Of a stretch of DNA of 64,000 nt, positions 1 to 64,000 are shown one piece after another. This DNA comes from Segatella copri DSM 18205 (lineage in GTDB: Bacteria; Bacteroidota; Bacteroidia; Bacteroidales; Bacteroidaceae), in NCBI RefSeq assembly GCF_025151535.1, contig NZ_CP102288.1, positions 935,501-999,500 of the forward strand, in the 5' to 3' direction. Position 1 is the first letter of the stretch, and each line of letters begins with the position of its first letter. The position numbers and the translations under genes are program-made. The notes below the pieces were generated by a model. That model saw nothing but the letters and a program-made list of their open reading frames with translations. It was not told the DNA's origin and ran no database searches.

Positions 1-1577
1 CTTCCGTCGGGGCAGAGTTGCCAATATACCAATCGGATGTCTGGTTTATACTCTCCATATCGTGCAATCCAAACCTGGTAGTTATGTTTCAGATCGGGAG
101 CCTTTGGCAGATAGCGATTTACGAAAGTTTGGCTGATGTAAAGAATAGGCTTAACACCAGTTGCTCTTTCTACAATTCTAAGCCAAGTTCTAATGCGTGC
201 AAACAATACACCCGACCCTCCCATTTTCTTGATTTGACTAGGAAGCGGTTCAACATCAAGAACTGGAGGAAAATCGCCTTTCCTAATGATACTGTGTTTC
301 AGAAAGTGTCGTGCTTGTTCGGCAGCAGGTGTGATGGTGGTAAAGAAGTGATAGGTTCCAACCTTGTAACCATGTGCTTTTGCATCACGATAATCTTTTC
401 TATAATAAGGATTTAACAGCGATTTACCTTCTGTACTCTTGATATAGATGAAGCGAATCGGGAAGTTTACTGTTCCTGATATGGTCTTTTTGCTGAGACG
501 TCCAAGATGTGTAATGCGTAAACGGTTCCAGTTGATAGCATATTTTTTTCTGCCTTTTCCATGCTGGTATTTGCTCAGATCAATGCCATAAATACGTTCC
601 GATGTATATACGAGTCTTTCGCCTTTATAACGGTCATTTTTCCATTCGCCTATTCGTAAAGGCTTCTTGGGAGCAATGCTGAATCCGAATCCTTCACGTT
701 TTCCGTTTTTCCAGTAACCTTCATAATAGGTTCCATCGTATCCTTGCCAGCATCCATGACCGTTTGGTTGATAGATACTGTCGGTTGTACCCCGGTAATA
801 TCCTAGAGAATCAGGTAAGAGGGTGTAATCAATAGAGCGTCGAAGTGTGACTCCATGAGCTGTTGCTAAAGATGCTGCAAGTTGAGGTGAAATAGCTTTA
901 ACCCCTTCAGGAGTTGTTTCTGAGGAAAGTTGGAATGTGTGGCTTTCTTGTGCAGTTTCTCCATTCATTGCTTTGATGAGTTTGCATGCCTGACTCTTCC
1001 ATTTTCCGTTCTCGTCTCTATAATAGGCTTGATATGAAATGGAGCGTTTCAACTTGAAATGTCCCTTTTTCTGTACATGTTTCAGGGAATCAAGCAGTTT
1101 CTTGGCAGAATCGCGTAGTTCAAGTTCGTGTTGGGTATAAGCGCAAATAGAGTTGTAGCCTGCATCCAGGACAGAATGAGAGTGAATATAATAGTTCAGT
1201 TCTCCAACTTTCCATTTGGAGTCTCTATACAAACTGTCTAAAGAATCAACTTTCTCTTTAAAGATGCTATCCGCATCTTTGCCAAGATAGTGATTCCGGC
1301 TGATGCTGTTGTTGTAGCAGGCGGCAAGTCTTCCTTCACATGAAGGAATCAACGCCCAACGATTCATAAAGTTGGCAGCCAGTGTCGTAGTGTCTTCGTC
1401 GAATCGGAGTATTGTTTTTCCATTTTGAATTAATTCGTAGTGACTGTATACTTTTATGTTTGCTTTTGCCTTGTTCACTCTATCACTTGATGGGTTCAGA
1501 CAATAATAGCTCCATGTGCTGGCGGCAGCCAACAGAATGAGAACTAAACTTGTGCTATATAATATTTTCTTTTTCAT
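1..1577 (-). CDS. MORN-repeat and GH25 lysozyme-like protein, partial
   Basis: The reading frame is open from ATG at 1577 to the left window edge (525 codons), so the C-terminus is missing. An N-terminal membrane or signal segment (about residues 5-22) is followed by a region of unknown fold. A MORN-like stretch comes next (GTYYEGYWKNGKREGFG, roughly residues 285-310). A glycoside hydrolase family 25 domain then opens with YGIDLSKYQ near residue 330. The LDVEP motif near residue 441 carries the Asp and Glu expected of GH25 muramidases. The family cleaves the glycan backbone of peptidoglycan. Export and a cell-wall or envelope role are inferred. The ATG overlaps the tilS stop (ATGA), so it is the last visible gene of a kdsB-tilS-GH25 operon. 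The visible part ends close to where GH25 domains usually end. Confidence 0.82.
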   Translation of the reverse strand, partial: MKKKILYSTSLVLILLAAASTWSYYCLNPSSDRVNKAKANIKVYSHYELIQNGKTILRFDEDTTTLAANFMNRWALIPSCEGRLAACYNNSISRNHYLGKDADSIFKEKVDSLDSLYRDSKWKVGELNYYIHSHSVLDAGYNSICAYTQHELELRDSAKKLLDSLKHVQKKGHFKLKRSISYQAYYRDENGKWKSQACKLIKAMNGETAQESHTFQLSSETTPEGVKAISPQLAASLATAHGVTLRRSIDYTLLPDSLGYYRGTTDSIYQPNGHGCWQGYDGTYYEGYWKNGKREGFGFSIAPKKPLRIGEWKNDRYKGERLVYTSERIYGIDLSKYQHGKGRKKYAINWNRLRITHLGRLSKKTISGTVNFPIRFIYIKSTEGKSLLNPYYRKDYRDAKAHGYKVGTYHFFTTITPAAEQARHFLKHSIIRKGDFPPVLDVEPLPSQIKKMGGSGVLFARIRTWLRIVERATGVKPILYISQTFVNRYLPKAPDLKHNYQVWIARYGEYKPDIRLVYWQLCPDG

Positions 1578-2923
1578 TTAATGATGACCTCCAATATTTT
1601 CTTGGTGGTTTCGGTAATCTTTGTTTTTTCAGACGTACGTTCGCCGATAAGCCAGATGATATCACCTTTACTATCAGTTAATACATGCTGTGTCTTCTTT
1701 TGTATATAGTCAAATTTCCTATCGGTCATATAGTCACTCAACAGTTTGCTACCCTTCATGCCGAAAGGTTGAAATCTATCGCCTTCTTTTACCAGTCGGT
1801 AGGTGAGGGGAAAACTGACTTTTTCAGCATCTAAAGTGATACATTGCGATTCTTTGCTTGGCATGAAGTCACCCATATGCGAGAAGATTCTTATCTTGAT
1901 TTGGGTTCCTTCGTCCATGTTGTAAATGCCTTCTTCTGGCAGTCGGAACGCTCTTTGCTCCTGAATGTTATTCAAGTCTTTTATGTTAGAGATCAACAGC
2001 TGTTCTCTGTCGATGACTATCATATAGTCTTCGTTTTTCCAAATTTTACCGACACCACGATCCTGACTGAAGAGGCTTTCACAGATGTCATCAATGACAT
2101 TGCTATGAAAACCATATCTGCCTAATTCTTTATGGAGTATGAATTCCGGACTTACAGCATTCATGACAGATACTTTAGGGATATATATAACTTTCCTATA
2201 AGAGTCGGTTATACTGATGCTATCCATGCTCTCAAGTATACTTTTCGCTTGGCGTATGTATTTGGCAGTGAGAGCGATATTTTCACTTGCTGCCGGGTTG
2301 ATACTTTCCAAAAGAGGTACTACATGATGGCGAATTTTATTTCTTAAAGCATCGTCTTCCAAATTTGTTGAATCTGTGACAAAATCTTGCTTTTTTTCTT
2401 TTAGGTATTGCAATATATCCTGTCGGCTGATGCAGAGAAGAGGGCGCAGAATATTTCCGTTTTTGGGGGCGATGGCTGCTAATCCGTCTACTCCGGATCC
2501 TCTTAACAGATTCAGAAGTAAAGTTTCTACATTGTCATCGCGATGATGGGCCACACAAATGCCTCCTGCATGCAAGTCTTTTACTAATTGGGAAAAATAG
2601 CTGTAGCGTAAGTTGCGTGCAGCCATTTCGATACTTACCTTGTGCAAATGGGCATAAGCATAAGTATCAAAATGGATTCGAGACAAACTGATTCCCTGTT
2701 GTTGGCACAGATTTATACAAAATTGCTCGTCTCTGTCACTCTCTTCGCCGCGAAGGTGAAAGTTACAGTGCGCAGCAGAAATATTCAGTCCTATATTTTT
2801 CAAGATAAGCAATAGGGCAACGCTATCGGCACCTCCGGACAAGGCAACGATATATGGTGTTTGCCACTTGAACATACCATGGTGAATAATATATTTTTTG
2901 ACGATATTTTCAATTTTGTTCAT
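1574..2923 (-). CDS. tilS: tRNA(Ile)-lysidine synthase TilS
   Basis: ATP-dependent ligase that converts cytidine 34 of the AUA-reading tRNA-Ile to lysidine, a cytoplasmic and normally essential step. The N-terminal PP-loop motif SGGADS (residues 29-34) binds ATP. The following Rossmann-like domain has the family pattern AHCNFHLRGEESDRDE, where the conserved histidine and acidic residues sit. The C-terminal TilS_C part is recognisable around residues 370-440 (RLVKEGDRFQPFGMKG). At 449 residues it has the usual length of a three-domain TilS. It lies 34 bp downstream of kdsB and overlaps the following GH25 gene by 4 bases, so the three are probably co-transcribed. Confidence 0.95.
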   Translation of the reverse strand: MNKIENIVKKYIIHHGMFKWQTPYIVALSGGADSVALLLILKNIGLNISAAHCNFHLRGEESDRDEQFCINLCQQQGISLSRIHFDTYAYAHLHKVSIEMAARNLRYSYFSQLVKDLHAGGICVAHHRDDNVETLLLNLLRGSGVDGLAAIAPKNGNILRPLLCISRQDILQYLKEKKQDFVTDSTNLEDDALRNKIRHHVVPLLESINPAASENIALTAKYIRQAKSILESMDSISITDSYRKVIYIPKVSVMNAVSPEFILHKELGRYGFHSNVIDDICESLFSQDRGVGKIWKNEDYMIVIDREQLLISNIKDLNNIQEQRAFRLPEEGIYNMDEGTQIKIRIFSHMGDFMPSKESQCITLDAEKVSFPLTYRLVKEGDRFQPFGMKGSKLLSDYMTDRKFDYIQKKTQHVLTDSKGDIIWLIGERTSEKTKITETTKKILEVIIK

Positions 2924-2957
2924 TCTGCGATACTTTAAAAGTATATGATGTTTCTTA

Positions 2958-3701
2958 TTACTTTCTGTTTTTCAAAAAGTCTTCTGCCCGCTGCAAATCT
3001 TCTGGTGTGTCGATGCCTACAGTTTCTACATCTGTAGTACCAACTTTTATCTTGTAGCCATTCTGCAGCCATCGAAGTTGTTCCAGACTCTCTGCTATTT
3101 CTAGTGAGCTTTGTGGCTGTTTGGTTACCTCTTTTAAAACTTCTTTGCGGTAAGCATAGATGCCCAAATGTTTCAGATAAGGAAAACTCTTGAGCCATTC
3201 TTCCTCTTCTTTTCCTCTTACGTATGGAATGATGCTGCGAGAGAAATACATAGCAAAGCCTTGATTGTCTACAACAATTTTTGGACTATTAGGATTTTTT
3301 ACAGCTTCCATACTGGTAAAAGCTTTTCCTAAAGTGGCAATTTGGGTTGTTGGGTCATCAAAACACTGGCAGATGGTTTCCAGTTGACTCTTGTCAACAA
3401 AAGGTTCATCTCCTTGAACATTGACAATGACATCCCAGTCTCCACCAATTTTTTCGATAGCTTCTTCTATGCGGTCAGTACCGCTCTTATGATCCTTGCG
3501 CGTCATAACAGCTTTACCGCCAAATGCTTCTACGGCATTGAAAATTCGCTCATCGTCTGTTGCAACATAGGCTGCTTCTAGACAACTTGCTACTTTCTCA
3601 TAAACATGCTGTATCACTGGTTTGCCATCTAACATGGCAAGTGGCTTTCCCGGGAAACGTGTTGATGCGTATCTTGCTGGAATAATTCCTATAAATTTCA
3701 T
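2958..3701 (-). CDS. kdsB: CMP-KDO synthetase (3-deoxy-manno-octulosonate cytidylyltransferase)
   Basis: Activates KDO with CTP to give CMP-KDO for lipid A inner-core assembly, so it marks a Gram-negative outer membrane. The 247-residue length is typical. Recognised motifs are IIPARYASTRFPGKPLA at the N-terminus (nucleotide binding), NVQGDEP (metal and sugar binding) and HLGIYAYR in the middle. ATG at 3701 gives the standard family start. It is the first gene of the leftward kdsB-tilS-GH25 group. A TACTTTTG promoter-like box lies upstream at 3785-3792, inside a hairpin that also looks like a terminator for the gene remnant further upstream. Confidence 0.95.
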   Translation of the reverse strand: MKFIGIIPARYASTRFPGKPLAMLDGKPVIQHVYEKVASCLEAAYVATDDERIFNAVEAFGGKAVMTRKDHKSGTDRIEEAIEKIGGDWDVIVNVQGDEPFVDKSQLETICQCFDDPTTQIATLGKAFTSMEAVKNPNSPKIVVDNQGFAMYFSRSIIPYVRGKEEEEWLKSFPYLKHLGIYAYRKEVLKEVTKQPQSSLEIAESLEQLRWLQNGYKIKVGTTDVETVGIDTPEDLQRAEDFLKNRK

Positions 3702-3763
3702 AATCTTCTATATTTAAACCTGTTTACTATTCAATTCATGCGATTCGTTTAACTTCAAATAAA

Positions 3764-3799
3764 AAAGTTGCACTTCCGCAAACGCAAAAGTACAACTTT
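3764..3799 (-). terminator. Hairpin terminator downstream of the MacB remnant
   Basis: A stem of 7 bp, one mismatch and 4 bp (AAAGTTGCACTT pairing with AAGTACAACTTT) is followed on the minus strand by a T-rich run. It would end leftward transcription of the tolC/permease remnant before kdsB. The loop contains a TACTTTTG box that may start the kdsB transcript. Confidence 0.5.
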
Positions 3800-3872
3800 A
3801 TTTTGTATTCACCAAAAAACTTTTTGTTTTTTTGAAAAACCTCAAAGAATATTTAATGTTCTCCCCTTTTTT

Positions 3873-4354
3873 TTATTCGTATCTGATAGCCTCGATAGGG
3901 TCGAGCCTAGCTGCCTTCTTTGCAGGATACCATCCAAAGAAAACGCCAGTAAATGTACAGACTGCAAAACTCATAATAATGCTCCAAGGCTCTATTTGGG
4001 TGGCTATATGGAAGCAAGAGTTCAGACTGAGCGATAAACTAACGTATAGGGGGCAAGTACCAAATCATCCTGGTCCATACCCATACTATTGTAACCTTTC
4101 TTCTTCAATACACCGATTACTCTGAATGGAATGCTGTTAAATCGCACAACTTTACCGATAGGATCGCTGCCATCAGGGAAAAGATAGTCAACTACTGTCT
4201 GTCCTAAAATACAAACTTTAGATGCAGCCTTAATATCTGTATCAGTAAACATTTCTCCATCTGCCACTTTCAGTTGTCGGATGGAAAGATAGTTCATAAA
4301 AATGTATGTATACCTATTAATGATTTGCAATATGTTTTCGGATGTTAATACCAA
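3873..4354 (-). pseudogene. MacB/FtsX-type ABC permease remnant
   Basis: Two pieces of a MacB-family permease are joined by a deletion. The right piece (about 4022-4354) encodes part of the periplasmic MacB_PCD domain, including YLSIRQLKVADGEMF, DPIGKVVRFNSIPFRVIGVL and the following APYT. The frame then stops. The left piece (3873 to about 4010), in another frame, encodes the last membrane helix and the family's C-terminal signature FFGWYPAKKAARLDPIEAI before a TAA. The N-terminal helix and the middle membrane helices are gone and no good start codon remains. MacB permeases work with an ATPase, an adaptor and TolC. Only the TolC-like gene survives upstream. Confidence 0.85.
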
Positions 4355-4363
4355 TCTTTCTCT

Positions 4364-5782
4364 TTAGATTCTGCCGTTTTGATAGAATTTCAACATGTTG
4401 ATATTCAGAATGGTAAGATACTTTGCCTGAAGTTCGTTCTGCTTAGCCTTCAGAAGATTGTCTTTGCCAGTTCTCAATTCTACGATGTTCTTTAATCCCA
4501 GTTTAAACTGCTCACTTAACAGATCGTAGCTTGTTTGGGCACTCTCGCTGCTCACCTTGGCAGCCTTAAACTGGCTTTGGTTTGTATTAGCCTGCAACCA
4601 ATAGTTTTCGATAGTAGAGTAGAGCTTAGTTTGCTCATTCTTTATATCGAGCAAGATGCTTTCACGCTGAATGAGTGCTTTATTGACAGAAGTCTTGGTC
4701 TGTCGGTTATCAAAGAGAGGAATACTGACACCGATTCCACCACCCAGGCTGAAGTTGGTTTTTATCTGACTGCCCCAACCGTTTTTGTTCATGGATGTGG
4801 TGCTGGTCGTAGCTCCTGCATTTGCGCTGATGGTTGGCAACTTTCCTACCTTTGCAATCTTGATATTCAGATCGTTCTGGTCGAGTTTGTTTTGATAGCT
4901 CAAAAACTCAGGGCGATTCTGAAGCGCAGCTGTATAGACACTGTTCATTCCTGGGATAGAGGCCAGAGCCATCTGGTCAGTTGTGCTTGGAATAGCGATG
5001 TCGAAAGCTTCTTCACTGGTAATCTGCAGGAGTTCCTTCAACTGTCGTTTATAGTTTTTAACGTTACTTTCAGCCTGCACGATGTTAAACTCATCTTGTG
5101 CTCTCTGTGCTGTAAGTTGTGCTAAGTCTGCTTGGCTCATCTTGCCAATTTTTACCATTTCCTTACCACGCTCTTCGTTTTGAACACTCGACTGATAACT
5201 TTCTTTGTTTACGTTGATAGCCTCTGTAGAGTAGAGTATCTGTACGTAAAGTTGAGCTATCTGTTCTTGCAGGTTGAGGGCTTGTGCTGTCGAATCGAGT
5301 TGTGCCGCTTCCTTTGCCAGCTTGTTCAGTTTCACCTGATTTCTGTTTTTGTTTCCGTTCCAAATCGTGTAATTGCCCATCACGCTATAGCTGCCATTGT
5401 AATATACCTTGTCGATGGAAGCTTTGCTGAAACCTTCTCCGCTGATTCCATTAGAAACCCAAGGCGTATAGTTTACACTTTGATTGGTGCTGGCAGAGAG
5501 CGATGGCAGAAGCGCTGACTTTGATTGCAGATAGTCCTCCTGAGCTGAAGCTTTTGTTAGTTGAGTCTTCTGCAGTTGAATGTTGTTAGCCAGTGCGTAA
5601 CTGATACAATCCTGCAGTGACCATTGCTTAGCTTGTACAGCGATAGGAGCCGACATGATGAACAGCGCTACCGCCATGTTTTTAAAACTTGCGTTCATAC
5701 TCTTTTTACTTTTTGTTTTCATCTTTACAGATTTCTTTGCATCTGTTCTGATTAAATGTGGATTAATGTTCTTACTTTCCAT
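4364..5782 (-). CDS. TolC-family outer membrane efflux protein
   Basis: The 472-residue protein has the composition and repeat pattern of TolC/OprM channels: two long alpha-helical coiled-coil halves rich in Gln, Asn and Lys, with beta-barrel-type segments between. The mature protein begins at KQWSLQDCISYALANN, the usual N-terminal signature. The first in-frame ATG (5782) adds a long basic leader. The ATG at 5722 would give a more ordinary signal peptide (hydrophobic NMAVALFIMSAPIAVQA) and may be the real start. It probably formed the outer-membrane exit of a tripartite pump. Its downstream partner is the broken permease, and no adaptor or ATPase is nearby, so it is orphaned here or works with partners encoded elsewhere. 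Confidence 0.88.
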   Translation of the reverse strand: MESKNINPHLIRTDAKKSVKMKTKSKKSMNASFKNMAVALFIMSAPIAVQAKQWSLQDCISYALANNIQLQKTQLTKASAQEDYLQSKSALLPSLSASTNQSVNYTPWVSNGISGEGFSKASIDKVYYNGSYSVMGNYTIWNGNKNRNQVKLNKLAKEAAQLDSTAQALNLQEQIAQLYVQILYSTEAINVNKESYQSSVQNEERGKEMVKIGKMSQADLAQLTAQRAQDEFNIVQAESNVKNYKRQLKELLQITSEEAFDIAIPSTTDQMALASIPGMNSVYTAALQNRPEFLSYQNKLDQNDLNIKIAKVGKLPTISANAGATTSTTSMNKNGWGSQIKTNFSLGGGIGVSIPLFDNRQTKTSVNKALIQRESILLDIKNEQTKLYSTIENYWLQANTNQSQFKAAKVSSESAQTSYDLLSEQFKLGLKNIVELRTGKDNLLKAKQNELQAKYLTILNINMLKFYQNGRI

Positions 5783-6010
5783 AATTGCAAATCTTAATAG
5801 GATACATTATTTTTAGCTTTGACGTAAGCGTCGCCTATAAAGTTGCAACTGATATGTGTTTTTGATTAAAAACGTGATGATAGGTTTAATATTCTCATTT
5901 ATCTTTAACAATCCTTTTCACAGTGAAAGATTTCTTTTGCTTTTCCACATTAATTTATTTATATTTCTCAAAAAAATGTTTCTTCTTTCGTTATCTTCGC
6001 TGAAATTGTG

Positions 6011-6018
6011 TAACTTTG
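6011..6018 (+). promoter_or_regulatory. Bacteroidota -7 promoter box of metA
   Basis: TAACTTTG matches TAnnTTTG, with a TTTCG element 20 bp upstream (5986-5990) as a possible -33. The metA ATG follows 30 bp later, with AAGAAAGGAA as the ribosome binding region. The rest of the 5783-6048 intergenic region is AT-rich divergent spacer with nothing else recognisable. Confidence 0.6.
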
Positions 6019-6048
6019 CAGAAAAATTTTAAGAAAGGAATAAAATAA

Positions 6049-6966
6049 ATGCCGTTAAGATTACCAGATAAGCTTCCAGCTATCGAACTGCTGAAGCATG
6101 AGAATATATTCGTGATGGACGAAAGTCGTGCGCATAAACAGGAGATTCGTCCGTTGAAAATCTGTGTGCTCAATTTGATGCCCCTCAAGATTACGACAGA
6201 GACGGATCTCGTTCGTCTTTTGTCGAATACTCCTCTTCAGTTAGAGGTTTATTTCATGAAGTTGAAAAGTCACACGCCAAAGAATACTCCAATAGAGCAC
6301 ATGATGATGTTCTACAAGGATTTTCAGGAACTTTCCAAACAGAAGTTTGATGGAATGATAGTTACCGGTGCTCCTATCGAAACGATGGCTTATGAGGAGG
6401 TAGAATATTGGCCTGAAATCAAAGAGATTTTTGATTGGGCCCGTACCCATGTTACTTCAACACTCTATATCTGCTGGGGTGCCCAGGCTGGTCTTTATCA
6501 TTTCTATGGTGTTCCTAAGTATCCTTTAGAGAAGAAGATGTTTGGTATTTTTAAGCAGAAGCCTCTCGATTTGTCTCAGCCAATCTTCCGCGGTTTCGAT
6601 GATATCTTTAATATGCCTCATAGTCGCCATACGGAGGTAAGACGTGAGGATATTGAAAAAGTGCCAGGACTTGACATCATTGCCGAATCGCCTGAAAGCG
6701 GTGTCAGCATTGTGATGGCCAGAAACGGCCGCGAATTCTTTGTGACGGGTCATCTTGAGTATGCGCCAAACACGCTGGATAAGGAATATAAGCGTGATAT
6801 GGGCAAGCGTGATGATGTAGAACTGCCAAAAAATTATTATTATCATGACGATCCGAACGAAGAACCTCTGGTGACATGGCGTGCTCATGCCAACCTCTTC
6901 TATAGTAATTGGATCAACTATTATGTTTATCAGGAGACTCCTTACAATATTGACGAAATCAGTTAA
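6049..6966 (+). CDS. metA: Homoserine O-acyltransferase MetA
   Basis: First committed step of methionine synthesis: transfer of an acyl group (succinyl or acetyl) to homoserine in the cytoplasm. The 305-residue protein opens with the MetA signature MPLRLPDKLPA. It contains the nucleophile motif YICWGAQAGL (the catalytic Cys, near residue 142) and the GHLEYA motif carrying the catalytic His and Glu. The donor cannot be decided by eye; many enzymes of this family labelled succinyltransferases actually use acetyl-CoA. It has its own promoter and diverges from the tolC gene. The U32 gene begins 36 bp downstream. Confidence 0.93.
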   Translation: MPLRLPDKLPAIELLKHENIFVMDESRAHKQEIRPLKICVLNLMPLKITTETDLVRLLSNTPLQLEVYFMKLKSHTPKNTPIEHMMMFYKDFQELSKQKFDGMIVTGAPIETMAYEEVEYWPEIKEIFDWARTHVTSTLYICWGAQAGLYHFYGVPKYPLEKKMFGIFKQKPLDLSQPIFRGFDDIFNMPHSRHTEVRREDIEKVPGLDIIAESPESGVSIVMARNGREFFVTGHLEYAPNTLDKEYKRDMGKRDDVELPKNYYYHDDPNEEPLVTWRAHANLFYSNWINYYVYQETPYNIDEIS

Positions 6967-7002
6967 TTTGAAGGAGTTGGATGATTTCGAGATCGATTTC
7001 TT

Positions 7003-9066
7003 ATGCAAACATTAGAATTATTGGCACCTGCCAAGAACTTGGAGTGTGGTATTGCTGCCATTGATCATGGTGCAGATGCCGTATATATTGGTGCACCTCG
7101 TTTTGGGGCACGAGCAGCAGCAGGCAATTCGCTGGAAGATATCAGACAGTTGTGTGATTATGCTCATCAGTTTGGAGCAAAGGTTCATGTTACAGTGAAT
7201 ACTATCATCTATCAGGATGAGATGTTGGATACGCTTAAGATGATCCAGCAACTTGATGAGATTGGTGTTGATGCACTTTTGCTGCAGGATATGGGTGTGC
7301 TTACAGAGGTGAGGGCGCAGAATTTGTGGAGTAGGGAATTGCATTCCAGTACCCAGTGTGATGTAAGAACTCCAGAAAAGGCGTATTGGCTTACCACGTT
7401 AGGCTTCAAACGTGTTGTTCTGGCTCGTGAGCTTTCGCTCGATGAAATCAAGGCGATCCATCAGGCGATTCCTGATAGAGAAATAGAGGTCTTTGTACAT
7501 GGAGCGCTCTGCGTAAGCTATTCGGGTGTATGTTATGCTTCTGAGAAGTGTTTCGGGCGCTCTGCCAATCGTGGAGAATGTGCACAGTTCTGTCGTATGA
7601 AGTTTGATCTGCTCGATTCCAATGGTCAGGAGATAGAACATCAGCGTTATCTGTTGTCGCTCAAGGATCTTTGTCAGCTTGATCATCTCAAGGATCTTGC
7701 TGATGCTGGAGCTACTTCGTTCAAGATAGAAGGAAGATTAAAAGATATCAACTACGTCAAGAATGTGGTGGCTGCCTATAGCAGTCAACTCGATGCAATC
7801 GTAAAAGCTGAACCGCGTAAGTATCGCCGTGCATCGGTGGGACATGTTCAATATAATTTTACACCTAATCTAAAGAAGACTTTCAATCGTGGCTTTACCC
7901 ATTATTTCCTGAATGGGCGACAGCCGGATATTGCTTCTTTCGATACGCCGAAAGCTATCGGCGAGTTTGTGGGCAAGGTTAAGGAAATACGTGGCAACAT
8001 TTCTTTCAACGTAGCCACAGTAGCCAGCTTTAAAAATGGCGATGGACTGTGTTTTATCAATGATGACCGTGAGTTGGAAGGCTTTCGTGTGAACAGAGTA
8101 GAGGGCAATCGCCTCTATCCGTTTGGAATGCCTGAACATTTGCGTCCGGGCATGGCTCTTTATCGTAATAACGATCGGGCTTTCGAGGCTTTGCTGGCTC
8201 GTAAGTCTGCTGAACGTAAAATCTATATTGTCATAGAAATGGAGCCTGTGATGGGCAATGAGTTCAGGAAAGAGCCACAGGGTGTAAAGGCTGTTGTCAA
8301 CATCATGAAGACGAAAGAGGCTGATGGTGGCTTGATTTATCAGGTGGCTGAGGTGTTTAAAGAGTTGAAACTCGAAAAGGCGAAACGCCCGCAGGGCGAA
8401 AATATAAAGGCTCAGATGAGCAAACTGGGCGATACGATTTACGAAGCTTACCAGGTAGAACTTCTGAAGGGAATGGAGACATACTTTGTTCCGAACAGTA
8501 TTCTCACTGCTATCCGGCGTGAATTGATAGATGAACTTACCAAGGCAAATCAGAAACAGCTTGATAAGTCGTTGTGGGGTGGATGGGATAGAACCCTGTT
8601 CAACAATGGTTTTGGATTCAGTCAGCCTGGTGAGCACCGACTTACGAAAGAGGAATTTACTTGGCAGCCGGAATACGGAAAATGGGGATATCTCTATAAT
8701 ATAGCTAACTATGATGCAAGAGATTTTTATCAGATTCATGGTCTGTCGCCAGTAGTTCCGGCATTTGAGTTGGGTAAGAATATTCCTTCTGCATGGGATG
8801 CTAAGACCCAGGAAGAATATGATGAGAATATAGAAAAAGACAAGGCAAACCGAAGTATGCAACCTAAGTTTACCAACGACAAGGGAGAATCGCTCCTGAT
8901 GCAATGCCGCCATTGTATCCGCTATTCGTTGGGCTACTGTGTGAAGCGTGGAGGCAAGAAACCATCCTGGAGAGAGCCTCTCTTCCTGCAGTTGGGTGAC
9001 GGTCGCCGTTTCCGTCTGGAGTTTGCGTGCAATGAATGTCAGATGAACTTATATAGTGAAAAATAA
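7003..9066 (+). CDS. U32 family protein (putative rRNA/tRNA hydroxylation factor, RlhA/TrhP type)
   Basis: The 687-residue protein opens with LELLAPAKNLECGIAAIDHG, the start typical of peptidase U32 proteins. The U32 signature is present around residues 165-195 (EVFVHGALCVSYSGVCYAS, then NRGECAQFCR). Its length and long C-terminal extension resemble E. coli RlhA, a U32 member needed for hydroxylation of a 23S rRNA cytidine, more than the short TrhP. Several cysteines (CVSYSGVC, GECAQFC, and CRHCIRYSLGYC and CNECQ at the C-terminus) could bind an iron-sulfur cluster, as proposed for the family. The peptidase name is historical. Which RNA it acts on here is not known. Confidence 0.85.
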   Translation: MQTLELLAPAKNLECGIAAIDHGADAVYIGAPRFGARAAAGNSLEDIRQLCDYAHQFGAKVHVTVNTIIYQDEMLDTLKMIQQLDEIGVDALLLQDMGVLTEVRAQNLWSRELHSSTQCDVRTPEKAYWLTTLGFKRVVLARELSLDEIKAIHQAIPDREIEVFVHGALCVSYSGVCYASEKCFGRSANRGECAQFCRMKFDLLDSNGQEIEHQRYLLSLKDLCQLDHLKDLADAGATSFKIEGRLKDINYVKNVVAAYSSQLDAIVKAEPRKYRRASVGHVQYNFTPNLKKTFNRGFTHYFLNGRQPDIASFDTPKAIGEFVGKVKEIRGNISFNVATVASFKNGDGLCFINDDRELEGFRVNRVEGNRLYPFGMPEHLRPGMALYRNNDRAFEALLARKSAERKIYIVIEMEPVMGNEFRKEPQGVKAVVNIMKTKEADGGLIYQVAEVFKELKLEKAKRPQGENIKAQMSKLGDTIYEAYQVELLKGMETYFVPNSILTAIRRELIDELTKANQKQLDKSLWGGWDRTLFNNGFGFSQPGEHRLTKEEFTWQPEYGKWGYLYNIANYDARDFYQIHGLSPVVPAFELGKNIPSAWDAKTQEEYDENIEKDKANRSMQPKFTNDKGESLLMQCRHCIRYSLGYCVKRGGKKPSWREPLFLQLGDGRRFRLEFACNECQMNLYSEK

Positions 9067-9993
9067 ATGAAAAAGAAATGGACGATACAGATTCTTTGTA
9101 TGCTGGGCATCCTCTTGATGTTCAGCAGTTGTTATCATCGCCGTGCTCATCACCAGATGCATGCAGCTATGGTAGAGTACAGTAATAAACAACTCGATTC
9201 CATTTCGTTTTCTACTACCCATCATTATACCAACAAATTCAATTTTCTGGTATTCAAGGATTCCCTGGAATTGATAGCGCAACAGCCTGAAGAATTTTTG
9301 AGCAATTTGCCTATCGACTCCTTCGCCGTCCGAAAGAACTGCCTGCTGGTGGTTACGGATATCCGTATGGTTCCTCAGGATTCCATAGATTCAGTTTGGG
9401 TGCAGTTGGCAACAGAAGATAATCAGTTTGGTTGGACCCGTGAGTCCCGTCTGCTGCCGAAGGTTGTGCCCGATGATCCTATTTCAGAGTTCATTATGAC
9501 CTTCAGCAATACTCACTTGCTCATCTTCATGGTTATCATTATTCTCATAGCCGTAGCCTATACAGTTCGTAAGATTTTCCATAGCAATGGTAAACTGGTT
9601 CATTTTAATGATATTGATTCACCATATCCTACAGCCTTGGTGCTTATTGTTTCGATATCAGCAACCTTCTATGCAACCATTCAGTTGTTTTTGCCAGAAG
9701 TATGGCGTCATTTTTATTTTCATCCTACGCTCAATCCTTTTGCCGTACCGCCTATACTGGGCTTTTTCCTGGCTACAGTCTGGGCGATACTGATAGTAGG
9801 ATTGGCTTGTGTAGATGAGGTGAAACACCGTTTGCCGGCAGGTGATGCAGTTCTGTATCTGGGTGGTTTAGTGGGCGTTTGCGCCATTGATTACATCATT
9901 TTCAGTGTTACTACCTTATATTATATAGGTTATTTGTTGCTCGTAGCCTATATATGGTTTGCCATACGGGTTTATCTGTTTCCTCATAAATAA
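9067..9993 (+). CDS. Predicted membrane lipoprotein of unknown function
   Basis: I do not recognise a named family. The 308-residue protein starts directly after the U32 stop codon. A lipoprotein signal peptide is visible (LLMFSSCYHRR, lipidated Cys at residue 19). A soluble stretch of about 120 residues follows, containing a segment that resembles an SH3-like fold (VWVQLATEDNQFGWTRESRL). The C-terminal half has about five hydrophobic helices (roughly residues 153-170, 190-210, 226-247, 255-280 and 283-303). A lipoprotein signal combined with several membrane helices suggests an inner-membrane protein with its N-terminal part in the periplasm. Zero spacing to the U32 gene suggests translational coupling. 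Confidence 0.7.
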   Translation: MKKKWTIQILCMLGILLMFSSCYHRRAHHQMHAAMVEYSNKQLDSISFSTTHHYTNKFNFLVFKDSLELIAQQPEEFLSNLPIDSFAVRKNCLLVVTDIRMVPQDSIDSVWVQLATEDNQFGWTRESRLLPKVVPDDPISEFIMTFSNTHLLIFMVIIILIAVAYTVRKIFHSNGKLVHFNDIDSPYPTALVLIVSISATFYATIQLFLPEVWRHFYFHPTLNPFAVPPILGFFLATVWAILIVGLACVDEVKHRLPAGDAVLYLGGLVGVCAIDYIIFSVTTLYYIGYLLLVAYIWFAIRVYLFPHK

Positions 9994-10019
9994 GGATAGG
10001 GGGTGCAGGAAAAAATATG

Positions 10020-10027
10020 TACCTTTG
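10020..10027 (+). promoter_or_regulatory. -7 promoter box immediately before the TonB receptor gene
   Basis: TACCTTTG fits TAnnTTTG and is followed by CACCCGTT and then ATG at 10036. The expected transcription start therefore falls only a few bases before the start codon. It also excludes the in-frame upstream start at 10003, which would lie outside the transcript. Confidence 0.6.
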
Positions 10028-10035
10028 CACCCGTT

Positions 10036-12432
10036 ATGAAAAGAATAGTATTTTATAGTAAAAAGTGCGTATGCATTGGTTTGGCAGCAGTAGCGTTGCA
10101 GGCTAGTGCTGCGGATAACGAAAGGGCTACTTGCTCTGACCTGTCATTGGGTATGAGTGAAAAGTTTGCAGAAGCTAACGGCTTGCTGGCTGATAGCAGC
10201 CGAGTTTATGACATTGATGAAGTTGTGGTTGTTTCGCAGCCTAAGGAGAATTTCCGTCTTCGTCAACAGCCTCTCAGCAGCACTTCCTTTGGTTCTTATC
10301 AGATGCAGCGATTGGGTTCTCGCGATTTGCGTGAACTTTCCTGCTATGTTCCTAACTTCGTTATGCCCAACTATGGCTCGCGTTTTACCAACGCCATGTA
10401 TGTGCGCGGTATTGGAAGTCGTATCAACAGTCCGGCTGTAGGAATTTATCTTGACGGAATTCCAGTGTTGAGCAAGGCTGCTTTCAATCTTCACCATTAT
10501 CAGACCAGCCGTATAGATATTCTCCGTGGTCCACAGGGAACACTCTATGGTCAGAATTCTGAAGGTGGTTTGGTGCGCATCTATTCACGCGATGCTTATG
10601 ATAGCAAGGGCACCTACGTTAATCTGGGATTGGGTTCTCATTTCTATCGTAATGTAGAAGCGGCTCATTATATGAAGCTTTCACCTCGTATCGCATTAGG
10701 GGTAGCTGCTTTCTATGATGGGCAGAAGGGATTCTTCCATCGTGCAGGAACCAGTGATTATGCCGATAATTATGATGAGGCAGGCGGTAAGTTTAATCTT
10801 AAGTTCCGTTTTGATAGAGGATGGAGCATGGATTTGCTAGCCAATTACCAATTTGTCTATCAGCATGCATTTCCTTATGGCCAGTTGGATTTAAACAGTG
10901 GCAAGGCTGCATTGCCAAATACTACATTCCCTGGGCTTTATCGCCGCAACATACTGCTTTCGGGTGTCAATCTTCGTCATGAAGGAGTGAAATGGGATTT
11001 TGCTTCTACTACCAGCTATCAGTTCCTTGATGACAATATGAAGATGGATCAGGATTATCTTCCTGGAGATTATTTGAGCTTGCAGCAAGACCAGTTGCAG
11101 AATTCTATCACTCAGGAGTTCACATTTAAGAGTCGTCAGCCTTTCTTCGGTTTCTGGCATCTTACCCAGGGTGCATTCTTCTCCCATGTGTGGTTGAAGA
11201 CAAATGGTCCTGTAAAATTCGGTTCAGCATTGACGAAGCCTATCGGTAACGTTATTCAGCAGCAGATGCAGCAGGCTATGCTGGATAAGGGGATGCCTCC
11301 GGCAATAGTTAATGGGATTTCGGTCAATGTAGATATGGGAGCTCCGGGGTTGTTCCATACTCCTCAGAGCAATTTGGGTCTCTATCACGAGAGTACGTTT
11401 GATCTTTCTTCCCGTCTGAAAGCAACGCTTGGTTTGCGTTACGATTTCATGCATACAAGTATTCATTATGATACTTATGCTTATATGGCGATGACAGCTA
11501 AGGTGATGGGCAAGGAGGCTACTCGTACTTTGCGCTCTATACTCGACCGCAAAACGAGTGATGATTACAACCAGCTCCTGCCAAAATTTGGCTTAAGTTA
11601 CAAGCTTGATGAGCAGGGTAGCAATGTTTATGCCACGGTGAGCAAGGGCTATCGTGCAGGCGGTTATAATATCCAGATGTTCAGTGACATCTTGCAGACC
11701 GAACTGAAAGCTAATAGTCAGAAGGCGATGCAACACGATTATGACGTTCCTCATACCGATGAAGATTATGATAGGGTGAACCAGACTATTGCCTTTAAGC
11801 CGGAAACCTCATGGAATTATGAGGTAGGAACGCATCTCAATCTTTTCGATCATCGTCTTCATTTCGATTTGAGTGCCTTCTATATGCAGGTTCGCAATCA
11901 GCAACTCTCTGTGATGGCAGGAACCTATGGCTTTGGTCGAATGATGGTTAATGCAGGTAAGAGTCACAGTTGTGGTATTGAAGCCGCGCTCAAGGGTCAG
12001 GCTTTCGACGGTGCTTTTGATTGGGGTGTAAACTATGGTTTTACACGCGCCGTATTTGATGAATATACTGATGGTGAGGGTGATAAGGCAGTGAATTATA
12101 AGGACAAGAAGGTTCCTTATGTTCCCCAGCATACGATAGCAGCCATGGCTGACTATCATTTAGGACAGTTTACCTTCGGATTGAACATGAATGCGCAGGG
12201 CAAGACTTATTGGGATAATGCCAATACCTACAGCCAGAAGATGTATTTCGTGATGGGTGCGCATTGTGATATTGATTTCAGCAAGATGAGCATCAGTATC
12301 TGGGGTAAGAACCTCACAGATACTAATTACAATACCTTTGCTGTTGATAATGCAGCAACAGGAAAGAAACTGTATTTTGCCCAGCGTGGCAATCCTTTCC
12401 AATGTGGTGTTGATCTGAAATTCCACTTTTAG
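10036..12432 (+). CDS. TonB-dependent outer membrane receptor
   Basis: The 798-residue protein has a signal peptide (cut near LQASAADNE) and a TonB-box-like segment (DIDEVVVVSQP). A plug domain follows, with YVRGIGSR, VGIYLDGIPVL and the typical IDILRGPQGTLYGQN. The long beta-barrel ends in LKFHF with a terminal aromatic residue. There is no SusC-type N-terminal carboxypeptidase-like domain and no SusD partner next door, so a siderophore, haem or cofactor receptor is more likely than a glycan importer. The ligand cannot be read from sequence. I start it at 10036 rather than 10003 because the promoter box lies between the two. It ends at a strong hairpin terminator. Confidence 0.9.
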   Translation: MKRIVFYSKKCVCIGLAAVALQASAADNERATCSDLSLGMSEKFAEANGLLADSSRVYDIDEVVVVSQPKENFRLRQQPLSSTSFGSYQMQRLGSRDLRELSCYVPNFVMPNYGSRFTNAMYVRGIGSRINSPAVGIYLDGIPVLSKAAFNLHHYQTSRIDILRGPQGTLYGQNSEGGLVRIYSRDAYDSKGTYVNLGLGSHFYRNVEAAHYMKLSPRIALGVAAFYDGQKGFFHRAGTSDYADNYDEAGGKFNLKFRFDRGWSMDLLANYQFVYQHAFPYGQLDLNSGKAALPNTTFPGLYRRNILLSGVNLRHEGVKWDFASTTSYQFLDDNMKMDQDYLPGDYLSLQQDQLQNSITQEFTFKSRQPFFGFWHLTQGAFFSHVWLKTNGPVKFGSALTKPIGNVIQQQMQQAMLDKGMPPAIVNGISVNVDMGAPGLFHTPQSNLGLYHESTFDLSSRLKATLGLRYDFMHTSIHYDTYAYMAMTAKVMGKEATRTLRSILDRKTSDDYNQLLPKFGLSYKLDEQGSNVYATVSKGYRAGGYNIQMFSDILQTELKANSQKAMQHDYDVPHTDEDYDRVNQTIAFKPETSWNYEVGTHLNLFDHRLHFDLSAFYMQVRNQQLSVMAGTYGFGRMMVNAGKSHSCGIEAALKGQAFDGAFDWGVNYGFTRAVFDEYTDGEGDKAVNYKDKKVPYVPQHTIAAMADYHLGQFTFGLNMNAQGKTYWDNANTYSQKMYFVMGAHCDIDFSKMSISIWGKNLTDTNYNTFAVDNAATGKKLYFAQRGNPFQCGVDLKFHF

Positions 12433-12442
12433 GATTAAATAG

Positions 12443-12487
12443 AAAAGGAGTTCCGGCATTCTGAAATGCTAGAACTCCTTTTCTTTT
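12443..12487. terminator. Bidirectional terminator between convergent genes
   Basis: A long hairpin (AAAAGGAGTTCCGGCATT against AAATGCTAGAACTCCTTTT) has A-rich and T-rich flanks. It separates the TonB receptor gene (plus) from the type IX plug gene (minus) and can serve both. Confidence 0.85.
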
Positions 12488-12509
12488 TAATCTCATTTAT
12501 TTCCTTCCT

Positions 12510-13754
12510 TTATTTTAATTCTCCATATCCTACCAGCCGGTCGGTGCGGTCGCTCTGAGCCCGATAGTAAACCAGTACATTGTATTTGTTCTGGGTCTGG
12601 TAGAAATTTCCTTCTGATGGGAGCAGCCTGATGCTTCCGTCCGCCATCTTCATGAGATACTGATAACTGTAATAACCTTGCTTCATGAAGAGACGTGCGT
12701 GATAGGTTTTCGTCATTTCATCATATTCCATCCTATATTCGGGGAGGAAACGGCCGTAGGTCCAATCTGCGTTCAGAAAAACATCGCCTGGCAGTTTTGG
12801 AGCTTTCAGGGTAAAGTGAATCTGTGCATATTCGCAGGTGTTGTTGTTTTCTACGTTGTCGCTGTTGCGGATATAAAACGAACCTTTGGCAGCTTCATCG
12901 TAAACGTAATTGGGGCGAGGGCTGTCAGTCATTACCTTTACCTGATAGTCGCTTCCATCCCAATCTATAGCGTCTATTCCCATGGTTGGATGATCGGTAT
13001 CCAGAAATTCAAACTTTCTGTATTCGTTGCCCGCATCGAAAATCAGAGCTCTTACATGCTGCCAACTCATTTTCCCCGCACTCAGGTAGTCGGGTTTAGG
13101 GTTGATGACGGCATTGTCCCATCTTCCGTTCTGAAGCACTATGATGTTCAGCTGGTTGGGATGAGTGATTCTCAGCTGGCTGTGGTCCAGTTCCATTTTC
13201 AGTTGCTGATGGTCCTTCTGGATATCTATATCTGTTGTTGAAGTAGCTTCTAACTTGAGTTTAACCAATGGCTGAGGCTCTGTAATCATCCAGCAGGCTG
13301 TAAACATTTTGCCTTCTTCCTCGTTTTCCGCATTGTCGTCATAAACCGTCAGTCTGTAGTTGCCGCTCATGGTAAGTTGGCAGTCGGCATTGGGAATTGC
13401 CAGATGATAATGAGTATAAGGATGATTGGTGTTGATGGATTGCTCTACATCTTCAATAATCTGGTTGCCGTTGAATCCTTTCATATAGTCGCTTTCAAAG
13501 AGCGAAGAAGTTACGTTCCAGTTTGCATCACAATGTTCAATCTTGTATCTGTATCGGTGATACTCGTGCGTCATGTCGTCAAAATCGATGTGGATAGGTT
13601 CTCCGCCCAGTGACGATACTGGGAGCGATAACCAGTTGGTTCCGCCTACAACCTGTAGGGTTCTGATGCGCTGGTTGAATATCTCGTGCTGCTGCGCCCA
13701 GGCAGGATAGGTAAACAGAAAGAGAAGGGAGATGACAGTGTATAATAGTTTCAT
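12510..13754 (-). CDS. Type IX secretion plug-family protein (former DUF5103)
   Basis: A 414-residue secreted protein from ATG 13754. The signal peptide is clear (MKLLYTVISLLFLFTYPAWA), and the longer frame to 13829 would only add residues in front of it. The mature protein begins with IFNQRIRTLQVVGG and continues with HYRYKIEHCD-type motifs and IHFTLKAPKLPGDVFLNADW. I associate this pattern with DUF5103, now named after the Plug protein that binds the SprA translocon of the type IX secretion system in Flavobacterium. That name is from family knowledge; no other T9SS gene is in the window. The protein is predicted to be beta-rich and periplasmic. Confidence 0.75.
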   Translation of the reverse strand: MKLLYTVISLLFLFTYPAWAQQHEIFNQRIRTLQVVGGTNWLSLPVSSLGGEPIHIDFDDMTHEYHRYRYKIEHCDANWNVTSSLFESDYMKGFNGNQIIEDVEQSINTNHPYTHYHLAIPNADCQLTMSGNYRLTVYDDNAENEEEGKMFTACWMITEPQPLVKLKLEATSTTDIDIQKDHQQLKMELDHSQLRITHPNQLNIIVLQNGRWDNAVINPKPDYLSAGKMSWQHVRALIFDAGNEYRKFEFLDTDHPTMGIDAIDWDGSDYQVKVMTDSPRPNYVYDEAAKGSFYIRNSDNVENNNTCEYAQIHFTLKAPKLPGDVFLNADWTYGRFLPEYRMEYDEMTKTYHARLFMKQGYYSYQYLMKMADGSIRLLPSEGNFYQTQNKYNVLVYYRAQSDRTDRLVGYGELK

Positions 13755-13857
13755 ATGGCTTCGTACGTATATATAAAAAAATAACTTGCAGTAGCCTTTT
13801 GATAAAGAACTAAATGCAAGCTTAAACAATCTAAATTAATACATGAAAACACTTTTG

Positions 13858-13929
13858 TAGTCGATAGGGGAATCGAACCCCTATGCCAAGATTGAGAATC
13901 TTGTATCCTAACCATTAGATGAATCGACC
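13858..13929 (-). tRNA. tRNA-Glu (anticodon CUC)
   Basis: Cloverleaf on the minus strand. The acceptor GGTCGAT pairs with ATCGACT; the anticodon stem CAAGA/TCTTG holds loop TTCTCAA, giving anticodon CTC; the T arm is GGGGTTCGATTCCCC. CCA is not encoded. It is an exact copy of the gene 142 bp upstream. Confidence 0.95.
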
Positions 13930-13999
13930 ATTCAAAAAAATCTCTATTGGTCTCCCGACTTATAGAGACTTATAAATCTAATACCATGAAAAACACATG

Positions 14000-14071
14000 T
14001 AGTCGATAGGGGAATCGAACCCCTATGCCAAGATTGAGAATCTTGTATCCTAACCATTAGATGAATCGACC
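14000..14071 (-). tRNA. tRNA-Glu (anticodon CUC), second copy
   Basis: Identical in sequence to the tRNA at 13858-13929, with the same acceptor, anticodon loop TTCTCAA and T arm. The two genes and tRNA-Ser upstream are probably one transcript from the promoter at 14235-14266. Confidence 0.95.
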
Positions 14072-14098
14072 AAGGGTACATTTTCGGACGATAGCTTG

Positions 14099-14185
14099 CG
14101 GAAGGTGGGGGATTCGAACCCCCGGTACGGTAACCCGCACGGCAGTTTAGCAAACTGCTGGTTTCAGCCACTCACCCAACCTTCC
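14099..14185 (-). tRNA. tRNA-Ser (anticodon GCU)
   Basis: Class II tRNA of 87 nt on the minus strand. Acceptor GGAAGGT/ACCTTCC has discriminator G. The anticodon stem GCAGT/ACTGC holds loop TTGCTAA (anticodon GCT, reading AGC/AGU), and there is a long variable arm. It is the first gene of the tRNA cluster. Confidence 0.95.
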
Positions 14186-14234
14186 AGTCGGATTCTTAAC
14201 CGAATCAACCAAGCATCGTTCTTAAATGCGAGTG

Positions 14235-14266
14235 CAAAGGTACTACTTTTTTCTGATTCTACCAAA
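14235..14266 (-). promoter_or_regulatory. Promoter of the tRNA-Ser/Glu/Glu cluster
   Basis: On the minus strand TTTG (14266-14263) is separated by 20 bp from TACCTTTG (14242-14235). This is the full Bacteroidota -33/-7 pattern and lies about 50 bp upstream of tRNA-Ser. Confidence 0.75.
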
Positions 14267-14357
14267 TCTTTTTGCTACTTTTTTTCAATAAAAATGCATT
14301 TTCTTTGTAACTCCCACATAATCAGGGGTTGTTTTCTTTCAGTATTATGAGTGTTTT

Positions 14358-14668
14358 AATTCCTAAAACGAGCAGAGGCGGATTTCTTTCTCAGAAATCC
14401 GCCTCTTGTAAAAGAAAGGGCCGCTCGATGATGTGATGAAACTCCGAATGTATAAACATTTGAGAGTCCTCCGCCTTTGTAATCCACCGGCTTTTCAGCT
14501 TACCTGCCTGCTGCAGTTTATGTGGCCCGCCATGAGCAAGAGAATGTCTTCTCGGTTTCAATAGTGTAATTTGATGAGTATCCCGATCGAACCGAAACGA
14601 CCCTTATTCCTTCTGGCACCCATGCATCATCACGATGCAATGGTGCAAACATCTTAGTCATTATTTGA
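14358..14668 (-). ncRNA. Structured non-coding RNA, possibly 6S-type
   Basis: No reading frame fits, but the minus strand has a complete transcription unit: a -33/-7 promoter just upstream and a perfect 14-bp hairpin (14374-14406) at the end. The predicted RNA is about 310 nt. Its 5' part forms a hairpin (GCACC and TGCATC pairing with GATGCA and GGTGC). A second stem pairs TTTCGGTT with AACCGAGA. A closing stem joins AAGGGTC near the 5' side to GGCCCTT near the 3' side. It does not show the conserved cores of RNase P RNA, tmRNA or SRP RNA. A 6S-like RNA or a Bacteroidales-specific family is my best guess, not a recognition. Confidence 0.6.
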
Positions 14669-14673
14669 TAATG

Positions 14674-14705
14674 CAAAGATAATGCAATATTTTGAAACTA
14701 CCAAA
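14674..14705 (-). promoter_or_regulatory. Promoter of the structured ncRNA
   Basis: Minus-strand TTTG (14705-14702), a 20 bp spacer, then TATCTTTG (14681-14674). With consensus spacing the transcript should start near 14668. Confidence 0.75.
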
Positions 14706-14709
14706 TGTT

Positions 14710-15339
14710 TTAGCTGTTTTCTTCGAATATTTTTTCGAAATATTTTTTCAGTTCCGTTTTGTCCTCTATGATATTGCGCAGTTCGTTGAGCGCTTTCTCG
14801 TTAGGGGAGTTGGGAATCCATAACCTGATGTATCCGTTTCTTGAATATTTTTCGTCCATGTGCTGGCTGAAGCGCTCCCATTGCAGCTCCTTGTCCTCAT
14901 CTGGATTATTTTCTTTGCCATACTGTATGGCGCGCAGAAAAATTTCGTGAACATCAATATCGCGATCGGCTTCTGCCACAATCTTGCCATAGATGCTGCG
15001 AGGCTGACGGCTGGATGAAGCCCGATGGTCCTCAACAGCTTCTTTCATGATTTTGATCTGTTCTTTATTGAACCAGCGCTTCAGTCTTGAATCTGCCTGC
15101 AGAATCTTACTGCTGGTAATATGATGAATGGCACGCGGACCGCTCATCCCCAGGTCGTGGTAAGCGGCTATTACATACACCATATCGATGTCGGCTCCGG
15201 TTACAGGAACCAGTTTCAGAGAGTTTCTGATAACTCGGGTAACATGTCTGAGCCCATGACTTTCGCCAAAGGCATTATATTTGGGGAGAATCTGTTTCTC
15301 CACAAAGTCCATGATTTCGAGATTTACCTGTTGTTTCAT
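14710..15339 (-). CDS. HD-domain phosphohydrolase-like protein
   Basis: A 209-residue protein from ATG 15339, preceded by GGAGGAATATCT, one of the better ribosome binding sites in this window. The longer frame to 15408 has no comparable site. The HD-domain metal ligands are visible: H in ESHGLRHV (near residue 29), the HD pair in AAYHDLGM (near 62), H in IHHIT and a later D in EADRDID. HD proteins are metal-dependent phosphohydrolases or phosphodiesterases; the substrate here is unknown. It follows menA with 65 bp between and may be the last gene of that group. Confidence 0.8.
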   Translation of the reverse strand: MKQQVNLEIMDFVEKQILPKYNAFGESHGLRHVTRVIRNSLKLVPVTGADIDMVYVIAAYHDLGMSGPRAIHHITSSKILQADSRLKRWFNKEQIKIMKEAVEDHRASSSRQPRSIYGKIVAEADRDIDVHEIFLRAIQYGKENNPDEDKELQWERFSQHMDEKYSRNGYIRLWIPNSPNEKALNELRNIIEDKTELKKYFEKIFEENS

Positions 15340-15404
15340 AGATATTCCTCCACTTTGTTTATTTAATAAGGTACGCGCGTACATTATTATTAAGATGTTA
15401 TTGT

Positions 15405-16322
15405 TCAATTAGCCATTCCGATAATGATCAGGGATGATACAATGCCGAAACAGAAGATGTTCAGAGCTGTTTTGCCTAGAATTTTGTTCAGTTCTCTGCC
15501 TTCGCCTATCTTTTTCATCTCCATATAGGTTCTGTTGTGCAGAATGATATAGAGTGCTGCAAGCGGCAGGAACATGCTGCTGGCTTCATGCTGAAATACT
15601 CCGTAGGTAGTTACACCTATTATGGTAATGATGCCCAGATTGCCCAATGCGCAGTATAACCGCTCGGCATTCTTCTTTCCTATGTGAACCACAAGGGTCT
15701 TCTTGCCGGCTCTCAGGTCGTTGTCATGATCGCGGTAATTGTTCAGAATGAGCAGCGTATCAACTACCAGTCCGCAGGCTACAGATACGAGAACCGCTTC
15801 CATGCTTACTCCCTGAATGGGTTCGGGCATTGCGAGATAGTATGTGCAGCATACGGGTACAATGCCGAAGAAGAGCAGTACCAGAAGGTCGCCCATGCCC
15901 AGATAGCTGAGACAGGTAGTATAGAGAAAACAGAAGACTACGCAACAGATGCCTACGATAACCATTTCCCAACCTCCGAAAAGAACCAGCGGAAGACCTA
16001 TGGCGCAGCCCAGAAAAGTAGTGAGGATGATTCCCCATTTCATGGCTCCCAATGTTACCCAGCCTTCAGCGCAGGCACGTTTCGGTCCCAGCCGGGTTTC
16101 GTCGTCATTACCATGTTTGAAGTCGAAATAATCATTCACCAGATTGCTGTCTATCTGCATCACCCATGCAAAGAGCAGGCAGAGTAGGGCTGGCAATGTC
16201 TGTATCTGCTGAGCGTCTTTATGAGCCAGCGCAATACCCAATAAAACAGGAACAGCCGCCGCCGTCAGAGTCTTCGGGCGAGCGGCTAGATACCATGCTT
16301 TTATAGAATTTGTTTCTATCAT
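15405..16322 (-). CDS. menA: 1,4-dihydroxy-2-naphthoate polyprenyltransferase MenA
   Basis: UbiA-family integral membrane enzyme that attaches the polyprenyl chain to DHNA in menaquinone synthesis. The 305-residue protein begins with KAWYLAARPKTLTAA. It has the first aspartate-rich motif NDYFDFKHGNDD (about residues 63-74), the second motif NNYRDHDNDLRAGKKT (near 195-210) and eight to nine hydrophobic helices. GPKRACAEGWV after the first motif is typical of MenA. The other men genes are not in the window. It follows the porin by 55 bp on the same strand. Confidence 0.92.
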   Translation of the reverse strand: MIETNSIKAWYLAARPKTLTAAAVPVLLGIALAHKDAQQIQTLPALLCLLFAWVMQIDSNLVNDYFDFKHGNDDETRLGPKRACAEGWVTLGAMKWGIILTTFLGCAIGLPLVLFGGWEMVIVGICCVVFCFLYTTCLSYLGMGDLLVLLFFGIVPVCCTYYLAMPEPIQGVSMEAVLVSVACGLVVDTLLILNNYRDHDNDLRAGKKTLVVHIGKKNAERLYCALGNLGIITIIGVTTYGVFQHEASSMFLPLAALYIILHNRTYMEMKKIGEGRELNKILGKTALNIFCFGIVSSLIIIGMAN

Positions 16323-16377
16323 ATTCTGAAAAGATTAAAATTGAATCTCCTGAAATTCTTAAGGAAAATCAGAAAGA

Positions 16378-18729
16378 TTAATTGAAGAAGTTCCAACTTA
16401 CTCCTATGCGGAACACTCTCTCGTTCATCGGATAATGAGGAGCGAAGAAGTAGTTCTTGTCGCCCTGTCCTGCATTGATGTGGCTCATCATTACGAAGAA
16501 ACGGGTGTGCTTGATATGAACGTTGGCGTAAACATTGACGATAGGATAGTTGCCTATCTTTACGTTGTTCTCGCCGTTGCCCTGTACCGTATACTGTCCC
16601 ATATAAGGTGAATAGTCGGGAGCTTCATAGCTTGTAAAGTAGCGCATGTCAGCACCCAAGTCTACGTTCAGCACCTTTACTACCTTGAACTTGATGTAGA
16701 GATTGGTGTAGGCATTGAAGGCTGGTACTGGCAGAACACTTTCCTTGCTCGAATGCTGGTAGGTAAACTGGTTTTCCCAGTTCAGAATGCCCAGTCTGAA
16801 GTTCTGCTCCAATTGTGCTGTCAGCAGGTTGATTCCTCCGCTTTCCTGCATCGGTGTAACCATGACTCCTGTTCGCAAACCTTCTTCTGTAATGTCATAG
16901 CTCTGCGAGAAGTAGGTGTAGTTCTTGATTTCATCTACAGCCACTCTCAGCTTGGTGCGTGTCTTAGGGAAGGAGAGCGTACCCATGATGCGGGTATGGA
17001 TGGTCTTGTCGAGATCATTCTCCCACCACAGATGGCGGGCGTGATAGTTGCGGTAATAGAACGATGGGGTTTCTCTATGGAAGAAAGCATCGCCTCTTAC
17101 CTGAAGCGTGTCGCCCAGGAATGGGATGTTCACGTCTACATTACCATCTATGGCAAGGGTTCCAGCGTCAACACCCGTCAGTCCTATTTCTGCTACGGCA
17201 TTGTAGTGGAGTGTCTTGCCTTCCTGCTTGCTCAGCTGTCCGCCTACGCTCAGCGCATGCTCGTTGTATTTTTCGAAACCACCTTCCATGGTTGGCAGTT
17301 CATAGTGACGGAGGTCGTAGCTGGCGAAAGCCTTCAAGCCTGCCTTTGCCCATTTATTAAAACCTTCAAGCATGGCAATGGCGAAGGTATTCTTCATGTG
17401 CCAGTGCTTGGTCTGGTCGTAGATGGAGTCGCCGGTCAGCCTGCCTGCATCATAATATTCATTCAGATAATAGTCGGCTGGGGTCTGATAAGCTTCGTAA
17501 ATACGGCGATAGTTGTCAAACTTTACCGTATGGATGAAGCTCGTTACCGGAACATATTCGCTCTTGTAGAAAAGCGAGTCTTCGGCATTTTTCTTCTGGA
17601 TGGCCAGCAGACTGTCGGCAGCAGCTTTTCCGTTTACTGCGATTCGGGTACTGTCGTTCCTGATGTCCTTTGCGGCTGCGCCTTTAGCCGGTTCATCGCC
17701 TGCAATCCTGGCTCCGTCAGGACGGCCGCTGAATTTAGCTCCCTGCTGTTTGTCGTAGGCTTTCTCATCAAATTTCTTGCCTTGTTCCTTGGCTTTCTTT
17801 CTGGCTTCTTCCTTCGCTTCCTCTTCAGCATTTTCCTTTTTCGAAGCCATGGCAAATTTCTTTGCCTTGATTTCTTCTTCGGTCATCTTTACCTTTCGGC
17901 TGAAACCTACGTTGTAGCGGTGGGTAAAGAAGATGTGCTGGTTGTCCAGTCGGTTCCAGTTCTGTTCCAGAACGGTAGGAATTTCATTGGTGGCAAACGA
18001 TTCGGTGTAGATTTCCGGATGTTTGATGTAATCATCGTTGGTAATACCGCCGTTCTCGGTCATCTTCTCATGATTGGTACTGAAGAGGAGATGTGCCTGA
18101 TAGCGGTCGCCCAGATAAGATGCCCACATGGTGTATTTAAAGTGGCTGGTACTCTGGGCGTTATAATATCCTCTGCCATACTTGTAGTCGAATCTGAAAC
18201 CGGCGCCTAGCCTTTTGTTGGCATTTACTGCAAATATGGCCTTGAAGTCGTCTTCTCCCGTCACCTTGTCGCCGCAGCTGTTCAGGGTTATGTTCGTGAT
18301 GGGTGAGTAGGTGTTGGTGAAGTGGAAGTCACTTACCGGATTTACGATATAATCGTAGGGCTCTGTAAAGATGAAGTTGCCCTGCGTGTTGCGGCGGTCG
18401 ATGAAGATTCGGTTCAGTCGGGCAGTACCCATGTTTCCGAGGGTGTTGTATTCGCCTCTCAGTCCTTCCGTGAAGGTTGTGTTCATATACATGTGCTGCA
18501 AAGTGTCTACTACCGCAGCCTTTGTGTCGCCGAAGCGTTCGTCTACAGTCCATACCCTGATGCCCTTCGGAATCTCTTTGTCTGAGCCCAGTGAATCGGT
18601 GTTCACCTTGCGGTTGGTTTGAGGACGGAACTGCGAATCTTCGTTATAGTTAAAATCGTTTTGTGCCGCAACCGGGAGGGTTGCAGCACAAAATAGGAGT
18701 GATGAGAATATAATTTTCTTCTTCTTCAT
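16378..18729 (-). CDS. Putative outer membrane porin (Porin_10 type)
   Basis: A 783-residue protein with a signal peptide (LLFCAATLPVAAQ) and a C-terminal beta strand ending in a Phe-Phe-Asn. The early motifs LQHMYMNTTFTEGLRGEYN and NMGTARLNRIFIDR match the Bacteroidota putative porin family. Alternating amphipathic strands run through the C-terminal 350 residues, consistent with a barrel. Unusual is a highly charged Lys/Glu/Ala-rich segment at about residues 285-380 (EEEAKEEARKKAKEQGKK), which looks like a long soluble loop or coiled coil. Its ATG overlaps the stop of the preceding gene by one base (TAATG), so translation is probably coupled. Confidence 0.82.
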   Translation of the reverse strand: MKKKKIIFSSLLFCAATLPVAAQNDFNYNEDSQFRPQTNRKVNTDSLGSDKEIPKGIRVWTVDERFGDTKAAVVDTLQHMYMNTTFTEGLRGEYNTLGNMGTARLNRIFIDRRNTQGNFIFTEPYDYIVNPVSDFHFTNTYSPITNITLNSCGDKVTGEDDFKAIFAVNANKRLGAGFRFDYKYGRGYYNAQSTSHFKYTMWASYLGDRYQAHLLFSTNHEKMTENGGITNDDYIKHPEIYTESFATNEIPTVLEQNWNRLDNQHIFFTHRYNVGFSRKVKMTEEEIKAKKFAMASKKENAEEEAKEEARKKAKEQGKKFDEKAYDKQQGAKFSGRPDGARIAGDEPAKGAAAKDIRNDSTRIAVNGKAAADSLLAIQKKNAEDSLFYKSEYVPVTSFIHTVKFDNYRRIYEAYQTPADYYLNEYYDAGRLTGDSIYDQTKHWHMKNTFAIAMLEGFNKWAKAGLKAFASYDLRHYELPTMEGGFEKYNEHALSVGGQLSKQEGKTLHYNAVAEIGLTGVDAGTLAIDGNVDVNIPFLGDTLQVRGDAFFHRETPSFYYRNYHARHLWWENDLDKTIHTRIMGTLSFPKTRTKLRVAVDEIKNYTYFSQSYDITEEGLRTGVMVTPMQESGGINLLTAQLEQNFRLGILNWENQFTYQHSSKESVLPVPAFNAYTNLYIKFKVVKVLNVDLGADMRYFTSYEAPDYSPYMGQYTVQGNGENNVKIGNYPIVNVYANVHIKHTRFFVMMSHINAGQGDKNYFFAPHYPMNERVFRIGVSWNFFN

Positions 18730-19079
18730 TATTTCTTAAATAGTCGGATACATACTTCGGCAATCTTGAGCACTACACCCACGATGAGTACGATGTAGGC
18801 GATATTGCGGCTTTCTTCCAGCTGGGTCCAGAGTATTACCCCCACGATGGCGAGCAGCATGAAGGCGATGTTGAGATAGTTGCGTACCTTCAGCATGTTG
18901 TTCTGGTCGCTGTAGGCCAATGGACGGAGCCGGCGGTGCTGAGGTCTTACGGCGTAGCTGGTAGGCTGCTTCTGTTCAGTCTGTTCTGCGCCCTGCTCAG
19001 CTGTAGGCTGGGCTGTAGCGTTTGCAGGCTGCTGTGCCTCGTTCTGTTGTATCTTGTTGTCTGTATTCTGATTATCCAT
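18729..19079 (-). CDS. Small membrane protein with a disordered N-terminus
   Basis: 116 residues, no family I can name. The first about 55 residues are rich in Gln, Asn, Ala, Thr and Glu and look disordered. They are followed by RPLAYSDQNNMLKVRNYLN and two hydrophobic helices (about residues 70-86 and 92-110) ending in a basic tail. It lies 11 bp after the DUF4468 gene and overlaps the porin start by one base, so the three form a tight envelope operon. Confidence 0.75.
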   Translation of the reverse strand: MDNQNTDNKIQQNEAQQPANATAQPTAEQGAEQTEQKQPTSYAVRPQHRRLRPLAYSDQNNMLKVRNYLNIAFMLLAIVGVILWTQLEESRNIAYIVLIVGVVLKIAEVCIRLFKK

Positions 19080-19090
19080 TTTTCTTCAAC

Positions 19091-19912
19091 TTATTGTTTT
19101 ACTAATGCAGTTAACTCTGCGAATATCTGGTCCTTGCGGTCGATGGTGCATCTGCGGAACTTTCCGAAGATCTTAGCCAGGTCGTTCTGCTTCTTGTTGA
19201 GCGCAATCTTGTCGCTGATTACCTCTTCTGCAGGTTCCTTGAAACCGGTGCTTCTTCCTTCCTCGTAGTTGTAGATGATGCGGCAGAGCGAGAGATTCAG
19301 ATGATTGTCTGAAATCCTGGCTATCAGCTGGTATTTGAATTCCGTGCGGTCGAGCGAGATGAATGACTGGCTGAAGACGAGCCATTCGTCCATCGTGTTG
19401 GCGATGACGTGTTCAGTATCGTTTACCAGTGCTACCCGGCTTGCTATGTTCTGCTCGTTCTGTGTCAGTTCACTCATGTATTTTAATACGATGTCGTAAA
19501 TCTGCTTGGCAGTTTTTCCGTTAGCATCCGTATCGAGTGTGAATTCTATCTTGTTTTCATCATTATATGTGATGGCGCCTGCCAGATATTTCATGTCCAC
19601 TTTGGCTGTTGTGCCATTTGCCAGCTTGTTGGCAGGCTTGGCAGCCTCCTTTGGCTTAGCGGCTACGGCAACAGGAATCGCCCATCCCGTGGTTGATGTA
19701 GTTGGCTCCTTGGCGCTTGCAGCGTTGATGCTGTCGGCCTGAGCCTTCAGTTTGGCAGCCTGTGCTTTAATCTTAGCCACTTCCAGTGCCTTCTTGGCAG
19801 CTTCCAGCTGTTTCTGTGCCTGTTCCAGCTGCTGCTCTTCAGTCAGCACGGTTTGGGCTTCTGCAGTCATCAGCGGGAGGAGCATAAATATGGGGATGAT
19901 GAATTTTTTCAT
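19091..19912 (-). CDS. Secreted DUF4468-domain protein
   Basis: 273 residues with a signal peptide (MKKFIIPIFMLLPLMTAEAQ). A clear coiled coil follows (about residues 25-62, repeats of LEAAKKALEVAKIKAQAAKL), then a low-complexity linker and a C-terminal domain starting near YLAGAITYNDENKIEFTL. I place that domain in DUF4468 (with TAKQIYDIVLKYM and EFKYQLIARISDNHLNLSLC). The function of this Bacteroidota family is not known. It is the first gene of the leftward DUF4468-small membrane protein-porin-menA group. Confidence 0.8.
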   Translation of the reverse strand: MKKFIIPIFMLLPLMTAEAQTVLTEEQQLEQAQKQLEAAKKALEVAKIKAQAAKLKAQADSINAASAKEPTTSTTGWAIPVAVAAKPKEAAKPANKLANGTTAKVDMKYLAGAITYNDENKIEFTLDTDANGKTAKQIYDIVLKYMSELTQNEQNIASRVALVNDTEHVIANTMDEWLVFSQSFISLDRTEFKYQLIARISDNHLNLSLCRIIYNYEEGRSTGFKEPAEEVISDKIALNKKQNDLAKIFGKFRRCTIDRKDQIFAELTALVKQ

Positions 19913-19964
19913 GTCGAGTTGTTTTATGAAACTGTAAAATGACGGTTCCTGTAGGGGAACTTAG

Positions 19965-20053
19965 CGGAAGATGAGGGATTCAAACCCCCGATACCCGGAA
20001 GAGGGTATACCGGATTTCGAGTCCAGCGCATTCGGTCACTCTGCCAATCTTCC
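19965..20053 (-). tRNA. tRNA-Ser (anticodon CGA)
   Basis: 89-nt class II tRNA on the minus strand. Acceptor GGAAGAT/ATCTTCC has discriminator G. The anticodon stem CTGGA/TCCGG holds loop CTCGAAA (anticodon CGA, reading UCG). The long variable arm is TATACCCTCTTCCGGGTAT. Confidence 0.93.
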
Positions 20054-20163
20054 TTTTTATTTTATCAGATGCAAAAGTAATACATTTTTTGCATCTGACA
20101 AAATATTGCTGTTATTTTTTAACTATATTAACCCCGCTTTATAGGATTTTATACTATAGTTTT

Positions 20164-21096
20164 TTACTGTTGCTGCAGGAATCTGTCGGCCTCGATGGCA
20201 GCCTTGGCTCCCGAGCCTGCGGCAACAACACCCTGGCGGTAGATTGGGTCGGCCACATCGCCTGCTGCGAAAACACCCGGAATGTTGGTGGTGGCAGTAC
20301 CTGGCACAACCTTGATAAAGCCCTGCTCGTCGAGATCTATCTGTCCCTTGAAGAGGTCGGTGTTAGGCTTATGTCCGATAGCCAGGAAGAATCCGTCGAT
20401 GCTGATGTCAAACTTCTCTTCGTTGGCTTCGCCCTTGTGGCGCACGAGATGAGCACCTTCTACACCGTTCTCGCCGAAGAGCCCCAGCGTATTGGTTTCG
20501 AACAGAATCTCGATGTTCTCCTTGTTCTTTACACGCTGCTGCATGATTTCTGAAGCACGGAGATAAGGCTTGCGCACAATCATGTAAACCTTCTTGGCAA
20601 GTCCGGATAGATACATAGCCTCTTCGCAGGCAGTATCGCCACCGCCCACTACAGCTACGGTGCGCTTGCGGTAGAAGAATCCGTCACAGGTAGCGCAGGC
20701 AGAAACGCCCTGTCCGCGATATTTCTCTTCATCGGCAAGACCCAGATATTTGGCAGATGCACCTGTAGCGATGATCACGGTTTCTGCCTCAATCTCGTTG
20801 TCGCGCTCATCTGTAAGATGAAATGGGTGTGAACTGAAATCTGCCTTCACGATGCTTCCGTCTCTCATTTCGGCTCCGAATCGGGCTGCCTGTTCTTTCA
20901 TGTCCATCATCATCTGTGTTCCGTCTACGCCGTTAGGATAGCCCGGAAAGTTTTCTACCTCTGTGGTGATGGTGAGCTGTCCGCCCGGTTGCATACCTGA
21001 ATAGAGTACTGGCTGCAGATTGGCTCTGCCGGCATAAATGGCAGCCGTATATCCTGCAGGACCGCTACCTATAATTAATGTCTTTATCTTTTCCAT
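20164..21096 (-). CDS. trxB: Thioredoxin reductase TrxB
   Basis: FAD/NADPH enzyme that reduces thioredoxin in the cytoplasm. The 310-residue protein shows the FAD-binding GSGPAGYTAAIYAGRA at the N-terminus, the redox-active CATC in GVSACATCDGFFYR (near residue 135), the NADPH-binding GGGDTACEEA and the C-terminal FAD motif GVFAAGDVAD. Length and motif order are standard. It has its own promoter upstream and is not obviously in an operon. Confidence 0.96.
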   Translation of the reverse strand: MEKIKTLIIGSGPAGYTAAIYAGRANLQPVLYSGMQPGGQLTITTEVENFPGYPNGVDGTQMMMDMKEQAARFGAEMRDGSIVKADFSSHPFHLTDERDNEIEAETVIIATGASAKYLGLADEEKYRGQGVSACATCDGFFYRKRTVAVVGGGDTACEEAMYLSGLAKKVYMIVRKPYLRASEIMQQRVKNKENIEILFETNTLGLFGENGVEGAHLVRHKGEANEEKFDISIDGFFLAIGHKPNTDLFKGQIDLDEQGFIKVVPGTATTNIPGVFAAGDVADPIYRQGVVAAGSGAKAAIEADRFLQQQ

Positions 21097-21154
21097 TTTT
21101 TATCTTATAGTTATATTTTTGTTTCCGATGGCTCGAAATGAGTCATTTTCTTTG

Positions 21155-21185
21155 CAAAGATACATCAAAACAATGAGAAATCAAA
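21155..21185 (-). promoter_or_regulatory. Promoter of trxB
   Basis: Minus-strand TTTG (21185-21182), a 19 bp spacer, then TATCTTTG (21162-21155), about 60 bp before the trxB ATG. Confidence 0.7.
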
Positions 21186-21247
21186 ATAAAAATACAATAT
21201 TTTTCTTTTCTTGCATAAATTATAGCTTTCGTTTGAAGAATTATTGT

Positions 21248-21255
21248 TATCTTTG
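21248..21255 (+). promoter_or_regulatory. -7 promoter box of the P-loop/CYTH gene
   Basis: TATCTTTG followed by CACCCG, 66 bp before the ATG at 21322. No clear -33 at consensus spacing. Confidence 0.55.
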
Positions 21256-21321
21256 CACCCGAAAATAAGATGCTCCGGAAAGAACATCAATTAGAAGAAA
21301 CGAAAAATATTTACTTGATAT

Positions 21322-22422
21322 ATGAATCAGATTAAGAAGATTGTACTGACGGGTGGACCTTGTGCGGGCAAGACTACCGCTATGGTTAAGGTGATTGAAC
21401 ATTTCTCCAGTCTCGGCTATAAGGTCTTTACCATTCCCGAGGTTCCAACCATGTTCACCCAGGCGGGCATGAATTATCTCACCTCCAACAAGGATTTTTT
21501 CTTTGAGGGCGAGAAGGCTACTTTCCAGACTCAGATTAACCTGGAAGACAGTTTCCTGCGCATGGCTGAAACATTGCAGCAGCCGGTCATCATCGTCTGC
21601 GATCGTGGTACGATGGATATTTCTACCTATCTCACTCCCGATTTCTGGCACCGCATCATCTCTGAAGAGGGTTATACAGATGCCCAGCTTCGCGATCGCT
21701 ATGATGCTGTGCTGCATCTGGTGAGTGCTGCTGATGGTGCCGAGCAGTTTTATACTACAGCCAACAATGCGCAGCGCCTGGAGAAGGCCGATGAAGAAGG
21801 ACTGAAGATAGCGCGCGAGTTGGACAAGAAGATTGTTTCTGCATGGAAGGGTCATCCTCATCTCAGGGTAATCAATAATCACGAAGATTTCAACAACAAG
21901 CTGAACCGTGTGCTCAAGGAGATAAGCAATGTGCTTGCCATTCCGCAGCCGATAGAGGAGGAGCGGAAATATATCGTGAAGCTGACGGGCGAGGTTCCTA
22001 ATGCGATAGACAGCGATATTGTTCAGACTTATCTTACGGGTGAGCCGGGCAGCGAGATTCGCCTTCGCCGTCGCGGTTTCGAGGGAGGCAAGTATGTGTA
22101 TGTTCACACCACCAAGAAGCGTATTTCAGACAATGAGCAGATTGAGACCGAGCGACAGATTAATGCCAATCTTTACGAGAGTATGCTTCAGCAGGCAGAT
22201 CCTTACCGCCAGCGCATTCATAAGCATCGCAAGAGCTTTATCTGGAAGGGCCAGTATTTCGAGCTAGACGAGTTTCTTGAGCCGGTTTCCGACCTGATGA
22301 TTCTTGAAACCCGCGGCATTTCTGCCAACGAGAGTGTGAAGTTTCCTCCTTTCATTCAGGTGCTGGAGGATATTACGGGCAACAGCAAATATTATAATTA
22401 TAACATAGCGCTGAAGCGGTAA
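21322..22422 (+). CDS. P-loop NTPase-CYTH domain fusion protein
   Basis: 366 residues in two domains. Residues 1 to about 195 form an AAA/kinase-like P-loop domain with Walker A GGPCAGKTT (residues 11-19) and a Walker-B-like strand PVIIVCDRGTMD. Residues about 205-366 form a CYTH domain: ERKYIVKL is the ExExK-type entry, followed by IRLRRRG, KYVYVHTTKKR and a downstream FELDEFLE strand. CYTH domains bind triphosphates or polyphosphate in a tunnel of charged residues. The same domain order is known from eukaryotic Ttd14-like proteins. The substrate of bacterial members is not established. The gene stands alone between its promoter and a strong terminator. Confidence 0.8.
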   Translation: MNQIKKIVLTGGPCAGKTTAMVKVIEHFSSLGYKVFTIPEVPTMFTQAGMNYLTSNKDFFFEGEKATFQTQINLEDSFLRMAETLQQPVIIVCDRGTMDISTYLTPDFWHRIISEEGYTDAQLRDRYDAVLHLVSAADGAEQFYTTANNAQRLEKADEEGLKIARELDKKIVSAWKGHPHLRVINNHEDFNNKLNRVLKEISNVLAIPQPIEEERKYIVKLTGEVPNAIDSDIVQTYLTGEPGSEIRLRRRGFEGGKYVYVHTTKKRISDNEQIETERQINANLYESMLQQADPYRQRIHKHRKSFIWKGQYFELDEFLEPVSDLMILETRGISANESVKFPPFIQVLEDITGNSKYYNYNIALKR

Positions 22423-22435
22423 ATCTCAGCCGAAA

Positions 22436-22483
22436 ATGTAAAAAGTTACGGAGATAATTCATATTCTCCGTAACTTTTTACAT
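22436..22483. terminator. Terminator after the P-loop/CYTH gene
   Basis: A near-perfect hairpin with long arms: GTAAAAAGTTACGGAGA against TCTCCGTAACTTTTTAC. T-rich and A-rich ends allow use in both directions, so it also faces the leftward abiE remnant. Confidence 0.85.
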
Positions 22484-22532
22484 AAACCACTCACTTTTGG
22501 CGTTATTGAGTTTCATCATTATTGTGTCATAA

Positions 22533-22652
22533 TTATTTTATCTTCAATGTCCGCAGATATCCTTTCTGTTTAAAGACGTTTTCCTTTCTTGCAACGTTCA
22601 GCAATTTTGTACGTATTGACTTCCCGTAGTTTTTATTTTGTTCTTTACTCAT
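22533..22652 (-). pseudogene. AbiEii-type toxin gene reduced to 39 codons
   Basis: Its ATG (22652) overlaps the abiEi stop as ATGA, exactly where an AbiEii nucleotidyltransferase toxin gene is expected. The first about 27 codons (SKEQNKNYGKSIRTKLLNVA) look like an AbiEii N-terminus. The frame then passes into KQKGYLRTLKIK and stops. The nucleotidyltransferase core is therefore missing, and the remnant cannot be an active toxin. The C-terminal tail closely resembles a second fragment at 23440-23535. Confidence 0.7.
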
Positions 22653-23212
22653 AGCTTCACTTGTAGATAATTATCCAGGATATTGCCAACACGCAATTGT
22701 CGGGCATAATCCATTAGTTTACTGATATTTCTTTCTGGTCTGGAAAGATAGTTATCGATGATTTCAGAACAGACATCAATGCCCACCTTGTTGCGGAACT
22801 TTACAGCATCGCATACGCATCGTTCTACATCATATACCTTTACCTTAAATCCATCTATTACTTTCTCCATCACGCCGATTTCAAGAATGTTGGAAGTATA
22901 GTGATGGAGCTCAATCTTTGGGAATGAAGGTACTTTTACTTTTCTATCCCTTTTGATGGCGACATGATAAGCCTGCGGCATGGATGTCGTAAGCTGATGG
23001 ATATTCCAGGCAGACCAAAGGCAGAGGATTCCGTTGGGAACAATAGACTCAATATCAACCATACATGCTGACAATTGGTCTATGTTAGCATATACGCCAC
23101 GGCAAACCTGAATCAGTTCACCTTGGCGAACGGCTTCCAGCATCTTGTAGTAAGCTGTTCGTCCTTGCACTTTGACGTTTGCTGATGATATGAATGAATT
23201 CTTTGTTTCCAT
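22649..23212 (-). CDS. AbiEi-family antitoxin (type IV toxin-antitoxin)
   Basis: 187 residues from ATG 23212, preceded by TTAGGAGAACAATT. The longer frame to 23248 runs into the operator and is unlikely. The N-terminal half is a winged-helix domain (LLEAVRQGELIQVCRGVYA-like pattern typical of AbiEi). The C-terminal half contains VYDVERCVCDAVKFRNKVG, the signature I use for the AbiEi antitoxin domain. AbiEi proteins neutralise the AbiEii toxin and repress their own operon by binding inverted repeats in the promoter. Two such inverted repeats lie directly upstream here. The partner toxin is destroyed, so the gene survives as an orphan repressor. Confidence 0.8.
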   Translation of the reverse strand: METKNSFISSANVKVQGRTAYYKMLEAVRQGELIQVCRGVYANIDQLSACMVDIESIVPNGILCLWSAWNIHQLTTSMPQAYHVAIKRDRKVKVPSFPKIELHHYTSNILEIGVMEKVIDGFKVKVYDVERCVCDAVKFRNKVGIDVCSEIIDNYLSRPERNISKLMDYARQLRVGNILDNYLQVKL

Positions 23213-23231
23213 AATTGTTCTCCTAATTTTG

Positions 23232-23275
23232 GTACAAAAGTACCACAAATATTTTTAATTGTGGTACTTTTGTAC
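23232..23275. promoter_or_regulatory. Proximal inverted repeat, probable AbiEi operator
   Basis: Perfect 15-bp arms (GTACAAAAGTACCAC and GTGGTACTTTTGTAC) with a 14-bp AT-rich spacer, ending 20 bp before the abiEi ATG. The arm contains TACTTTTG, a promoter -7 match on the minus strand, so bound repressor would cover the promoter. Confidence 0.75.
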
Positions 23276-23335
23276 GGAAATCTTTTAAAATCCACCTAAT
23301 TTTTAATACCTTTCAACAGTTTTATAGCTATTTTA

Positions 23336-23379
23336 GTACAAAAGTACCACAAATATTGCTAAGTGTGGTAGTTTTGTAC
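23336..23379. promoter_or_regulatory. Distal inverted repeat, probable second AbiEi operator
   Basis: The same 15-bp arms with one change in the right arm (GTGGTAGTTTTGTAC) and again a 14-bp spacer. It lies exactly 104 bp from the proximal repeat, about ten helical turns, so both sites face the same side of the DNA. Confidence 0.7.
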
Positions 23380-23439
23380 AGGATATTAAAAAGGCTATTT
23401 CTCCATTTCATGGTTATTCGCCTTTTCTATATTTTTCCT

Positions 23440-23535
23440 TTATTTTATCTTCAATGTCCGCAGGTATTCCTTCTGTTCGGGCGTGATTCTGTAGCTCTCG
23501 ATGGCCTTCTGATCCGTGTAGGAATCATATCTTCT
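23440..23535 (-). pseudogene. C-terminal fragment of an unidentified protein
   Basis: A short minus-strand frame reads SYTDQKAIESYRITPEQ and then KEYLRTLKIK before TAA, with a stop codon just upstream. Its last 12 codons are nearly the same as the end of the truncated AbiEii at 22533. It may be the tail of another copy of that toxin or of a protein family sharing the tail. Confidence 0.45.
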
Positions 23536-23652
23536 TCATGCTCTAATCTTCAATGTCTTGTTTACTTTGTGTCTATTATCATGTAGCAGAGATATTTGGG
23601 GGTACTAGCTTATCTTTCCACCCTTAAAATGCATCTCAAATGTGACCACGAA

Positions 23653-23680
23653 AGATTTTGCACACGCGCGTGCAAAATCT
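23653..23680. repeat. 11-bp palindrome with a GC core
   Basis: AGATTTTGCAC and its exact complement GTGCAAAATCT are separated by ACGCGC. It abuts the stop codon of the truncated DUF1016 gene. It has no T tract, so an operator or recombination scar is as likely as a terminator. Confidence 0.55.
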
Positions 23681-23912
23681 ACCAATCAGGGAAATAATGG
23701 TATAATTGCTTGAAATAGTCAAGGTTCCGAACACTATAGCCGGAGCCGAATTCAGTCGTCAACTGTTGAGATATGGACTTGATGAGCTGTATGCCATAAT
23801 CAGCACGCTGCTTGCCAAGCTGCTCTTCTTCAACAATACGTTTGCCGATTTCCCGGTTTGAGCGTATCAGGGTTTCGTTGATAGATTGATACGCCCTGAT
23901 CCAACGGTCACC
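23679..23912 (-). pseudogene. DUF1016/YhcG-type nuclease, N-terminal fragment
   Basis: The visible piece (DRWIRAYQSINETLIRSN, IGKRIVEEEQLGKQRADYG, SGYSVRNLDYFKQLYHYFP) is the N-terminal helical domain of DUF1016 (YhcG) proteins. These normally carry a C-terminal PDDEXK nuclease domain. Here the frame stops right after YHYFPDW at the palindrome, and the start is replaced by repeat element copy A, so both ends are missing. The open frame continues through the repeat to 24200, but that part is not protein-like. Confidence 0.75.
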
Positions 23913-23930
23913 GGCCGAAGGGAAAGGTAA

Positions 23931-24207
23931 AGGGCAGAAGCCCCTAGCCACACGCCCTGAAAGGGCAGAAGCTCCTAGCCCAGGGCATCGCCCTGGGTAA
24001 TTACGGACGCAAACCTGTCGCCCTGTAAGGGCAAAAGCTTTAAAACCCCAGGCAAAAATCACAAAGCTTTTGCCCTTACAGGGCGCCTTGCTGACTGCTA
24101 CTATACCCAGGGCGATGCCCTGGGCTAGGAGCTTCTGCCCTTTCAGGGCGTGCTGCTCCTGACCTTTTGGACCTTCAGCCCGTACTTGAACCACATGCAA
24201 AAGTTCA
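23931..24207. repeat. Nested-palindrome element, copy A
   Basis: A GC-rich element in AT-rich surroundings. An outer arm (ACGCCCTGAAAGGGCAGAAG, then CTCCTAGCCCAGGGCATCGC) is repeated in inverse orientation at the other end, and an inner arm around AAAGCTTTTGCCCTTACAGG is likewise inverted. Each CCCAGGGC block is itself palindromic. The left end has an extra partial duplication of the outer arm (23931-23960). The right end carries the shared tail CCCGTACTTGAACCACATGC. It sits on the 5' side of the DUF1016 fragment. Confidence 0.9.
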
Positions 24208-24302
24208 ATTATTAATTTTTAAGGCAAAGATAATAAAAAAAAGGAAAATGAGCAAAAAAATGATGATTTTTTACTCGTTTCCCTTTAACTTTCTTTGGAA
24301 AT

Positions 24303-24336
24303 CCTTAATGACCTTAATGACCATGACCTTAATGAC
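24303..24336. repeat. TCATTAAGG array a (left border of the smalltalk cassette)
   Basis: Three 9-bp CCTTAATGA units and one 6-bp CCATGA unit. Positions 24304-24336 are the exact inverse complement of 25155-25187 (array b). Confidence 0.9.
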
Positions 24337-24354
24337 TGGATTTCTCTGTTTTCT

Positions 24355-24450
24355 TTATCCCATGCAGCTCGTTACTCCGAGCGTAGTAGCGATAGCGGTC
24401 AGTATGCTGATGGCTATCTGAAGAATTGTTTTCCAAGTGTTCGCTTTCAT
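24355..24450 (-). CDS. Smalltalk protein
   Basis: A 31-residue frame from ATG 24450: MKANTWKTILQIAISILTAI, then ATTLGVTSCMG. It consists of one hydrophobic helix ending in Ser-Cys, a possible lipoprotein-like end. It matches the Bacteroidota smalltalk family, tiny conserved membrane peptides usually found between an HU-like DNA-binding protein gene and an N-acetylmuramoyl-L-alanine amidase gene. The HU-like gene is present upstream in a shortened form; the amidase is absent. The function of the family is unknown. Confidence 0.85.
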   Translation of the reverse strand: MKANTWKTILQIAISILTAIATTLGVTSCMG

Positions 24451-24547
24451 CTTTTTTGAATGTTGAATGTTGAGTGTTGAATGTTGAATTTTTTGTGGGC
24501 GGATAGGCTGGGCTAGGGGCTAGCACCCTAGCCAGTCTATCCTTGGG

Positions 24548-24805
24548 CTATTCAAGGCCGTCGCCAGTATCGTCCTTGCCGGTAGTACCGCCGCCTGATT
24601 CAGAGCCTTGGCCTTCGCTGCCGGTCTGACCGGTGTTTGAACCACCTGGGGTAGAACCGCCTGGCGTATTATACGGAGTGGTTGGAGCGTTGAGGTCAAC
24701 GTTGGTCTTACCCTCCTTCTTTGCCTGGTTGATGCGTGACTTAGCCTGGTTGATTTCCAGAAGATTTGCGTTCACGCTACGCATTACGATGCTGTAATTA
24801 ATCAT
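24548..24805 (-). CDS. Internally deleted HU-family DNA-binding protein
   Basis: 85 residues. The N-terminal 33 residues (MINYSIVMRSVNANLLEINQ, then AKSRINQAKKEGK) and the C-terminal tail (NVDLNAPTTP followed by a Gly/Ser/Thr-rich stretch ending DGLE) look like the two ends of the long HU-like proteins that precede smalltalk in Bacteroidota. The DNA-binding HU fold that should lie between them is missing. The join falls at KEGKT, a sequence that can recur before NVDLN in full-length members, which suggests deletion between short direct repeats. The frame is intact and has a promoter and leader upstream, so it may still be made. This assignment rests on recalled family sequences. Confidence 0.55.
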   Translation of the reverse strand: MINYSIVMRSVNANLLEINQAKSRINQAKKEGKTNVDLNAPTTPYNTPGGSTPGGSNTGQTGSEGQGSESGGGTTGKDDTGDGLE

Positions 24806-24839
24806 AGTCGTTTGTAGTATGTTTAGAGTCCTTTGTTTT

Positions 24840-25028
24840 GCAACTCCCCAGAACGCCCCGTTCCTGCCGTTTTCGAGGTCTTCATTGATGACCGGCGCCT
24901 GCCATCATTTATGACCCGTGTTGGTCTTAATAGAAGACCCGAGCAAGGCACAAAAGGCTGTTCTTTCGATTGCCGGTGCAAAGATACAACATTTTCGGGC
25001 AGAATGCAAGCTTTCACCCTGACTTTCT
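24840..25028 (-). promoter_or_regulatory. Conserved 189-bp promoter-leader, copy 1
   Basis: On the minus strand TATCTTTG (24986-24979), with CTTG 20 bp upstream, forms a promoter. The following leader (about 130 nt inside the repeat) contains hairpin GGTCTT-CTATT-AAGACC and a TGATG/CATCA stem. The whole block is 96% identical (8 differences) to 48763-48951. It ends 34 bp before the HU-like ORF start. Confidence 0.75.
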
Positions 25029-25153
25029 ATGCTGAAAATGACGTAAGTAGCTGATAGATAATACTTTCTATCGTTTTCTATCAGAACTTTATTGCAGAAA
25101 CATAGCAAAACAGGAAAATACGCATTGAAGGTAGCCGAAGAAACGTGAAAAGC

Positions 25154-25187
25154 GGTCATTAAGGTCATGGTCATTAAGGTCATTAAG
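25154..25187. repeat. TCATTAAGG array b
   Basis: Units GGTCATTAAGGTCATGGTCA and onward. 33 bp are perfectly inverse to array a, including the CATGG variant. Together a and b enclose the smalltalk, HU-like and leader block. Confidence 0.9.
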
Positions 25188-25212
25188 CACTTTTCGCTCG
25201 CTCTCTTTTCTT

Positions 25213-25248
25213 ATAATATAATATTAAATAATTTTAATATTATATTAT
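25213..25248. repeat. AT-only perfect palindrome, locus 1
   Basis: 16-bp arms (25213-25228 and 25233-25248) made only of A and T, with a 4-nt loop. It sits midway between arrays b and c. Confidence 0.85.
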
Positions 25249-25273
25249 ATATATATTCCGTTCCCCCCGAAAC

Positions 25274-25308
25274 CCTTAATGACCTTAATGACCTTGACCT
25301 TAATGACC
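25274..25308. repeat. TCATTAAGG array c
   Basis: Inverse orientation to b, with the variant CCTTGACC. It is the exact inverse complement of array d over 34 bp. Confidence 0.9.
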
Positions 25309-25416
25309 GGGGAACACCAGTTTTTGAATGTTTGTTTGTGGTATAAATACTTTACATTTGCAAAATGAGTATTGGGAGGATGCTTATAGGTGTTGAGTTG
25401 ATAATATGTCATTTTG

Positions 25417-25450
25417 GGTCATTAAGGTCAAGGTCATTAAGGTCATTAAG
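25417..25450. repeat. TCATTAAGG array d
   Basis: Exact 34-bp inverse of array c, with the CAAGG variant. The 108 bp between c and d hold no gene or recognised signal. Confidence 0.9.
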
Positions 25451-25530
25451 CTTTTTGCATGAAGTTTAGAATCCGCTTTTTTAAAAAACGACCTGTGTTT
25501 GCATACGTTTGTAACTGTTTGAATGATAGT

Positions 25531-25611
25531 GTAAAAGCTTTGCTAATTGCCTGGAATTCTAAAGTTTTTGCCCTTGCAGGGCGTGTGGAGCCTACATGCG
25601 AAACTTCAGTA
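25531..25611 (-). repeat. Nested-palindrome element, short inverted copy E
   Basis: An 81-bp derivative in reverse orientation to the other copies. The inner arm (GTAAAAGCTTTGCTAATTGC, CTGGAATTCTAAAGTTTTTG) runs directly into the outer terminus GCAGGGCGTGTGGAG and the shared end ACATGCGAAACTTCAGT, without the CCCAGGGC blocks. Confidence 0.75.
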
Positions 25612-25725
25612 AATCATGTGTTTTTAAAAGAAAACCTCTCCCTCAGCAAATCAACAGCTAAGGAAGAGGTTTGTACAGTTGGTCTTTTTGAAGACCGATT
25701 ATAACTTAAAAATATTTGAATTTTC

Positions 25726-26235
25726 TTAAAGCTTTGACCAGTCGATGCTGCGGATAAATGCTAAGGTTGAAACCCAATCGCAGTCTAGGCAGAAAGGAGT
25801 AGGAATATCCGGGGTGTTGTAATAAGCCAGGGTAAACTCTGTATCTGCATCCTTAAATGCCTTGTGGTCGATGGTTGCCTGCCTGAAAAACTGGGTTACG
25901 AGCGGCTTGTTCTTGTTTGAAGCCTCCTTCAGTCGCCTCTGATAGAGCGTAATATAAACGCTCATGGCGTAGGCCTGCTCGTTGAGATAGCGAACCTTGA
26001 TGTTCAAGGTGTCCTTGCTCAGATTCTTGTCGAGCATTACATACGGTGGCAGAATCTTGCTGCGCATGTAGGTCATTGCGTCAAACTTGAAGAGAGCTGT
26101 ACGGCGCTCGTCCATACTCTTCGTGGTGTCGTTGATGATTGCATCAGAAGTGCGGAGCACCTCGTTTAATACATCCTGGGCGCTTGCCTTAGCTATGCTG
26201 AGGGTGAGCGCAAATAATAATATTATGTATCTCAT
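25726..26235 (-). CDS. Small secreted protein of unknown function
   Basis: 169 residues from ATG 26235, giving a clean signal peptide (MRYIILLFALTLSIAKASAQ). The frame reaches 26259 only through a TTG. The mature part is mostly helical and includes MDERRTALFKFDAMTYMRSK and an RYLNEQAYAMSVYI segment. I do not recognise a domain with known activity. It follows the double ABC ATPase gene by 30 bp and is the last gene of the rsmG-MBL-ruvC-ABC group. Confidence 0.75.
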   Translation of the reverse strand: MRYIILLFALTLSIAKASAQDVLNEVLRTSDAIINDTTKSMDERRTALFKFDAMTYMRSKILPPYVMLDKNLSKDTLNIKVRYLNEQAYAMSVYITLYQRRLKEASNKNKPLVTQFFRQATIDHKAFKDADTEFTLAYYNTPDIPTPFCLDCDWVSTLAFIRSIDWSKL

Positions 26236-26265
26236 CTTTCTGAAATTATTGATTATCAATTCTTT

Positions 26266-27756
26266 TTAATCGTTGGTGTGGCGCAAGAGGAAGATGCTGT
26301 GGTCGATGCACTCTGGCAATTCTTCCTTATAATGCGTTACCATGATCATGGTTTTGTTCTGGCGGCGACAGAAGGCTTCGATGACGTCTTTTACAAGACG
26401 GCGGTTGCGGTTATCGAGTCCGTGGAGCGGCTCATCGAGAATCAGCAGTTCCGGATCCTTGACAAAGGCTCGTGCCAGGAGAACGAGGCGCTGTTCGCCG
26501 CTGGAGAGCTTCAGGAAACCACGGTCTTCAAGACCTTCCAGTCCGAAGACTTTCATCCAGAAACGGCACTTGTCCATATCTTCTTCCTTTGGCTTTACAT
26601 AGAGGCCTACGGAATCCATCAGACCGCTTGCTACGATGCGGATGGCTGGCAGGTCGCGCTGGTAAGAGCGGTGAAGCTCAGGCGATACGTAGCCGATGTG
26701 CTTCTTGATGTCCCAGATGCTTTCGCCGCTGCCTCGAGGATTGTCGAAGAGGGTGATGTCGCAGGCGTAACTCTGCGGATTGTCGGCACAAACCAGACTG
26801 AGAAGTGTACTCTTTCCGGCTCCGTTCTGTCCGCTCAAAGCCCATCGCTCGCCGTTCATCACGGTCCAGTCGAGGTCGTTGAGGATGATTCGCTCGCCAT
26901 ACTGTATGCGTACCTTGTTCATCTTCACCACTTCCTGGGTGTGATATTCGCGGTCGCTGTAAGGCTGGTCTACGATGGCCTGTTCCATCTCGGGGCTCAA
27001 CACATGGGCAGGTACGGATTCTCTGCCGGCAAGATATTCGGCGAGGGTTACCTTAGGCAGAACCTTCATATCCTTCACTTCTACCACGTGGGTGATGAAA
27101 TCGGGAATATCATCGCTCTTGCTCAGTACGAGGATAATCTGCAGGGCTCGTTCTGAAGAGAGGGTCTTGAGCAGTTCCTTGAGCTGGTCGCGGGTTTCAG
27201 CATCGAGTCCGATAAACGGATTGTCCATGATGAGCACGCGAGGCTCTGAGAAGAGGGTAGAGGCAAGTTTGAACTTGCGGAGCTCGCCACTTGAGAGCAG
27301 GATGGTGTATTTGTCCATCAGGTGCTGCATGTGGAAGAGCTCGTAGATGTGCTGCTGCAGGGCTCTGCGCTCCGGTGTGTCTTCGCCAGCCATCTGGTAG
27401 GCTTCTTCCAGCTTGTCCTTTACGATAGGCGTGTTCTCGTCTATCTCGAGCTGGTTCCAGCGCTGCTGCAGGAAATAAGTGCGGTCGTTATCGCCTCCGT
27501 AAGTGTCGCGGAAGGTAATATACTTGATGTTGTCGCTCACCATTGTTTTCTGACTAGGTGAGAAATCGTAATCAGGGTCGTGCATCAGGAGTGGGTGGCG
27601 ACCTACGATGATGTCGACAAACATTGATTTTCCTCCACCGTTCGGACCTACGATAGCGATGTGTTCACCATCGCACGCCTCGAAGTTTACGGGTTCTGCC
27701 ATACGCCATTCTGGCATACGGGTAACACCATTTTTAATGCTAATAATCTTTTGCAT
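26266..27756 (-). CDS. Double ABC ATPase (ModF/PhrA-like)
   Basis: 496 residues with two ABC nucleotide-binding domains in one chain and no membrane helix. Walker A motifs are GPNGGGKS (near residue 37) and SGQNGAGKS (near 310). Signature-like motifs are LLSSGELRKFKLA and LSSGEQRLVLLARAFV, and Walker B motifs are VLIMDNPFIGLD (Asn in place of the catalytic Glu) and LLILDEPLHGLD. The first site is therefore probably weak and the second active, as in many twin-domain ABC proteins. The layout resembles ModF/PhrA. A role in molybdenum handling or repair cannot be inferred here. It lies 5 bp after ruvC. Confidence 0.82.
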   Translation of the reverse strand: MQKIISIKNGVTRMPEWRMAEPVNFEACDGEHIAIVGPNGGGKSMFVDIIVGRHPLLMHDPDYDFSPSQKTMVSDNIKYITFRDTYGGDNDRTYFLQQRWNQLEIDENTPIVKDKLEEAYQMAGEDTPERRALQQHIYELFHMQHLMDKYTILLSSGELRKFKLASTLFSEPRVLIMDNPFIGLDAETRDQLKELLKTLSSERALQIILVLSKSDDIPDFITHVVEVKDMKVLPKVTLAEYLAGRESVPAHVLSPEMEQAIVDQPYSDREYHTQEVVKMNKVRIQYGERIILNDLDWTVMNGERWALSGQNGAGKSTLLSLVCADNPQSYACDITLFDNPRGSGESIWDIKKHIGYVSPELHRSYQRDLPAIRIVASGLMDSVGLYVKPKEEDMDKCRFWMKVFGLEGLEDRGFLKLSSGEQRLVLLARAFVKDPELLILDEPLHGLDNRNRRLVKDVIEAFCRRQNKTMIMVTHYKEELPECIDHSIFLLRHTND

Positions 27757-27761
27757 CTCTC

Positions 27762-28337
27762 TTATTTTTTTATTCTACTCTGATTCTTTGTTGCAAAGTC
27801 TTTCCAGCTGCTGTAGTGCTTGGCGTCGGTTTCCGGGCGGTTCATCTGCAGAAAGTGGCAGTAGGCTGCCCCCAGTGCATCGGTAGCGTCCATGAACTTC
27901 GGCATTTCGTCTTGCTGAATATGGAGCAGTCGTTGCAGCATTCCCGCCACCTGTTCCTTCGAAGCCTGTCCCTGTCCTGTAATGGCCATCTTGATTTTGA
28001 GCGGCGCATATTCGTGGATAGGAACGCTGTGATGAATGGCGGCTGCGATGGCTACTCCCTGTGCCCTGCCCAGCTTGAGCATCGACTGCACGTTCTTGCC
28101 GAAGAAGGGGGCTTCGATGGCCATCTCATCGGGCAGATAGCTGTCGATGATGCCGGTTACGCGGTCGAAGATCTTGCCCAGCCGGAGATAGGGATCGCTC
28201 TCCTTGCGCATGTCGATGACGCCCATCACCACCAGTTCGGCCTTGTTGCCGATGATGCGGATTACGCCATAGCCCATCACGTTGGTTCCGGGGTCAATGC
28301 CGAGAATGATCTTCTCTGTATTCGATTTCTTGATCAT
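27762..28337 (-). CDS. ruvC: Holliday junction resolvase RuvC
   Basis: Endonuclease that resolves four-way DNA junctions with RuvAB. The 191-residue protein begins ILGIDPGTNVMGYGVI, holding the first catalytic Asp. The second acidic residue is in AIEAPFFGKN and the C-terminal pair is in MDATDALGAAYCH. The C-terminus is slightly longer than in E. coli RuvC. Its position 36 bp after the MBL gene and 5 bp before the ABC gene suggests co-transcription. Confidence 0.95.
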   Translation of the reverse strand: MIKKSNTEKIILGIDPGTNVMGYGVIRIIGNKAELVVMGVIDMRKESDPYLRLGKIFDRVTGIIDSYLPDEMAIEAPFFGKNVQSMLKLGRAQGVAIAAAIHHSVPIHEYAPLKIKMAITGQGQASKEQVAGMLQRLLHIQQDEMPKFMDATDALGAAYCHFLQMNRPETDAKHYSSWKDFATKNQSRIKK

Positions 28338-28373
28338 CGCTGATAAATCTCCTGACTTTTAAAAAATGCTGTT

Positions 28374-29018
28374 TTAACGGTCCATATATGGATTGTGAGC
28401 GAGCTCTTCGCCTATGCTGGTGTATTCGCCATGACCCGGGAGGACCTGGGTTTCGTCAGGCAACTGACCGAGATGGCGCAGACTGTTGATGATGCGGAAC
28501 ATGCTGCCTCCAGGGAAATCGGTTCTGCCGATAGAGTTGTGGAAGAGGGTGTCGCCGGTGAAGGCTACGTGCTCTGCCTCGCAATAGAAGGTGACGGAAC
28601 CGCTGCTGTGGCCCGGAGTGGCGATGACCTGGAACTCGTGGTTGCCGAACTTGATGACCTCTTCATCTTCGAAGAATCTGCCAATAGGCGGAAACTGGTA
28701 ATCGAGTTGCATCTGATAGAAGGTTTCTGCCTGCTTGGCGAGTCCCTTCATCAGGTTTTCATCAGCTGCCGATACTTCCGGTTTCAGTCCGAACTCCTGA
28801 TAGATGGTGTTGTTGCCGAAGTTATGGTCAAGATGGCCATGGGTTACGAGCAGGTGAACGGGCTTGAGCTGGTTCTCCTTAATATATTGTGTAATAGCCG
28901 TGCGCTCTTCCGGATAGAAGGCGCCGCAATCGATGATGACGCATTCTTTGGTCTCATCGCTCACCACGTAGCAGTTTTCCTGCAACATGTTTACTTGAAA
29001 TCTTTCTATATGTAACAT
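28374..29018 (-). CDS. MBL-fold hydrolase (YcbL/glyoxalase II-like)
   Basis: 214 residues with the metallo-beta-lactamase metal motif THGHLDH (residues 59-65), a third ligand in ATPGHSSGSV, an Asp in FTGDTLF and the last His in LPGHGEYT. This compact form without the glyoxalase II C-terminal domain resembles YcbL-type thioester hydrolases. The substrate is unknown. It lies between rsmG and ruvC. Confidence 0.85.
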   Translation of the reverse strand: MLHIERFQVNMLQENCYVVSDETKECVIIDCGAFYPEERTAITQYIKENQLKPVHLLVTHGHLDHNFGNNTIYQEFGLKPEVSAADENLMKGLAKQAETFYQMQLDYQFPPIGRFFEDEEVIKFGNHEFQVIATPGHSSGSVTFYCEAEHVAFTGDTLFHNSIGRTDFPGGSMFRIINSLRHLGQLPDETQVLPGHGEYTSIGEELAHNPYMDR

Positions 29019-29061
29019 TTCTTACTTTGAACTTTATGATTACTTTTCACTCTTCACTCTT

Positions 29062-29688
29062 CTATGCCGGAACGTAAACCAGTTGCTTGTCCTGGCTGAA
29101 CCATTCTTCATCGAAGAAAGTGCTGAGCGGAGTGATTTCTGAAATCTTGAAGTATTGCTTCAGTTCTTCTTTCAGATTACCGCCCTTCAGACACAGAAGT
29201 CCGTTAGGCAGAGCGTTTTGCCCCTTCTGCTTAAAGTTTTTCTTGATAATCTTCATCAGGTCAGGAAGCTGCATTACCGCACGGCTTACCACGAAATCGT
29301 ACTTGCCTTTTTCGTCCTCTCCGCGCAGGTGTTCAGCCTTGAGATTCTGCAGATTGATGGCCGTAGCCACCTCGTTGCAGACTCTTATTTTCTTGCCCGT
29401 TCCATCTATCAGCTTGAACTTGCATTCAGGGAAGAGGATGGCGAGCGGAATGCCCGGGAAACCTCCACCGCAGCCGAAATCGAGAATCTCCGTGCCCGGA
29501 CGGAAATGGATGGCTTTGGCTATAGCCAGAGAATGGAGCACGTGGTGCTCGTACAGATTATCGATGTCCTTGCGGCTGATGACATTGATCTTGCTGTTCC
29601 AGTCGCGGTATAATGCATCGAGTGCCTCGAACTGCTTTTTCTGCTCTTCCGTGAGGTTCGGGAAGTATTTCTCTATTATTTCTATCAT
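29062..29688 (-). CDS. rsmG: 16S rRNA m7G527 methyltransferase RsmG
   Basis: 208 residues from ATG 29688 (MIEIIEKYFPNLTEEQ), the usual family start. The frame extends to 29823, but a TACCTTTG promoter box lies inside that extension (29737-29730). The SAM-binding motif EILDFGCGGGFPGIPLAI is near residue 70, and VVSRAVMQLPDLM is the family's downstream motif. It methylates G527 of 16S rRNA, and loss gives low-level streptomycin resistance in other bacteria. It is the first gene of a five-gene leftward group. Confidence 0.94.
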   Translation of the reverse strand: MIEIIEKYFPNLTEEQKKQFEALDALYRDWNSKINVISRKDIDNLYEHHVLHSLAIAKAIHFRPGTEILDFGCGGGFPGIPLAILFPECKFKLIDGTGKKIRVCNEVATAINLQNLKAEHLRGEDEKGKYDFVVSRAVMQLPDLMKIIKKNFKQKGQNALPNGLLCLKGGNLKEELKQYFKISEITPLSTFFDEEWFSQDKQLVYVPA

Positions 29689-29812
29689 ATAATTATATGT
29701 ATTCTTCTTTATTTCTACTGATTTTTCTGCAAAGGTAGTGTAAAAAATCGGAAAACACGTCATAAAAACATCAAAATCTGTAAGATTATGCTCGTATATT
29801 AAGTTTTTTGCG

Positions 29813-29820
29813 TAACTTTG
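29813..29820 (+). promoter_or_regulatory. -7 promoter box of the HAD-panB pair
   Basis: TAACTTTG followed by CACCCG, 53 bp before the HAD start. The divergent rsmG promoter box (TACCTTTG on the minus strand) is at 29730-29737. Confidence 0.55.
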
Positions 29821-29873
29821 CACCCGTTTTCAATATAATTTAAGCAAAAATAGATAAAAACAGACAAGAAAAT

Positions 29874-30557
29874 ATGATAAAAGCAGCACTCTTCGATCTG
29901 GATGGTGTGGTATTCGACACAGAATCACAGTACTCCATCTTCTGGGGAATGATAGGCAGGGAGTATCATCCGGAAATGCCCGATTTCGAATATCGCATCA
30001 AAGGACAGACTCTGGTTCAGATTTACGACAAGTATTTCACCGATGAAGCCGTCTTCGCCCACATCGAAGGTTTTACAGGCGCAAAGGAGGAACAGGCTAA
30101 GATTACAGCCCGACTGGATGAGTTTGAAAAGACCATGCAGTATGAGTATATTGCAGGGTTCGAAGACTTCATCAGCGACTTGAAGCAGCATGGCGTAAAA
30201 TGCGCTGTGGTAACGAGCAGCAACATTCAGAAGATGCTGAATGTCTACGACCGTCACCCGGAATTCAAGGCTTATTTCGACCGCGTGCTGACCAGCGAGG
30301 ATTTCGCTGAGAGCAAGCCTCATCCAGACTGCTATCTGAAAGGTGCAGCCTATTTCGGTGTGAAACCGGAGGACTGTGTAGGACTGGAAGACAGCTTCAA
30401 CGGACTGAAGGCGGTGAGAGCCTCAGGAGCCTTTACCTTGGGTCTTGCCACAACGAACAGCAGAGAAGCTATCCAGCCGCTATCCGACTATGTGATAGAT
30501 GATTACAGAGGTTTCAGCTTTGCTGACTTGCAGCGTATCGTGGAGAATGCGAAATAG
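29874..30557 (+). CDS. HAD-superfamily phosphatase (beta-phosphoglucomutase-like)
   Basis: 227 residues with HAD motif I DLDGVVFDTES (residues 8-18; nucleophile Asp8 and acid/base Asp10), motif II VVTSSN, motif III Lys in ESKPHPDCYL and motif IV VGLEDSFNG. The helical cap between motifs I and II puts it in the subclass of beta-phosphoglucomutase and sugar-phosphate phosphatases. The exact substrate is open. panB follows by 36 bp, but no functional link is obvious. Confidence 0.87.
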   Translation: MIKAALFDLDGVVFDTESQYSIFWGMIGREYHPEMPDFEYRIKGQTLVQIYDKYFTDEAVFAHIEGFTGAKEEQAKITARLDEFEKTMQYEYIAGFEDFISDLKQHGVKCAVVTSSNIQKMLNVYDRHPEFKAYFDRVLTSEDFAESKPHPDCYLKGAAYFGVKPEDCVGLEDSFNGLKAVRASGAFTLGLATTNSREAIQPLSDYVIDDYRGFSFADLQRIVENAK

Positions 30558-30593
30558 ATTCAACGCAGAACAATAAATAAATCAAAATAAAAA

Positions 30594-31412
30594 ATGGGAT
30601 ATTTATCTACTGACAAGAAGAAAATTACCACCAAGACCTTCGCAGAAATGAAGAAGGCTGGCGAGAAAGTAACCATGCTGACAGCATACGACTTTACAAC
30701 AGCCGGAATTATAGATGCTGCTGGAATTGACTCTATATTAATAGGTGATTCGGCGAGCAATGTGATGGCAGGAAATGCAGACACATTGCCGATTACCGTA
30801 GACCAGATGATTTATCACGCCCGCAGCGTGGCACGTGCCTGCCAGCATGCTTTCGTGGTTTGCGACATGCCTTTCGGCAGCTATCAGATCAGCAAGGAAG
30901 AGGCGCTGCGCAATGCTTGCCGCATGATGAAGGAAACGGGTGTAGACGCTCTGAAACTGGAAGGCGGCGTAGAAATCTGCGAAACCGTTAAGGCGCTGGT
31001 TAATGCAGGTATTCCTGTTCATGGTCATCTCGGACTTACTCCGCAGAGTGTGAACAAGTTTGGCGGTTATGGCATTCGTGCCAAGGAAGAGGCTGAGGCA
31101 CAGAAGCTTATCAGCGACGCCATTGCGCTGGACGAAGCAGGCTGCTTTGCCATCGTGCTGGAGAAGGTTCCTGCTAAGCTCGCTGCAGAAGTAAGCAAGA
31201 AGGTAAAGGCTGTAACGATTGGAATCGGTGCAGGTAACGGCTGCGACGGACAGGTTCTGGTTTATGCTGATGCACTCGGAATGACACAGGGCTTCAAGCC
31301 TAAGTTCCTGCGCCATTTTGCTCAGGTAGGAGAGGAAATGACCAAGGGTGTGAAGGCTTATATTGATGCGGTGAAGACCGTAGATTATCCTAGCGCTGAA
31401 GAGAGTTATTAA
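30594..31412 (+). CDS. panB: Ketopantoate hydroxymethyltransferase PanB
   Basis: Adds a hydroxymethyl group from methylene-THF to 2-oxoisovalerate, the first step of pantothenate/CoA synthesis. The 272-residue protein carries the family motifs MLTAYDFTTAGIIDAAGID, ILIGDSASNVMAG (metal ligand region), VVCDMPFGSYQ, LKLEGG, HLGLTPQS and the strongly conserved IGIGAGNGCDGQVLV. Length is standard. No other pan genes are nearby. Confidence 0.96.
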   Translation: MGYLSTDKKKITTKTFAEMKKAGEKVTMLTAYDFTTAGIIDAAGIDSILIGDSASNVMAGNADTLPITVDQMIYHARSVARACQHAFVVCDMPFGSYQISKEEALRNACRMMKETGVDALKLEGGVEICETVKALVNAGIPVHGHLGLTPQSVNKFGGYGIRAKEEAEAQKLISDAIALDEAGCFAIVLEKVPAKLAAEVSKKVKAVTIGIGAGNGCDGQVLVYADALGMTQGFKPKFLRHFAQVGEEMTKGVKAYIDAVKTVDYPSAEESY

Positions 31413-31445
31413 CATTAACTCTCTTTTTATGCGAAGTGTAAGAGA

Positions 31446-31692
31446 CTCAAGTTTCGCAAGTGAGCTCCACACGCCCTGAAAGGGCAGAAGCTCCTAGCCC
31501 AGGGCATCGCCCTGGGTAATCATGGACGCAAGTTTGTCGCCCTGAAAGGGCAAAAGCTTTCAAGTACCAGGCAATTTACAAAGCTTTTGCCCTTACAGGG
31601 CGCATTGCTGACTGCCATTATACCCAGGGCGATGCCCTGGGCTAAGAGCTTTTGGGCCTTCAGCCCGTACTTGAACCACGTGCGAAAGTTCA
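31446..31692. repeat. Nested-palindrome element, copy B
   Basis: About 247 bp between panB and the MFS gene. The left end CTCAAGTTTCGCAAG and the right end GTGCGAAAGTTCA are imperfect inverted termini. The inside has outer and inner inverted arms and palindromic CCCAGGGC blocks. It is bordered by the 8-bp direct repeat GTAAGAGA (31438-31445 and 31693-31700), as expected for a target-site duplication. Confidence 0.9.
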
Positions 31693-31735
31693 GTAAGAGA
31701 GTATATTGACAATAGAAACATAAATAATTCGGATT

Positions 31736-32956
31736 ATGGATACACAAAATACACCAGTACATATCAAACTGTGGCACAAGGACTTCTGGCGATTATGCTT
31801 TGCCAACCTCTTGCTGATGTCGAGTGTGTACATGCTCGTTTTTGCTATTCCTTATTTCCTGATTCAGGATAAGTATCAGATGTGGCAGATAGGGTGTGTG
31901 CTTCTTGCATACGGCTTTGGACTGTTTCTGTTTGGCGGCTTCTGCTCTTATCTGGTACAGCGCTACCGCAGAAATATGGTCTGTCAGCTTTCCATTTTGG
32001 GTGTGGTTGTTTGCCATTCGGTAATTTATTATCTGGATACGTTCTGGAACATCAGGTTTTCTTTTGAGATTCTCCTGGCGGTCCGTTTCCTGTTGGGAGC
32101 ATTTCTGGGGCTGGCTCAGATGTCGCTTGCCAGTACGCTGGTTATTGATTCCTGCGAGTCGTTCCAGCGCACCGAGGCTAATTACATTACCTCCTGGTTT
32201 GCCCGTTTTTCGATAGCCGTAGGGCCCTTGGTGGCATGTTTTGTTTACAACTATTTCGGCATGGGCTATGTTTTCCCTACGGCTTCGTTGCTGGCTTTGG
32301 GAGCCTTCGTGCTGGTTTCTCGCGCCAAGTTTCCTTTTAAGGCACCAGCCGAAGGAATTAAGACTTTCAGCCTCGACCGCTTCTATCTGCCACAGGGAAC
32401 TCCGCTTTTTGTCAATATCATCCTGATTACTTTTTCTGCGGGATTATACTTTTCTGTGCCTCATTCTATTGGTAACTTTCTGATGATTTTCGGAGGATTG
32501 GTCTTGGCGTTCCTGGCAGAAAAGTTTGTCTTTGCTGATGCAGATTTGAAGAGTCAGATATTGGTAGGCCTGATATTGTTGGCTTCTGCTGAACTGATTT
32601 CGTTCGGAACTCAGGAGTTTGCAGTCGAAATCGTGGTTCCAACCTTGCTGGGTTTCAGCTTGGGAATCATCGGAAGCCGTTTTCTGCTCTTCTATATCAA
32701 GCTTGCCAAACATTGCCAGCGCGGCACGAGCGTGAATTCGTTCTTCCTGGCTTGGGAGTTGGGCTTGAGTTTGGGAATCGGTCTCGGATTCATGTTCCAT
32801 AATCTTCCGGCGAGAGCGCATTTTAACGTAGGTCATCCTGTATATAATATGATTGAATCAGGGATGTTGCACTATGCGCTTCTTTTTACAATCGTATCGT
32901 TGCTGGTGTACAATTTCTTGGTTCATCCATGGTACATGAAGCATAAAAACAGATAA
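31736..32956 (+). CDS. Major facilitator superfamily transporter
   Basis: 406 residues with about 11-12 hydrophobic helices, a short cytoplasmic N-terminus and the MFS loop region ending VQRYRRN between helices 2 and 3. FLLGAFLGLAQMSLASTLVID resembles the helix 4 motif of drug and sugar exporters. Substrate unknown. The gene follows repeat copy B and is closed by a strong terminator. Confidence 0.83.
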   Translation: MDTQNTPVHIKLWHKDFWRLCFANLLLMSSVYMLVFAIPYFLIQDKYQMWQIGCVLLAYGFGLFLFGGFCSYLVQRYRRNMVCQLSILGVVVCHSVIYYLDTFWNIRFSFEILLAVRFLLGAFLGLAQMSLASTLVIDSCESFQRTEANYITSWFARFSIAVGPLVACFVYNYFGMGYVFPTASLLALGAFVLVSRAKFPFKAPAEGIKTFSLDRFYLPQGTPLFVNIILITFSAGLYFSVPHSIGNFLMIFGGLVLAFLAEKFVFADADLKSQILVGLILLASAELISFGTQEFAVEIVVPTLLGFSLGIIGSRFLLFYIKLAKHCQRGTSVNSFFLAWELGLSLGIGLGFMFHNLPARAHFNVGHPVYNMIESGMLHYALLFTIVSLLVYNFLVHPWYMKHKNR

Positions 32957-32974
32957 AATATTTGAAATCTCGTT

Positions 32975-33032
32975 TGTTTCATAAAAGCTATTCTTTAAAA
33001 GAACCTAAAAATAGCTTTTATGAAACATTTTT
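32975..33032. terminator. Terminator after the MFS gene
   Basis: 17-bp perfect stem TGTTTCATAAAAGCTAT/ATAGCTTTTATGAAACA with a 19-nt loop, followed by TTTTTAAT. It separates the MFS gene from the Bat operon. Confidence 0.85.
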
Positions 33033-33077
33033 AATATTATTTAGATAGGTTTTTTCGCTTTTGTGGCTTAATTTGAG

Positions 33078-33085
33078 TACTTTTG
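33078..33085 (+). promoter_or_regulatory. -7 promoter box of the Bat operon
   Basis: TACTTTTG, 59 bp before the moxR ATG. A TTTG lies 14 bp upstream, shorter than the usual spacing. Confidence 0.5.
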
Positions 33086-33144
33086 CGTTTGGTTTTGGAA
33101 ATATATTGTTTGAATTAAGAAATTAAACGTAAAAATATAGAATT

Positions 33145-34140
33145 ATGGCAGAAGCTATTGATATCCGCGAATTGAATATCCGGATAGAACAACAAAGTCA
33201 GTTTGTTACCAATCTGGTAATGGGCATGAATAAGGTAATCGTAGGCCAGAAACACCTCGTAGATTGCCTTCTTATCGGTCTTCTCTCTGATGGTCATATC
33301 CTGCTTGAGGGTGTACCTGGACTGGCGAAGACACTTGCAATCAAGACATTGTCACAGCTAATCAGCTCCGACTATAGCCGCATTCAGTTTACTCCTGATT
33401 TGTTGCCTGCCGATGTGGTGGGTACTCAGATTTATTCACAGAAAGATGAGGCTTTCCATGTAAAGCGCGGTCCTGTCTTCGCCAATTTCGTTTTGGCAGA
33501 TGAGATTAACCGTGCCCCAGCCAAGGTGCAGAGTGCGCTGCTCGAAGCCATGCAGGAACACCAGGTTACCATTGGCGATGAAACCTTCAAACTGCCTAGT
33601 CCGTTCCTGGTAATGGCTACACAGAACCCTATCGAGCAGGAAGGAACCTATCAGTTGCCTGAAGCACAGGTAGACCGTTTCCTGCTGAAGGTAATCATCG
33701 ATTATCCTACACTGGAAGAGGAGAAGCTCATCATCCGCGAGAATATTCAGGGCGGACTTCCTGAGGTTACTCCTGTAACATCAGCTGAGGAGATTCTGAA
33801 GGCTCGCAAGATAGTAAACGAGGTTTATCTCGATGAGAAGATTGAGCAGTATATTGCCGATATCGTCTTTGCTTCACGTTATCCTGAGCGCTACGGACTG
33901 GGCGAGCTGAAAGACATGATTACCTTCGGCGGCAGTCCTCGTGCCAGCATCTCTCTTGCCAAGGCAGCCAGAGCCTATGCGTTTATCAAGCATCGCGGCT
34001 ATGTGATTCCTGAAGATGTAAGAGCTGTGGCTCATGACGTATTGCGCCACCGTATCGGTCTTTCTTACGAGGCTGAGGCAAGCAATGTGACAAGTGAGGA
34101 AATCGTGAGCCGCATCATTAATAAGGTGGAAGTGCCTTGA
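33145..34140 (+). CDS. MoxR-family AAA+ ATPase
   Basis: 331 residues, with Walker A GVPGLAKT, Walker B FVLADEINRAP, MATQNPIEQEGTYQLPEAQVDRF (sensor 1 region) and a C-terminal lid domain containing GGSPRASISLAKAARAYA. MoxR ATPases act as chaperones that activate von Willebrand factor A proteins encoded next to them. Two VWA genes (batA, batB) and a DUF58 gene follow directly. It is the first gene of the operon. Confidence 0.94.
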   Translation: MAEAIDIRELNIRIEQQSQFVTNLVMGMNKVIVGQKHLVDCLLIGLLSDGHILLEGVPGLAKTLAIKTLSQLISSDYSRIQFTPDLLPADVVGTQIYSQKDEAFHVKRGPVFANFVLADEINRAPAKVQSALLEAMQEHQVTIGDETFKLPSPFLVMATQNPIEQEGTYQLPEAQVDRFLLKVIIDYPTLEEEKLIIRENIQGGLPEVTPVTSAEEILKARKIVNEVYLDEKIEQYIADIVFASRYPERYGLGELKDMITFGGSPRASISLAKAARAYAFIKHRGYVIPEDVRAVAHDVLRHRIGLSYEAEASNVTSEEIVSRIINKVEVP

Positions 34141-34194
34141 TGGTTAACAGTTAATAGTTAACAGTTAATAGTTTATAGTTAATAGTTTAGGATT

Positions 34195-35064
34195 TTGGAT
34201 ACACAAGATATCTTAAAAAAGGTTCGGAAGATAGAAATCAAGACTCGCGGACTGAGTCAGAACATCTTCGCAGGTCAGTATCATTCTGCCTTTAAGGGCA
34301 GGGGAATGGCCTTTGCCGAGGTGCGCGAATATCAGTATGGCGATGATGTGAGAGACATCGACTGGAACGTGACCGCCCGCTTTCATAAGCCTTATGTCAA
34401 GGTGTTTGAAGAGGAAAGGGAACTTACCGTGATGCTGCTCGTAGACGTCAGCGGGTCGCTCGATTTCGGTACGATGAAGCAGATGAAGCGCGATCTGGCT
34501 ACTGAGATTGCTGCCACACTCGCCTTCAGCGCCATTCAGAACAATGACAAGATAGGTGTCATCTTCTTCTCTGACCGTATCGAGAAGTACATTCCGCCTA
34601 AGAAAGGAAGAAAGCATATTCTCTATATCATCAGAGAAATGCTCAACTTCCAGCCGCAAAGCCAGCGTACCGATATCGGTTGCGCCCTGGAATATTTCAC
34701 CCGCGTGATGAAACGCCACTGCACAGCTTTCGTAATCAGCGACTTCTACGATCATAAGGATTTCCAGCATCAGCTGCAGATTGCCAACCAGAAACATGAT
34801 GTAGTAGCCATCCAGGTTTACGACCCGCGTGCCAAGGTGCTGCCTGATGTAGGACTGCTCAAGGTGATGGACGCAGAAACCGGACACGAAATGTATATTG
34901 ATACAAGTTCGAAGAAACTGCGAATGGCCCATACCCAGCAATGGCTGATGCAGCAGGAGAATCTGAAAACCGACTTTGCCAAAAGCAAGGTCGACTGGAC
35001 TTCGATTGCCACTAACGAGGACTTTTCGAAGGCGCTCCTGATGCTTTTCAAGCAGAGGGGCTGA
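34195..35064 (+). CDS. DUF58 domain protein
   Basis: 289 residues starting at a TTG; an in-frame TAG nine bases upstream leaves no ATG alternative. The DUF58 signature is RGMAFAEVREYQYGDDVRDI, followed by IDWNVTARF. The second half is VWA-like with the metal site LLVDVSGSLDFG (DxSxS). This is the standard partner of MoxR ATPases in Bat-type operons. The 54-bp gap to moxR is filled by direct repeats of GTTAATAGTTAACA. Confidence 0.9.
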   Translation: MDTQDILKKVRKIEIKTRGLSQNIFAGQYHSAFKGRGMAFAEVREYQYGDDVRDIDWNVTARFHKPYVKVFEEERELTVMLLVDVSGSLDFGTMKQMKRDLATEIAATLAFSAIQNNDKIGVIFFSDRIEKYIPPKKGRKHILYIIREMLNFQPQSQRTDIGCALEYFTRVMKRHCTAFVISDFYDHKDFQHQLQIANQKHDVVAIQVYDPRAKVLPDVGLLKVMDAETGHEMYIDTSSKKLRMAHTQQWLMQQENLKTDFAKSKVDWTSIATNEDFSKALLMLFKQRG

Positions 35065-35092
35065 TAAACCGAAAGCTCAAAGTAAAGAAACT

Positions 35093-36169
35093 ATGTTTAA
35101 AGTAAAGAATATCATATTGTCGCTCGCTCTCCTGGGGTGCTCAGGCTTAGCTCAAGCCCAGCAGGTAGAGCAACGCATCGACTCGCTGCAGATACTGATA
35201 GGACAGCAGACCGTGCTACATCTGAAAGCTTCGGTAAAGCAGGGCGATAAGGTGCAACTGCCATCTTTCAAGCCGCAGCAGCAAATTACACCAGGAGTGG
35301 AAGTGGTAGAGCAGAGTAAAGGCGACACTTCGCACATAGGCGACGACCGCATGGTGGTGAGCCGCGACTATACGCTGACTTCATTTGATGAAAAGGTGTA
35401 TGTGATTCCTGCGCTCAATGTGAAGGTAAACGGCAAGAACTTTCATGGCAACCAGCTTGCGCTGAAGGTGCTCACCGTGCCCGTAGATACGGTTCATCCC
35501 AACCAGTTCTATCCGCCCAAGGATGTTCAGGATAATCCTTTCTCCTGGAGCGAATGGAGTGCGCTGTTTTGGTTGAGCCTATTGCTGTTAATCATCTGTG
35601 GTGCATGGCTTTATCTGCGCAACAGACTGAAGAACAACAAGCCAATCATCACCCATATCCGCATCGTAAAACATGTTCCGGCTCATGAAAAGGCGCTGAA
35701 TCAAATTAACGTCATCAAGCAGCAGCACGTAGAGAATCAGGAAACACAGAAGGCTTACTACACCCAGCTTACCAATACGCTGAGAGAATATATCGTGAGT
35801 CGTTTCGGATTCAATGCGATGGAAATGACCAGTATGGAAATCATCGAACGTTTGCGCGAAGCAGGCGACCAGAAGATGATTGATGAACTGAAGGAACTCT
35901 TCCAGACTGCCGACCTCGTGAAGTTTGCCAAATATGAAACCCTGGTGAATGAGAACGATGCAAACCTGGTGAATGCCATCAACTTCATCGACCAGACCAA
36001 GACAGATGAGAAACCTACAGAAGAAAAGGTGGTTCCTCAGCTGACCAACGAAGAGCAGAAGACGCAATCTCAGCGCCGCCTCATCAAGTCGCTCCTCTGG
36101 ATAGGAGCCATCGTAGGTCTGGCTCTGTTGGGTTACATCATTTACCAGTCAGCCATGCTGCTGATGTAA
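35093..36169 (+). CDS. Bat-operon membrane protein of unknown function
   Basis: 358 residues. A signal peptide (LSLALLGCSGLAQAQ) is followed by a beta-rich periplasmic domain (about residues 25-148), one membrane helix (about 155-172), a cytoplasmic helical part with TNTLREYIVSRFGFNAMEMTS (about 173-330) and a second membrane helix at the end. Proteins of this layout occupy the same position between the DUF58 gene and batA in Bacteroides operons. It resembles the cytosolic end of BatD-type proteins, which suggests a structural role in the complex. Confidence 0.75.
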   Translation: MFKVKNIILSLALLGCSGLAQAQQVEQRIDSLQILIGQQTVLHLKASVKQGDKVQLPSFKPQQQITPGVEVVEQSKGDTSHIGDDRMVVSRDYTLTSFDEKVYVIPALNVKVNGKNFHGNQLALKVLTVPVDTVHPNQFYPPKDVQDNPFSWSEWSALFWLSLLLLIICGAWLYLRNRLKNNKPIITHIRIVKHVPAHEKALNQINVIKQQHVENQETQKAYYTQLTNTLREYIVSRFGFNAMEMTSMEIIERLREAGDQKMIDELKELFQTADLVKFAKYETLVNENDANLVNAINFIDQTKTDEKPTEEKVVPQLTNEEQKTQSQRRLIKSLLWIGAIVGLALLGYIIYQSAMLLM

Positions 36170-36195
36170 GGTAGGGTGTTCTTATGAAACGTTTC

Positions 36196-36234
36196 GCCGG
36201 GCAAAGCGGTTTATTCCGCAACTCTTTGCCTGGC
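36196..36234. promoter_or_regulatory. Stable intra-operon hairpin before batA
   Basis: GCCGGGCAAAG pairs with CTTTGCCTGGC, and the loop forms its own GCGG/CCGC stem. No T tract follows, so it is more likely an RNA processing, stability or attenuation structure than a terminator. Confidence 0.5.
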
Positions 36235-36255
36235 TATAAATAGAAAAATATAGAA

Positions 36256-37254
36256 ATGGAATTTGCAAGTAAAGGCTATTTTCTGTTGCTCCTGTTGCTG
36301 ATACCTTATATATTATGGTATTTCCTCTACAGGAAAAAGAATGCGCCAACCATGCGCATGAGCGACACGAAAAAGTATCAGTATGCTCCGAAGAGCCTGC
36401 GTGTGCGTCTCATCCATCTGCCAATGGTGCTGAGATGCATCTGTTTCGTGCTCATCGTCTGTGCGATGGCTCGTCCGCAGACGCATACGGCTTGGGACAA
36501 CAAGACGGTGGAAGGCATTGACATTATGTTGGCGATGGACGTTTCCACCTCTATGCTTGCTGAAGATTTGAGACCGAACCGAATGGAAGCGGCTAAGGAT
36601 GTGGCTACAGAATTCATCTCGGGAAGACCGAACGACAACATCGGTCTGACTATCTTTGCCGGTGAAGCCTTCACCCAGTGCCCGATGACAACCGATCATG
36701 CCAGTCTGTTGCGTCTCTTGCAGGCAACCCGTACGGATATTGCCGCCCGGGGACTGATTGACGATGGAACCGCAGTGGGAATGGGACTGGCCAATGCCGT
36801 GAGCCGCCTGAAGGATTCTAAGTCAAAATCGAAGGTTGTGATTCTTCTTACCGACGGCAGTAACAACATGGGCGAAATCTCGCCAATGACCGCAGCAGAG
36901 ATTGCCAAGAGCTACGGAATCCGTGTTTACACCATCGGTGTAGGAACCAACAAGGTGGCTCCTTATCCAATGCCTGTGGCAGGAGGAGTACAGTACGTCA
37001 ACATTCCGGTAGAGATAGATACGAAGACGCTGAGCGACATAGCGCAGACAACCGATGGAAATTTCTATCGCGCTACGAACAATAACGAGCTGAAGAAGAT
37101 TTACAGGGACATTGATAAACTGGAGAAAACCAAGTTTAATGTCAAGCACTTTGCTAAGCGATATGAAGCTTATCAGCCATTCGCCTTGGCAGCTCTCCTG
37201 GTATTGCTGGTAGAAATCCTCCTCCGCATCACCTGGTTCAGAAGAATTCCGTAA
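36256..37254 (+). CDS. batA: Aerotolerance protein BatA (VWA domain)
   Basis: 332 residues. Two N-terminal membrane helices (about residues 7-22 and 55-72) precede a periplasmic VWA domain with metal-dependent adhesion site DVSTSM (near residue 95) and VILLTDGSNN. A C-terminal helix (about 308-326) returns to the membrane. In Bacteroides fragilis the bat genes promote tolerance to oxygen exposure by an unknown mechanism. The VWA domain is the expected target of the MoxR ATPase. Confidence 0.9.
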   Translation: MEFASKGYFLLLLLLIPYILWYFLYRKKNAPTMRMSDTKKYQYAPKSLRVRLIHLPMVLRCICFVLIVCAMARPQTHTAWDNKTVEGIDIMLAMDVSTSMLAEDLRPNRMEAAKDVATEFISGRPNDNIGLTIFAGEAFTQCPMTTDHASLLRLLQATRTDIAARGLIDDGTAVGMGLANAVSRLKDSKSKSKVVILLTDGSNNMGEISPMTAAEIAKSYGIRVYTIGVGTNKVAPYPMPVAGGVQYVNIPVEIDTKTLSDIAQTTDGNFYRATNNNELKKIYRDIDKLEKTKFNVKHFAKRYEAYQPFALAALLVLLVEILLRITWFRRIP

Positions 37255-37271
37255 CCCGGATACTGAGCCAT

Positions 37272-37371
37272 TACTGATTATCGGAGATATCCCGCTATCT
37301 TTCGGAGATATTTCGCTATCTTTCGGAGATATTTTACCAGTTATCGGAGATATTTTACTGATTATCGGATA
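37272..37371. repeat. Five-unit 21-bp tandem repeat between batA and batB
   Basis: The core CGGAGATAT starts at 37282, 37303, 37324 and 37345, with a degenerate CGGAT at 37366, an exact 21-bp period. It fills most of the 147-bp gap between the two VWA genes. Confidence 0.9.
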
Positions 37372-37401
37372 ATCGAATAGAAGATATAATTAGAATAGAA
37401 A

Positions 37402-38439
37402 ATGTTAAGATTTGAAGATCCTATATTTCTCTGGCTGTTGTGGATAATACCAGTACTGATTCTGATCAGACTGATAGGGTGGAGAAGAAGAAAGGCGAAA
37501 CTGAAGAAGCTCGGCGATCCGGAACTTCTGAAACAGCTCATGCCCAACATCTCCAAATATCGCCCTACAGTGAAGTTTGTGCTGATGCTCGCAGCCTTGG
37601 CGCTTCTTATCGTGATGGTAGCTCGCCCTCAGATGGGCAGCAAGATTTCTCACGATAAGCGACATGGCATTGAAACCATCATCTGCCTCGATATTTCAAA
37701 TTCCATGCTCTGTCAGGACGTGGTTCCATCCCGTTTGGACAAGAGTAAGATGCTTATCGAAAATCTGGTCGACAACTTTAACAACGACAAGATTGGACTC
37801 ATCGTCTTTGCAGGCGATGCTTTCGTGCAGTTGCCAATCACCACCGATTATGTTTCGGCAAAGATGTTTCTCCAGAACATAACCCCTGGTCTTATCCAGA
37901 CCCAGGGAACCAATATCGGAGCAGCCATCGATTTGGCTTCCAAGAGTTTCACCCAGCAGGAGAATGTGGGCAGAGCCATCATCGTTATTACCGATGGCGA
38001 AAACCATGAGCCTGGCGCACAGGAGGCAGCGGCTGCTGCCAACAAGAAAGGAATCAATGTCTTTATCCTGGGCATAGGTAACACCAAGGGAGCACCAATC
38101 CCTATGGGAGACGGCTCTTATCTGAAGGACAATGCGGGCAACACCGTAATGACCGCCCTGAATGAGCAGATGTGCAAGGAACTTGCCCAGGCAGGCAAGG
38201 GTCAGTACATTCATGTAGATAATACCAGCGATGCGGAAAGAGCATTGAATGATGATATTGCCAAATTGCAGAAAGGCGATGTAACGAGTGTGGTTTACAG
38301 CGCCTATGATGAACAGTTCCAGGCTGTAGGTATTCTTGTCATCCTGTTGCTTATCATCGAAATCTGTCTGCTTGAGGTAAAGAATCCTCTGCTCAGAAAC
38401 ATCAAGTTTTTTAAGAAAGACATCAGGAAGCCTTTCTGA
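37402..38439 (+). CDS. batB: Aerotolerance protein BatB (VWA domain)
   Basis: 345 residues, paralogous to BatA: membrane helices near residues 8-24 and 55-75, a VWA domain with LDISNSMLCQDVVPSRLDKS (metal site DxSNS) and IVITDGENHEPGA, and a C-terminal helix around 310-330. It probably pairs with BatA in the membrane. The following 165 bp before batC are occupied by a repeat element, yet the gene order of the operon is kept. Confidence 0.9.
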   Translation: MLRFEDPIFLWLLWIIPVLILIRLIGWRRRKAKLKKLGDPELLKQLMPNISKYRPTVKFVLMLAALALLIVMVARPQMGSKISHDKRHGIETIICLDISNSMLCQDVVPSRLDKSKMLIENLVDNFNNDKIGLIVFAGDAFVQLPITTDYVSAKMFLQNITPGLIQTQGTNIGAAIDLASKSFTQQENVGRAIIVITDGENHEPGAQEAAAAANKKGINVFILGIGNTKGAPIPMGDGSYLKDNAGNTVMTALNEQMCKELAQAGKGQYIHVDNTSDAERALNDDIAKLQKGDVTSVVYSAYDEQFQAVGILVILLLIIEICLLEVKNPLLRNIKFFKKDIRKPF

Positions 38440-38455
38440 TAAACGTTTATACATA

Positions 38456-38619
38456 ACTGAACTTTCGCATATCAGGAAGTTAAAGGAGTTAAGGAAGTTA
38501 AGGAGTTAAGACGTATGTCTTGCTGCTTAAAAACAACGCCAAAAAGACTGTTGTCTTAACTCCTCAGCGACCGTAGGGAGCGATAACTCCTTTAACTTCT
38601 GAGCTTGCGAAACTTGAAT
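38456..38619. repeat. Second repeat family, copy 1 (in the Bat operon)
   Basis: The left end ACTGAACTTTCGCATATC and the right end GAGCTTGCGAAACTTGAAT are imperfect inverted termini. Inside, GAAGTTAAAGGAGTTA pairs with TAACTCCTTTAACTTC and AAGGAGTTAAGAC pairs with GTCTTAACTCCT. A near-identical copy is at 44115-44288. The ends match those of the nested-palindrome family. Confidence 0.9.
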
Positions 38620-38638
38620 ACATTATTATATAATAAGA

Positions 38639-39376
38639 ATGAGATATTTAAGATATATATTGGTTTTTGCCCTGATGGTGCTGGGCTTGGCAAAGGTGGG
38701 AGCACAGAACGACCGCAACTTCATCCGCCAGGGAAACCGCGCCTATCATAAACAGAAGTGGGCTGCAGCCGAAACGCAATATCGCAAGGCTATCTCCAAG
38801 AACCAGAAGAATGCGCAGGCTGTCTATAATCTGGGTTGCGCCCTGATGATGCAGCAGAAGGATTCGATGGCAATGATACAGTTTGAGAATGCTTCGAAAC
38901 TGGAAACGAACAAGATGCGACGCGCCAGAAGTTACCACAACATGGGTGTGGTCATGCAGCAGCATCAGCAATATGCGCAGGCCATAGGATGCTATGAGAA
39001 CGCCCTGCGCTGCAATCCGCAGGACAATGCAACCCGATATAATCTTGCCCTCTGCAAGAAACTGCTTAAAAACCAGAAGCAGAACAAGCAGAACGATAAG
39101 AACAAGAACAATAAGGATAAAAACAAGGACAAGAACAAAGACAAGCAGAATAAGGAACAGAACAAAGATCAGAATAAAGACAAGAACAAAAACGACAAAA
39201 ACAAGAACAACCAGAATAAGAACAATCAGCAGAATCAGAATAATCAGGACAAGATGAGCAAAGATAATGCTGAACAACTCTTGAACGCTGCCATCCAGCA
39301 GGAGAAGGATACGAAGCGCAAGATGCAGAAAGCGATGAGTCAGCCTCGCAGAAAGCAATATGAGAAAAACTGGTAA
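38639..39376 (+). CDS. batC: Aerotolerance protein BatC (TPR)
   Basis: 245 residues. A signal peptide (YILVFALMVLGLAKVGAQ) is followed by two to three tetratricopeptide repeats (AVYNLGCALMMQQKDSMAMI, YHNMGVVMQQHQQYAQAIGC). A strikingly monotonous Lys/Asn/Gln/Asp tail runs from about residue 142 to 205 and is followed by a short conserved C-terminal helix. TPRs suggest protein-protein contacts in the periplasm. The tail is far more extreme than its neighbours and is probably disordered. Confidence 0.88.
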   Translation: MRYLRYILVFALMVLGLAKVGAQNDRNFIRQGNRAYHKQKWAAAETQYRKAISKNQKNAQAVYNLGCALMMQQKDSMAMIQFENASKLETNKMRRARSYHNMGVVMQQHQQYAQAIGCYENALRCNPQDNATRYNLALCKKLLKNQKQNKQNDKNKNNKDKNKDKNKDKQNKEQNKDQNKDKNKNDKNKNNQNKNNQQNQNNQDKMSKDNAEQLLNAAIQQEKDTKRKMQKAMSQPRRKQYEKNW

Positions 39377-39414
39377 AAAGTAAAATAATACAACGAGTAT
39401 AATAAATTTAGAAC

Positions 39415-42015
39415 ATGAAACATATAGGTTGGTTTATTATTATATGGGCAATGCTTCTGGGCTTCAGTTTGCAGCTGAAAGCCCAGCATATCAGTGTGTC
39501 GGCACCAACACACGTGGCGGCGGGAGAAAACTTCCGTGTGGCCTATACCATCAATACACGTGATGTAGAGGAATTCCGCCTGGGCGGAGTAGGAGAAGGA
39601 CTTGAGGTAATCGCAGGTCCTTACACCTCATCGCAGTCCAGTTATCAGATGATCAATGGCCATACTTCCTCTTCATCGTCGGTAACCATTACCTATACGC
39701 TCTACGCAGCTAAGAACGGAACCTTTGGCATTGGTGCCTCTCATGCCATCGTAAATGGTAAGAAACTCTCTTCTCATCCGGTTAAGATTACGGTTTCTGG
39801 CCATGCTGCACGCAACAACGGTGCACCTTCCATGCACGGACAGAATGATTATAATGAACCACGCATGCGAACTGCCGGATCAAGAATATCAGGCAGCGAC
39901 CTCTTCATCAAGGTTACAGCCAACAAGCGACGTGTTCACGAACAGGAACCGGTGCTCCTTACTTATAAGGTTTACACGCAGGTAGACCTTACCCAGCTGG
40001 AAGGTAAGATGCCTGACCTGAAGGGATTCCACAACCAGGAAGTTCCGCTGCCTCAGCAGAAGACCTTCCATACTGAAACCGTAAACGGCCGACCTTACCG
40101 ATGCGTTACATGGAGCCAGTATGTCATGTATCCGCAGATGACGGGAAGCCTCACCATTCCAGCCATTACCTTCAAGGGAATCGTGGTTCAGCAGAACAGA
40201 AACGTTGACCCGATGGAAGCTTTCTTCAATGGCGGTTCTGGCTATGTTGAAGTAAAGAAAGATATTATAGCACCTAGTGTGAAAATTCAGGTTGATCCAT
40301 TGCCTCAGCGCCCTGCCAACTTCTCGGGCGGTGTAGGTAAATTCAATATTACTGCTTCCATCGACAAGAAGGAAGTGAAGGCTGGCGAACCAATCACCAT
40401 CCGTGTGGTGGTAGGAGGTATCGGAAACCTGAAGTTGCTCAAGCAGCCTGTCATTACCTTCCCTAAGGATTTTGACAAGTACGATGCGAAGGTGACAGAC
40501 AAGACCCGCCTTACAGCCAATGGCGTAGAAGGCAATATGATTTATGACTTCCTGGCTGTGCCTCGTAATCAGGGAAATTATACCATTCCTGCGGTAGAAT
40601 TCACCTATTATGATACTTCGGCTAACAAGTATAAGACAATTAAGACCCAGCCGTTTACGCTGAATGTAGAGAAGGGCGATGGAACTTCAGACAATGAAAC
40701 ATCAGATTTCAGCAACAGGGATAAGGACATTCACGCGCTGAAACTGGGCAAGTCTAAGCTCCATGATATTGACGATATGTTCTACGGAAGCTTCGGCTAC
40801 TGGACCAGTCTGCTGGTTCCATTGGCAGCCTTCTTTGCCCTGCTCATTGTTTTCCGCCACCGTGCTCTCGAGAATGCCGACCTGGTAAAGGTCCGTTCCA
40901 ACAAGGCAAACAAGATAGCAACCAAGCGCCTGAAGAAGGCTCATCTGCTGATGCTCGGTGGCAAGCAGGAAGAATTCTATGATGAAGTGCTCCGTGCTTT
41001 GTGGGGCTATGTAAGCTACAAGCTCAACATGCCTGCCGAAAAGCTCTCACGTGAAAACATTCAGGCTATGCTCGAAAAACATTGTGTAGAGGAGAGAACT
41101 ATCGAGAAGTTTACAACTGCGCTCGATGAATGTGAGTTTGAACGCTATGCGCCGGGCGACCCTGCCGGCAATATGAACCGTACATTCGAATCAGCAATGA
41201 CTGCTATTATGGATATAGAAAATGCTATCAATGCAACGCGTAAGCAGCGCAAGAAGAGTGTAACCGGATATTCGTTCGTCATGATGATCATGGTAATGTT
41301 GGGCTGCTCGGTTTCTGCAGGCGCTGTAACCAAGAACAATGCTGATACGGAATATCAGAAAGGTAACTATCAGCAAGCCATACGCGACTATGAGGAAATA
41401 TTGAACAACTATGGTGTTTCTGCCGAAGTTTACTATAACTTGGGCAATGCTTATTACCGTACAGACAATATTACCAAGGCTGTACTCAATTATGAGCGTG
41501 CCCATCTGCTCTCGCCAGGCGATGAAGACATCAGCTTCAACCTGCAGTTTGCACGTAGCAAGACCATCGATAAGATTACTCCGGAAAGCGAGATGTTCTT
41601 CGTAACCTGGTGGAAGGCGCTGGTTAACCTTACGAGTGTTGACTGTTGGGCTAAGACAGGCATCATAGCTATCATCATGGCGCTGGTTCTGGTTTTGGTT
41701 TATCTCTTCGGTTCGCATATCGTTTTGCGCAAGATTGGTTTCTTCGGTGGAATCTTCTTCGTGGCAGTCTTCCTGCTGAGCAATCTCTTTGCTTACCAGC
41801 AGCGGCAGATGCTCATCAACCGTACGGGAGCCATCATCATCGCTCCTTCTGTCAATGTGAAGAAGACTCCAGCCAAGACGAGCGTTGACCTCTTCCTGCT
41901 GCATGAAGGAACCCGCGTTGACATTACCGATAAGGCGATGAAAGGCTGGCGTGAAATCAAGGTAGGAGACGGCAGAGAAGGCTGGATTGAAACCAAGGCA
42001 ATTGAGGAAATCTGA
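39415..42015 (+). CDS. BatD-BatE fusion protein
   Basis: 866 residues combining what are two genes in Bacteroides. Residues 1 to about 605 are BatD-like: a signal peptide, several beta-sandwich domains (VAAGENFRVAYTINTRD, GEPITIRVVVGG) and a membrane helix near 463-480 with a cytosolic helical part. Near residue 620 a second signal-like segment (FVMMIMVMLGCSVSAGA) begins a BatE-like half. This has a TPR (EVYYNLGNAYYRTDNITKAV), two membrane helices (about 757-775 and 783-801) and a C-terminal SH3-like domain (SVNVKKTPAKTS ... GREGWIETKAIEEI). The join is continuous in frame without stops. Confidence 0.85.
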   Translation: MKHIGWFIIIWAMLLGFSLQLKAQHISVSAPTHVAAGENFRVAYTINTRDVEEFRLGGVGEGLEVIAGPYTSSQSSYQMINGHTSSSSSVTITYTLYAAKNGTFGIGASHAIVNGKKLSSHPVKITVSGHAARNNGAPSMHGQNDYNEPRMRTAGSRISGSDLFIKVTANKRRVHEQEPVLLTYKVYTQVDLTQLEGKMPDLKGFHNQEVPLPQQKTFHTETVNGRPYRCVTWSQYVMYPQMTGSLTIPAITFKGIVVQQNRNVDPMEAFFNGGSGYVEVKKDIIAPSVKIQVDPLPQRPANFSGGVGKFNITASIDKKEVKAGEPITIRVVVGGIGNLKLLKQPVITFPKDFDKYDAKVTDKTRLTANGVEGNMIYDFLAVPRNQGNYTIPAVEFTYYDTSANKYKTIKTQPFTLNVEKGDGTSDNETSDFSNRDKDIHALKLGKSKLHDIDDMFYGSFGYWTSLLVPLAAFFALLIVFRHRALENADLVKVRSNKANKIATKRLKKAHLLMLGGKQEEFYDEVLRALWGYVSYKLNMPAEKLSRENIQAMLEKHCVEERTIEKFTTALDECEFERYAPGDPAGNMNRTFESAMTAIMDIENAINATRKQRKKSVTGYSFVMMIMVMLGCSVSAGAVTKNNADTEYQKGNYQQAIRDYEEILNNYGVSAEVYYNLGNAYYRTDNITKAVLNYERAHLLSPGDEDISFNLQFARSKTIDKITPESEMFFVTWWKALVNLTSVDCWAKTGIIAIIMALVLVLVYLFGSHIVLRKIGFFGGIFFVAVFLLSNLFAYQQRQMLINRTGAIIIAPSVNVKKTPAKTSVDLFLLHEGTRVDITDKAMKGWREIKVGDGREGWIETKAIEEI

Positions 42016-42045
42016 TTAAGATAAAATCTGACTAATATAAAGAGA

Positions 42046-42750
42046 ATGGATTTTAGTAGGATACAAGATTTTGACATGCAGCTGTTGCATGTGTTTAACG
42101 GCAGCGAGAATGTCTGGCTCGATCAGATGGCGATGGCGCTTACGTCGGGCTGGACATGGATTCCGCTTTATATCGTCCTCTTCGTTGTTGTGATAAGAAA
42201 CAACGAGATGATGGGCCAGATTGCTCTCGTGGTTGGAGGAGCGGTGCTCTGCATCTTTCTGGCTGATGGACTGGTGGATGGAATCATCAAACCGCTGGCT
42301 GAAAGATGCAGACCTTCCAGCGACCCGATGTTCAAGTATACGGTTCAGGTGGTTGACAATATGCGCCTCAAGAGTTTCAGCTTCTGTTCGGCTCATGCGG
42401 CCAATACGCTTTCTATAGCCATCTTCTTCTCGTTGCTTATCCGCAGCAAACTGGTTACGTGGACCCTGTTATTATGGTCGCTCGTAAACTGTTGGACCCG
42501 TCTTTACCTGGGTGTTCATTATCCGGTCGACATTCTTTGCGGTCTGGCTATCGGAGCTGTGGTGGGAGTTGTCGTTTATCTTATCTACATCAGGATGTAT
42601 TACCGCATCTCCCCAAAGATTAAGTATATTTCCAACCAGTATACGAGTACGGGTTACGACTATGATGATGTAGATAAAATCATGACCGTAGTGATATTTA
42701 CCCTTATCATGGTTGTGTTTTATGCCACCTGCCAGATGGCTCATCTTTAG
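42046..42750 (+). CDS. PAP2-family membrane phosphatase
   Basis: 234 residues, about five to six membrane helices, with all three parts of the PAP2 phosphatase site: KPLAERCRPS (near residue 85), SFCSAHAANTLS (near 112) and RLYLGVHYPVD (near 150). Such enzymes dephosphorylate undecaprenyl diphosphate or lipid A/phosphatidyl phosphates. Which one applies here is not readable. It follows the BatDE gene by 30 bp and precedes queA by 47 bp. Confidence 0.87.
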   Translation: MDFSRIQDFDMQLLHVFNGSENVWLDQMAMALTSGWTWIPLYIVLFVVVIRNNEMMGQIALVVGGAVLCIFLADGLVDGIIKPLAERCRPSSDPMFKYTVQVVDNMRLKSFSFCSAHAANTLSIAIFFSLLIRSKLVTWTLLLWSLVNCWTRLYLGVHYPVDILCGLAIGAVVGVVVYLIYIRMYYRISPKIKYISNQYTSTGYDYDDVDKIMTVVIFTLIMVVFYATCQMAHL

Positions 42751-42797
42751 TACAGAAATAAAAGTTTAAAATAGAAAGTTCACAAGTAAAATAAATA

Positions 42798-44072
42798 ATG
42801 GATACAAAACACATTAAAATTAGTGATTATAACTATGATTTACCGGATGAGCGCATCGCAAAATTCCCTATCGCCCAGCGCGACCACAGCAAACTGCTGG
42901 TCTATAAGCACGGCGAGGTAAGCGATGATGTTTTCCATCATCTTCCCACATATCTCCCTCAAGGAGCCTTGATGATATTCAACAATACCAAGGTGATACA
43001 AGCGCGTCTGCACTTCCGCAAGGAAACAGGTGCGCTTATTGAGGTTTTCTTGATGGAGCCTGCAGAACCTACTGATTATGAACTCATGTTCCAGACCACC
43101 GGACATTGTTCCTGGCTCTGCATGATCGGTAATCTGAAGAAATGGAAAGAGGGCAGCCTGAAGCGTGATTTCGAAATCAAGGGCCACAAGCTTACGCTCA
43201 GCGCTACCATGCGACGCGGAGATGCTCTCGGTTCTGAGGCGCAGAAAATGGTTGCCAAAGGCGGAGGAACCAACTATTGGGTTGATTTTGATTGGGACAA
43301 CGACAAGGTGTCTTTCGCTGAGATTCTCGAAGCAGTAGGTGAGTTGCCTATTCCTCCATATCTCAACCGCAAGACTGAGGAGAGTGACAAGACCACCTAT
43401 CAGACGGTTTATTCTAAAGTCAAGGGAAGTGTGGCTGCTCCAACTGCCGGACTCCATTTTACCGATGCGGTTCTCAAGGATCTTGATGCGCATGGAATCG
43501 ACCGCGAAGAAGTAACCCTGCATGTAGGAGCCGGCACTTTCAAACCGGTGAAGAGTCTTGAAATCGAAGGTCATCAGATGCACACGGAATACATTGTTGT
43601 TCATCGCCGCAGTCTGGAAAAACTCATCAAGCACGAGTGCCGGGTCATTGCCGTAGGAACCACCAGCGTCCGTACCATAGAGAGTCTCTATTACATGGGC
43701 GTTCATCTGCTGAAGCATCCTGAGGCAAATGAAGAAGATCTGCATGTAAACCAGTGGGATCCTTACGAGCTTTCTGAAGATGGCAATCTGGTAGATGGAA
43801 TTACTCCGATGCAGGCTATCCAGGCAATCATCGATTATCTGGACCGCAACGGCTTGGAGGCTCTCCATTCCAGCACGCAGATTATCATTGCTCCTGGATA
43901 TCAGTATAAGATTGTGAAGATGCTGGTCACCAATTTCCATCAGCCTCAGAGTACGCTCCTGCTCCTGGTGAGTGCTTTCCTCAAGGGCGACTGGAAGAAG
44001 GTTTACGATTATGCTCTTTCGCATGATTTCCGTTTCCTGAGCTATGGAGATTCATCCCTGCTCATTCCGTAA
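42798..44072 (+). CDS. queA: tRNA preQ1 ribosyltransferase-isomerase QueA
   Basis: Transfers the ribosyl part of S-adenosylmethionine to preQ1 in tRNA to make epoxyqueuosine. Family motifs are YDLPDERIAKFPIAQRDHSK, FNNTKVIQARL, GSVAAPTAGLHFT, VTLHVGAGTFKPV and FHQPQSTLLLLVSAF. At 424 residues it is longer than the E. coli enzyme of about 356, with an insertion after the TSVRTIESL motif (about residues 294-330), a form I associate with Bacteroidota. Confidence 0.94.
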   Translation: MDTKHIKISDYNYDLPDERIAKFPIAQRDHSKLLVYKHGEVSDDVFHHLPTYLPQGALMIFNNTKVIQARLHFRKETGALIEVFLMEPAEPTDYELMFQTTGHCSWLCMIGNLKKWKEGSLKRDFEIKGHKLTLSATMRRGDALGSEAQKMVAKGGGTNYWVDFDWDNDKVSFAEILEAVGELPIPPYLNRKTEESDKTTYQTVYSKVKGSVAAPTAGLHFTDAVLKDLDAHGIDREEVTLHVGAGTFKPVKSLEIEGHQMHTEYIVVHRRSLEKLIKHECRVIAVGTTSVRTIESLYYMGVHLLKHPEANEEDLHVNQWDPYELSEDGNLVDGITPMQAIQAIIDYLDRNGLEALHSSTQIIIAPGYQYKIVKMLVTNFHQPQSTLLLLVSAFLKGDWKKVYDYALSHDFRFLSYGDSSLLIP

Positions 44073-44114
44073 AAGGAGTTAGGAAAACTATAAATTATTA
44101 ATTGTAAATTATAA

Positions 44115-44288
44115 ACTGAACTTTCGCATATCAGGAAGTTAAAGGAGTTAAGGAAGTTAAGGAGTTAAGACTTATGTCTTGCTGCTTAAAAAACTACGCC
44201 AAAAAGACTGTTGTCTTAACTCCTCAGCGACCGTAGGGAGCGATAACTCCTTTAACTCCTTTAACTTCTGAGCTTGCGAAACTTGAAT
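44115..44288. repeat. Second repeat family, copy 2
   Basis: Nearly identical to 38456-38619, with the same ends and inner inverted arms plus one extra CTCCTTTAA unit on the right side. It lies between queA and the ABC-F gene. Confidence 0.9.
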
Positions 44289-44301
44289 AAATTAAAAATA
44301 G

Positions 44302-46284
44302 ATGATTTCAGTAGAAGGACTGAAAGTAGAGTTTGGCGTCAAGCCTCTCTTTCATGATGTAAGTTTCGTCATCAACGACCGCGACCGCATTGCCCTGGTG
44401 GGTAAGAATGGTGCCGGAAAATCTACGATGCTCAAGATTCTCTGCGGTTTGCAGAAACCTACTGCTGGCGTTGTGGCTATTCCTAACGAAACCACTATCG
44501 GCTATCTACCACAGGTGATGAAACTGCAGGACGATACGACCGTGAAAGAGGAAACCCGCAAGGCTTTCGCCCATAATACCGAGATGAAGGCGCGTCTGGA
44601 CAAGATGCAGCAGGAAATGGCCGACCGCACCGACTATGAGAGCGAAAGCTATGCTCAGCTCGTAGAGCAGTTTACTCAGGAACATGAACGCTACATGATG
44701 ATGGGTGGCGAAAACTATGAGGCTGAGATAGAGCGCACCTTGAGCGGTCTTGGCTTTACGCGCGATGATTTCGAGCGCCCAACCAAGGAGTTCTCTGGTG
44801 GTTGGCGAATGCGTATCGAACTTGCCAAGATTCTGTTGCAGAAGCCTGATGTACTGCTTCTCGATGAGCCTACCAACCACCTTGATATTGAAAGTATCCA
44901 GTGGTTGGAGCAGTTCCTGGCGCAGAGTGCCAAGGCTGTGGTTCTGGTGAGCCACGACCGTGCTTTCATCAACAATGTAACTAACCGTACCCTCGAAATT
45001 ACTTGCGGAAGGGTAGAAGACTATAAGGTGAAATACGATGAGTATGTGGTGTTGCGTGCTGAACGCCGCGAGCAGCAGCTCCGTGCTTACGAAAACCAGC
45101 AGAAGGAAATTGCCGACATCAAGGATTTCATCGAGCGGTTCCGCTACAAGCCTACCAAGGCGGTTCAGGTGCAGAGCAGAATCAAGCAGCTCGAGAAAAT
45201 CGTGCCTATCGAGGTGGATGAGGTTGACAACAAACAGATGCACCTCAAATTCCCTCCTTGTCTCAGGAGTGGCGATTATCCTATCATCTGTGATGAGGTG
45301 CGCAAAGATTACGGTGCACACACCGTCTTCGACCATGTTACCTTTACCATCAAGCGTGGCGAGAAGGTGGCTTTCGTGGGTAAGAACGGCGAGGGTAAGT
45401 CTACCCTGGTAAAATGTATCATGGGTGAGATTCCTTTCACCGGAACTCTCAAGATTGGTCATAATGTGCAGATTGGTTATTTCGCCCAGAATCAGGCGCA
45501 GCTCTTGGATGAGAATCTTACCATCTTCCAGACTATCGACAATGTGGCAACAGGCGAAATGCGTCTGAAGGTGAACGATCTCCTGGGCGCCTTCATGTTT
45601 GGCGGCGAGACTTCTGAGAAGTTTGTCAAGGTTCTGAGTGGAGGCGAACGCAGCCGACTGGCTATGATCAAGCTCCTGCTCGAACCGGTGAATCTCCTCA
45701 TTCTCGATGAGCCTACCAATCACCTCGACATGCAGTCGAAGGATGTGCTGAAAGAAGCCATCAAGGCTTTCGATGGAACAGCCATCATCGTGAGCCACGA
45801 CCGTGAATTCCTCGATGGTCTGGTAGATAAGGTCTATGAGTTTGGTGGCGGCAAGGTTCGTGAGCATCTTGGTGGTATTTACGATTATCTCCGTGCCCAT
45901 AATGCCGAGAACATCAATCAGGCTCTTGCCAACCAGAACATGGCTTCTGCCGGTTCGCCTTCTGCCAATACTTCCGGCTCTTCTGTCGCATCAGGTTCTA
46001 CAGCCGACAGTCTTGCCTCTGCCACATCCGGCAAGCAGAGCTACGCTGAACATAAGGAACAGCAGAAGAAGATCCGCAAGGCTGAGAAAGCCGTGAAGGA
46101 ATGTGAGGCGAAGATAGAGAAGCTGGAAGCGAGAAAGAAGGAGATTGATGAACTCCTGATGAAACCGGAAAATGCAACCAACATGGAACTCGTGACCGAA
46201 TACACCGAACTCATGAAGAGTCTCGATGAGGAGAACGAGCGCTGGATGCTCCTTTCGGAAGAACTGGAAGAAGTTTCGAAATAA
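44302..46284 (+). CDS. ABC-F family ATPase
   Basis: 660 residues with two ABC domains in one soluble chain: Walker A GKNGAGKS and GKNGEGKS, signatures FSGGWRMR and LSGGERSR, and Walker B LLLDEPTNHLD and LILDEPTNHLD, the hallmark of ABC-F. The interdomain linker carries the basic RFRYKPTKAVQVQSRIKQLE. A Ser/Ala-rich spacer leads into a C-terminal coiled coil (about residues 585-660). ABC-F proteins act on ribosomes as translation factors or in antibiotic protection; the subfamily is not assigned. A truncated paralogue lies at 48506-48726. Confidence 0.92.
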   Translation: MISVEGLKVEFGVKPLFHDVSFVINDRDRIALVGKNGAGKSTMLKILCGLQKPTAGVVAIPNETTIGYLPQVMKLQDDTTVKEETRKAFAHNTEMKARLDKMQQEMADRTDYESESYAQLVEQFTQEHERYMMMGGENYEAEIERTLSGLGFTRDDFERPTKEFSGGWRMRIELAKILLQKPDVLLLDEPTNHLDIESIQWLEQFLAQSAKAVVLVSHDRAFINNVTNRTLEITCGRVEDYKVKYDEYVVLRAERREQQLRAYENQQKEIADIKDFIERFRYKPTKAVQVQSRIKQLEKIVPIEVDEVDNKQMHLKFPPCLRSGDYPIICDEVRKDYGAHTVFDHVTFTIKRGEKVAFVGKNGEGKSTLVKCIMGEIPFTGTLKIGHNVQIGYFAQNQAQLLDENLTIFQTIDNVATGEMRLKVNDLLGAFMFGGETSEKFVKVLSGGERSRLAMIKLLLEPVNLLILDEPTNHLDMQSKDVLKEAIKAFDGTAIIVSHDREFLDGLVDKVYEFGGGKVREHLGGIYDYLRAHNAENINQALANQNMASAGSPSANTSGSSVASGSTADSLASATSGKQSYAEHKEQQKKIRKAEKAVKECEAKIEKLEARKKEIDELLMKPENATNMELVTEYTELMKSLDEENERWMLLSEELEEVSK

Positions 46285-46316
46285 TTGTAACATTAATATA
46301 AAATAAAGAGAAGAAA

Positions 46317-48350
46317 ATGAAAATGAAAATGATCTTACCGATGATGCTGATCGCAGCTCTGCCATTAGGCGCTGATGCTCAGAATAAATCGGGTCTTGTC
46401 ATGAGCAATCTCGACAAGACAGTGAAGCCAGCAGACAGTTTCTATCAGTTTGCTACAGGTGGATGGCAGAAGAACAATCCTCTTCCTGCCGCTTACAGCC
46501 GTTATGGCAGTTTTGACCAGCTGGCTGAGAACAACAACAAGCGCATCAACACCATTCTTTCTGAACTCCAGAAGAAGACTTACAAGGCTGGAACCATTGA
46601 GCAGAAATTGTCTGATTTCTACAAACTCTCTATGGATGTTGACAGCCGCAACAAGGCTGGAATCGCTCCAGTAAAGCCTCTGTTGGATGAGATTGAAGCT
46701 GCCAAGACCAAGGACGAGCTTCAGAAGCTTCAGGTTAAGTATGCATGGATGGGTCTTGGTTTGGGCTATGTCTCAGGTTTCGATGCCGATGAGAAGAACG
46801 TAACCATGAACATCTACATCCTGATGCAGGGCGGTCTTACTCTCGGTGCCAAGGATTATTACCTCAACAACGATGCTGCAACTGTAGCTATCCGTGAGGC
46901 TTATAAGACTTACCTCAGCAAGATGTTCCAGCTCTATGGTTTCTCTGCTGATGAAGCTGCCAAGAAGGCTTCTGCCGTATTCCTTCACGAAACAACGCTC
47001 GCTACTTTCTCAAAGAGCCGTACCGAACTTCGTGATCCTCAGGCCAACTACAACAAGATGACCTTGGCAGAATTCAAGGAGAATTATCCTAACATTCCTC
47101 TCGAGGCACTTGCCAACGCCGAGGGAATCAAGAGCGAATATCTCAAGGAGATGATCGTAGGTCAGCCTGCTTTCTTCGCCGGTTATGACAAGGTGGCAGC
47201 TGCAGAATGTGCAGGCACATTGAAGGCTTTGATGGAGTGGGACATCATCAGTAGTTCTGCTTCTTACCTCAGCGATGAGATTCGCGAAGCCCGTTTCGAA
47301 TTCTTCGGCAAGACTATGAGTGGCCGTAAGGAGGATTATCCTCTTTGGAAGCGCGCTACTACTCAGGTAGAGGCTCAGTTGGGCGAGGCACTCGGTCGCA
47401 TCTACTGCAAGCGCTATTTCCCAGAAAGCTCTAAGAAGATGATGGAGACACTCGTGAAGAATCTTCAGATCAGTCTCGGTCAGCGTATCGATGCTCAGAC
47501 CTGGATGAGCGATGTAACAAAGAAAGCTGCTCACAACAAGCTCGACAAGTTCTATGTAAAGATTGGTTATCCTAACAAGTGGACTGATTTCAGCAAGCTC
47601 AGCATTGACCCATCTAAGAGCTATTATGAGAACGTATTGGCTTGCCGCAAGTTTGCCAACGATAAGGAGATTGCAAAGAAGGCAGGAAAGCCAGTAGATA
47701 AGGATGTGTGGTACATGACTCCTCAGACCGTGAACGCTTACTATAATCCTACTACCAATGAGATCTGCTTCCCAGCAGGTATTCTCCAGTATCCTTTCTT
47801 CGATCCTAAGGCTGATGCTGCATTCAACTATGGTGCTATCGGCGTAGTAATCGGTCATGAGATGACTCACGGATTCGATGATCAGGGTCGTCAGTATGAT
47901 GCTAGCGGTAATCTGAAGGACTGGTGGACTCCTGCTGATGCAGAAGGTTTCAACAAGCGTGCTGATATGTATGCTGATTTCTTCAGCAACATCAAGGTGT
48001 TGCCTGATCTGAATGCCAACGGCCGTTTCACCCTCGGCGAGAACCTTGCCGACCATGGTGGTTTGATGGTTTCATACAATGCCTTCAAGAATGCTACAGC
48101 CAAGAAGCCATTGAAGAACAAGGATGGTTTCACTCCTGACCAGCGTTTCTTCCTCGCCTATGCAGGTGTTTGGGGACAGAACATTACTGATAAGGAAATC
48201 CGCAACCGCGTAAAGAATGATCCTCATTCTCTCGGCAAGTGGCGTGTTGATGGTGCGCTTCCTCACATCGATGCATGGTATGAGGCATTTGGTGTAAAGC
48301 AGGGCGACAAGCTGTTCATTCCTAAGAACCAGCGCCTGGAGCTTTGGTAA
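46317..48350 (+). CDS. M13-family zinc endopeptidase PepO
   Basis: 677 residues with a signal peptide (MILPMMLIAALPLGADAQ), so it is secreted or periplasmic. The M13 (neprilysin) signature VIGHEMTHGFDDQGRQYD supplies the HExxH zinc ligands. The third ligand Glu and a conserved Asp follow in LGENLADHGGL, and VNAYYNPTTNEICFPAGILQ is the substrate-binding segment. The C-terminus ends in a short Leu-Trp, near the CxxW position of the family but without the Cys. It probably degrades small peptides. Confidence 0.93.
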   Translation: MKMKMILPMMLIAALPLGADAQNKSGLVMSNLDKTVKPADSFYQFATGGWQKNNPLPAAYSRYGSFDQLAENNNKRINTILSELQKKTYKAGTIEQKLSDFYKLSMDVDSRNKAGIAPVKPLLDEIEAAKTKDELQKLQVKYAWMGLGLGYVSGFDADEKNVTMNIYILMQGGLTLGAKDYYLNNDAATVAIREAYKTYLSKMFQLYGFSADEAAKKASAVFLHETTLATFSKSRTELRDPQANYNKMTLAEFKENYPNIPLEALANAEGIKSEYLKEMIVGQPAFFAGYDKVAAAECAGTLKALMEWDIISSSASYLSDEIREARFEFFGKTMSGRKEDYPLWKRATTQVEAQLGEALGRIYCKRYFPESSKKMMETLVKNLQISLGQRIDAQTWMSDVTKKAAHNKLDKFYVKIGYPNKWTDFSKLSIDPSKSYYENVLACRKFANDKEIAKKAGKPVDKDVWYMTPQTVNAYYNPTTNEICFPAGILQYPFFDPKADAAFNYGAIGVVIGHEMTHGFDDQGRQYDASGNLKDWWTPADAEGFNKRADMYADFFSNIKVLPDLNANGRFTLGENLADHGGLMVSYNAFKNATAKKPLKNKDGFTPDQRFFLAYAGVWGQNITDKEIRNRVKNDPHSLGKWRVDGALPHIDAWYEAFGVKQGDKLFIPKNQRLELW

Positions 48351-48417
48351 TTCCGGAAGGAAATTTTTCCGAATAGAATTTTTCGGGAATGGTTTTTCCG
48401 AATAGATAGAAAAAATA

Positions 48418-48458
48418 AAGTCCTGATGTTTCGTTTGTTTGAAACATCAGGACTTTTT
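48418..48458. terminator. Terminator after pepO
   Basis: AAAGTCCTGATGTTTC pairs with GAAACATCAGGACTTT, followed by TTTTG and preceded by an A-rich run, so usable from both sides. Confidence 0.85.
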
Positions 48459-48505
48459 GTTTTATGCTTGAAATATTTTTGATAAGAAAACAATAGAATA
48501 GGGAG

Positions 48506-48726
48506 TTATTGCTTCTTCTCCAGTTCCTGAAGATTTTCCATCTTCTTAGATTCCAGGAATTCGTAGTAGCATTTCTCACACCGGCGATGATCTTGAGCAA
48601 TGTGCTCTTTCCTGCGCCATTCTTTCCCATCAGGGCTATACGGTCCTTCTCGTTGATCTGGAAGGAAATGTCTTTGAATAGGGTGGTGCCGCCAAATTCT
48701 ACGGTCAATCCATCAACTGTAATCAT
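48506..48726 (-). pseudogene. ABC-F ATPase remnant
   Basis: The start (MITVDGLTVEFGGTTLFKDI) through Walker A GKNGAGKSTLLKIIAG matches an ABC-F N-terminus. After about 48 codons the sequence changes frame into CYYEFLESKKMENLQELEKK and a TAA, which resembles the end of an ABC-F protein. About 550 codons are missing between. The remnant still has a promoter-leader at the normal distance upstream. Confidence 0.8.
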
Positions 48727-48762
48727 ATTATTTTCTTCTTGTTCAAATTTTTGTTTCTTTAA

Positions 48763-48951
48763 GCAACTCCCCAGAATGCCCCGTTCCTGCCGTTTTCGGG
48801 GTCTTCATTGATGACCAGCGCCTGCCATCATTTATGACCTGTGTTGGTCTTAAGAGAAGACCGGAGCAAGGCACAAAAGGCTGTTCTTTCGATTGCCGGT
48901 GCAAAGATACAACATTTTTGGGCAGAATGCAAGCTTTTACCCTGACTTTCT
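48763..48951 (-). promoter_or_regulatory. Conserved 189-bp promoter-leader, copy 2
   Basis: Same length and 96% identical to 24840-25028, with TATCTTTG at 48909-48902 and the hairpin GGTCTT-CTCTT-AAGACC preserved although the loop differs. It ends 36 bp before the ATG of the ABC-F remnant. Confidence 0.75.
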
Positions 48952-49060
48952 TTCGGAGAAGTAGTGTAAGTGATTGATTGATAATGATTTCTATTGGTTT
49001 TCTAGCTGAACTTTGTTACAGAACAATCTAATGGTAAGGTGTAAGGATAAAAAGCCAGCG

Positions 49061-49095
49061 TGTCATTAAGGGTCAGTGTCATTAAGGGTCATTTA
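49061..49095. repeat. TCATTAAGGG array e
   Basis: A locus-2 version of the array with 10-bp units (GTCATTAAGG followed by GTCAGT and again GTCATTAAGG), inverse to array f with two differences. Confidence 0.85.
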
Positions 49096-49119
49096 GAAAA
49101 ATGAAAGTGTCATTTTGAG

Positions 49120-49159
49120 CTATAGTATATATAAATATTTATTTATATATATACTATAG
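49120..49159. repeat. AT-rich palindrome, locus 2
   Basis: CTATAGTATATATAAATA is inverse to the right arm except for one extra TA. It lies between arrays e and f, as the locus-1 palindrome lies between b and c. Confidence 0.85.
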
Positions 49160-49185
49160 GGGATTTTTCTCCCCCGAAAATGAAA

Positions 49186-49216
49186 ATGACCCTTAATGAC
49201 CTTGACCCTTAATGAC
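49186..49216. repeat. TCATTAAGGG array f
   Basis: Inverse partner of array e, with the 10-bp unit CCCTTAATGA and the short unit CCTTGA. Confidence 0.85.
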
Positions 49217-49673
49217 ACCCTAGATGAACTTGTGAGTTTTACCAGATATAGGTTGTGTGTATTCCTGAATGTATTGGTTATTAGTGTATTATGTGTATTT
49301 TGTTATATTTCTACTCTAATGTTCTGTGTATAATAATTATCTACATATTAAGTCACTTAAGTTAGCTATTATACTGTTCAATTCTGCATTTTTATCCTTG
49401 TTTTATGTTGCTTTTGTTAAAAATATATCATCTCAGAGGCTGTTTTTATGTCCGAGGAGGGGCATTTTTCACCCTTTGTAGAGGGGGGAAAACACCTTTC
49501 TACCCCTCATATTTTGCATTTTTTCTTCGAAATCTCACTAAAAAGCACTGATTTTTGCCTCTTTTGGTTTCTGTTTTGGGTAGGTAAGGATAATTTACAT
49601 TACTCAGTCTGATTGCGCTTCTTGCTCCGTTTCTTTTAGCGGATTAAAAATCCATAATAGTTCGATCTGTATG
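49217..49673. other. AT-rich intergenic stretch without a recognisable gene
   Basis: No credible frame on either strand. The only structure I see is around 49454-49508, where GAGGAGGGGC and similar G-runs face CTACCCCTC, giving a weak inverted repeat. Confidence 0.6.
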
Positions 49674-49911
49674 GTTGAAATTACCCAATACGCCCTGAAA
49701 GGGCAGAAGCTCATAGCCCAGGGCATCGCCCTGGGTAATTATGAACGCAAACCCATCGCCCTGTAAGGGCAAAAGCTTTAAAGAACCAAGCAATAAACAA
49801 AGCTTTTGCCCTTACAGGGCGTCTTATTGATTGCTATTATACCCAGGGCGATGCCCTGGGCTAAGAGCTTTTGGGCTTTCAGCCCGTCTTATACCACATG
49901 TGAATGTTCTG
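49674..49911. repeat. Nested-palindrome element, copy C
   Basis: All inner blocks are present (outer arm, CCCAGGGC palindromes, inner AAAGCTTTTGCCC arm), but both terminal sequences are degraded compared with copies B and D, so it looks like an older copy. Confidence 0.88.
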
Positions 49912-50030
49912 TTTTCTTAACAAAAGTATTCTGAATTGCCCCTAATGAACTCAATCTTAAAATCACGATTTTTCCCTATATTTCATCACTTATTTCCAAT
50001 TTTTACATGAATATGGAGCATTTTTAAACA

Positions 50031-50070
50031 AAAAAGACCTTGATTGCAGAACGCAACCAAGGTCTTCGGA
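50031..50070 (-). terminator. Terminator of the pyruvate:ferredoxin oxidoreductase gene
   Basis: On the minus strand GAAGACCTTGGTTGC pairs with GCAATCAAGGTCTT and is followed by TTTTTT, about 35 bp after the stop codon. Confidence 0.9.
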
Positions 50071-50104
50071 GATGATATATTTAACCTATTGAAATCTCGC
50101 TAGA

Positions 50105-53100
50105 TTAGATTTGCTCGCTCCAGTCCTCCTGGCTCTTACGAACGTAAGTCTGGTAACGGAGCTTAGCCATCTTCTCTGCCTGAGAGAAGAGCTCATCAGC
50201 CTCCTTAGGGAATGCCTTCTGTACAGAGAGGTAACGAACCTCACCGAGCAGGAAGTCGCGGAAGTTCTCCCAGTTAGGAGCCTTAGAGTCGAGTGTGAAT
50301 GGGTTCTTACCCTCTTCAGCCAACAGTGGGTTGTAACGCCACAAGTGCCAGTAACCGCACTCAACAGCCAACTCTTCCTCGTGCTGTGAACGACCCATAC
50401 CGCCCTTACGCTTCAAACCATGGTTGATACATGGTGCGTAAGCGATGATGAGTGATGGACCTGGATAAGCCTCAGCCTCGCGGATAGCCTTCAATGTCTG
50501 AGCATTGTCAGCACCCATAGCTACCTGAGCTACGTAGATGTAACCGTATGTAGTCTGCATCAAACCGAGATCCTTCTTACGGATACGCTTACCCTGAGCA
50601 GCGAACTGTGCGATAGCACCGAGTGGAGTAGACTTAGAAGACTGACCACCAGTGTTAGAGTAAACCTCAGTATCGAGTACCAGGATATTAACATCCTCAC
50701 CAGAAGCCAATACGTGGTCGAGACCACCGTAACCGATATCATAAGAAGCACCGTCACCACCGATGATCCACTGTGAACGCTTAACGAGGTAGTGATCCAA
50801 AGTCTTGAGCTCCTTGCAGATAGGGCAACCCTTCTCAGCGCCGGCAGCGATAAGAGGCTTCAACTCTGCAGCAGCCTCCTTAGAACCCTCAGAATCGTTC
50901 ATGTTAGCCATCCACTTGTCAGCAGCAGCTACGAACTCAGCAGGAACATGCTCCTGAGCCTTAGCCTCCTCGAGCAAGTGAGCGATGCGCTCCTTCATCT
51001 TCTTGTTACCCATTACCATACCGAGACCGAACTCGCAGAAGTCCTCGAACAATGAGTTGTCGAATGCAGGACCCTGACCCTTAGCGTTCTTTGTATATGG
51101 AGTAGATGGGATAGAAGCTGAGTAGATAGAAGAACAACCAGTAGCGTTAGCAATCATCTGACGGTCACCGAAGAGCTGAGAAATCAACTTAACGTATGGA
51201 GTCTCACCACAACCAGAGCAAGCACCAGAGAACTCGAACAATGGCTGAGCGAACTGAGAGTTCTTAGGGCTCTGCTTGATGTCTACGAGATCCTGCTTAG
51301 AAGCTACCTTGTGTACGAGGTACTCCCAGTTAGCTGCTTCCTTGACCATATCCTCTGCGTCTACGTTGAATGGAACCATTGTCAACGCCTTCTCACCCTT
51401 CTTACCTGGGCAGACGTCAGCACAGTTACCACAACCAAGACAGTCGAGTACTGAAATCTCGATGCGGAAGTGCATTCCAGCCAAAGCCTTAGGTGCCTTA
51501 ACATCCTGAGTCTTGAGACCCTCGATGCCTGCGAGCTCCTCGTCGGTCAATACGAATGGACGGATAGCTGCGTGAGGACAAACGAATGAACACTTGTTAC
51601 ACTGGATACAGTTCTCTACGTTCCATACTGGTACGAACGCCTCAACACCACGCTTTTCGAATGCTGCAGTACCGTTCTGCCATGTACCGTCAACTGTGTT
51701 GTGCTTAACGAAGTCAGAAACCTTCAAGAGGTCACCTGCCTGGCCGTTGATAGGACGAACGAGCTCCTTAACGAATGCTGGAGCGTTATCCTCCTTAGCC
51801 TCATCGTCAGCGAGGTTAGCCCAAGCTGGATCTACTGTCAACTGCTTGTACTCACCACCACGGTCTACAGCGCCGAAGTTCTTGTCAACAACGTCCTGAC
51901 CCTTCTTAGAGTAAGACTTAACGATGAATGCCTTCATCTGCTCTACAGCGAGATCCAAAGGAATAACCTCTGTGATACGGAAGAATGCAGACTGGAGGAT
52001 GGTGTTGGTACGGTTACCGAGACCAATCTCCTGAGCAATCTTAGTTGCGTTGATATAGTAAACAGTGATGTTGTTCTGAGCGAAGTAACGCTTTACCTTG
52101 TTAGGGATGAAGTTAACCAACTCCTCACCATCGAAGATAGTGTTCAACAGGAAGAAACCGTTCTTACGCAAACCACGAGTTACATCGTACATGTGGAGGT
52201 AAGCCTGTACGTGGCAAGCTACGAAGTTAGGAGTATTTACCTGATAAGCACTGTGGATAGGGCTGTCGCCGAAACGCAAGTGAGAGCAGGTGAAACCACC
52301 AGACTTCTTAGAGTCGTAAGAGAAGTATGCCTGGCAATACTTGTTGGTATTGTTACCGATAATCTGAACTGAGTTCTTGTTAGCACCAACAGTACCGTCA
52401 GCACCCAAACCGTAGAACTTAGCCTCGAACAAGTCGTCGCCACCCATTGGGATTTCCTCCTCTTCTGGGAGAGAAGTGAATGTAACGTCATCAACGATAC
52501 CTACAGTGAAGTGGTTCTTTGGCTGTGGCAACTCGAGGTTCTTGAATACAGCAACAATCTTAGCTGGAGTTGTATCAGAAGAACCGAGACCGTAGCGACC
52601 GCCAACGATCAATGGCTTGCGCTCGTCATCGTAGAGAGCTGACTTAACGTCGAGGTACAATGGCTCACCCTCTGCACCTGGCTCCTTAGTACGGTCGAGA
52701 ACAGCGATACGCTTAACGGTAGCTGGGATAGTCTTCTTCAGGAAGTCAACAGAGAATGGACGGAAGAGGTGAACTGCAACCATACCAACCTTCTTGCCCT
52801 GCTTGTTCAAGTAGTCGATAGCCTCGCGAGCTGGCTCTGTAGCAGAACCCATCAGGATGATGATGTTCTCAGCATCCTCAGCACCATAGTAGTTGAAGAG
52901 GTGATACTCACGGCCAGTAATCTTAGTCATCTCCTGGCAGTACTTCTCTACAACCTCAGGAATTGCATCGTAGTAAGTGTTGCAAGCCTCACGGTGAGTG
53001 AAGAATGTCTCTGGGTTCTCAGCGGTACCGCGAGTAACAGGACGCTCAGGAGTCAAAGCACGGTTACGGAAGTCCTCGATGAACTCTTCCTTAACCAATG

Positions 53101-53683
53101 GACGGATGTCTTCCATATCCATCTCCTCGATCTTGTGGTACTCGTGAGAAGTACGGAAACCGTCGAAGAAGTTAACGAAAGGAACCTTTGTCTCCAATGT
53201 AGCCAAGTGAGGAACTGCAGAGAGGTCCATAACCTCCTGAACAGAACCTGAGCAGAACATAGCGAAACCTGTCTGGCGGCAAGCCATTACGTCCTGGTGG
53301 TCACCGAAGATACAAAGTGAGTGAGAAGCCAATGTACGAGCTGATACGTTGAACACGCAAGGGAGCAACTCACCAGCAATCTTGTACATGTTAGGAATCA
53401 TCAGCAACAAACCCTGAGAAGCAGTGTAAGTTGAAGTCAAGGCACCAGCCTGGAGAGAACCGTGAACTGCACCGGCAGCACCAGCCTCTGATTCCATTTC
53501 CTGGATAGAAACTCGCTGACCGAAAAGGTTCTTACGACCTTTGGCAGCCCATTCATCTACATGCTCCGCCATTGGTGATGATGGAGTAATAGGGTAGATA
53601 GCAGCAACCTCAGTAAACATGTAGCTTACATGTGCGGCAGCTGTGTTACCATCACAAGTGATAAATTTTTTCTCTTTAGCCAT
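50105..53683 (-). CDS. nifJ: Pyruvate:ferredoxin (flavodoxin) oxidoreductase
   Basis: 1192-residue single-chain enzyme converting pyruvate and CoA to acetyl-CoA and CO2 with reduction of ferredoxin or flavodoxin, central to anaerobic energy metabolism. Domains in order: N-terminal pyruvate-binding part (AAIYPITPSSPMAEHVDEWA), domain II, gamma domain, a ferredoxin-like domain with two [4Fe-4S] motifs (CIQCNKCSFVCP near residue 691, CLGCGNCADVCP near 748), and the thiamine-diphosphate domain with CSGCGETPYVKL and GDGASYDIGYGG. It uses a narrow codon set, which suggests high expression. It is monocistronic with a strong terminator. Confidence 0.97.
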   Translation of the reverse strand: MAKEKKFITCDGNTAAAHVSYMFTEVAAIYPITPSSPMAEHVDEWAAKGRKNLFGQRVSIQEMESEAGAAGAVHGSLQAGALTSTYTASQGLLLMIPNMYKIAGELLPCVFNVSARTLASHSLCIFGDHQDVMACRQTGFAMFCSGSVQEVMDLSAVPHLATLETKVPFVNFFDGFRTSHEYHKIEEMDMEDIRPLVKEEFIEDFRNRALTPERPVTRGTAENPETFFTHREACNTYYDAIPEVVEKYCQEMTKITGREYHLFNYYGAEDAENIIILMGSATEPAREAIDYLNKQGKKVGMVAVHLFRPFSVDFLKKTIPATVKRIAVLDRTKEPGAEGEPLYLDVKSALYDDERKPLIVGGRYGLGSSDTTPAKIVAVFKNLELPQPKNHFTVGIVDDVTFTSLPEEEEIPMGGDDLFEAKFYGLGADGTVGANKNSVQIIGNNTNKYCQAYFSYDSKKSGGFTCSHLRFGDSPIHSAYQVNTPNFVACHVQAYLHMYDVTRGLRKNGFFLLNTIFDGEELVNFIPNKVKRYFAQNNITVYYINATKIAQEIGLGNRTNTILQSAFFRITEVIPLDLAVEQMKAFIVKSYSKKGQDVVDKNFGAVDRGGEYKQLTVDPAWANLADDEAKEDNAPAFVKELVRPINGQAGDLLKVSDFVKHNTVDGTWQNGTAAFEKRGVEAFVPVWNVENCIQCNKCSFVCPHAAIRPFVLTDEELAGIEGLKTQDVKAPKALAGMHFRIEISVLDCLGCGNCADVCPGKKGEKALTMVPFNVDAEDMVKEAANWEYLVHKVASKQDLVDIKQSPKNSQFAQPLFEFSGACSGCGETPYVKLISQLFGDRQMIANATGCSSIYSASIPSTPYTKNAKGQGPAFDNSLFEDFCEFGLGMVMGNKKMKERIAHLLEEAKAQEHVPAEFVAAADKWMANMNDSEGSKEAAAELKPLIAAGAEKGCPICKELKTLDHYLVKRSQWIIGGDGASYDIGYGGLDHVLASGEDVNILVLDTEVYSNTGGQSSKSTPLGAIAQFAAQGKRIRKKDLGLMQTTYGYIYVAQVAMGADNAQTLKAIREAEAYPGPSLIIAYAPCINHGLKRKGGMGRSQHEEELAVECGYWHLWRYNPLLAEEGKNPFTLDSKAPNWENFRDFLLGEVRYLSVQKAFPKEADELFSQAEKMAKLRYQTYVRKSQEDWSEQI

Positions 53684-53738
53684 TTTACTTTTAGATAAAA
53701 TATTAAAAATGTTTTGTATTTAATTCATTCTTATTCTA

Positions 53739-53843
53739 ATGTTGCGTGTTGAATGTTGAGTGTTGAGTTAGGCTTGCGCCCTTATGTGTCTTCATGCTGA
53801 TGCCGTTAGGCAATTCAACATTCAACACTCCACATTCAACATT
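53739..53843. repeat. Inverted pair of TGTTGAATGTTGA arrays
   Basis: Left arm 53739-53769 and right arm 53812-53843 are inverse with about 6 mismatches in 32 bp. The related direct repeat TTGAATGTTGAGTGTTGAATG occurs alone near 24460-24490. It lies between the oxidoreductase promoter and the AAA gene end. Confidence 0.75.
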
Positions 53844-53845
53844 CC

Positions 53846-55036
53846 CTAATATAGGAAACCCAGAAGCCATAACGGAATTCTGTTATCCTTGCCTACCTCG
53901 GTATTGTATCGGGCGTAGATGATGTCGGGATTGTTGCGCACCTTGTTTGGAGATTGCGCATCGCAGATTCTGAACTTCTTCTCACCATCTACAATGAAGT
54001 AGTGGTCCTTGCCGGTCTGGCTTACCTTGTGGTCTTTCCAGACCGAGTTGACGAAGAATGTTTCCATCACCTCCTGCTTGTCTATCTTGATAGGATAGAT
54101 GGCGTACATCAGGTTGGAGTTGTGCATCATCACCTTGGATGGTTTCTTTGGGAACTCCTGCCCGGTTGGGTAAATCATGTTGATGAGTCGCGCATCAGCA
54201 AGATACTTGATGTAGTTCATTACCGTAGCTCTGCTGGTGTTGATCTCTTCGGCAAGCTGGCTCACGTTGGGAGCCTTGGCACCTTCTACAGCTAGCTGAT
54301 AGAAGAGCCGCTTGATTTTGGTGAGATATTTCAGTTCGATTTGCTTGATGAGGAGGATGTCTACCTCGGTCATCATGTTCATTGTCTTTAGTAGATTCTC
54401 TGTGAAGTTGCGGTTCTCCAGGAAGAATGGATAGAATCCATGATGCAAGTAGTCCTGGAAGTATTTTATCGGGCTCACCTTAGGCAGTATCTGCTTGATG
54501 ATGTGCTCGTGATTGCGCAAGATTTCATCGAGTGTATATGGCTTGAAACTGTTGCCAGTCTGCAGGTTGATAAACTCTCTGAAAGAGAAGCCTCGCAAAT
54601 TATAGCTTTTCACGATTCCATTGAGCTCAGGATTCTCTTCCTTCAGTCTCATCACGCTGGAACCTGTGAACACGATTCTTAACTCTGGATAGAGGTCGTA
54701 GCATTTGCGCAGTTCCTTGCTCCAGTCCGACTGCTTGAAGACCTGGTCGATGAGAAGGGTTCTGCCGCCGTGGCGAACAAAGTCACCTGCAAAATCTGCG
54801 ATTCCTCTGCTTTGAAAATAGAAATTGTTCATATTCACATACAGACACTTGCGGTCAGTAGGGCCAAAGTGCTCCTTGGCATATTGAAGGAGGAATGTAG
54901 ACTTTCCTACACCGCGTGTTCCCTTTATGCCAATCAAACGGTCGCTCCAGTCGATTTCGTCCATCAGAGTTCGTCTTACTGGTGCGTCCGTATGCTCTAC
55001 GAGGTATGTATGTGTTCTGAAGAATGCTTCTTCCAT
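53846..55036 (-). CDS. AAA ATPase (AAA_14/DUF4143-like)
   Basis: 396 residues with Walker A GIKGTRGVGKST (about residues 37-48), a Walker-B-like strand RTLLIDQV where the usual second acidic residue is Gln, and a sensor-like IVFTGSSVMRL. A winged-helix segment follows (VSQLAEEINTSRATVMNYIK) with a C-terminal DUF4143-type nuclease-like fold. This large prokaryotic family is often mobile and of unknown role. It has its own consensus promoter. Confidence 0.85.
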   Translation of the reverse strand: MEEAFFRTHTYLVEHTDAPVRRTLMDEIDWSDRLIGIKGTRGVGKSTFLLQYAKEHFGPTDRKCLYVNMNNFYFQSRGIADFAGDFVRHGGRTLLIDQVFKQSDWSKELRKCYDLYPELRIVFTGSSVMRLKEENPELNGIVKSYNLRGFSFREFINLQTGNSFKPYTLDEILRNHEHIIKQILPKVSPIKYFQDYLHHGFYPFFLENRNFTENLLKTMNMMTEVDILLIKQIELKYLTKIKRLFYQLAVEGAKAPNVSQLAEEINTSRATVMNYIKYLADARLINMIYPTGQEFPKKPSKVMMHNSNLMYAIYPIKIDKQEVMETFFVNSVWKDHKVSQTGKDHYFIVDGEKKFRICDAQSPNKVRNNPDIIYARYNTEVGKDNRIPLWLLGFLY

Positions 55037-55068
55037 GAGTTTATATCGTTTCTAATTGTTTTTACGAT

Positions 55069-55100
55069 GCAAAGGTAATTAAATATTTCTAATTTGCAAA
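55069..55100 (-). promoter_or_regulatory. Promoter of the AAA ATPase gene
   Basis: Minus-strand TTTG (55100-55097), a 20 bp spacer and TACCTTTG (55076-55069), about 33 bp before the ATG. Confidence 0.75.
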
Positions 55101-55192
55101 CTCTAGATAGCAAAAAGTAACTTTTTTTTCATTATTTAGCACTTGTCTAAGTAAAAATGGGGATTTTCTTCCCTATTTTGCGCTTTTCTTTA

Positions 55193-55200
55193 TATCTTTG
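55193..55200 (+). promoter_or_regulatory. -7 promoter box four bases before a start codon
   Basis: TATCTTTG is followed by CACC and then ATG at 55205. With the usual Bacteroidota spacing transcription would begin at or within a base or two of the ATG. Confidence 0.6.
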
Positions 55201-55204
55201 CACC

Positions 55205-56365
55205 ATGAAGTTACATATTTTCAATCCAGAACATGATTTGGCTTTGGCTGCAAATCTGAAACAGTTCACCGCGCCTCATGCGGGTAGACAACTTAGAAGT
55301 GATCTTGCTTTCATTCCGGCTCTTTGGGCGGAAGAGGGCGACCTCGTACTTGTGGATGATATTGATTTTGCGAAGAACAGGGTACGCCATTTTGGGGCAG
55401 AACTGAACAGCAAGGTTGAGTTCATCACCAAGCCTCAGCTGAAGCATCTGCTCAAGACGGAATTTCTGGACAGTGTTCATCCCTGGGGATGGAACCTGTC
55501 GCTGAAAGGTGAGTTGGAGCGTTTGGGAATGCCGGAGATGATGTTGCCGACTGATGCTGTATTAAATAAGGTACGCGAGGTGAGCAGCAGACAATGGGCT
55601 GCCCTTCATCTGCAGCGTGGCGTGGAATATGTTACTGAGACGGCTCGCGTCAAAGAGCTCATTCTCCAGCACGGCAAAGCTGTTGTCAAGGCTCCCTGGA
55701 GCAGTAGTGGGAGGGGAGTGAAATATGTAAGTGCTGAGGACTTCAGGACTGCCGGAGATTATCCTACCTTCGAAAGATGGGTGGCAAACATGATTTATCA
55801 TCAGGGCGGCGTAACCGTAGAGCCCCTATATAATAAGGTGAGAGATTTCGCCATGGAGTTTGAAATGAAAGATGGCAAGGCCCTCTATCGAGGTCTTTCG
55901 CTATTCGATACGATCAAGAATGCCTATTCGGGCAATGTGCTCTGCTCTGAAGATGATAAGGTGGAAATGATGAAACCGCTCATTAGCGAGGCTCAGCTTG
56001 CCGGAATCAGACAGCGCATCATCGAGGTAATGGAGCCGGCGCTGAAGGATATTTACAGTGGTCCGTTCGGCGTTGACATGATGATCTGCACGAAAGGGGA
56101 GAAGGATGAATTCTGCGAGGCTGTGCTGAATCAGGAAGGTGAGGACGTAAACAGAACCGGACTGGGCGTGGTTCCTTGCATCGAAATCAATCTGCGCAGA
56201 ACGATGGGTCATGTGGCAATCGATCTATACGAACATCTTGTGACTCATTCGAGCGATGAGATGAAGACCAACAGGACGAACATCATGCGCGTGGAATATG
56301 ATGGAAACAGATATCATCTCAGAATAAAGCCTGGCAGACCTTCGGAAGAGGCACCGCTGCATTGA
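55205..56365 (+). CDS. ATP-grasp-like protein of unknown function
   Basis: 386 residues from ATG 55205 (MKLHIFNPEHDLALAANL). The frame reaches 55157, but that start lies upstream of the promoter box. The N-terminal third is a Rossmann-like pre-ATP-grasp part. The central KAVVKAPWSSSGRGVKYV looks like the glycine-rich ATP-grasp lid, and CIEINLRRTMGHVAIDLYEH like the metal-binding end of the fold. I cannot name its substrate; the family appears common in Bacteroidota as a hypothetical protein. It stands alone between a divergent AAA gene and repeat copy D. Confidence 0.72.
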   Translation: MKLHIFNPEHDLALAANLKQFTAPHAGRQLRSDLAFIPALWAEEGDLVLVDDIDFAKNRVRHFGAELNSKVEFITKPQLKHLLKTEFLDSVHPWGWNLSLKGELERLGMPEMMLPTDAVLNKVREVSSRQWAALHLQRGVEYVTETARVKELILQHGKAVVKAPWSSSGRGVKYVSAEDFRTAGDYPTFERWVANMIYHQGGVTVEPLYNKVRDFAMEFEMKDGKALYRGLSLFDTIKNAYSGNVLCSEDDKVEMMKPLISEAQLAGIRQRIIEVMEPALKDIYSGPFGVDMMICTKGEKDEFCEAVLNQEGEDVNRTGLGVVPCIEINLRRTMGHVAIDLYEHLVTHSSDEMKTNRTNIMRVEYDGNRYHLRIKPGRPSEEAPLH

Positions 56366-56380
56366 TTTTTTTTGTAAAGT

Positions 56381-56629
56381 ACTCAAATTTAGCAAGTAAG
56401 CCCCACACGCCCTGAAAGGGCAGAAGCTCCTAGCCCAGGGCATCGCCCTGGGTGTTTATGGACGCAAACCTGTCGCCCTGTAAGGGCAAAAGCTTTCAAA
56501 TATGGCAATATACAAAGCTTTTGCCCTTACAGGGCGCCTTGCTGATTGCCATTAAACCCAGGGCGGTGCCCTGGGCTAGGAGCTTTTGGGCCTTCAGCCC
56601 GTACTTGGACCACATGCGCACGTTCAGTA
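56381..56629. repeat. Nested-palindrome element, copy D
   Basis: Full-length copy with left end ACTCAAATTTAGCAAG and right end CATGCGCACGTTCAG, plus all inner blocks. The borders carry GTAAAGTA (left) and GTAAAGAA (right), an imperfect direct repeat at the same position as the perfect one around copy B. Confidence 0.9.
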
Positions 56630-56659
56630 AAGAACATAGATTTTTTGTTAAGAAATAGT

Positions 56660-56702
56660 AAAATCGGCTTTTCCCGTGCAAGGATTAGCCGATTTTTCAT
56701 TT
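56660..56702. terminator. Hairpin terminator after copy D
   Basis: AAAATCGGCT pairs with AGCCGATTTT, followed by TCATTTT. It probably ends transcripts reading from the ATP-grasp gene through copy D. Confidence 0.7.
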
Positions 56703-56818
56703 TATCTTCAGAACTCACGATTCAGATTCCGATTCGGGAACTGCCTTTTAAAGAGGAACAGTCCCTTTTGGGTTCAGGAGCGTTGAGTCATTAAAATGAA
56801 CCAATAAATTAGAGAAAT

Positions 56819-58111
56819 ATGAACAAGAAAGTATTTAGTGCAGCTATTTTAGCTTCAGCTGCAATGGCAATGACTTCTTGCAGCTCAAGCAAGAATGCAC
56901 AGAATGAGAGCGCAACAAAGGCCGAGAAAATAACGGAGGCAGAGGCTGCCCGTCTGTCGGCAGATGAGGAAATGGACGAGAGTTATCTTATCCTCTCAGA
57001 GGCTCAGCAGAACATCGTGAAGAAGAATAATGATTTCGCTTTCAGACTTTATCAGCAGATCAGCGGCATGGATTCTGAGGTGGTTTCGCCAATGAGCATC
57101 GCCTATCTGATGGGAATGCTTGCGAATGGTGCCGACGGCAAGACTCAGCAGGAGATTCTGAAGGCAATCGGTTGCGAGGGCGTGAGCGTGAAGGAACTCA
57201 ACGACTGTTATAAGGCGCTGATGCTTTCGGCTGGCAAACTCGACAAGCAGACAACCGTTAATATTGCCAACTTTATCGCCATCAATAAGAATTTCACATT
57301 GAACAGCGATTTCGCTCGTACCGTGGCCGATTCTTATCAGGCTGGCGTTGAGAGCATGGACTTTACCAATTCTAAATCTGCCGCCCGCATTAATGACTGG
57401 TGCAAGAAGCAGACTAAAGGAATGATTCCTAGCATCATCGACCAGGTAGACCCTGCAGCCGTTTCTTACCTCCTGAATGCTATTTATTTTAATGGAATCT
57501 GGCAGGAGAAGTTTGATGCGAAGAATACCCGCCTCGAGAACTTCAGCGGTTACACCCGCGATATTAAGAAGGTGAACATGATGCACCAGAACAAGAAGTT
57601 TGCCTATACTGAAAATGATATGCTGCAGGCTGTAGAGCTGCCATACGGAAATGGAAGTTATCAGATGACCGTTCTTCTTCCTAAGGCTGGCAAGAGCATC
57701 AGCGAGGTGATGAAGGAGATGGATGCTGATAAACTTCAGAAGTTGAGTAATGACATGGACCGTTGCCAGGTAGATTTAAAATTCCCTAAGTTTACCACAG
57801 AGATGGATTTGTCGCTCAACCAGATTATCAGTAAATTGGGAGCTCCAAGCATCTTCCAGCCAGGCACGGCAGATTTCAGCCGTTTTGCCAATGGCAGCTT
57901 CTATGTATCGAAGATGTTGCAGAAGGCAAAGATTGAGGTAAGCGAGCGTGGAACCAAGGCTGCTGCCGTAACAGCTGCTGTGATGCTGACCTCACTGGGT
58001 CCTCACGAGATGAAGCGTGTAGAGTTTCATGCCAACCGTCCATTCGTTTATTTCATTACAGAACGTAATAGTGGCGCCATTCTCTTCATGGGTCAGTTCC
58101 TGGGAGAATAA
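56819..58111 (+). CDS. Serpin-family lipoprotein
   Basis: 430 residues. A lipoprotein signal (AMAMTSCSSSKN, lipidated Cys near residue 21) and a charged linker precede a complete serpin fold starting about residue 55. Visible motifs are NIANFIAINKNF, VSYLLNAIYFNGIWQEKFD and the hinge of the reactive centre loop ERGTKAAAVTAAVM, followed by FHANRPFVYFI and GAILFMGQFL. An Ala-rich hinge is typical of inhibitory serpins. A surface-anchored protease inhibitor is the likely role, against host or competitor proteases. It lies convergent to ligA across a terminator. Confidence 0.93.
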   Translation: MNKKVFSAAILASAAMAMTSCSSSKNAQNESATKAEKITEAEAARLSADEEMDESYLILSEAQQNIVKKNNDFAFRLYQQISGMDSEVVSPMSIAYLMGMLANGADGKTQQEILKAIGCEGVSVKELNDCYKALMLSAGKLDKQTTVNIANFIAINKNFTLNSDFARTVADSYQAGVESMDFTNSKSAARINDWCKKQTKGMIPSIIDQVDPAAVSYLLNAIYFNGIWQEKFDAKNTRLENFSGYTRDIKKVNMMHQNKKFAYTENDMLQAVELPYGNGSYQMTVLLPKAGKSISEVMKEMDADKLQKLSNDMDRCQVDLKFPKFTTEMDLSLNQIISKLGAPSIFQPGTADFSRFANGSFYVSKMLQKAKIEVSERGTKAAAVTAAVMLTSLGPHEMKRVEFHANRPFVYFITERNSGAILFMGQFLGE

Positions 58112-58143
58112 TAACAGAGAATTTGCAGGTTCTTAAAACTAGA

Positions 58144-58187
58144 AAAGCGAAAGCCAAGTCCGTAATCCGGAATCTGGCTTTTGCTTT
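58144..58187. terminator. Terminator between serpin and ligase genes
   Basis: GCGAAAGCCAAGTCCG folds against CCGGAATCTGGCTTTTGC, with A-rich and T-rich flanks on the two sides. Confidence 0.8.
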
Positions 58188-58209
58188 TTATTTCGCTTAG
58201 TTCACTTGT

Positions 58210-60180
58210 TTACTCCTGAAACTTTTCAATGAACTCATCCTCAGTAATGATTGGAATATTGAGTTCATGGGCTTTCTTATTTTTCGAACTCTGCGAAGCT
58301 GCATCGTTGTTAATCAGGAAGTTAGTGCTCTTGCTCACACTTCCCGTAACCTTGCCGCCCTGGCTTTCAATATAAGCCTTCAGCTCGTTGCGGTTCTTGT
58401 AATGATGCACATCTCCCGTTACGACGAAAGTCAGTCCCTGGCATTTGTTGCCCGTTTCTACAGGCTCCTGCTCCTCGATAATCAGTTCGGACAGCAGATG
58501 CTGCACATGCAGGAAATGAACATCATCCTTGAACCAGGCGATAAACTTGGCACTCTTTTCAGGTCCAATACCATCAATGCTTGCAAACTCATCATCGAAC
58601 ATGCTCAGGCGAGCCGTTTCTATCAGTTCCTTCACCTTGTAACGGCTGAGCAGTTTTTTAGCCACATCGCCGCCGCAGAGCGGAATATTCAAGGCGTAGA
58701 GCAGATGACGGCCATCAGTATGGCGGCTCTTCTCAACACTCTCCAGAAGATTGCTTACGCTCTTCTTGCCAAATCCTTCGAAACAGGAAATCTCGAACGC
58801 ATAATTCTTCAGTTTGTAGAAATCAGCATATTCGCTGATAAAACCATGATTGATGAATTTCCAGACAGTCTGTTCTGAGATTCCGTCAATATTGATTCCT
58901 TCCTTGCTGACGAAGCGGGCAAATTTCTTAAGTTGTTTGGCTGGGCAGGCTGCATTGGTGCAATGGAGAGTCTTGGTGCCGCTCTCACTCTCGCGCACTA
59001 CGGCTGGCGCATGGCAAACCGGGCATTCGGCGGGAATGACAAAACTACCCACAACCTCTGTAATATTGATTACCTTCGGGATAATCTTATTGGCCTTGAT
59101 GACCTGCAGCCTGGTTCCCTTGTCGCCAATGCCCAGACGCTCGCATTCGCTTACATTGCAGAGCGAGGCACGCTGCACGGTGGTTCCTTCTAGTTCTACC
59201 GGTTTGAAAACAGCTACAGGCGTGATGGTGCTGGCTGCGCACGACCATTCGATGTGGTCGAGTACGGTGTCAGCATGTTCATCTTGCCATTTAAAGGCAA
59301 ATCCTGCCCTCGTAGCGTGGTGGCCTGTAACCGACCCCGTAGCTGCATAAGCCGTATCATCGTAGCAAATCACCAGTCCGTCTACCGGGAAAGGATTTTT
59401 CTTGCTTGTCACCTTCTCCGTAAACTTGTCTATTTCCAGCTGGATATTTTCTGTGGTAGGGTGGTCAATACGCTCACGTTCTACAGGATTCATTCCCAGG
59501 TCTTTCAGCATCTGCATGCGTTCGCCCCATGAGGAAAGTTCCCGCTCAGTATAAACCAGGGTGAACGGAATCCATTGGATGTGGCGCTGCTTCACCTCTT
59601 CAATATCCTTCAGCGTGAGTGAGCCTGAAGCGAGGTTTCGTGGATTGGCGTAATCGCCTTCGCTTTCGATGATGAACTGTTCAAAATCAGCATACGAAAT
59701 GACGGCTTCTCCTCTTACTACAAGATGTCCTTTCTCTGAAATGGTAGCAGGAATGCCTGAAATGGCTGGAGCCAAGTGGGTAATGTTGGTGCCGATATGT
59801 CCATTACCGCGGGTAACGATTTTGGTGAGTTTTCCGCCGTCATAGGTTACTACGAGGGTCAGTCCGTCCAGTTTCCATGAAATCCAGATAGGGCGGTCTT
59901 CTGCCCATTTTACAAGATCACTTACCTGTTTGGTCTTTGCCAGAGAGAGGGCGGCAAATTCATGCTCCTCTTTCTTTCCTACGATAGAATCTTCTGACAC
60001 GCGATTAGTAGGGGAGTTAGGCAGAATTTCGCCTGTTTCCTCTTCCAATCTCTTGAGCTGGTCGAAAAGGGCGTCCCACTCATAGTCGGTCATGAGTTCG
60101 CCTTTTCCGTTATAATAACTATCCGAAGCTTGGTTGAGTCTTTCAACCAAGCTCTTCATCTGCAATAGTTTCTCTTCCAT
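58210..60180 (-). CDS. NAD-dependent DNA ligase, divergent LigA
   Basis: 656 residues with the LigA domain order: adenylation domain, OB fold, Cys4 zinc finger (CPVCHAP ... CTNAACPAKQLKKF), helix-hairpin-helix repeats and a C-terminal BRCT domain (GLTFVVTGDVHHYKNRNELK). The nucleotidyl motif KLDG, holding the adenylated Lys, is kept. The residues before it read WISWKLDGLT instead of the usual EPKIDGLA, and motif III-like RGDG reads RGNGHIGTN. So it departs from housekeeping LigA at normally invariant positions. It may be a second ligase next to a canonical LigA elsewhere. It follows the GNAT gene by 52 bp. Confidence 0.85.
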   Translation of the reverse strand: MEEKLLQMKSLVERLNQASDSYYNGKGELMTDYEWDALFDQLKRLEEETGEILPNSPTNRVSEDSIVGKKEEHEFAALSLAKTKQVSDLVKWAEDRPIWISWKLDGLTLVVTYDGGKLTKIVTRGNGHIGTNITHLAPAISGIPATISEKGHLVVRGEAVISYADFEQFIIESEGDYANPRNLASGSLTLKDIEEVKQRHIQWIPFTLVYTERELSSWGERMQMLKDLGMNPVERERIDHPTTENIQLEIDKFTEKVTSKKNPFPVDGLVICYDDTAYAATGSVTGHHATRAGFAFKWQDEHADTVLDHIEWSCAASTITPVAVFKPVELEGTTVQRASLCNVSECERLGIGDKGTRLQVIKANKIIPKVINITEVVGSFVIPAECPVCHAPAVVRESESGTKTLHCTNAACPAKQLKKFARFVSKEGINIDGISEQTVWKFINHGFISEYADFYKLKNYAFEISCFEGFGKKSVSNLLESVEKSRHTDGRHLLYALNIPLCGGDVAKKLLSRYKVKELIETARLSMFDDEFASIDGIGPEKSAKFIAWFKDDVHFLHVQHLLSELIIEEQEPVETGNKCQGLTFVVTGDVHHYKNRNELKAYIESQGGKVTGSVSKSTNFLINNDAASQSSKNKKAHELNIPIITEDEFIEKFQE

Positions 60181-60232
60181 AATGAATGTTTGAGGATGTT
60201 AATCAAATGTTGTGTTTTTCGATGGCCAGAAA

Positions 60233-60763
60233 TTATTCTGCAGGTTCCATGGCTATGGAGAGTTTTTCAAAGGCGAAACGCTGACCTCTGTTTCCTCCAT
60301 AGTTTACACGTCCGCAGATGCAGAAACCCATCGAAGACAGAAGGTTAATCATCGGCGTATTGTCAAAGTTGGTGTCAACCTTGATGCTAGGTATTTTTTC
60401 TACCTCGCACATGCTGTTCACCTTACTGATGAAAATACGCGCCAAACCTTCACGCTGGAAACTAGGCAACGTGGCAAAGCGATGTATTACATAATAATCG
60501 CCATCAGTAATCCAGTTGCCTACTAATTTCTTATATTTGGGTTCGCCATTCAATATGACTGCTCCATAGACAACCACCTCTTCGTTTACTGTCAGAACGA
60601 AGGCGTTGCCATTTTCTATGTCTTTTCTGATGTCTTTTTCTGATGGATATTCCTCAGTCCATTGGTGACGTCCCGATTCTATCATACTTTGGCGAGCCTG
60701 GTCGATGACTTTCCAGCAAGCAGCAAAGTCCTTTATATACGCCGGTCTGAAGTTTGTCTTCAT
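60233..60763 (-). CDS. GNAT-family acetyltransferase
   Basis: 176 residues from ATG 60763; the frame extends to 60949 but passes the promoter box at 60791-60798. It contains the GNAT core: FRPAYIKDFAACWKVIDQAR, FVLTVNEEVVVYGAVI, and the acetyl-CoA loop region VIHRFATLPSFQREGLARIF. Substrate unknown. ligA follows on the same strand. Confidence 0.85.
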   Translation of the reverse strand: MKTNFRPAYIKDFAACWKVIDQARQSMIESGRHQWTEEYPSEKDIRKDIENGNAFVLTVNEEVVVYGAVILNGEPKYKKLVGNWITDGDYYVIHRFATLPSFQREGLARIFISKVNSMCEVEKIPSIKVDTNFDNTPMINLLSSMGFCICGRVNYGGNRGQRFAFEKLSIAMEPAE

Positions 60764-60790
60764 ATTAATTACGCTTTTATTATTCGGGTG

Positions 60791-60798
60791 CAAAATTA
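60791..60798 (-). promoter_or_regulatory. -7 promoter box of the GNAT gene
   Basis: TAATTTTG followed by CACCCG on the minus strand, 27 bp before the ATG. It supports the start at 60763. Confidence 0.55.
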
Positions 60799-60936
60799 AC
60801 AAAAAAAAACGAATTAAACTAAAAAACGGAGGAAAAACTTCACTTTTTTGTTCGTTTTCCTCCGTTTTTCTTGTTCTCTGCTCATTTTGAGCTATTTTTC
60901 CTTTGCTTTTTGCCAGGAAGCCGGGTGAATATGATT

Positions 60937-62232
60937 CTACGCCAAGCACTTGTCGAGCTCAGCAATGATAGCATCTTTCTGTTCCTTGATATGCTGACCG
61001 ATGAATACGATTTTTATCATGCGGTCGCCCAATTCCTGATCCCATTCCTTCTGCAGTTGTGGGTTATTCATCAAGACCTGGTCGAGTTCGTCTTTCGGCA
61101 TGGTAGCCAACCATTGGCCAGCCTGCTTTACAGTCTTCTGCTTGCCAGCCTGTTCGAACACGTAGCACATGTCGCGCTCATCATCGAAATAGCAGATTCC
61201 CTTGGCGCGAACCACGTCTCTAGGCCATTTTCTAGCTACGAAATCATCGAAGAGACCCAGGTCGAAAGGCTTGCGACGATAGTAAACGAAGGTGCCGATT
61301 CCGTATTCCTCAACTTCTCCGCCTTCATGATCATGGTCATGGTCGTGATGATGGTGATGATGATGTTCGTGCACGTCATGATCGTGGTCATGGTCATCGT
61401 GGTCATGATGATGATGCTCATGTTCGTCTTCCTCGTCATGATGGTGATGATGTTCATGTGGTTCTTCTTCATCATCTTCTTCATGCTCTTCGTTTCTTTC
61501 TGATTCAATTTCCTGAATCCAACCGGCTGAAGTGGATACGGTTTCCCAATCAAACTTCTTGGTGTTGACGATCAGATTCAAGTCAACGTCACCAAAGTTG
61601 CATTCAAAGATTTCTGCCTTAGGCTGGATGGCGCGGATAATCTGCTTCAGGTGCTCCAGCTCCTTAGGCTCAACCTCTGCAGCCTTGTTCAGAAGAATGA
61701 TGTTGCAGAACTCAATCTGCTGGATGACGAGCGAAGCCAAATCTTCCTCATCAATATTCTTCTTCATCAGGTCGCTGCCGTTGGAGAATTCATCCTTCAT
61801 TCGCAAAGCATCTACTACGGTAACGATGCTGTCAAGGCGCAGAATGCCATTCTCGATGTACTGAGGACCGAGGGATGGGATAGAGCAGATGGTCTGTGCA
61901 ATAGGAGCAGGCTCGCAGATTCCGGAAGCCTCGATGACAATGTAATCGAAACGCTTCATGTCTACGATTTCCTTGAGCTGTTCTACAAGGTCCATCTTCA
62001 ATGTGCAGCAGATGCAACCATTCTGGAGAGAAACGAGCGAATCATCTTTCTGACCTACTACGCCACCTTTTTCTATCAGGGCTGCATCAATATTGACTTC
62101 ACCAATATCGTTGACGATGACGGCAAACTTAATACCTTTTTCGTTAGCTAAAATCTTGTTGAGAAGGGTTGTCTTTCCACTACCCAGGTAGCCTGTCAAG
62201 AGCAATACAGGCACTTCCTTCTTTGCGTTCAT
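60937..62232 (-). CDS. COG0523 (CobW/ZNG-type) GTPase metallochaperone
   Basis: 431 residues from ATG 62232 (MNAKKEVPVLLLTGYLGSGK). Walker A is GYLGSGKTT; the metal-binding motif NGCICCT (CxCC) is near residue 75; Walker B and the NKAAEVEP base motif follow. Between the GTPase and the C-terminal CobW_C domain sits a loop of about 60 residues (roughly 252-312) made almost only of His, Asp and Glu. COG0523 proteins hand zinc, cobalt or other metals to client enzymes. The poly-His loop points to zinc or nickel storage. No Zur site is recognised upstream. Confidence 0.9.
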   Translation of the reverse strand: MNAKKEVPVLLLTGYLGSGKTTLLNKILANEKGIKFAVIVNDIGEVNIDAALIEKGGVVGQKDDSLVSLQNGCICCTLKMDLVEQLKEIVDMKRFDYIVIEASGICEPAPIAQTICSIPSLGPQYIENGILRLDSIVTVVDALRMKDEFSNGSDLMKKNIDEEDLASLVIQQIEFCNIILLNKAAEVEPKELEHLKQIIRAIQPKAEIFECNFGDVDLNLIVNTKKFDWETVSTSAGWIQEIESERNEEHEEDDEEEPHEHHHHHDEEDEHEHHHHDHDDHDHDHDVHEHHHHHHHDHDHDHEGGEVEEYGIGTFVYYRRKPFDLGLFDDFVARKWPRDVVRAKGICYFDDERDMCYVFEQAGKQKTVKQAGQWLATMPKDELDQVLMNNPQLQKEWDQELGDRMIKIVFIGQHIKEQKDAIIAELDKCLA

Positions 62233-62441
62233 ATTAAAATATTTTAATGTTATACTTCTTAAATCCAGTCTGCTGATAATGCTGCTTTCTCGGGCAGCTG
62301 TCATCTGGCTGTCTGACGGTTTTGCGAAACTGCAAAGATTGTGCCACACCTTATTTTTTTGCCATCTTTTTTCGTACACCTCTTTTTTGTCAGTTATCTT
62401 GTGTTATTTTTAGGTTATATTTCATGTTTTTCTCATTTTTC

Positions 62442-62473
62442 TTTGGTGGTTTCAACTAGAAATAGTATATTTG
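62442..62473 (+). promoter_or_regulatory. Promoter of the M48 protease gene
   Basis: TTTG (62442-62445), a 20 bp spacer and TATATTTG (62466-62473), 72 bp before the ATG. Confidence 0.75.
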
Positions 62474-62545
62474 CAGAGAAAATGTGTTTCAAACAGCACA
62501 TAAACTTAATGAATAAACATATTTTATATACATAAGTAAGTTAAG

Positions 62546-63442
62546 ATGAAAAAGTTTAAGGTTTTAGTTCTGACGGTTGTGGCAGTCCTTGCGCTGGCAT
62601 CTTGCGGCACTACTCAGACGGTGCCTCTGACCGGTCGCACTCATCGCATCTCTGTATCCGATGAGCAGGTTCTCAGTCTGTCTAATCAGGAATACACAAA
62701 GTACATGGCTTCTGCCAAGAAGTCGACCAATGCAGCCAATACGGCGATGGTTCAGCGAGTAGGAAAAAGACTTGCCGATGCTGTTGAACTCTATTTGAAG
62801 CAGAATGGATTTGAAGCCGACGTGAAGAATTATTCATGGGAATTCAACCTGGTACAAGATAAGTCTGCCAATGCATTCTGTATGCCTGGCGGTAAAATCG
62901 TGGTTTATGAAGGACTTTTGCCTTACACTCAGAATGAAACCGGTTTGGCAATCGTTTTGGGTCACGAAATAGCTCATGCTGTGGCTAAACATAGTGCTGA
63001 GCAGCTCACCAAACAGCAGAATCAGCAAACCGGTACAAGTATCCTGGGAACTGTGTTGAACCAGACAGTAGGTAATGGTGTAGGTAACGTGGCAAGTGCA
63101 GTTGCCGGACAGTATTTCTCATTCCGCAATCTGAAGTATTCCCGTGATAATGAAACCGAGGCAGATTACATGGGGCTTATCTTCGCTGCCATGGCTGGTT
63201 ACGATCCTCAGCAGGCCATTCCTTTCTGGAAGAGAATGTCACAGGGCTCTAGCAGCAATCAGAGTGATATTTTCAGTGATCACCCTTCAGACGCCAAGCG
63301 TATTGCTGCCTTGCAGAAGGAAATGCCTACTGCGCTGAAGTATTATAAGCCTCAGAAGACTTATAAGGTAGGTTCTACGAGCAAGACTTCTACAACCAAG
63401 AAGACCAGTAGAAAAAAGAAGACTACAACCCGCAGAAAATAA
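62546..63442 (+). CDS. M48-family metalloprotease lipoprotein
   Basis: 298 residues with a lipoprotein signal (AVLALASCGTTQ, Cys20). The zinc motif GHEIAHAVAKHS (HExxH near residue 138) and the third ligand Glu in NETEADYMGL are present, with the AFCMPGGKIVVYEGLL segment typical of periplasmic M48 (BepA/LoiP-like) peptidases. A basic Lys/Arg/Thr tail follows the fold from about residue 270. The likely role is outer-membrane or periplasmic protein quality control. Confidence 0.92.
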   Translation: MKKFKVLVLTVVAVLALASCGTTQTVPLTGRTHRISVSDEQVLSLSNQEYTKYMASAKKSTNAANTAMVQRVGKRLADAVELYLKQNGFEADVKNYSWEFNLVQDKSANAFCMPGGKIVVYEGLLPYTQNETGLAIVLGHEIAHAVAKHSAEQLTKQQNQQTGTSILGTVLNQTVGNGVGNVASAVAGQYFSFRNLKYSRDNETEADYMGLIFAAMAGYDPQQAIPFWKRMSQGSSSNQSDIFSDHPSDAKRIAALQKEMPTALKYYKPQKTYKVGSTSKTSTTKKTSRKKKTTTRRK

Positions 63443-63448
63443 GGAATT

Positions 63449-63514
63449 TTCCGAATCTCTCGAATCTGAAGAAATGAATTCATCTTCTCTTCCGAATCTC
63501 TCGAATCTGAAGAA
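63449..63514 (+). repeat. Short tandem duplication before nfeD
   Basis: TCCGAATCTCTCGAATCTGA followed by AGAA occurs twice, 41 bp apart (from 63450 and 63491), in the spacer between the M48 and nfeD genes. Confidence 0.8.
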
Positions 63515-63534
63515 TCAAATTAAAATAGTTAAGT

Positions 63535-63984
63535 ATGGAGTATTTATCTCATAACCTTTGGCTGATATGGACATCGGTGATGTTCATCTGCCTCATCTTA
63601 GAGTTGTCTTCCGGCGATTTCTATGTTACTTGTTTTGCCATTGGTGCGCTTATCAGCATTCCTGTGGCATTAGTAGGAGCACCTTTCTGGGTGCAGGTAG
63701 TGGTTTGGGCTATCTGCTCTATGCTTAGCATCTGGTTGGTTCGTCCGCATCTGCTGAAATCGCTACACAAGGGTGGGGAAGACCGCTGCAGTAACGCCGA
63801 TGCGCTGGCAGGACAGATAGGGGAAGTGACCGAGATGATTCCTGCCGGAGGATATGGTAGAGTGAAGCTGGATGGAGATGATTGGAAAGCGGAAGCTCCG
63901 CATCTTGCCGAACCGCTTGCTGTAGGCGATAAGGTTCGAATCTTAGGTCACGAATCTATCATCCTCAAGGTAGAAAAAGTTTAG
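63535..63984 (+). CDS. NfeD-family membrane protein (short form)
   Basis: 149 residues: two to three hydrophobic helices in the first 70 residues, then an OB-fold domain (IGEVTEMIPAGGYGRVKLDG ... GDKVRILGHESIILKVEKV). Short NfeD proteins usually pair with an SPFH (stomatin/QmcA) protein encoded directly downstream, which would lie beyond the window. The M48 gene is upstream with 92 bp between. Confidence 0.88.
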   Translation: MEYLSHNLWLIWTSVMFICLILELSSGDFYVTCFAIGALISIPVALVGAPFWVQVVVWAICSMLSIWLVRPHLLKSLHKGGEDRCSNADALAGQIGEVTEMIPAGGYGRVKLDGDDWKAEAPHLAEPLAVGDKVRILGHESIILKVEKV

Positions 63985-64000
63985 ATAGGAAAAGTTTAGA

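Follow-up and report, generated by a model that had tools for sequence, protein, structure and literature searches.

HU-family proteins bind four-way DNA junctions (PMC5683647). In Escherichia coli the hupA promoter overlaps an inverted repeat that is capable of forming a cruciform, and in Porphyromonas gingivalis the HU protein PG0121 binds both Holliday-junction DNA and DNA that includes the 77-bp inverted repeat ahead of its operon; the authors considered that it might either stabilise or prevent extrusion (PMC3969353). Polymerase template switching homogenises the arms of inverted repeats and inverts their spacers (PMC8604942).

The locus described here, in a window of 64,000 nucleotides of Segatella copri DSM 18205 (the whole stretch of DNA that was analysed), resembles hupA and PG0121 in having a long inverted repeat in the promoter region of an HU-type operon. 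Inverted repeats at HU promoters are already known; what is new is a recurring hairpin that is tied to HU/smalltalk operons and conserved in build, not in letters. No such element was found among the titles and abstract openings of the open literature on smalltalk, HU-HIG, Prevotella copri palindromes, and Bacteroides invertible promoters or inverted repeats with HU, and the term 'smalltalk protein' was met there only as a table entry. For smalltalk and HU-HIG the family library gives only 'smalltalk protein' and 'unknown function' as descriptions.

The smalltalk locus and its four arrays

The initial annotation had described two exactly inverted 33-bp arrays around a block with smalltalk, a shortened HU-like gene and a leader, and this description holds. 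A script confirmed that 24304-24336 and 25155-25187 are reverse complements without a single mismatch, all three features lie between the arrays, and the variant base is real (CATGG in A1 and A2, CAAGG in A3 and A4). Four near-identical arrays of the 9-bp unit GGTCATTAA are present (Table 1), and the sole difference between the pairs is the central variable base, which on the GGTCATTAA strand is T in A1 and A2 and A in A3 and A4. Because A3 and A4 differ at this one base, the 'perfect pair' A1/A2 is one pairing among four; A3 and A4 are a second inverted pair, without the long AT palindrome. The arrays recur in the window far above chance expectation: the 20-mer CCTTAATGACCTTAATGACC with at most 3 mismatches gave 4 matches, compared with 0 in 100 shuffles. 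An array common to the whole genus was ruled out, since the GGTCATTAA pattern was found in just 2 of 60 genomes, one of them that of the window.

Single GGTCAT arrays also occur at gene ends with no nearby cassette (genome positions 475072, 1111228 and 1290030). Coding sequence can take in arrays, as at L158 (genome 1290030), where an open frame runs through a GGTCATTAAGG array, which supplies its C-terminal end (...NHPVIKDKVIKVIKDSETSQS). By eye, the single array 3' of smalltalk at L046, L047, L048, L236 and L300, as well as the one at genome 1111228, precedes a different repeated promoter/leader-like unit, TTTTTTGTATTTTTGCAGATATAT...GGCGCAT.

The smalltalk protein of the block belongs to the smalltalk family (NF033879/PF20096), with 49.3 bits against a curated cut-off of 24.7. 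The 85-aa product of the HU-like gene gave no HU-HIG (PF18291) match in the family search and is not counted as a member, whereas its paralogues with the same ends have 221-224 aa and keep the HU domain; the HU-HIG domain was found in the full-length paralogues at L047, L052, L054 and L056. In the paralogous cassettes L045, L046 and L048 the HU domain or the frame is gone, and hairpin, promoter motif, leader and smalltalk are kept. A1 lies beyond the smalltalk end, 70 nt before a second promoter-like TATCTTTG, and A2 is found on the promoter side of the operon. The first TATCTTTG is a TAnnTTTG motif, which we take to be a Bacteroidota promoter element, and since it separates A2 from the HU start, A2 lies upstream of the likely transcription unit.

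A2 and A3 form the arms of a hairpin (35 bp, 97% complementary) with about 86-87 bp between them, and this interior contains a G-run and an AT-only palindrome. Folded as single-strand DNA, the hairpin reaches -47.1 kcal/mol versus -10.2 +/- 2.5 kcal/mol for shuffled sequences (z -14.8), and 0 of 200 shuffles were as stable. A known RNA family was rejected as an identity, as the best Rfam match at the hairpin was a microRNA precursor model with a score of 29.3 against a gathering score of 200, judged to be a chance palindrome match. Two further Rfam matches, to Acido-Lenti-1, fell below the gathering score and lie in another repeat. We consider it highly probable that the structural unit that matters is the A2 + A3 hairpin in the promoter region of the HU/smalltalk operon, and not the ends of the cassette.

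Table 1. Positions of arrays, genes and repeats in the window.
Feature	Position	Strand	Remarks
Array A1	24303..24336	-	single unpaired array of GGTCATTAA unit, downstream of smalltalk
Array A2	25154..25187		hairpin arm (25153-25187)
Array A3	25275..25308		hairpin arm (25275-25309)
Array A4	25417..25450	-	perfectly inverted to A3 over 34 nt
Hairpin element, 157 bp	25153..25309	-	arms A3 and A2
AT-only palindrome, hairpin centre	25212..25249	.	17-bp arms, 4-nt loop
TAnnTTTG promoter motif TATCTTTG	24979..24986	-	166 nt downstream of hairpin
Leader, promoter to HU-like gene	24806..24978	-	retained in paralogues
HU-like gene remnant, 85 aa	24548..24805	-	HU domain deleted in frame between AAGGAGGGYAAGACC direct repeats
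smalltalk, 31 aa	24355..24450	-	NF033879, E 3e-13
Second promoter-like TATCTTTG	24225..24232	-	
Decayed cassette	48322..49218	-	hairpin at 49060-49218
Gene resembled by fragment in decayed cassette	44302..46284		
Second hairpin family, AGGAAGTTAAAGGAGTTA arms	38460..38615, 44119..44284		between genes
Third family, CGCCCTGAAAGGGCAGAAGC...	23946..24157, 31471..31668, 49687..49890, 56380..56629		nested palindromes, ~200 bp

Hairpins of one build at other smalltalk loci

The genome consists of one contig of 3.33 Mb with 18 smalltalk matches, and all 18 places were fetched. By reading, hairpins of the same build precede 13 of the 18 smalltalk genes (L040, L045-L050 and L052-L057). The shared build has arms of 26-39 nt composed of near-tandem units of mostly 7-9 nt, a loop of 86-163 nt and an AT-rich palindromic centre. 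TAnnTTTG follows 114-213 nt after the hairpin at 11 of these 13 loci, while L049 and L053 have no such motif within 450 nt of it. The arms are of GGTCATTAA-type at six loci, of TATTCAG-type at three, ATTTCAGTTATTACAG at two, and TGTGACAGT and AAAATAACA at one each; the AAAATAACA locus, L053, has a GC stretch in the centre and no clean AT palindrome. Hairpins of one build thus occupy equivalent places while their letters vary, which is our core finding and suggests that the shape of the hairpin matters more than its sequence; the matched arms are in part a search criterion, as the hairpins were sought by complementarity.

Five of the 18 loci (L041-L044 and L051) do not have this build. L041 and L043 have other inverted arrays and L042 has another palindrome family. 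Around the HU-smalltalk locus L041, at about genome position 308760, another array type (CTGTGTAATCTGTGGG, TCACAGATTTACACAGAT) is found in both orientations. Among five HU-HIG genes without smalltalk, one of them with a partial upstream side, no hairpin with an AT palindrome of at least 8 bp was found. A conserved replication island with DUF3987 was rejected, since a gene of this kind lies within 5 kb of only one of the 18 smalltalk loci (1481971, near 1486464).

A fixed detector (arms of at least 22 nt, identity of at least 0.85, AT palindrome of at least 8 bp) was run on the smalltalk loci and on a background of 160 tiles (2.3 kb each) taken from 400 kb of sequence distributed across the genome. 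It found hairpins at 12/18 smalltalk loci versus 3/160 tiles (Fisher p 5e-12, a value that overstates the case because the paralogues are not independent), and with a palindrome of at least 10 bp these counts became 9/18 versus 1/160. Two of the three background matches (L170 and L181) are decayed cassettes with hairpin, promoter and leader and no full HU gene. At the third, L173, the hairpin precedes a gene that presumably encodes pyruvate phosphate dikinase.

The window itself contains a decayed cassette at 48322-49218, with hairpin, promoter and no full HU gene, in which the leader stands directly before the 5' fragment of a gene that we take to be ABC-F-like. The fragment resembles another gene of the window (Table 1), and as it lies directly behind promoter and leader, the promoter unit may drive it. 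Two further repeat families are present in the window. Hairpins of the AGGAAGTTAAAGGAGTTA type have similar counterparts in L043, L172, L180 and a Segatella copri DSM 18205 plasmid, and further copies of the CGCCCTGAAAGGGCAGAAGC family were found in the sampled genome stretches; it is the 23946 copy of this family that contains a sub-threshold Acido-Lenti-1 match.

A search for the promoter/leader pattern gave matches in 39 of 398 genomes. A hairpin lies upstream at all 10 pattern sites of the own genome (G000) and at 5/5 sites in G042, and outside these two genomes at one of the 38 sites scanned (39 were listed). This single match, L284 in G329, has TAGTACATT arms and a 19-bp AT palindrome. 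It is followed by an intact HU-HIG gene, whose 178-aa product matches PF18291 (E 9e-14), and by a DUF6486/smalltalk gene encoding 33 aa (PF20096, E 6e-13). Smalltalk matches in relatives numbered 37, and 35 were scanned (29 with longer flanks and 6 on short stretches). With the stricter detector, 2 of the 29 had a hairpin; with a laxer one, 3 of the 29 had the build (L231 and L235 in G152, L227 in G158), with the new arm sequences AAGTCTCGGTCTC in G152 and GCCTTACAG in G158. None of the six short-stretch loci had a hairpin. Eight different arm sequences were thereby seen in five genomes, the own and four others.

Carriage on plasmid or phage was set aside as an explanation, since the matches came from one plasmid record (over 38 bp) and five unverified 'Bacteriophage sp.' contigs. 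In the partial sequences of four of these contigs no hairpin was detected, L301 having had a first look only; the record of L300 starts inside the HU gene and lacks the upstream side.

Boundaries of the block and turnover of the hairpin

The initial annotation had further suggested that the 885-bp block, with its long matched inverted ends, may be mobile or able to invert, or that the arrays bind a protein acting on the cassette, and that other smalltalk loci should be compared for the same flanking arrays. Inverted arrays do recur at these loci, though there they form the opposing arms of a single hairpin that lies on the upstream side of the promoter. The exact match with its common variant base and the several cassette copies with 81-97% identity to the window would fit a mobile unit, and so would the course of homology in some pairs. 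We aligned nine cassettes and two decayed ones, with positions given relative to smalltalk. Window and L154 are well conserved from -661 to +93 (the window hairpin itself aligns weakly, at 78-82%). On the window copy this stretch stops 47 nt inward of A2 (-741 to -707) and leaves about 14-17 nt to A1 (+110 to +144). The homology of L160/L164 ends at +236, the end of the array, and that of L155/L164 stops in the downstream array at +229. Yet the latter pair is continuous from -1464 onwards, across the upstream hairpin, and L154/L156 share two homologous stretches, one spanning the hairpin (-1647 to -287) and one spanning the downstream array (+246 to +550). L155/L156 align from -73 to +414, and in both pairs with L156 the homology continues beyond the downstream array, reaching at least +428. 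Homology blocks thus end near or in an array in some pairs and cross the arrays in others. No clean empty site was found; synteny with L299 (G042), L068, L069 and L071 stops at 26282-26288.

Other observations also speak against a mobile or invertible block. At L047 and L048 the array behind smalltalk matches A2 with a score of 33, the same as A1 does, but reaches only 23 and 26, respectively, against the upstream right arm of its own locus. The central variable base differs between strains, being A at L047 versus C at the apparent orthologue L300, and C at 1111228 versus T at L303 (L300 and L303 are unverified contigs from human faeces, with orthology apparent by place). A GGTCAT array is found 3' of smalltalk at 7 of 19 loci (the 18 own loci and L236 of G042), in one orientation in all seven. 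No transposase or recombinase family was matched by the three block ORFs covered by the family search, the smaller ORFs of the block lying outside it. At L052 the upstream hairpin is of the TATTCAG class and the downstream array of the GGTCAT class.

A mobile or invertible 885-bp block is therefore not supported, and we regard it as very improbable. Judging from the alignments, the arrays do not bound a fixed unit, and they may sometimes lie at recombination points. The exact match of A1 and A2 could instead be a product of near-identical dispersed arrays, because the L047 and L048 arrays match A2 equally well and the variant base varies. As part of the overall explanation given below, and with the same confidence just short of even, we take A1 to be an array on its own, matching A2 perfectly because both descend from the same repeats and not because the two act together.

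Inversion was seen once, and it concerned the ~86-bp hairpin interior and not the cassette. Against the seven other class-1 interiors, the interior of L181 scores 55-114 when reversed and 5-13 when direct; for its apparent orthologue L237 (G042) the corresponding ranges are 31-95 and 11-22. The window interior was outside this detector-based scoring and has, by eye, its G-run on the same side as the seven. The spacing from hairpin to promoter is 162 nt in L181 and 159 nt in L237, compared with 114-158 nt in other class-1 loci. We infer that inversion between inverted arrays did happen, that it affected the hairpin interior, and that one event explains both L181 and L237.

The arms have changed as well. 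L181 and L237 differ at 8 arm columns where both arms changed and still pair, and at 1 other column; L236 versus L237 gave 9 paired changes and 0 otherwise. The signal is weaker in other pairs (paired/other: L046/WIN 1/2, L046/L047 6/5, L046/L236 1/2, L181/L046 1/1, L280/L278 1/2 and WIN/L047 4/4, WIN being the window), and two pairs had no change. As the overall count is 31 paired columns versus 17 otherwise, over ten pairs with members in common, coupling of the arms is clear in some pairs only. Both paired arm changes and spacer inversion, as expected from template switching, were thus found, the former clear in some pairs and the latter as one inferred event.

Candidate mechanism, alternatives and known systems

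The best overall explanation, in our opinion, is a cruciform-forming DNA element of the promoter region that would be read by HU-like proteins and whose arms are homogenised by template switching; we hold it tentatively, with a little less than even confidence. Selection would act on whether the DNA can extrude a cruciform when negatively supercoiled. HU-like proteins from intact paralogues might bind and stabilise the four-way junction or hold the cruciform back, and this action would couple the operon to supercoiling and tune its expression. At the window locus any HU action must be in trans, since the local HU domain is lost. Lying upstream of the promoter motif, the hairpin would act as DNA and not as RNA of the operon. 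A supercoiling-driven cruciform is thought most likely by analogy, because HU-family proteins bind four-way junctions and because of the hupA and PG0121 precedents. Template switching during replication could copy one arm onto the other, which would explain why the arms stay alike despite sequence drift, and could also flip the interior. The cruciform/HU mechanism taken alone is possible, but we would not call it probable. That the element is one of shape alone, with letters that drift freely, arms rebuilt by template switching, HU paralogues reading the structure as a family of supercoiling sensors and an interior that flips without loss, is a reading we find doubtful. Against the overall explanation speak that the paralogues are not independent, that 5 of the 18 own loci are without the build, that few smalltalk loci and promoter-pattern sites of other genomes have it, that HU-HIG genes without smalltalk had no such hairpin, and that two of the 13 hairpins have no TAnnTTTG nearby.

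The arrays could instead be operators for one or several sequence-specific (or locus-specific) regulators of nearby promoters, with the inverted layout serving a DNA loop or paired binding. This alternative is real because the arms consist of repeated units and because A1 stands alone 70 nt before a promoter-like motif; a plain cruciform needs no tandem units, which keeps a sequence-specific binder in play. The near-tandem units lie 70-213 nt before promoter motifs, A1 included, and units inside one arm changed in concert from L181 to L237. On the other hand, related operons of one genome have five different unit sequences in front of them, and the block ORFs tested gave no match to a regulator family, so that we consider operators rather unlikely. 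A terminator, or an insulator against upstream transcription, would agree with a stable stem placed between upstream genes and the promoter. Yet at 9/13 loci the first ORF of at least 120 aa on the upstream side runs in the opposite direction (mechanical ORF calls, up to 1.5 kb away), and often there is no obvious incoming transcript; such a role therefore does not look general and appears improbable.

REPIN/BIME and MITE hairpins are short, intergenic and present in many copies. Short mobile hairpins of a MITE-like or REPIN-like kind, carried by chance on a multiplying cassette, might account for the long-armed hairpins dispersed over the genome (13 within the sampled 400 kb) and for the single GGTCAT arrays without a nearby cassette. 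However, AT-palindrome hairpins are rare off cassettes (1/160 tiles after setting aside the two decayed cassettes), and one mobile family would hardly give different arm sequences at the same place. We find this origin unlikely. The arms found here also differ from REPIN/BIME and MITE elements in that they are not palindromic REPs, vary between loci and are mostly tied to one operon type.

If the cruciform explanation is right, it would give a first regulatory handle on smalltalk/HU-HIG operons. The natural series of hairpins in one genome, diverged in sequence and kept in structure, could serve as a test bed for HU regulation through cruciforms, and as an example from natural DNA of inverted-repeat arms that turn over yet stay matched.

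Among known systems, the invertible promoters of Bacteroidota, as far as they are described in titles and abstract openings, also have inverted repeats near promoters within the same phylum. Here, in contrast, the promoter lies outside the repeats, and only the ~86-bp interior was flipped, at one locus and its apparent orthologue. The quasipalindromes formed by template switching are alike in arm homogenisation and spacer inversion, although the inverted spacers tabulated in the available part of that report are far shorter than the ~86-bp spacer seen here (PMC8604942). Template switching is moreover a mutational process and not a regulatory element, and would explain the evolution of the hairpins but not their placement before one operon type. 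The E. coli hupA repeat is likewise a large inverted repeat at an HU promoter for which control by supercoiling and HU has been proposed (PMC3969353). Unlike hupA, the Segatella repeat does not overlap the promoter motif but precedes it, has arms of tandem units and an AT palindrome in the centre, and exists in many copies with arm sequences that vary among loci. The P. gingivalis case concerns a capsule operon at one locus, and smalltalk and variable arms are unmentioned in the available text; it is also from Bacteroidota, and its HU-like gene is co-transcribed with the operon behind the 77-bp repeat (PMC3969353).
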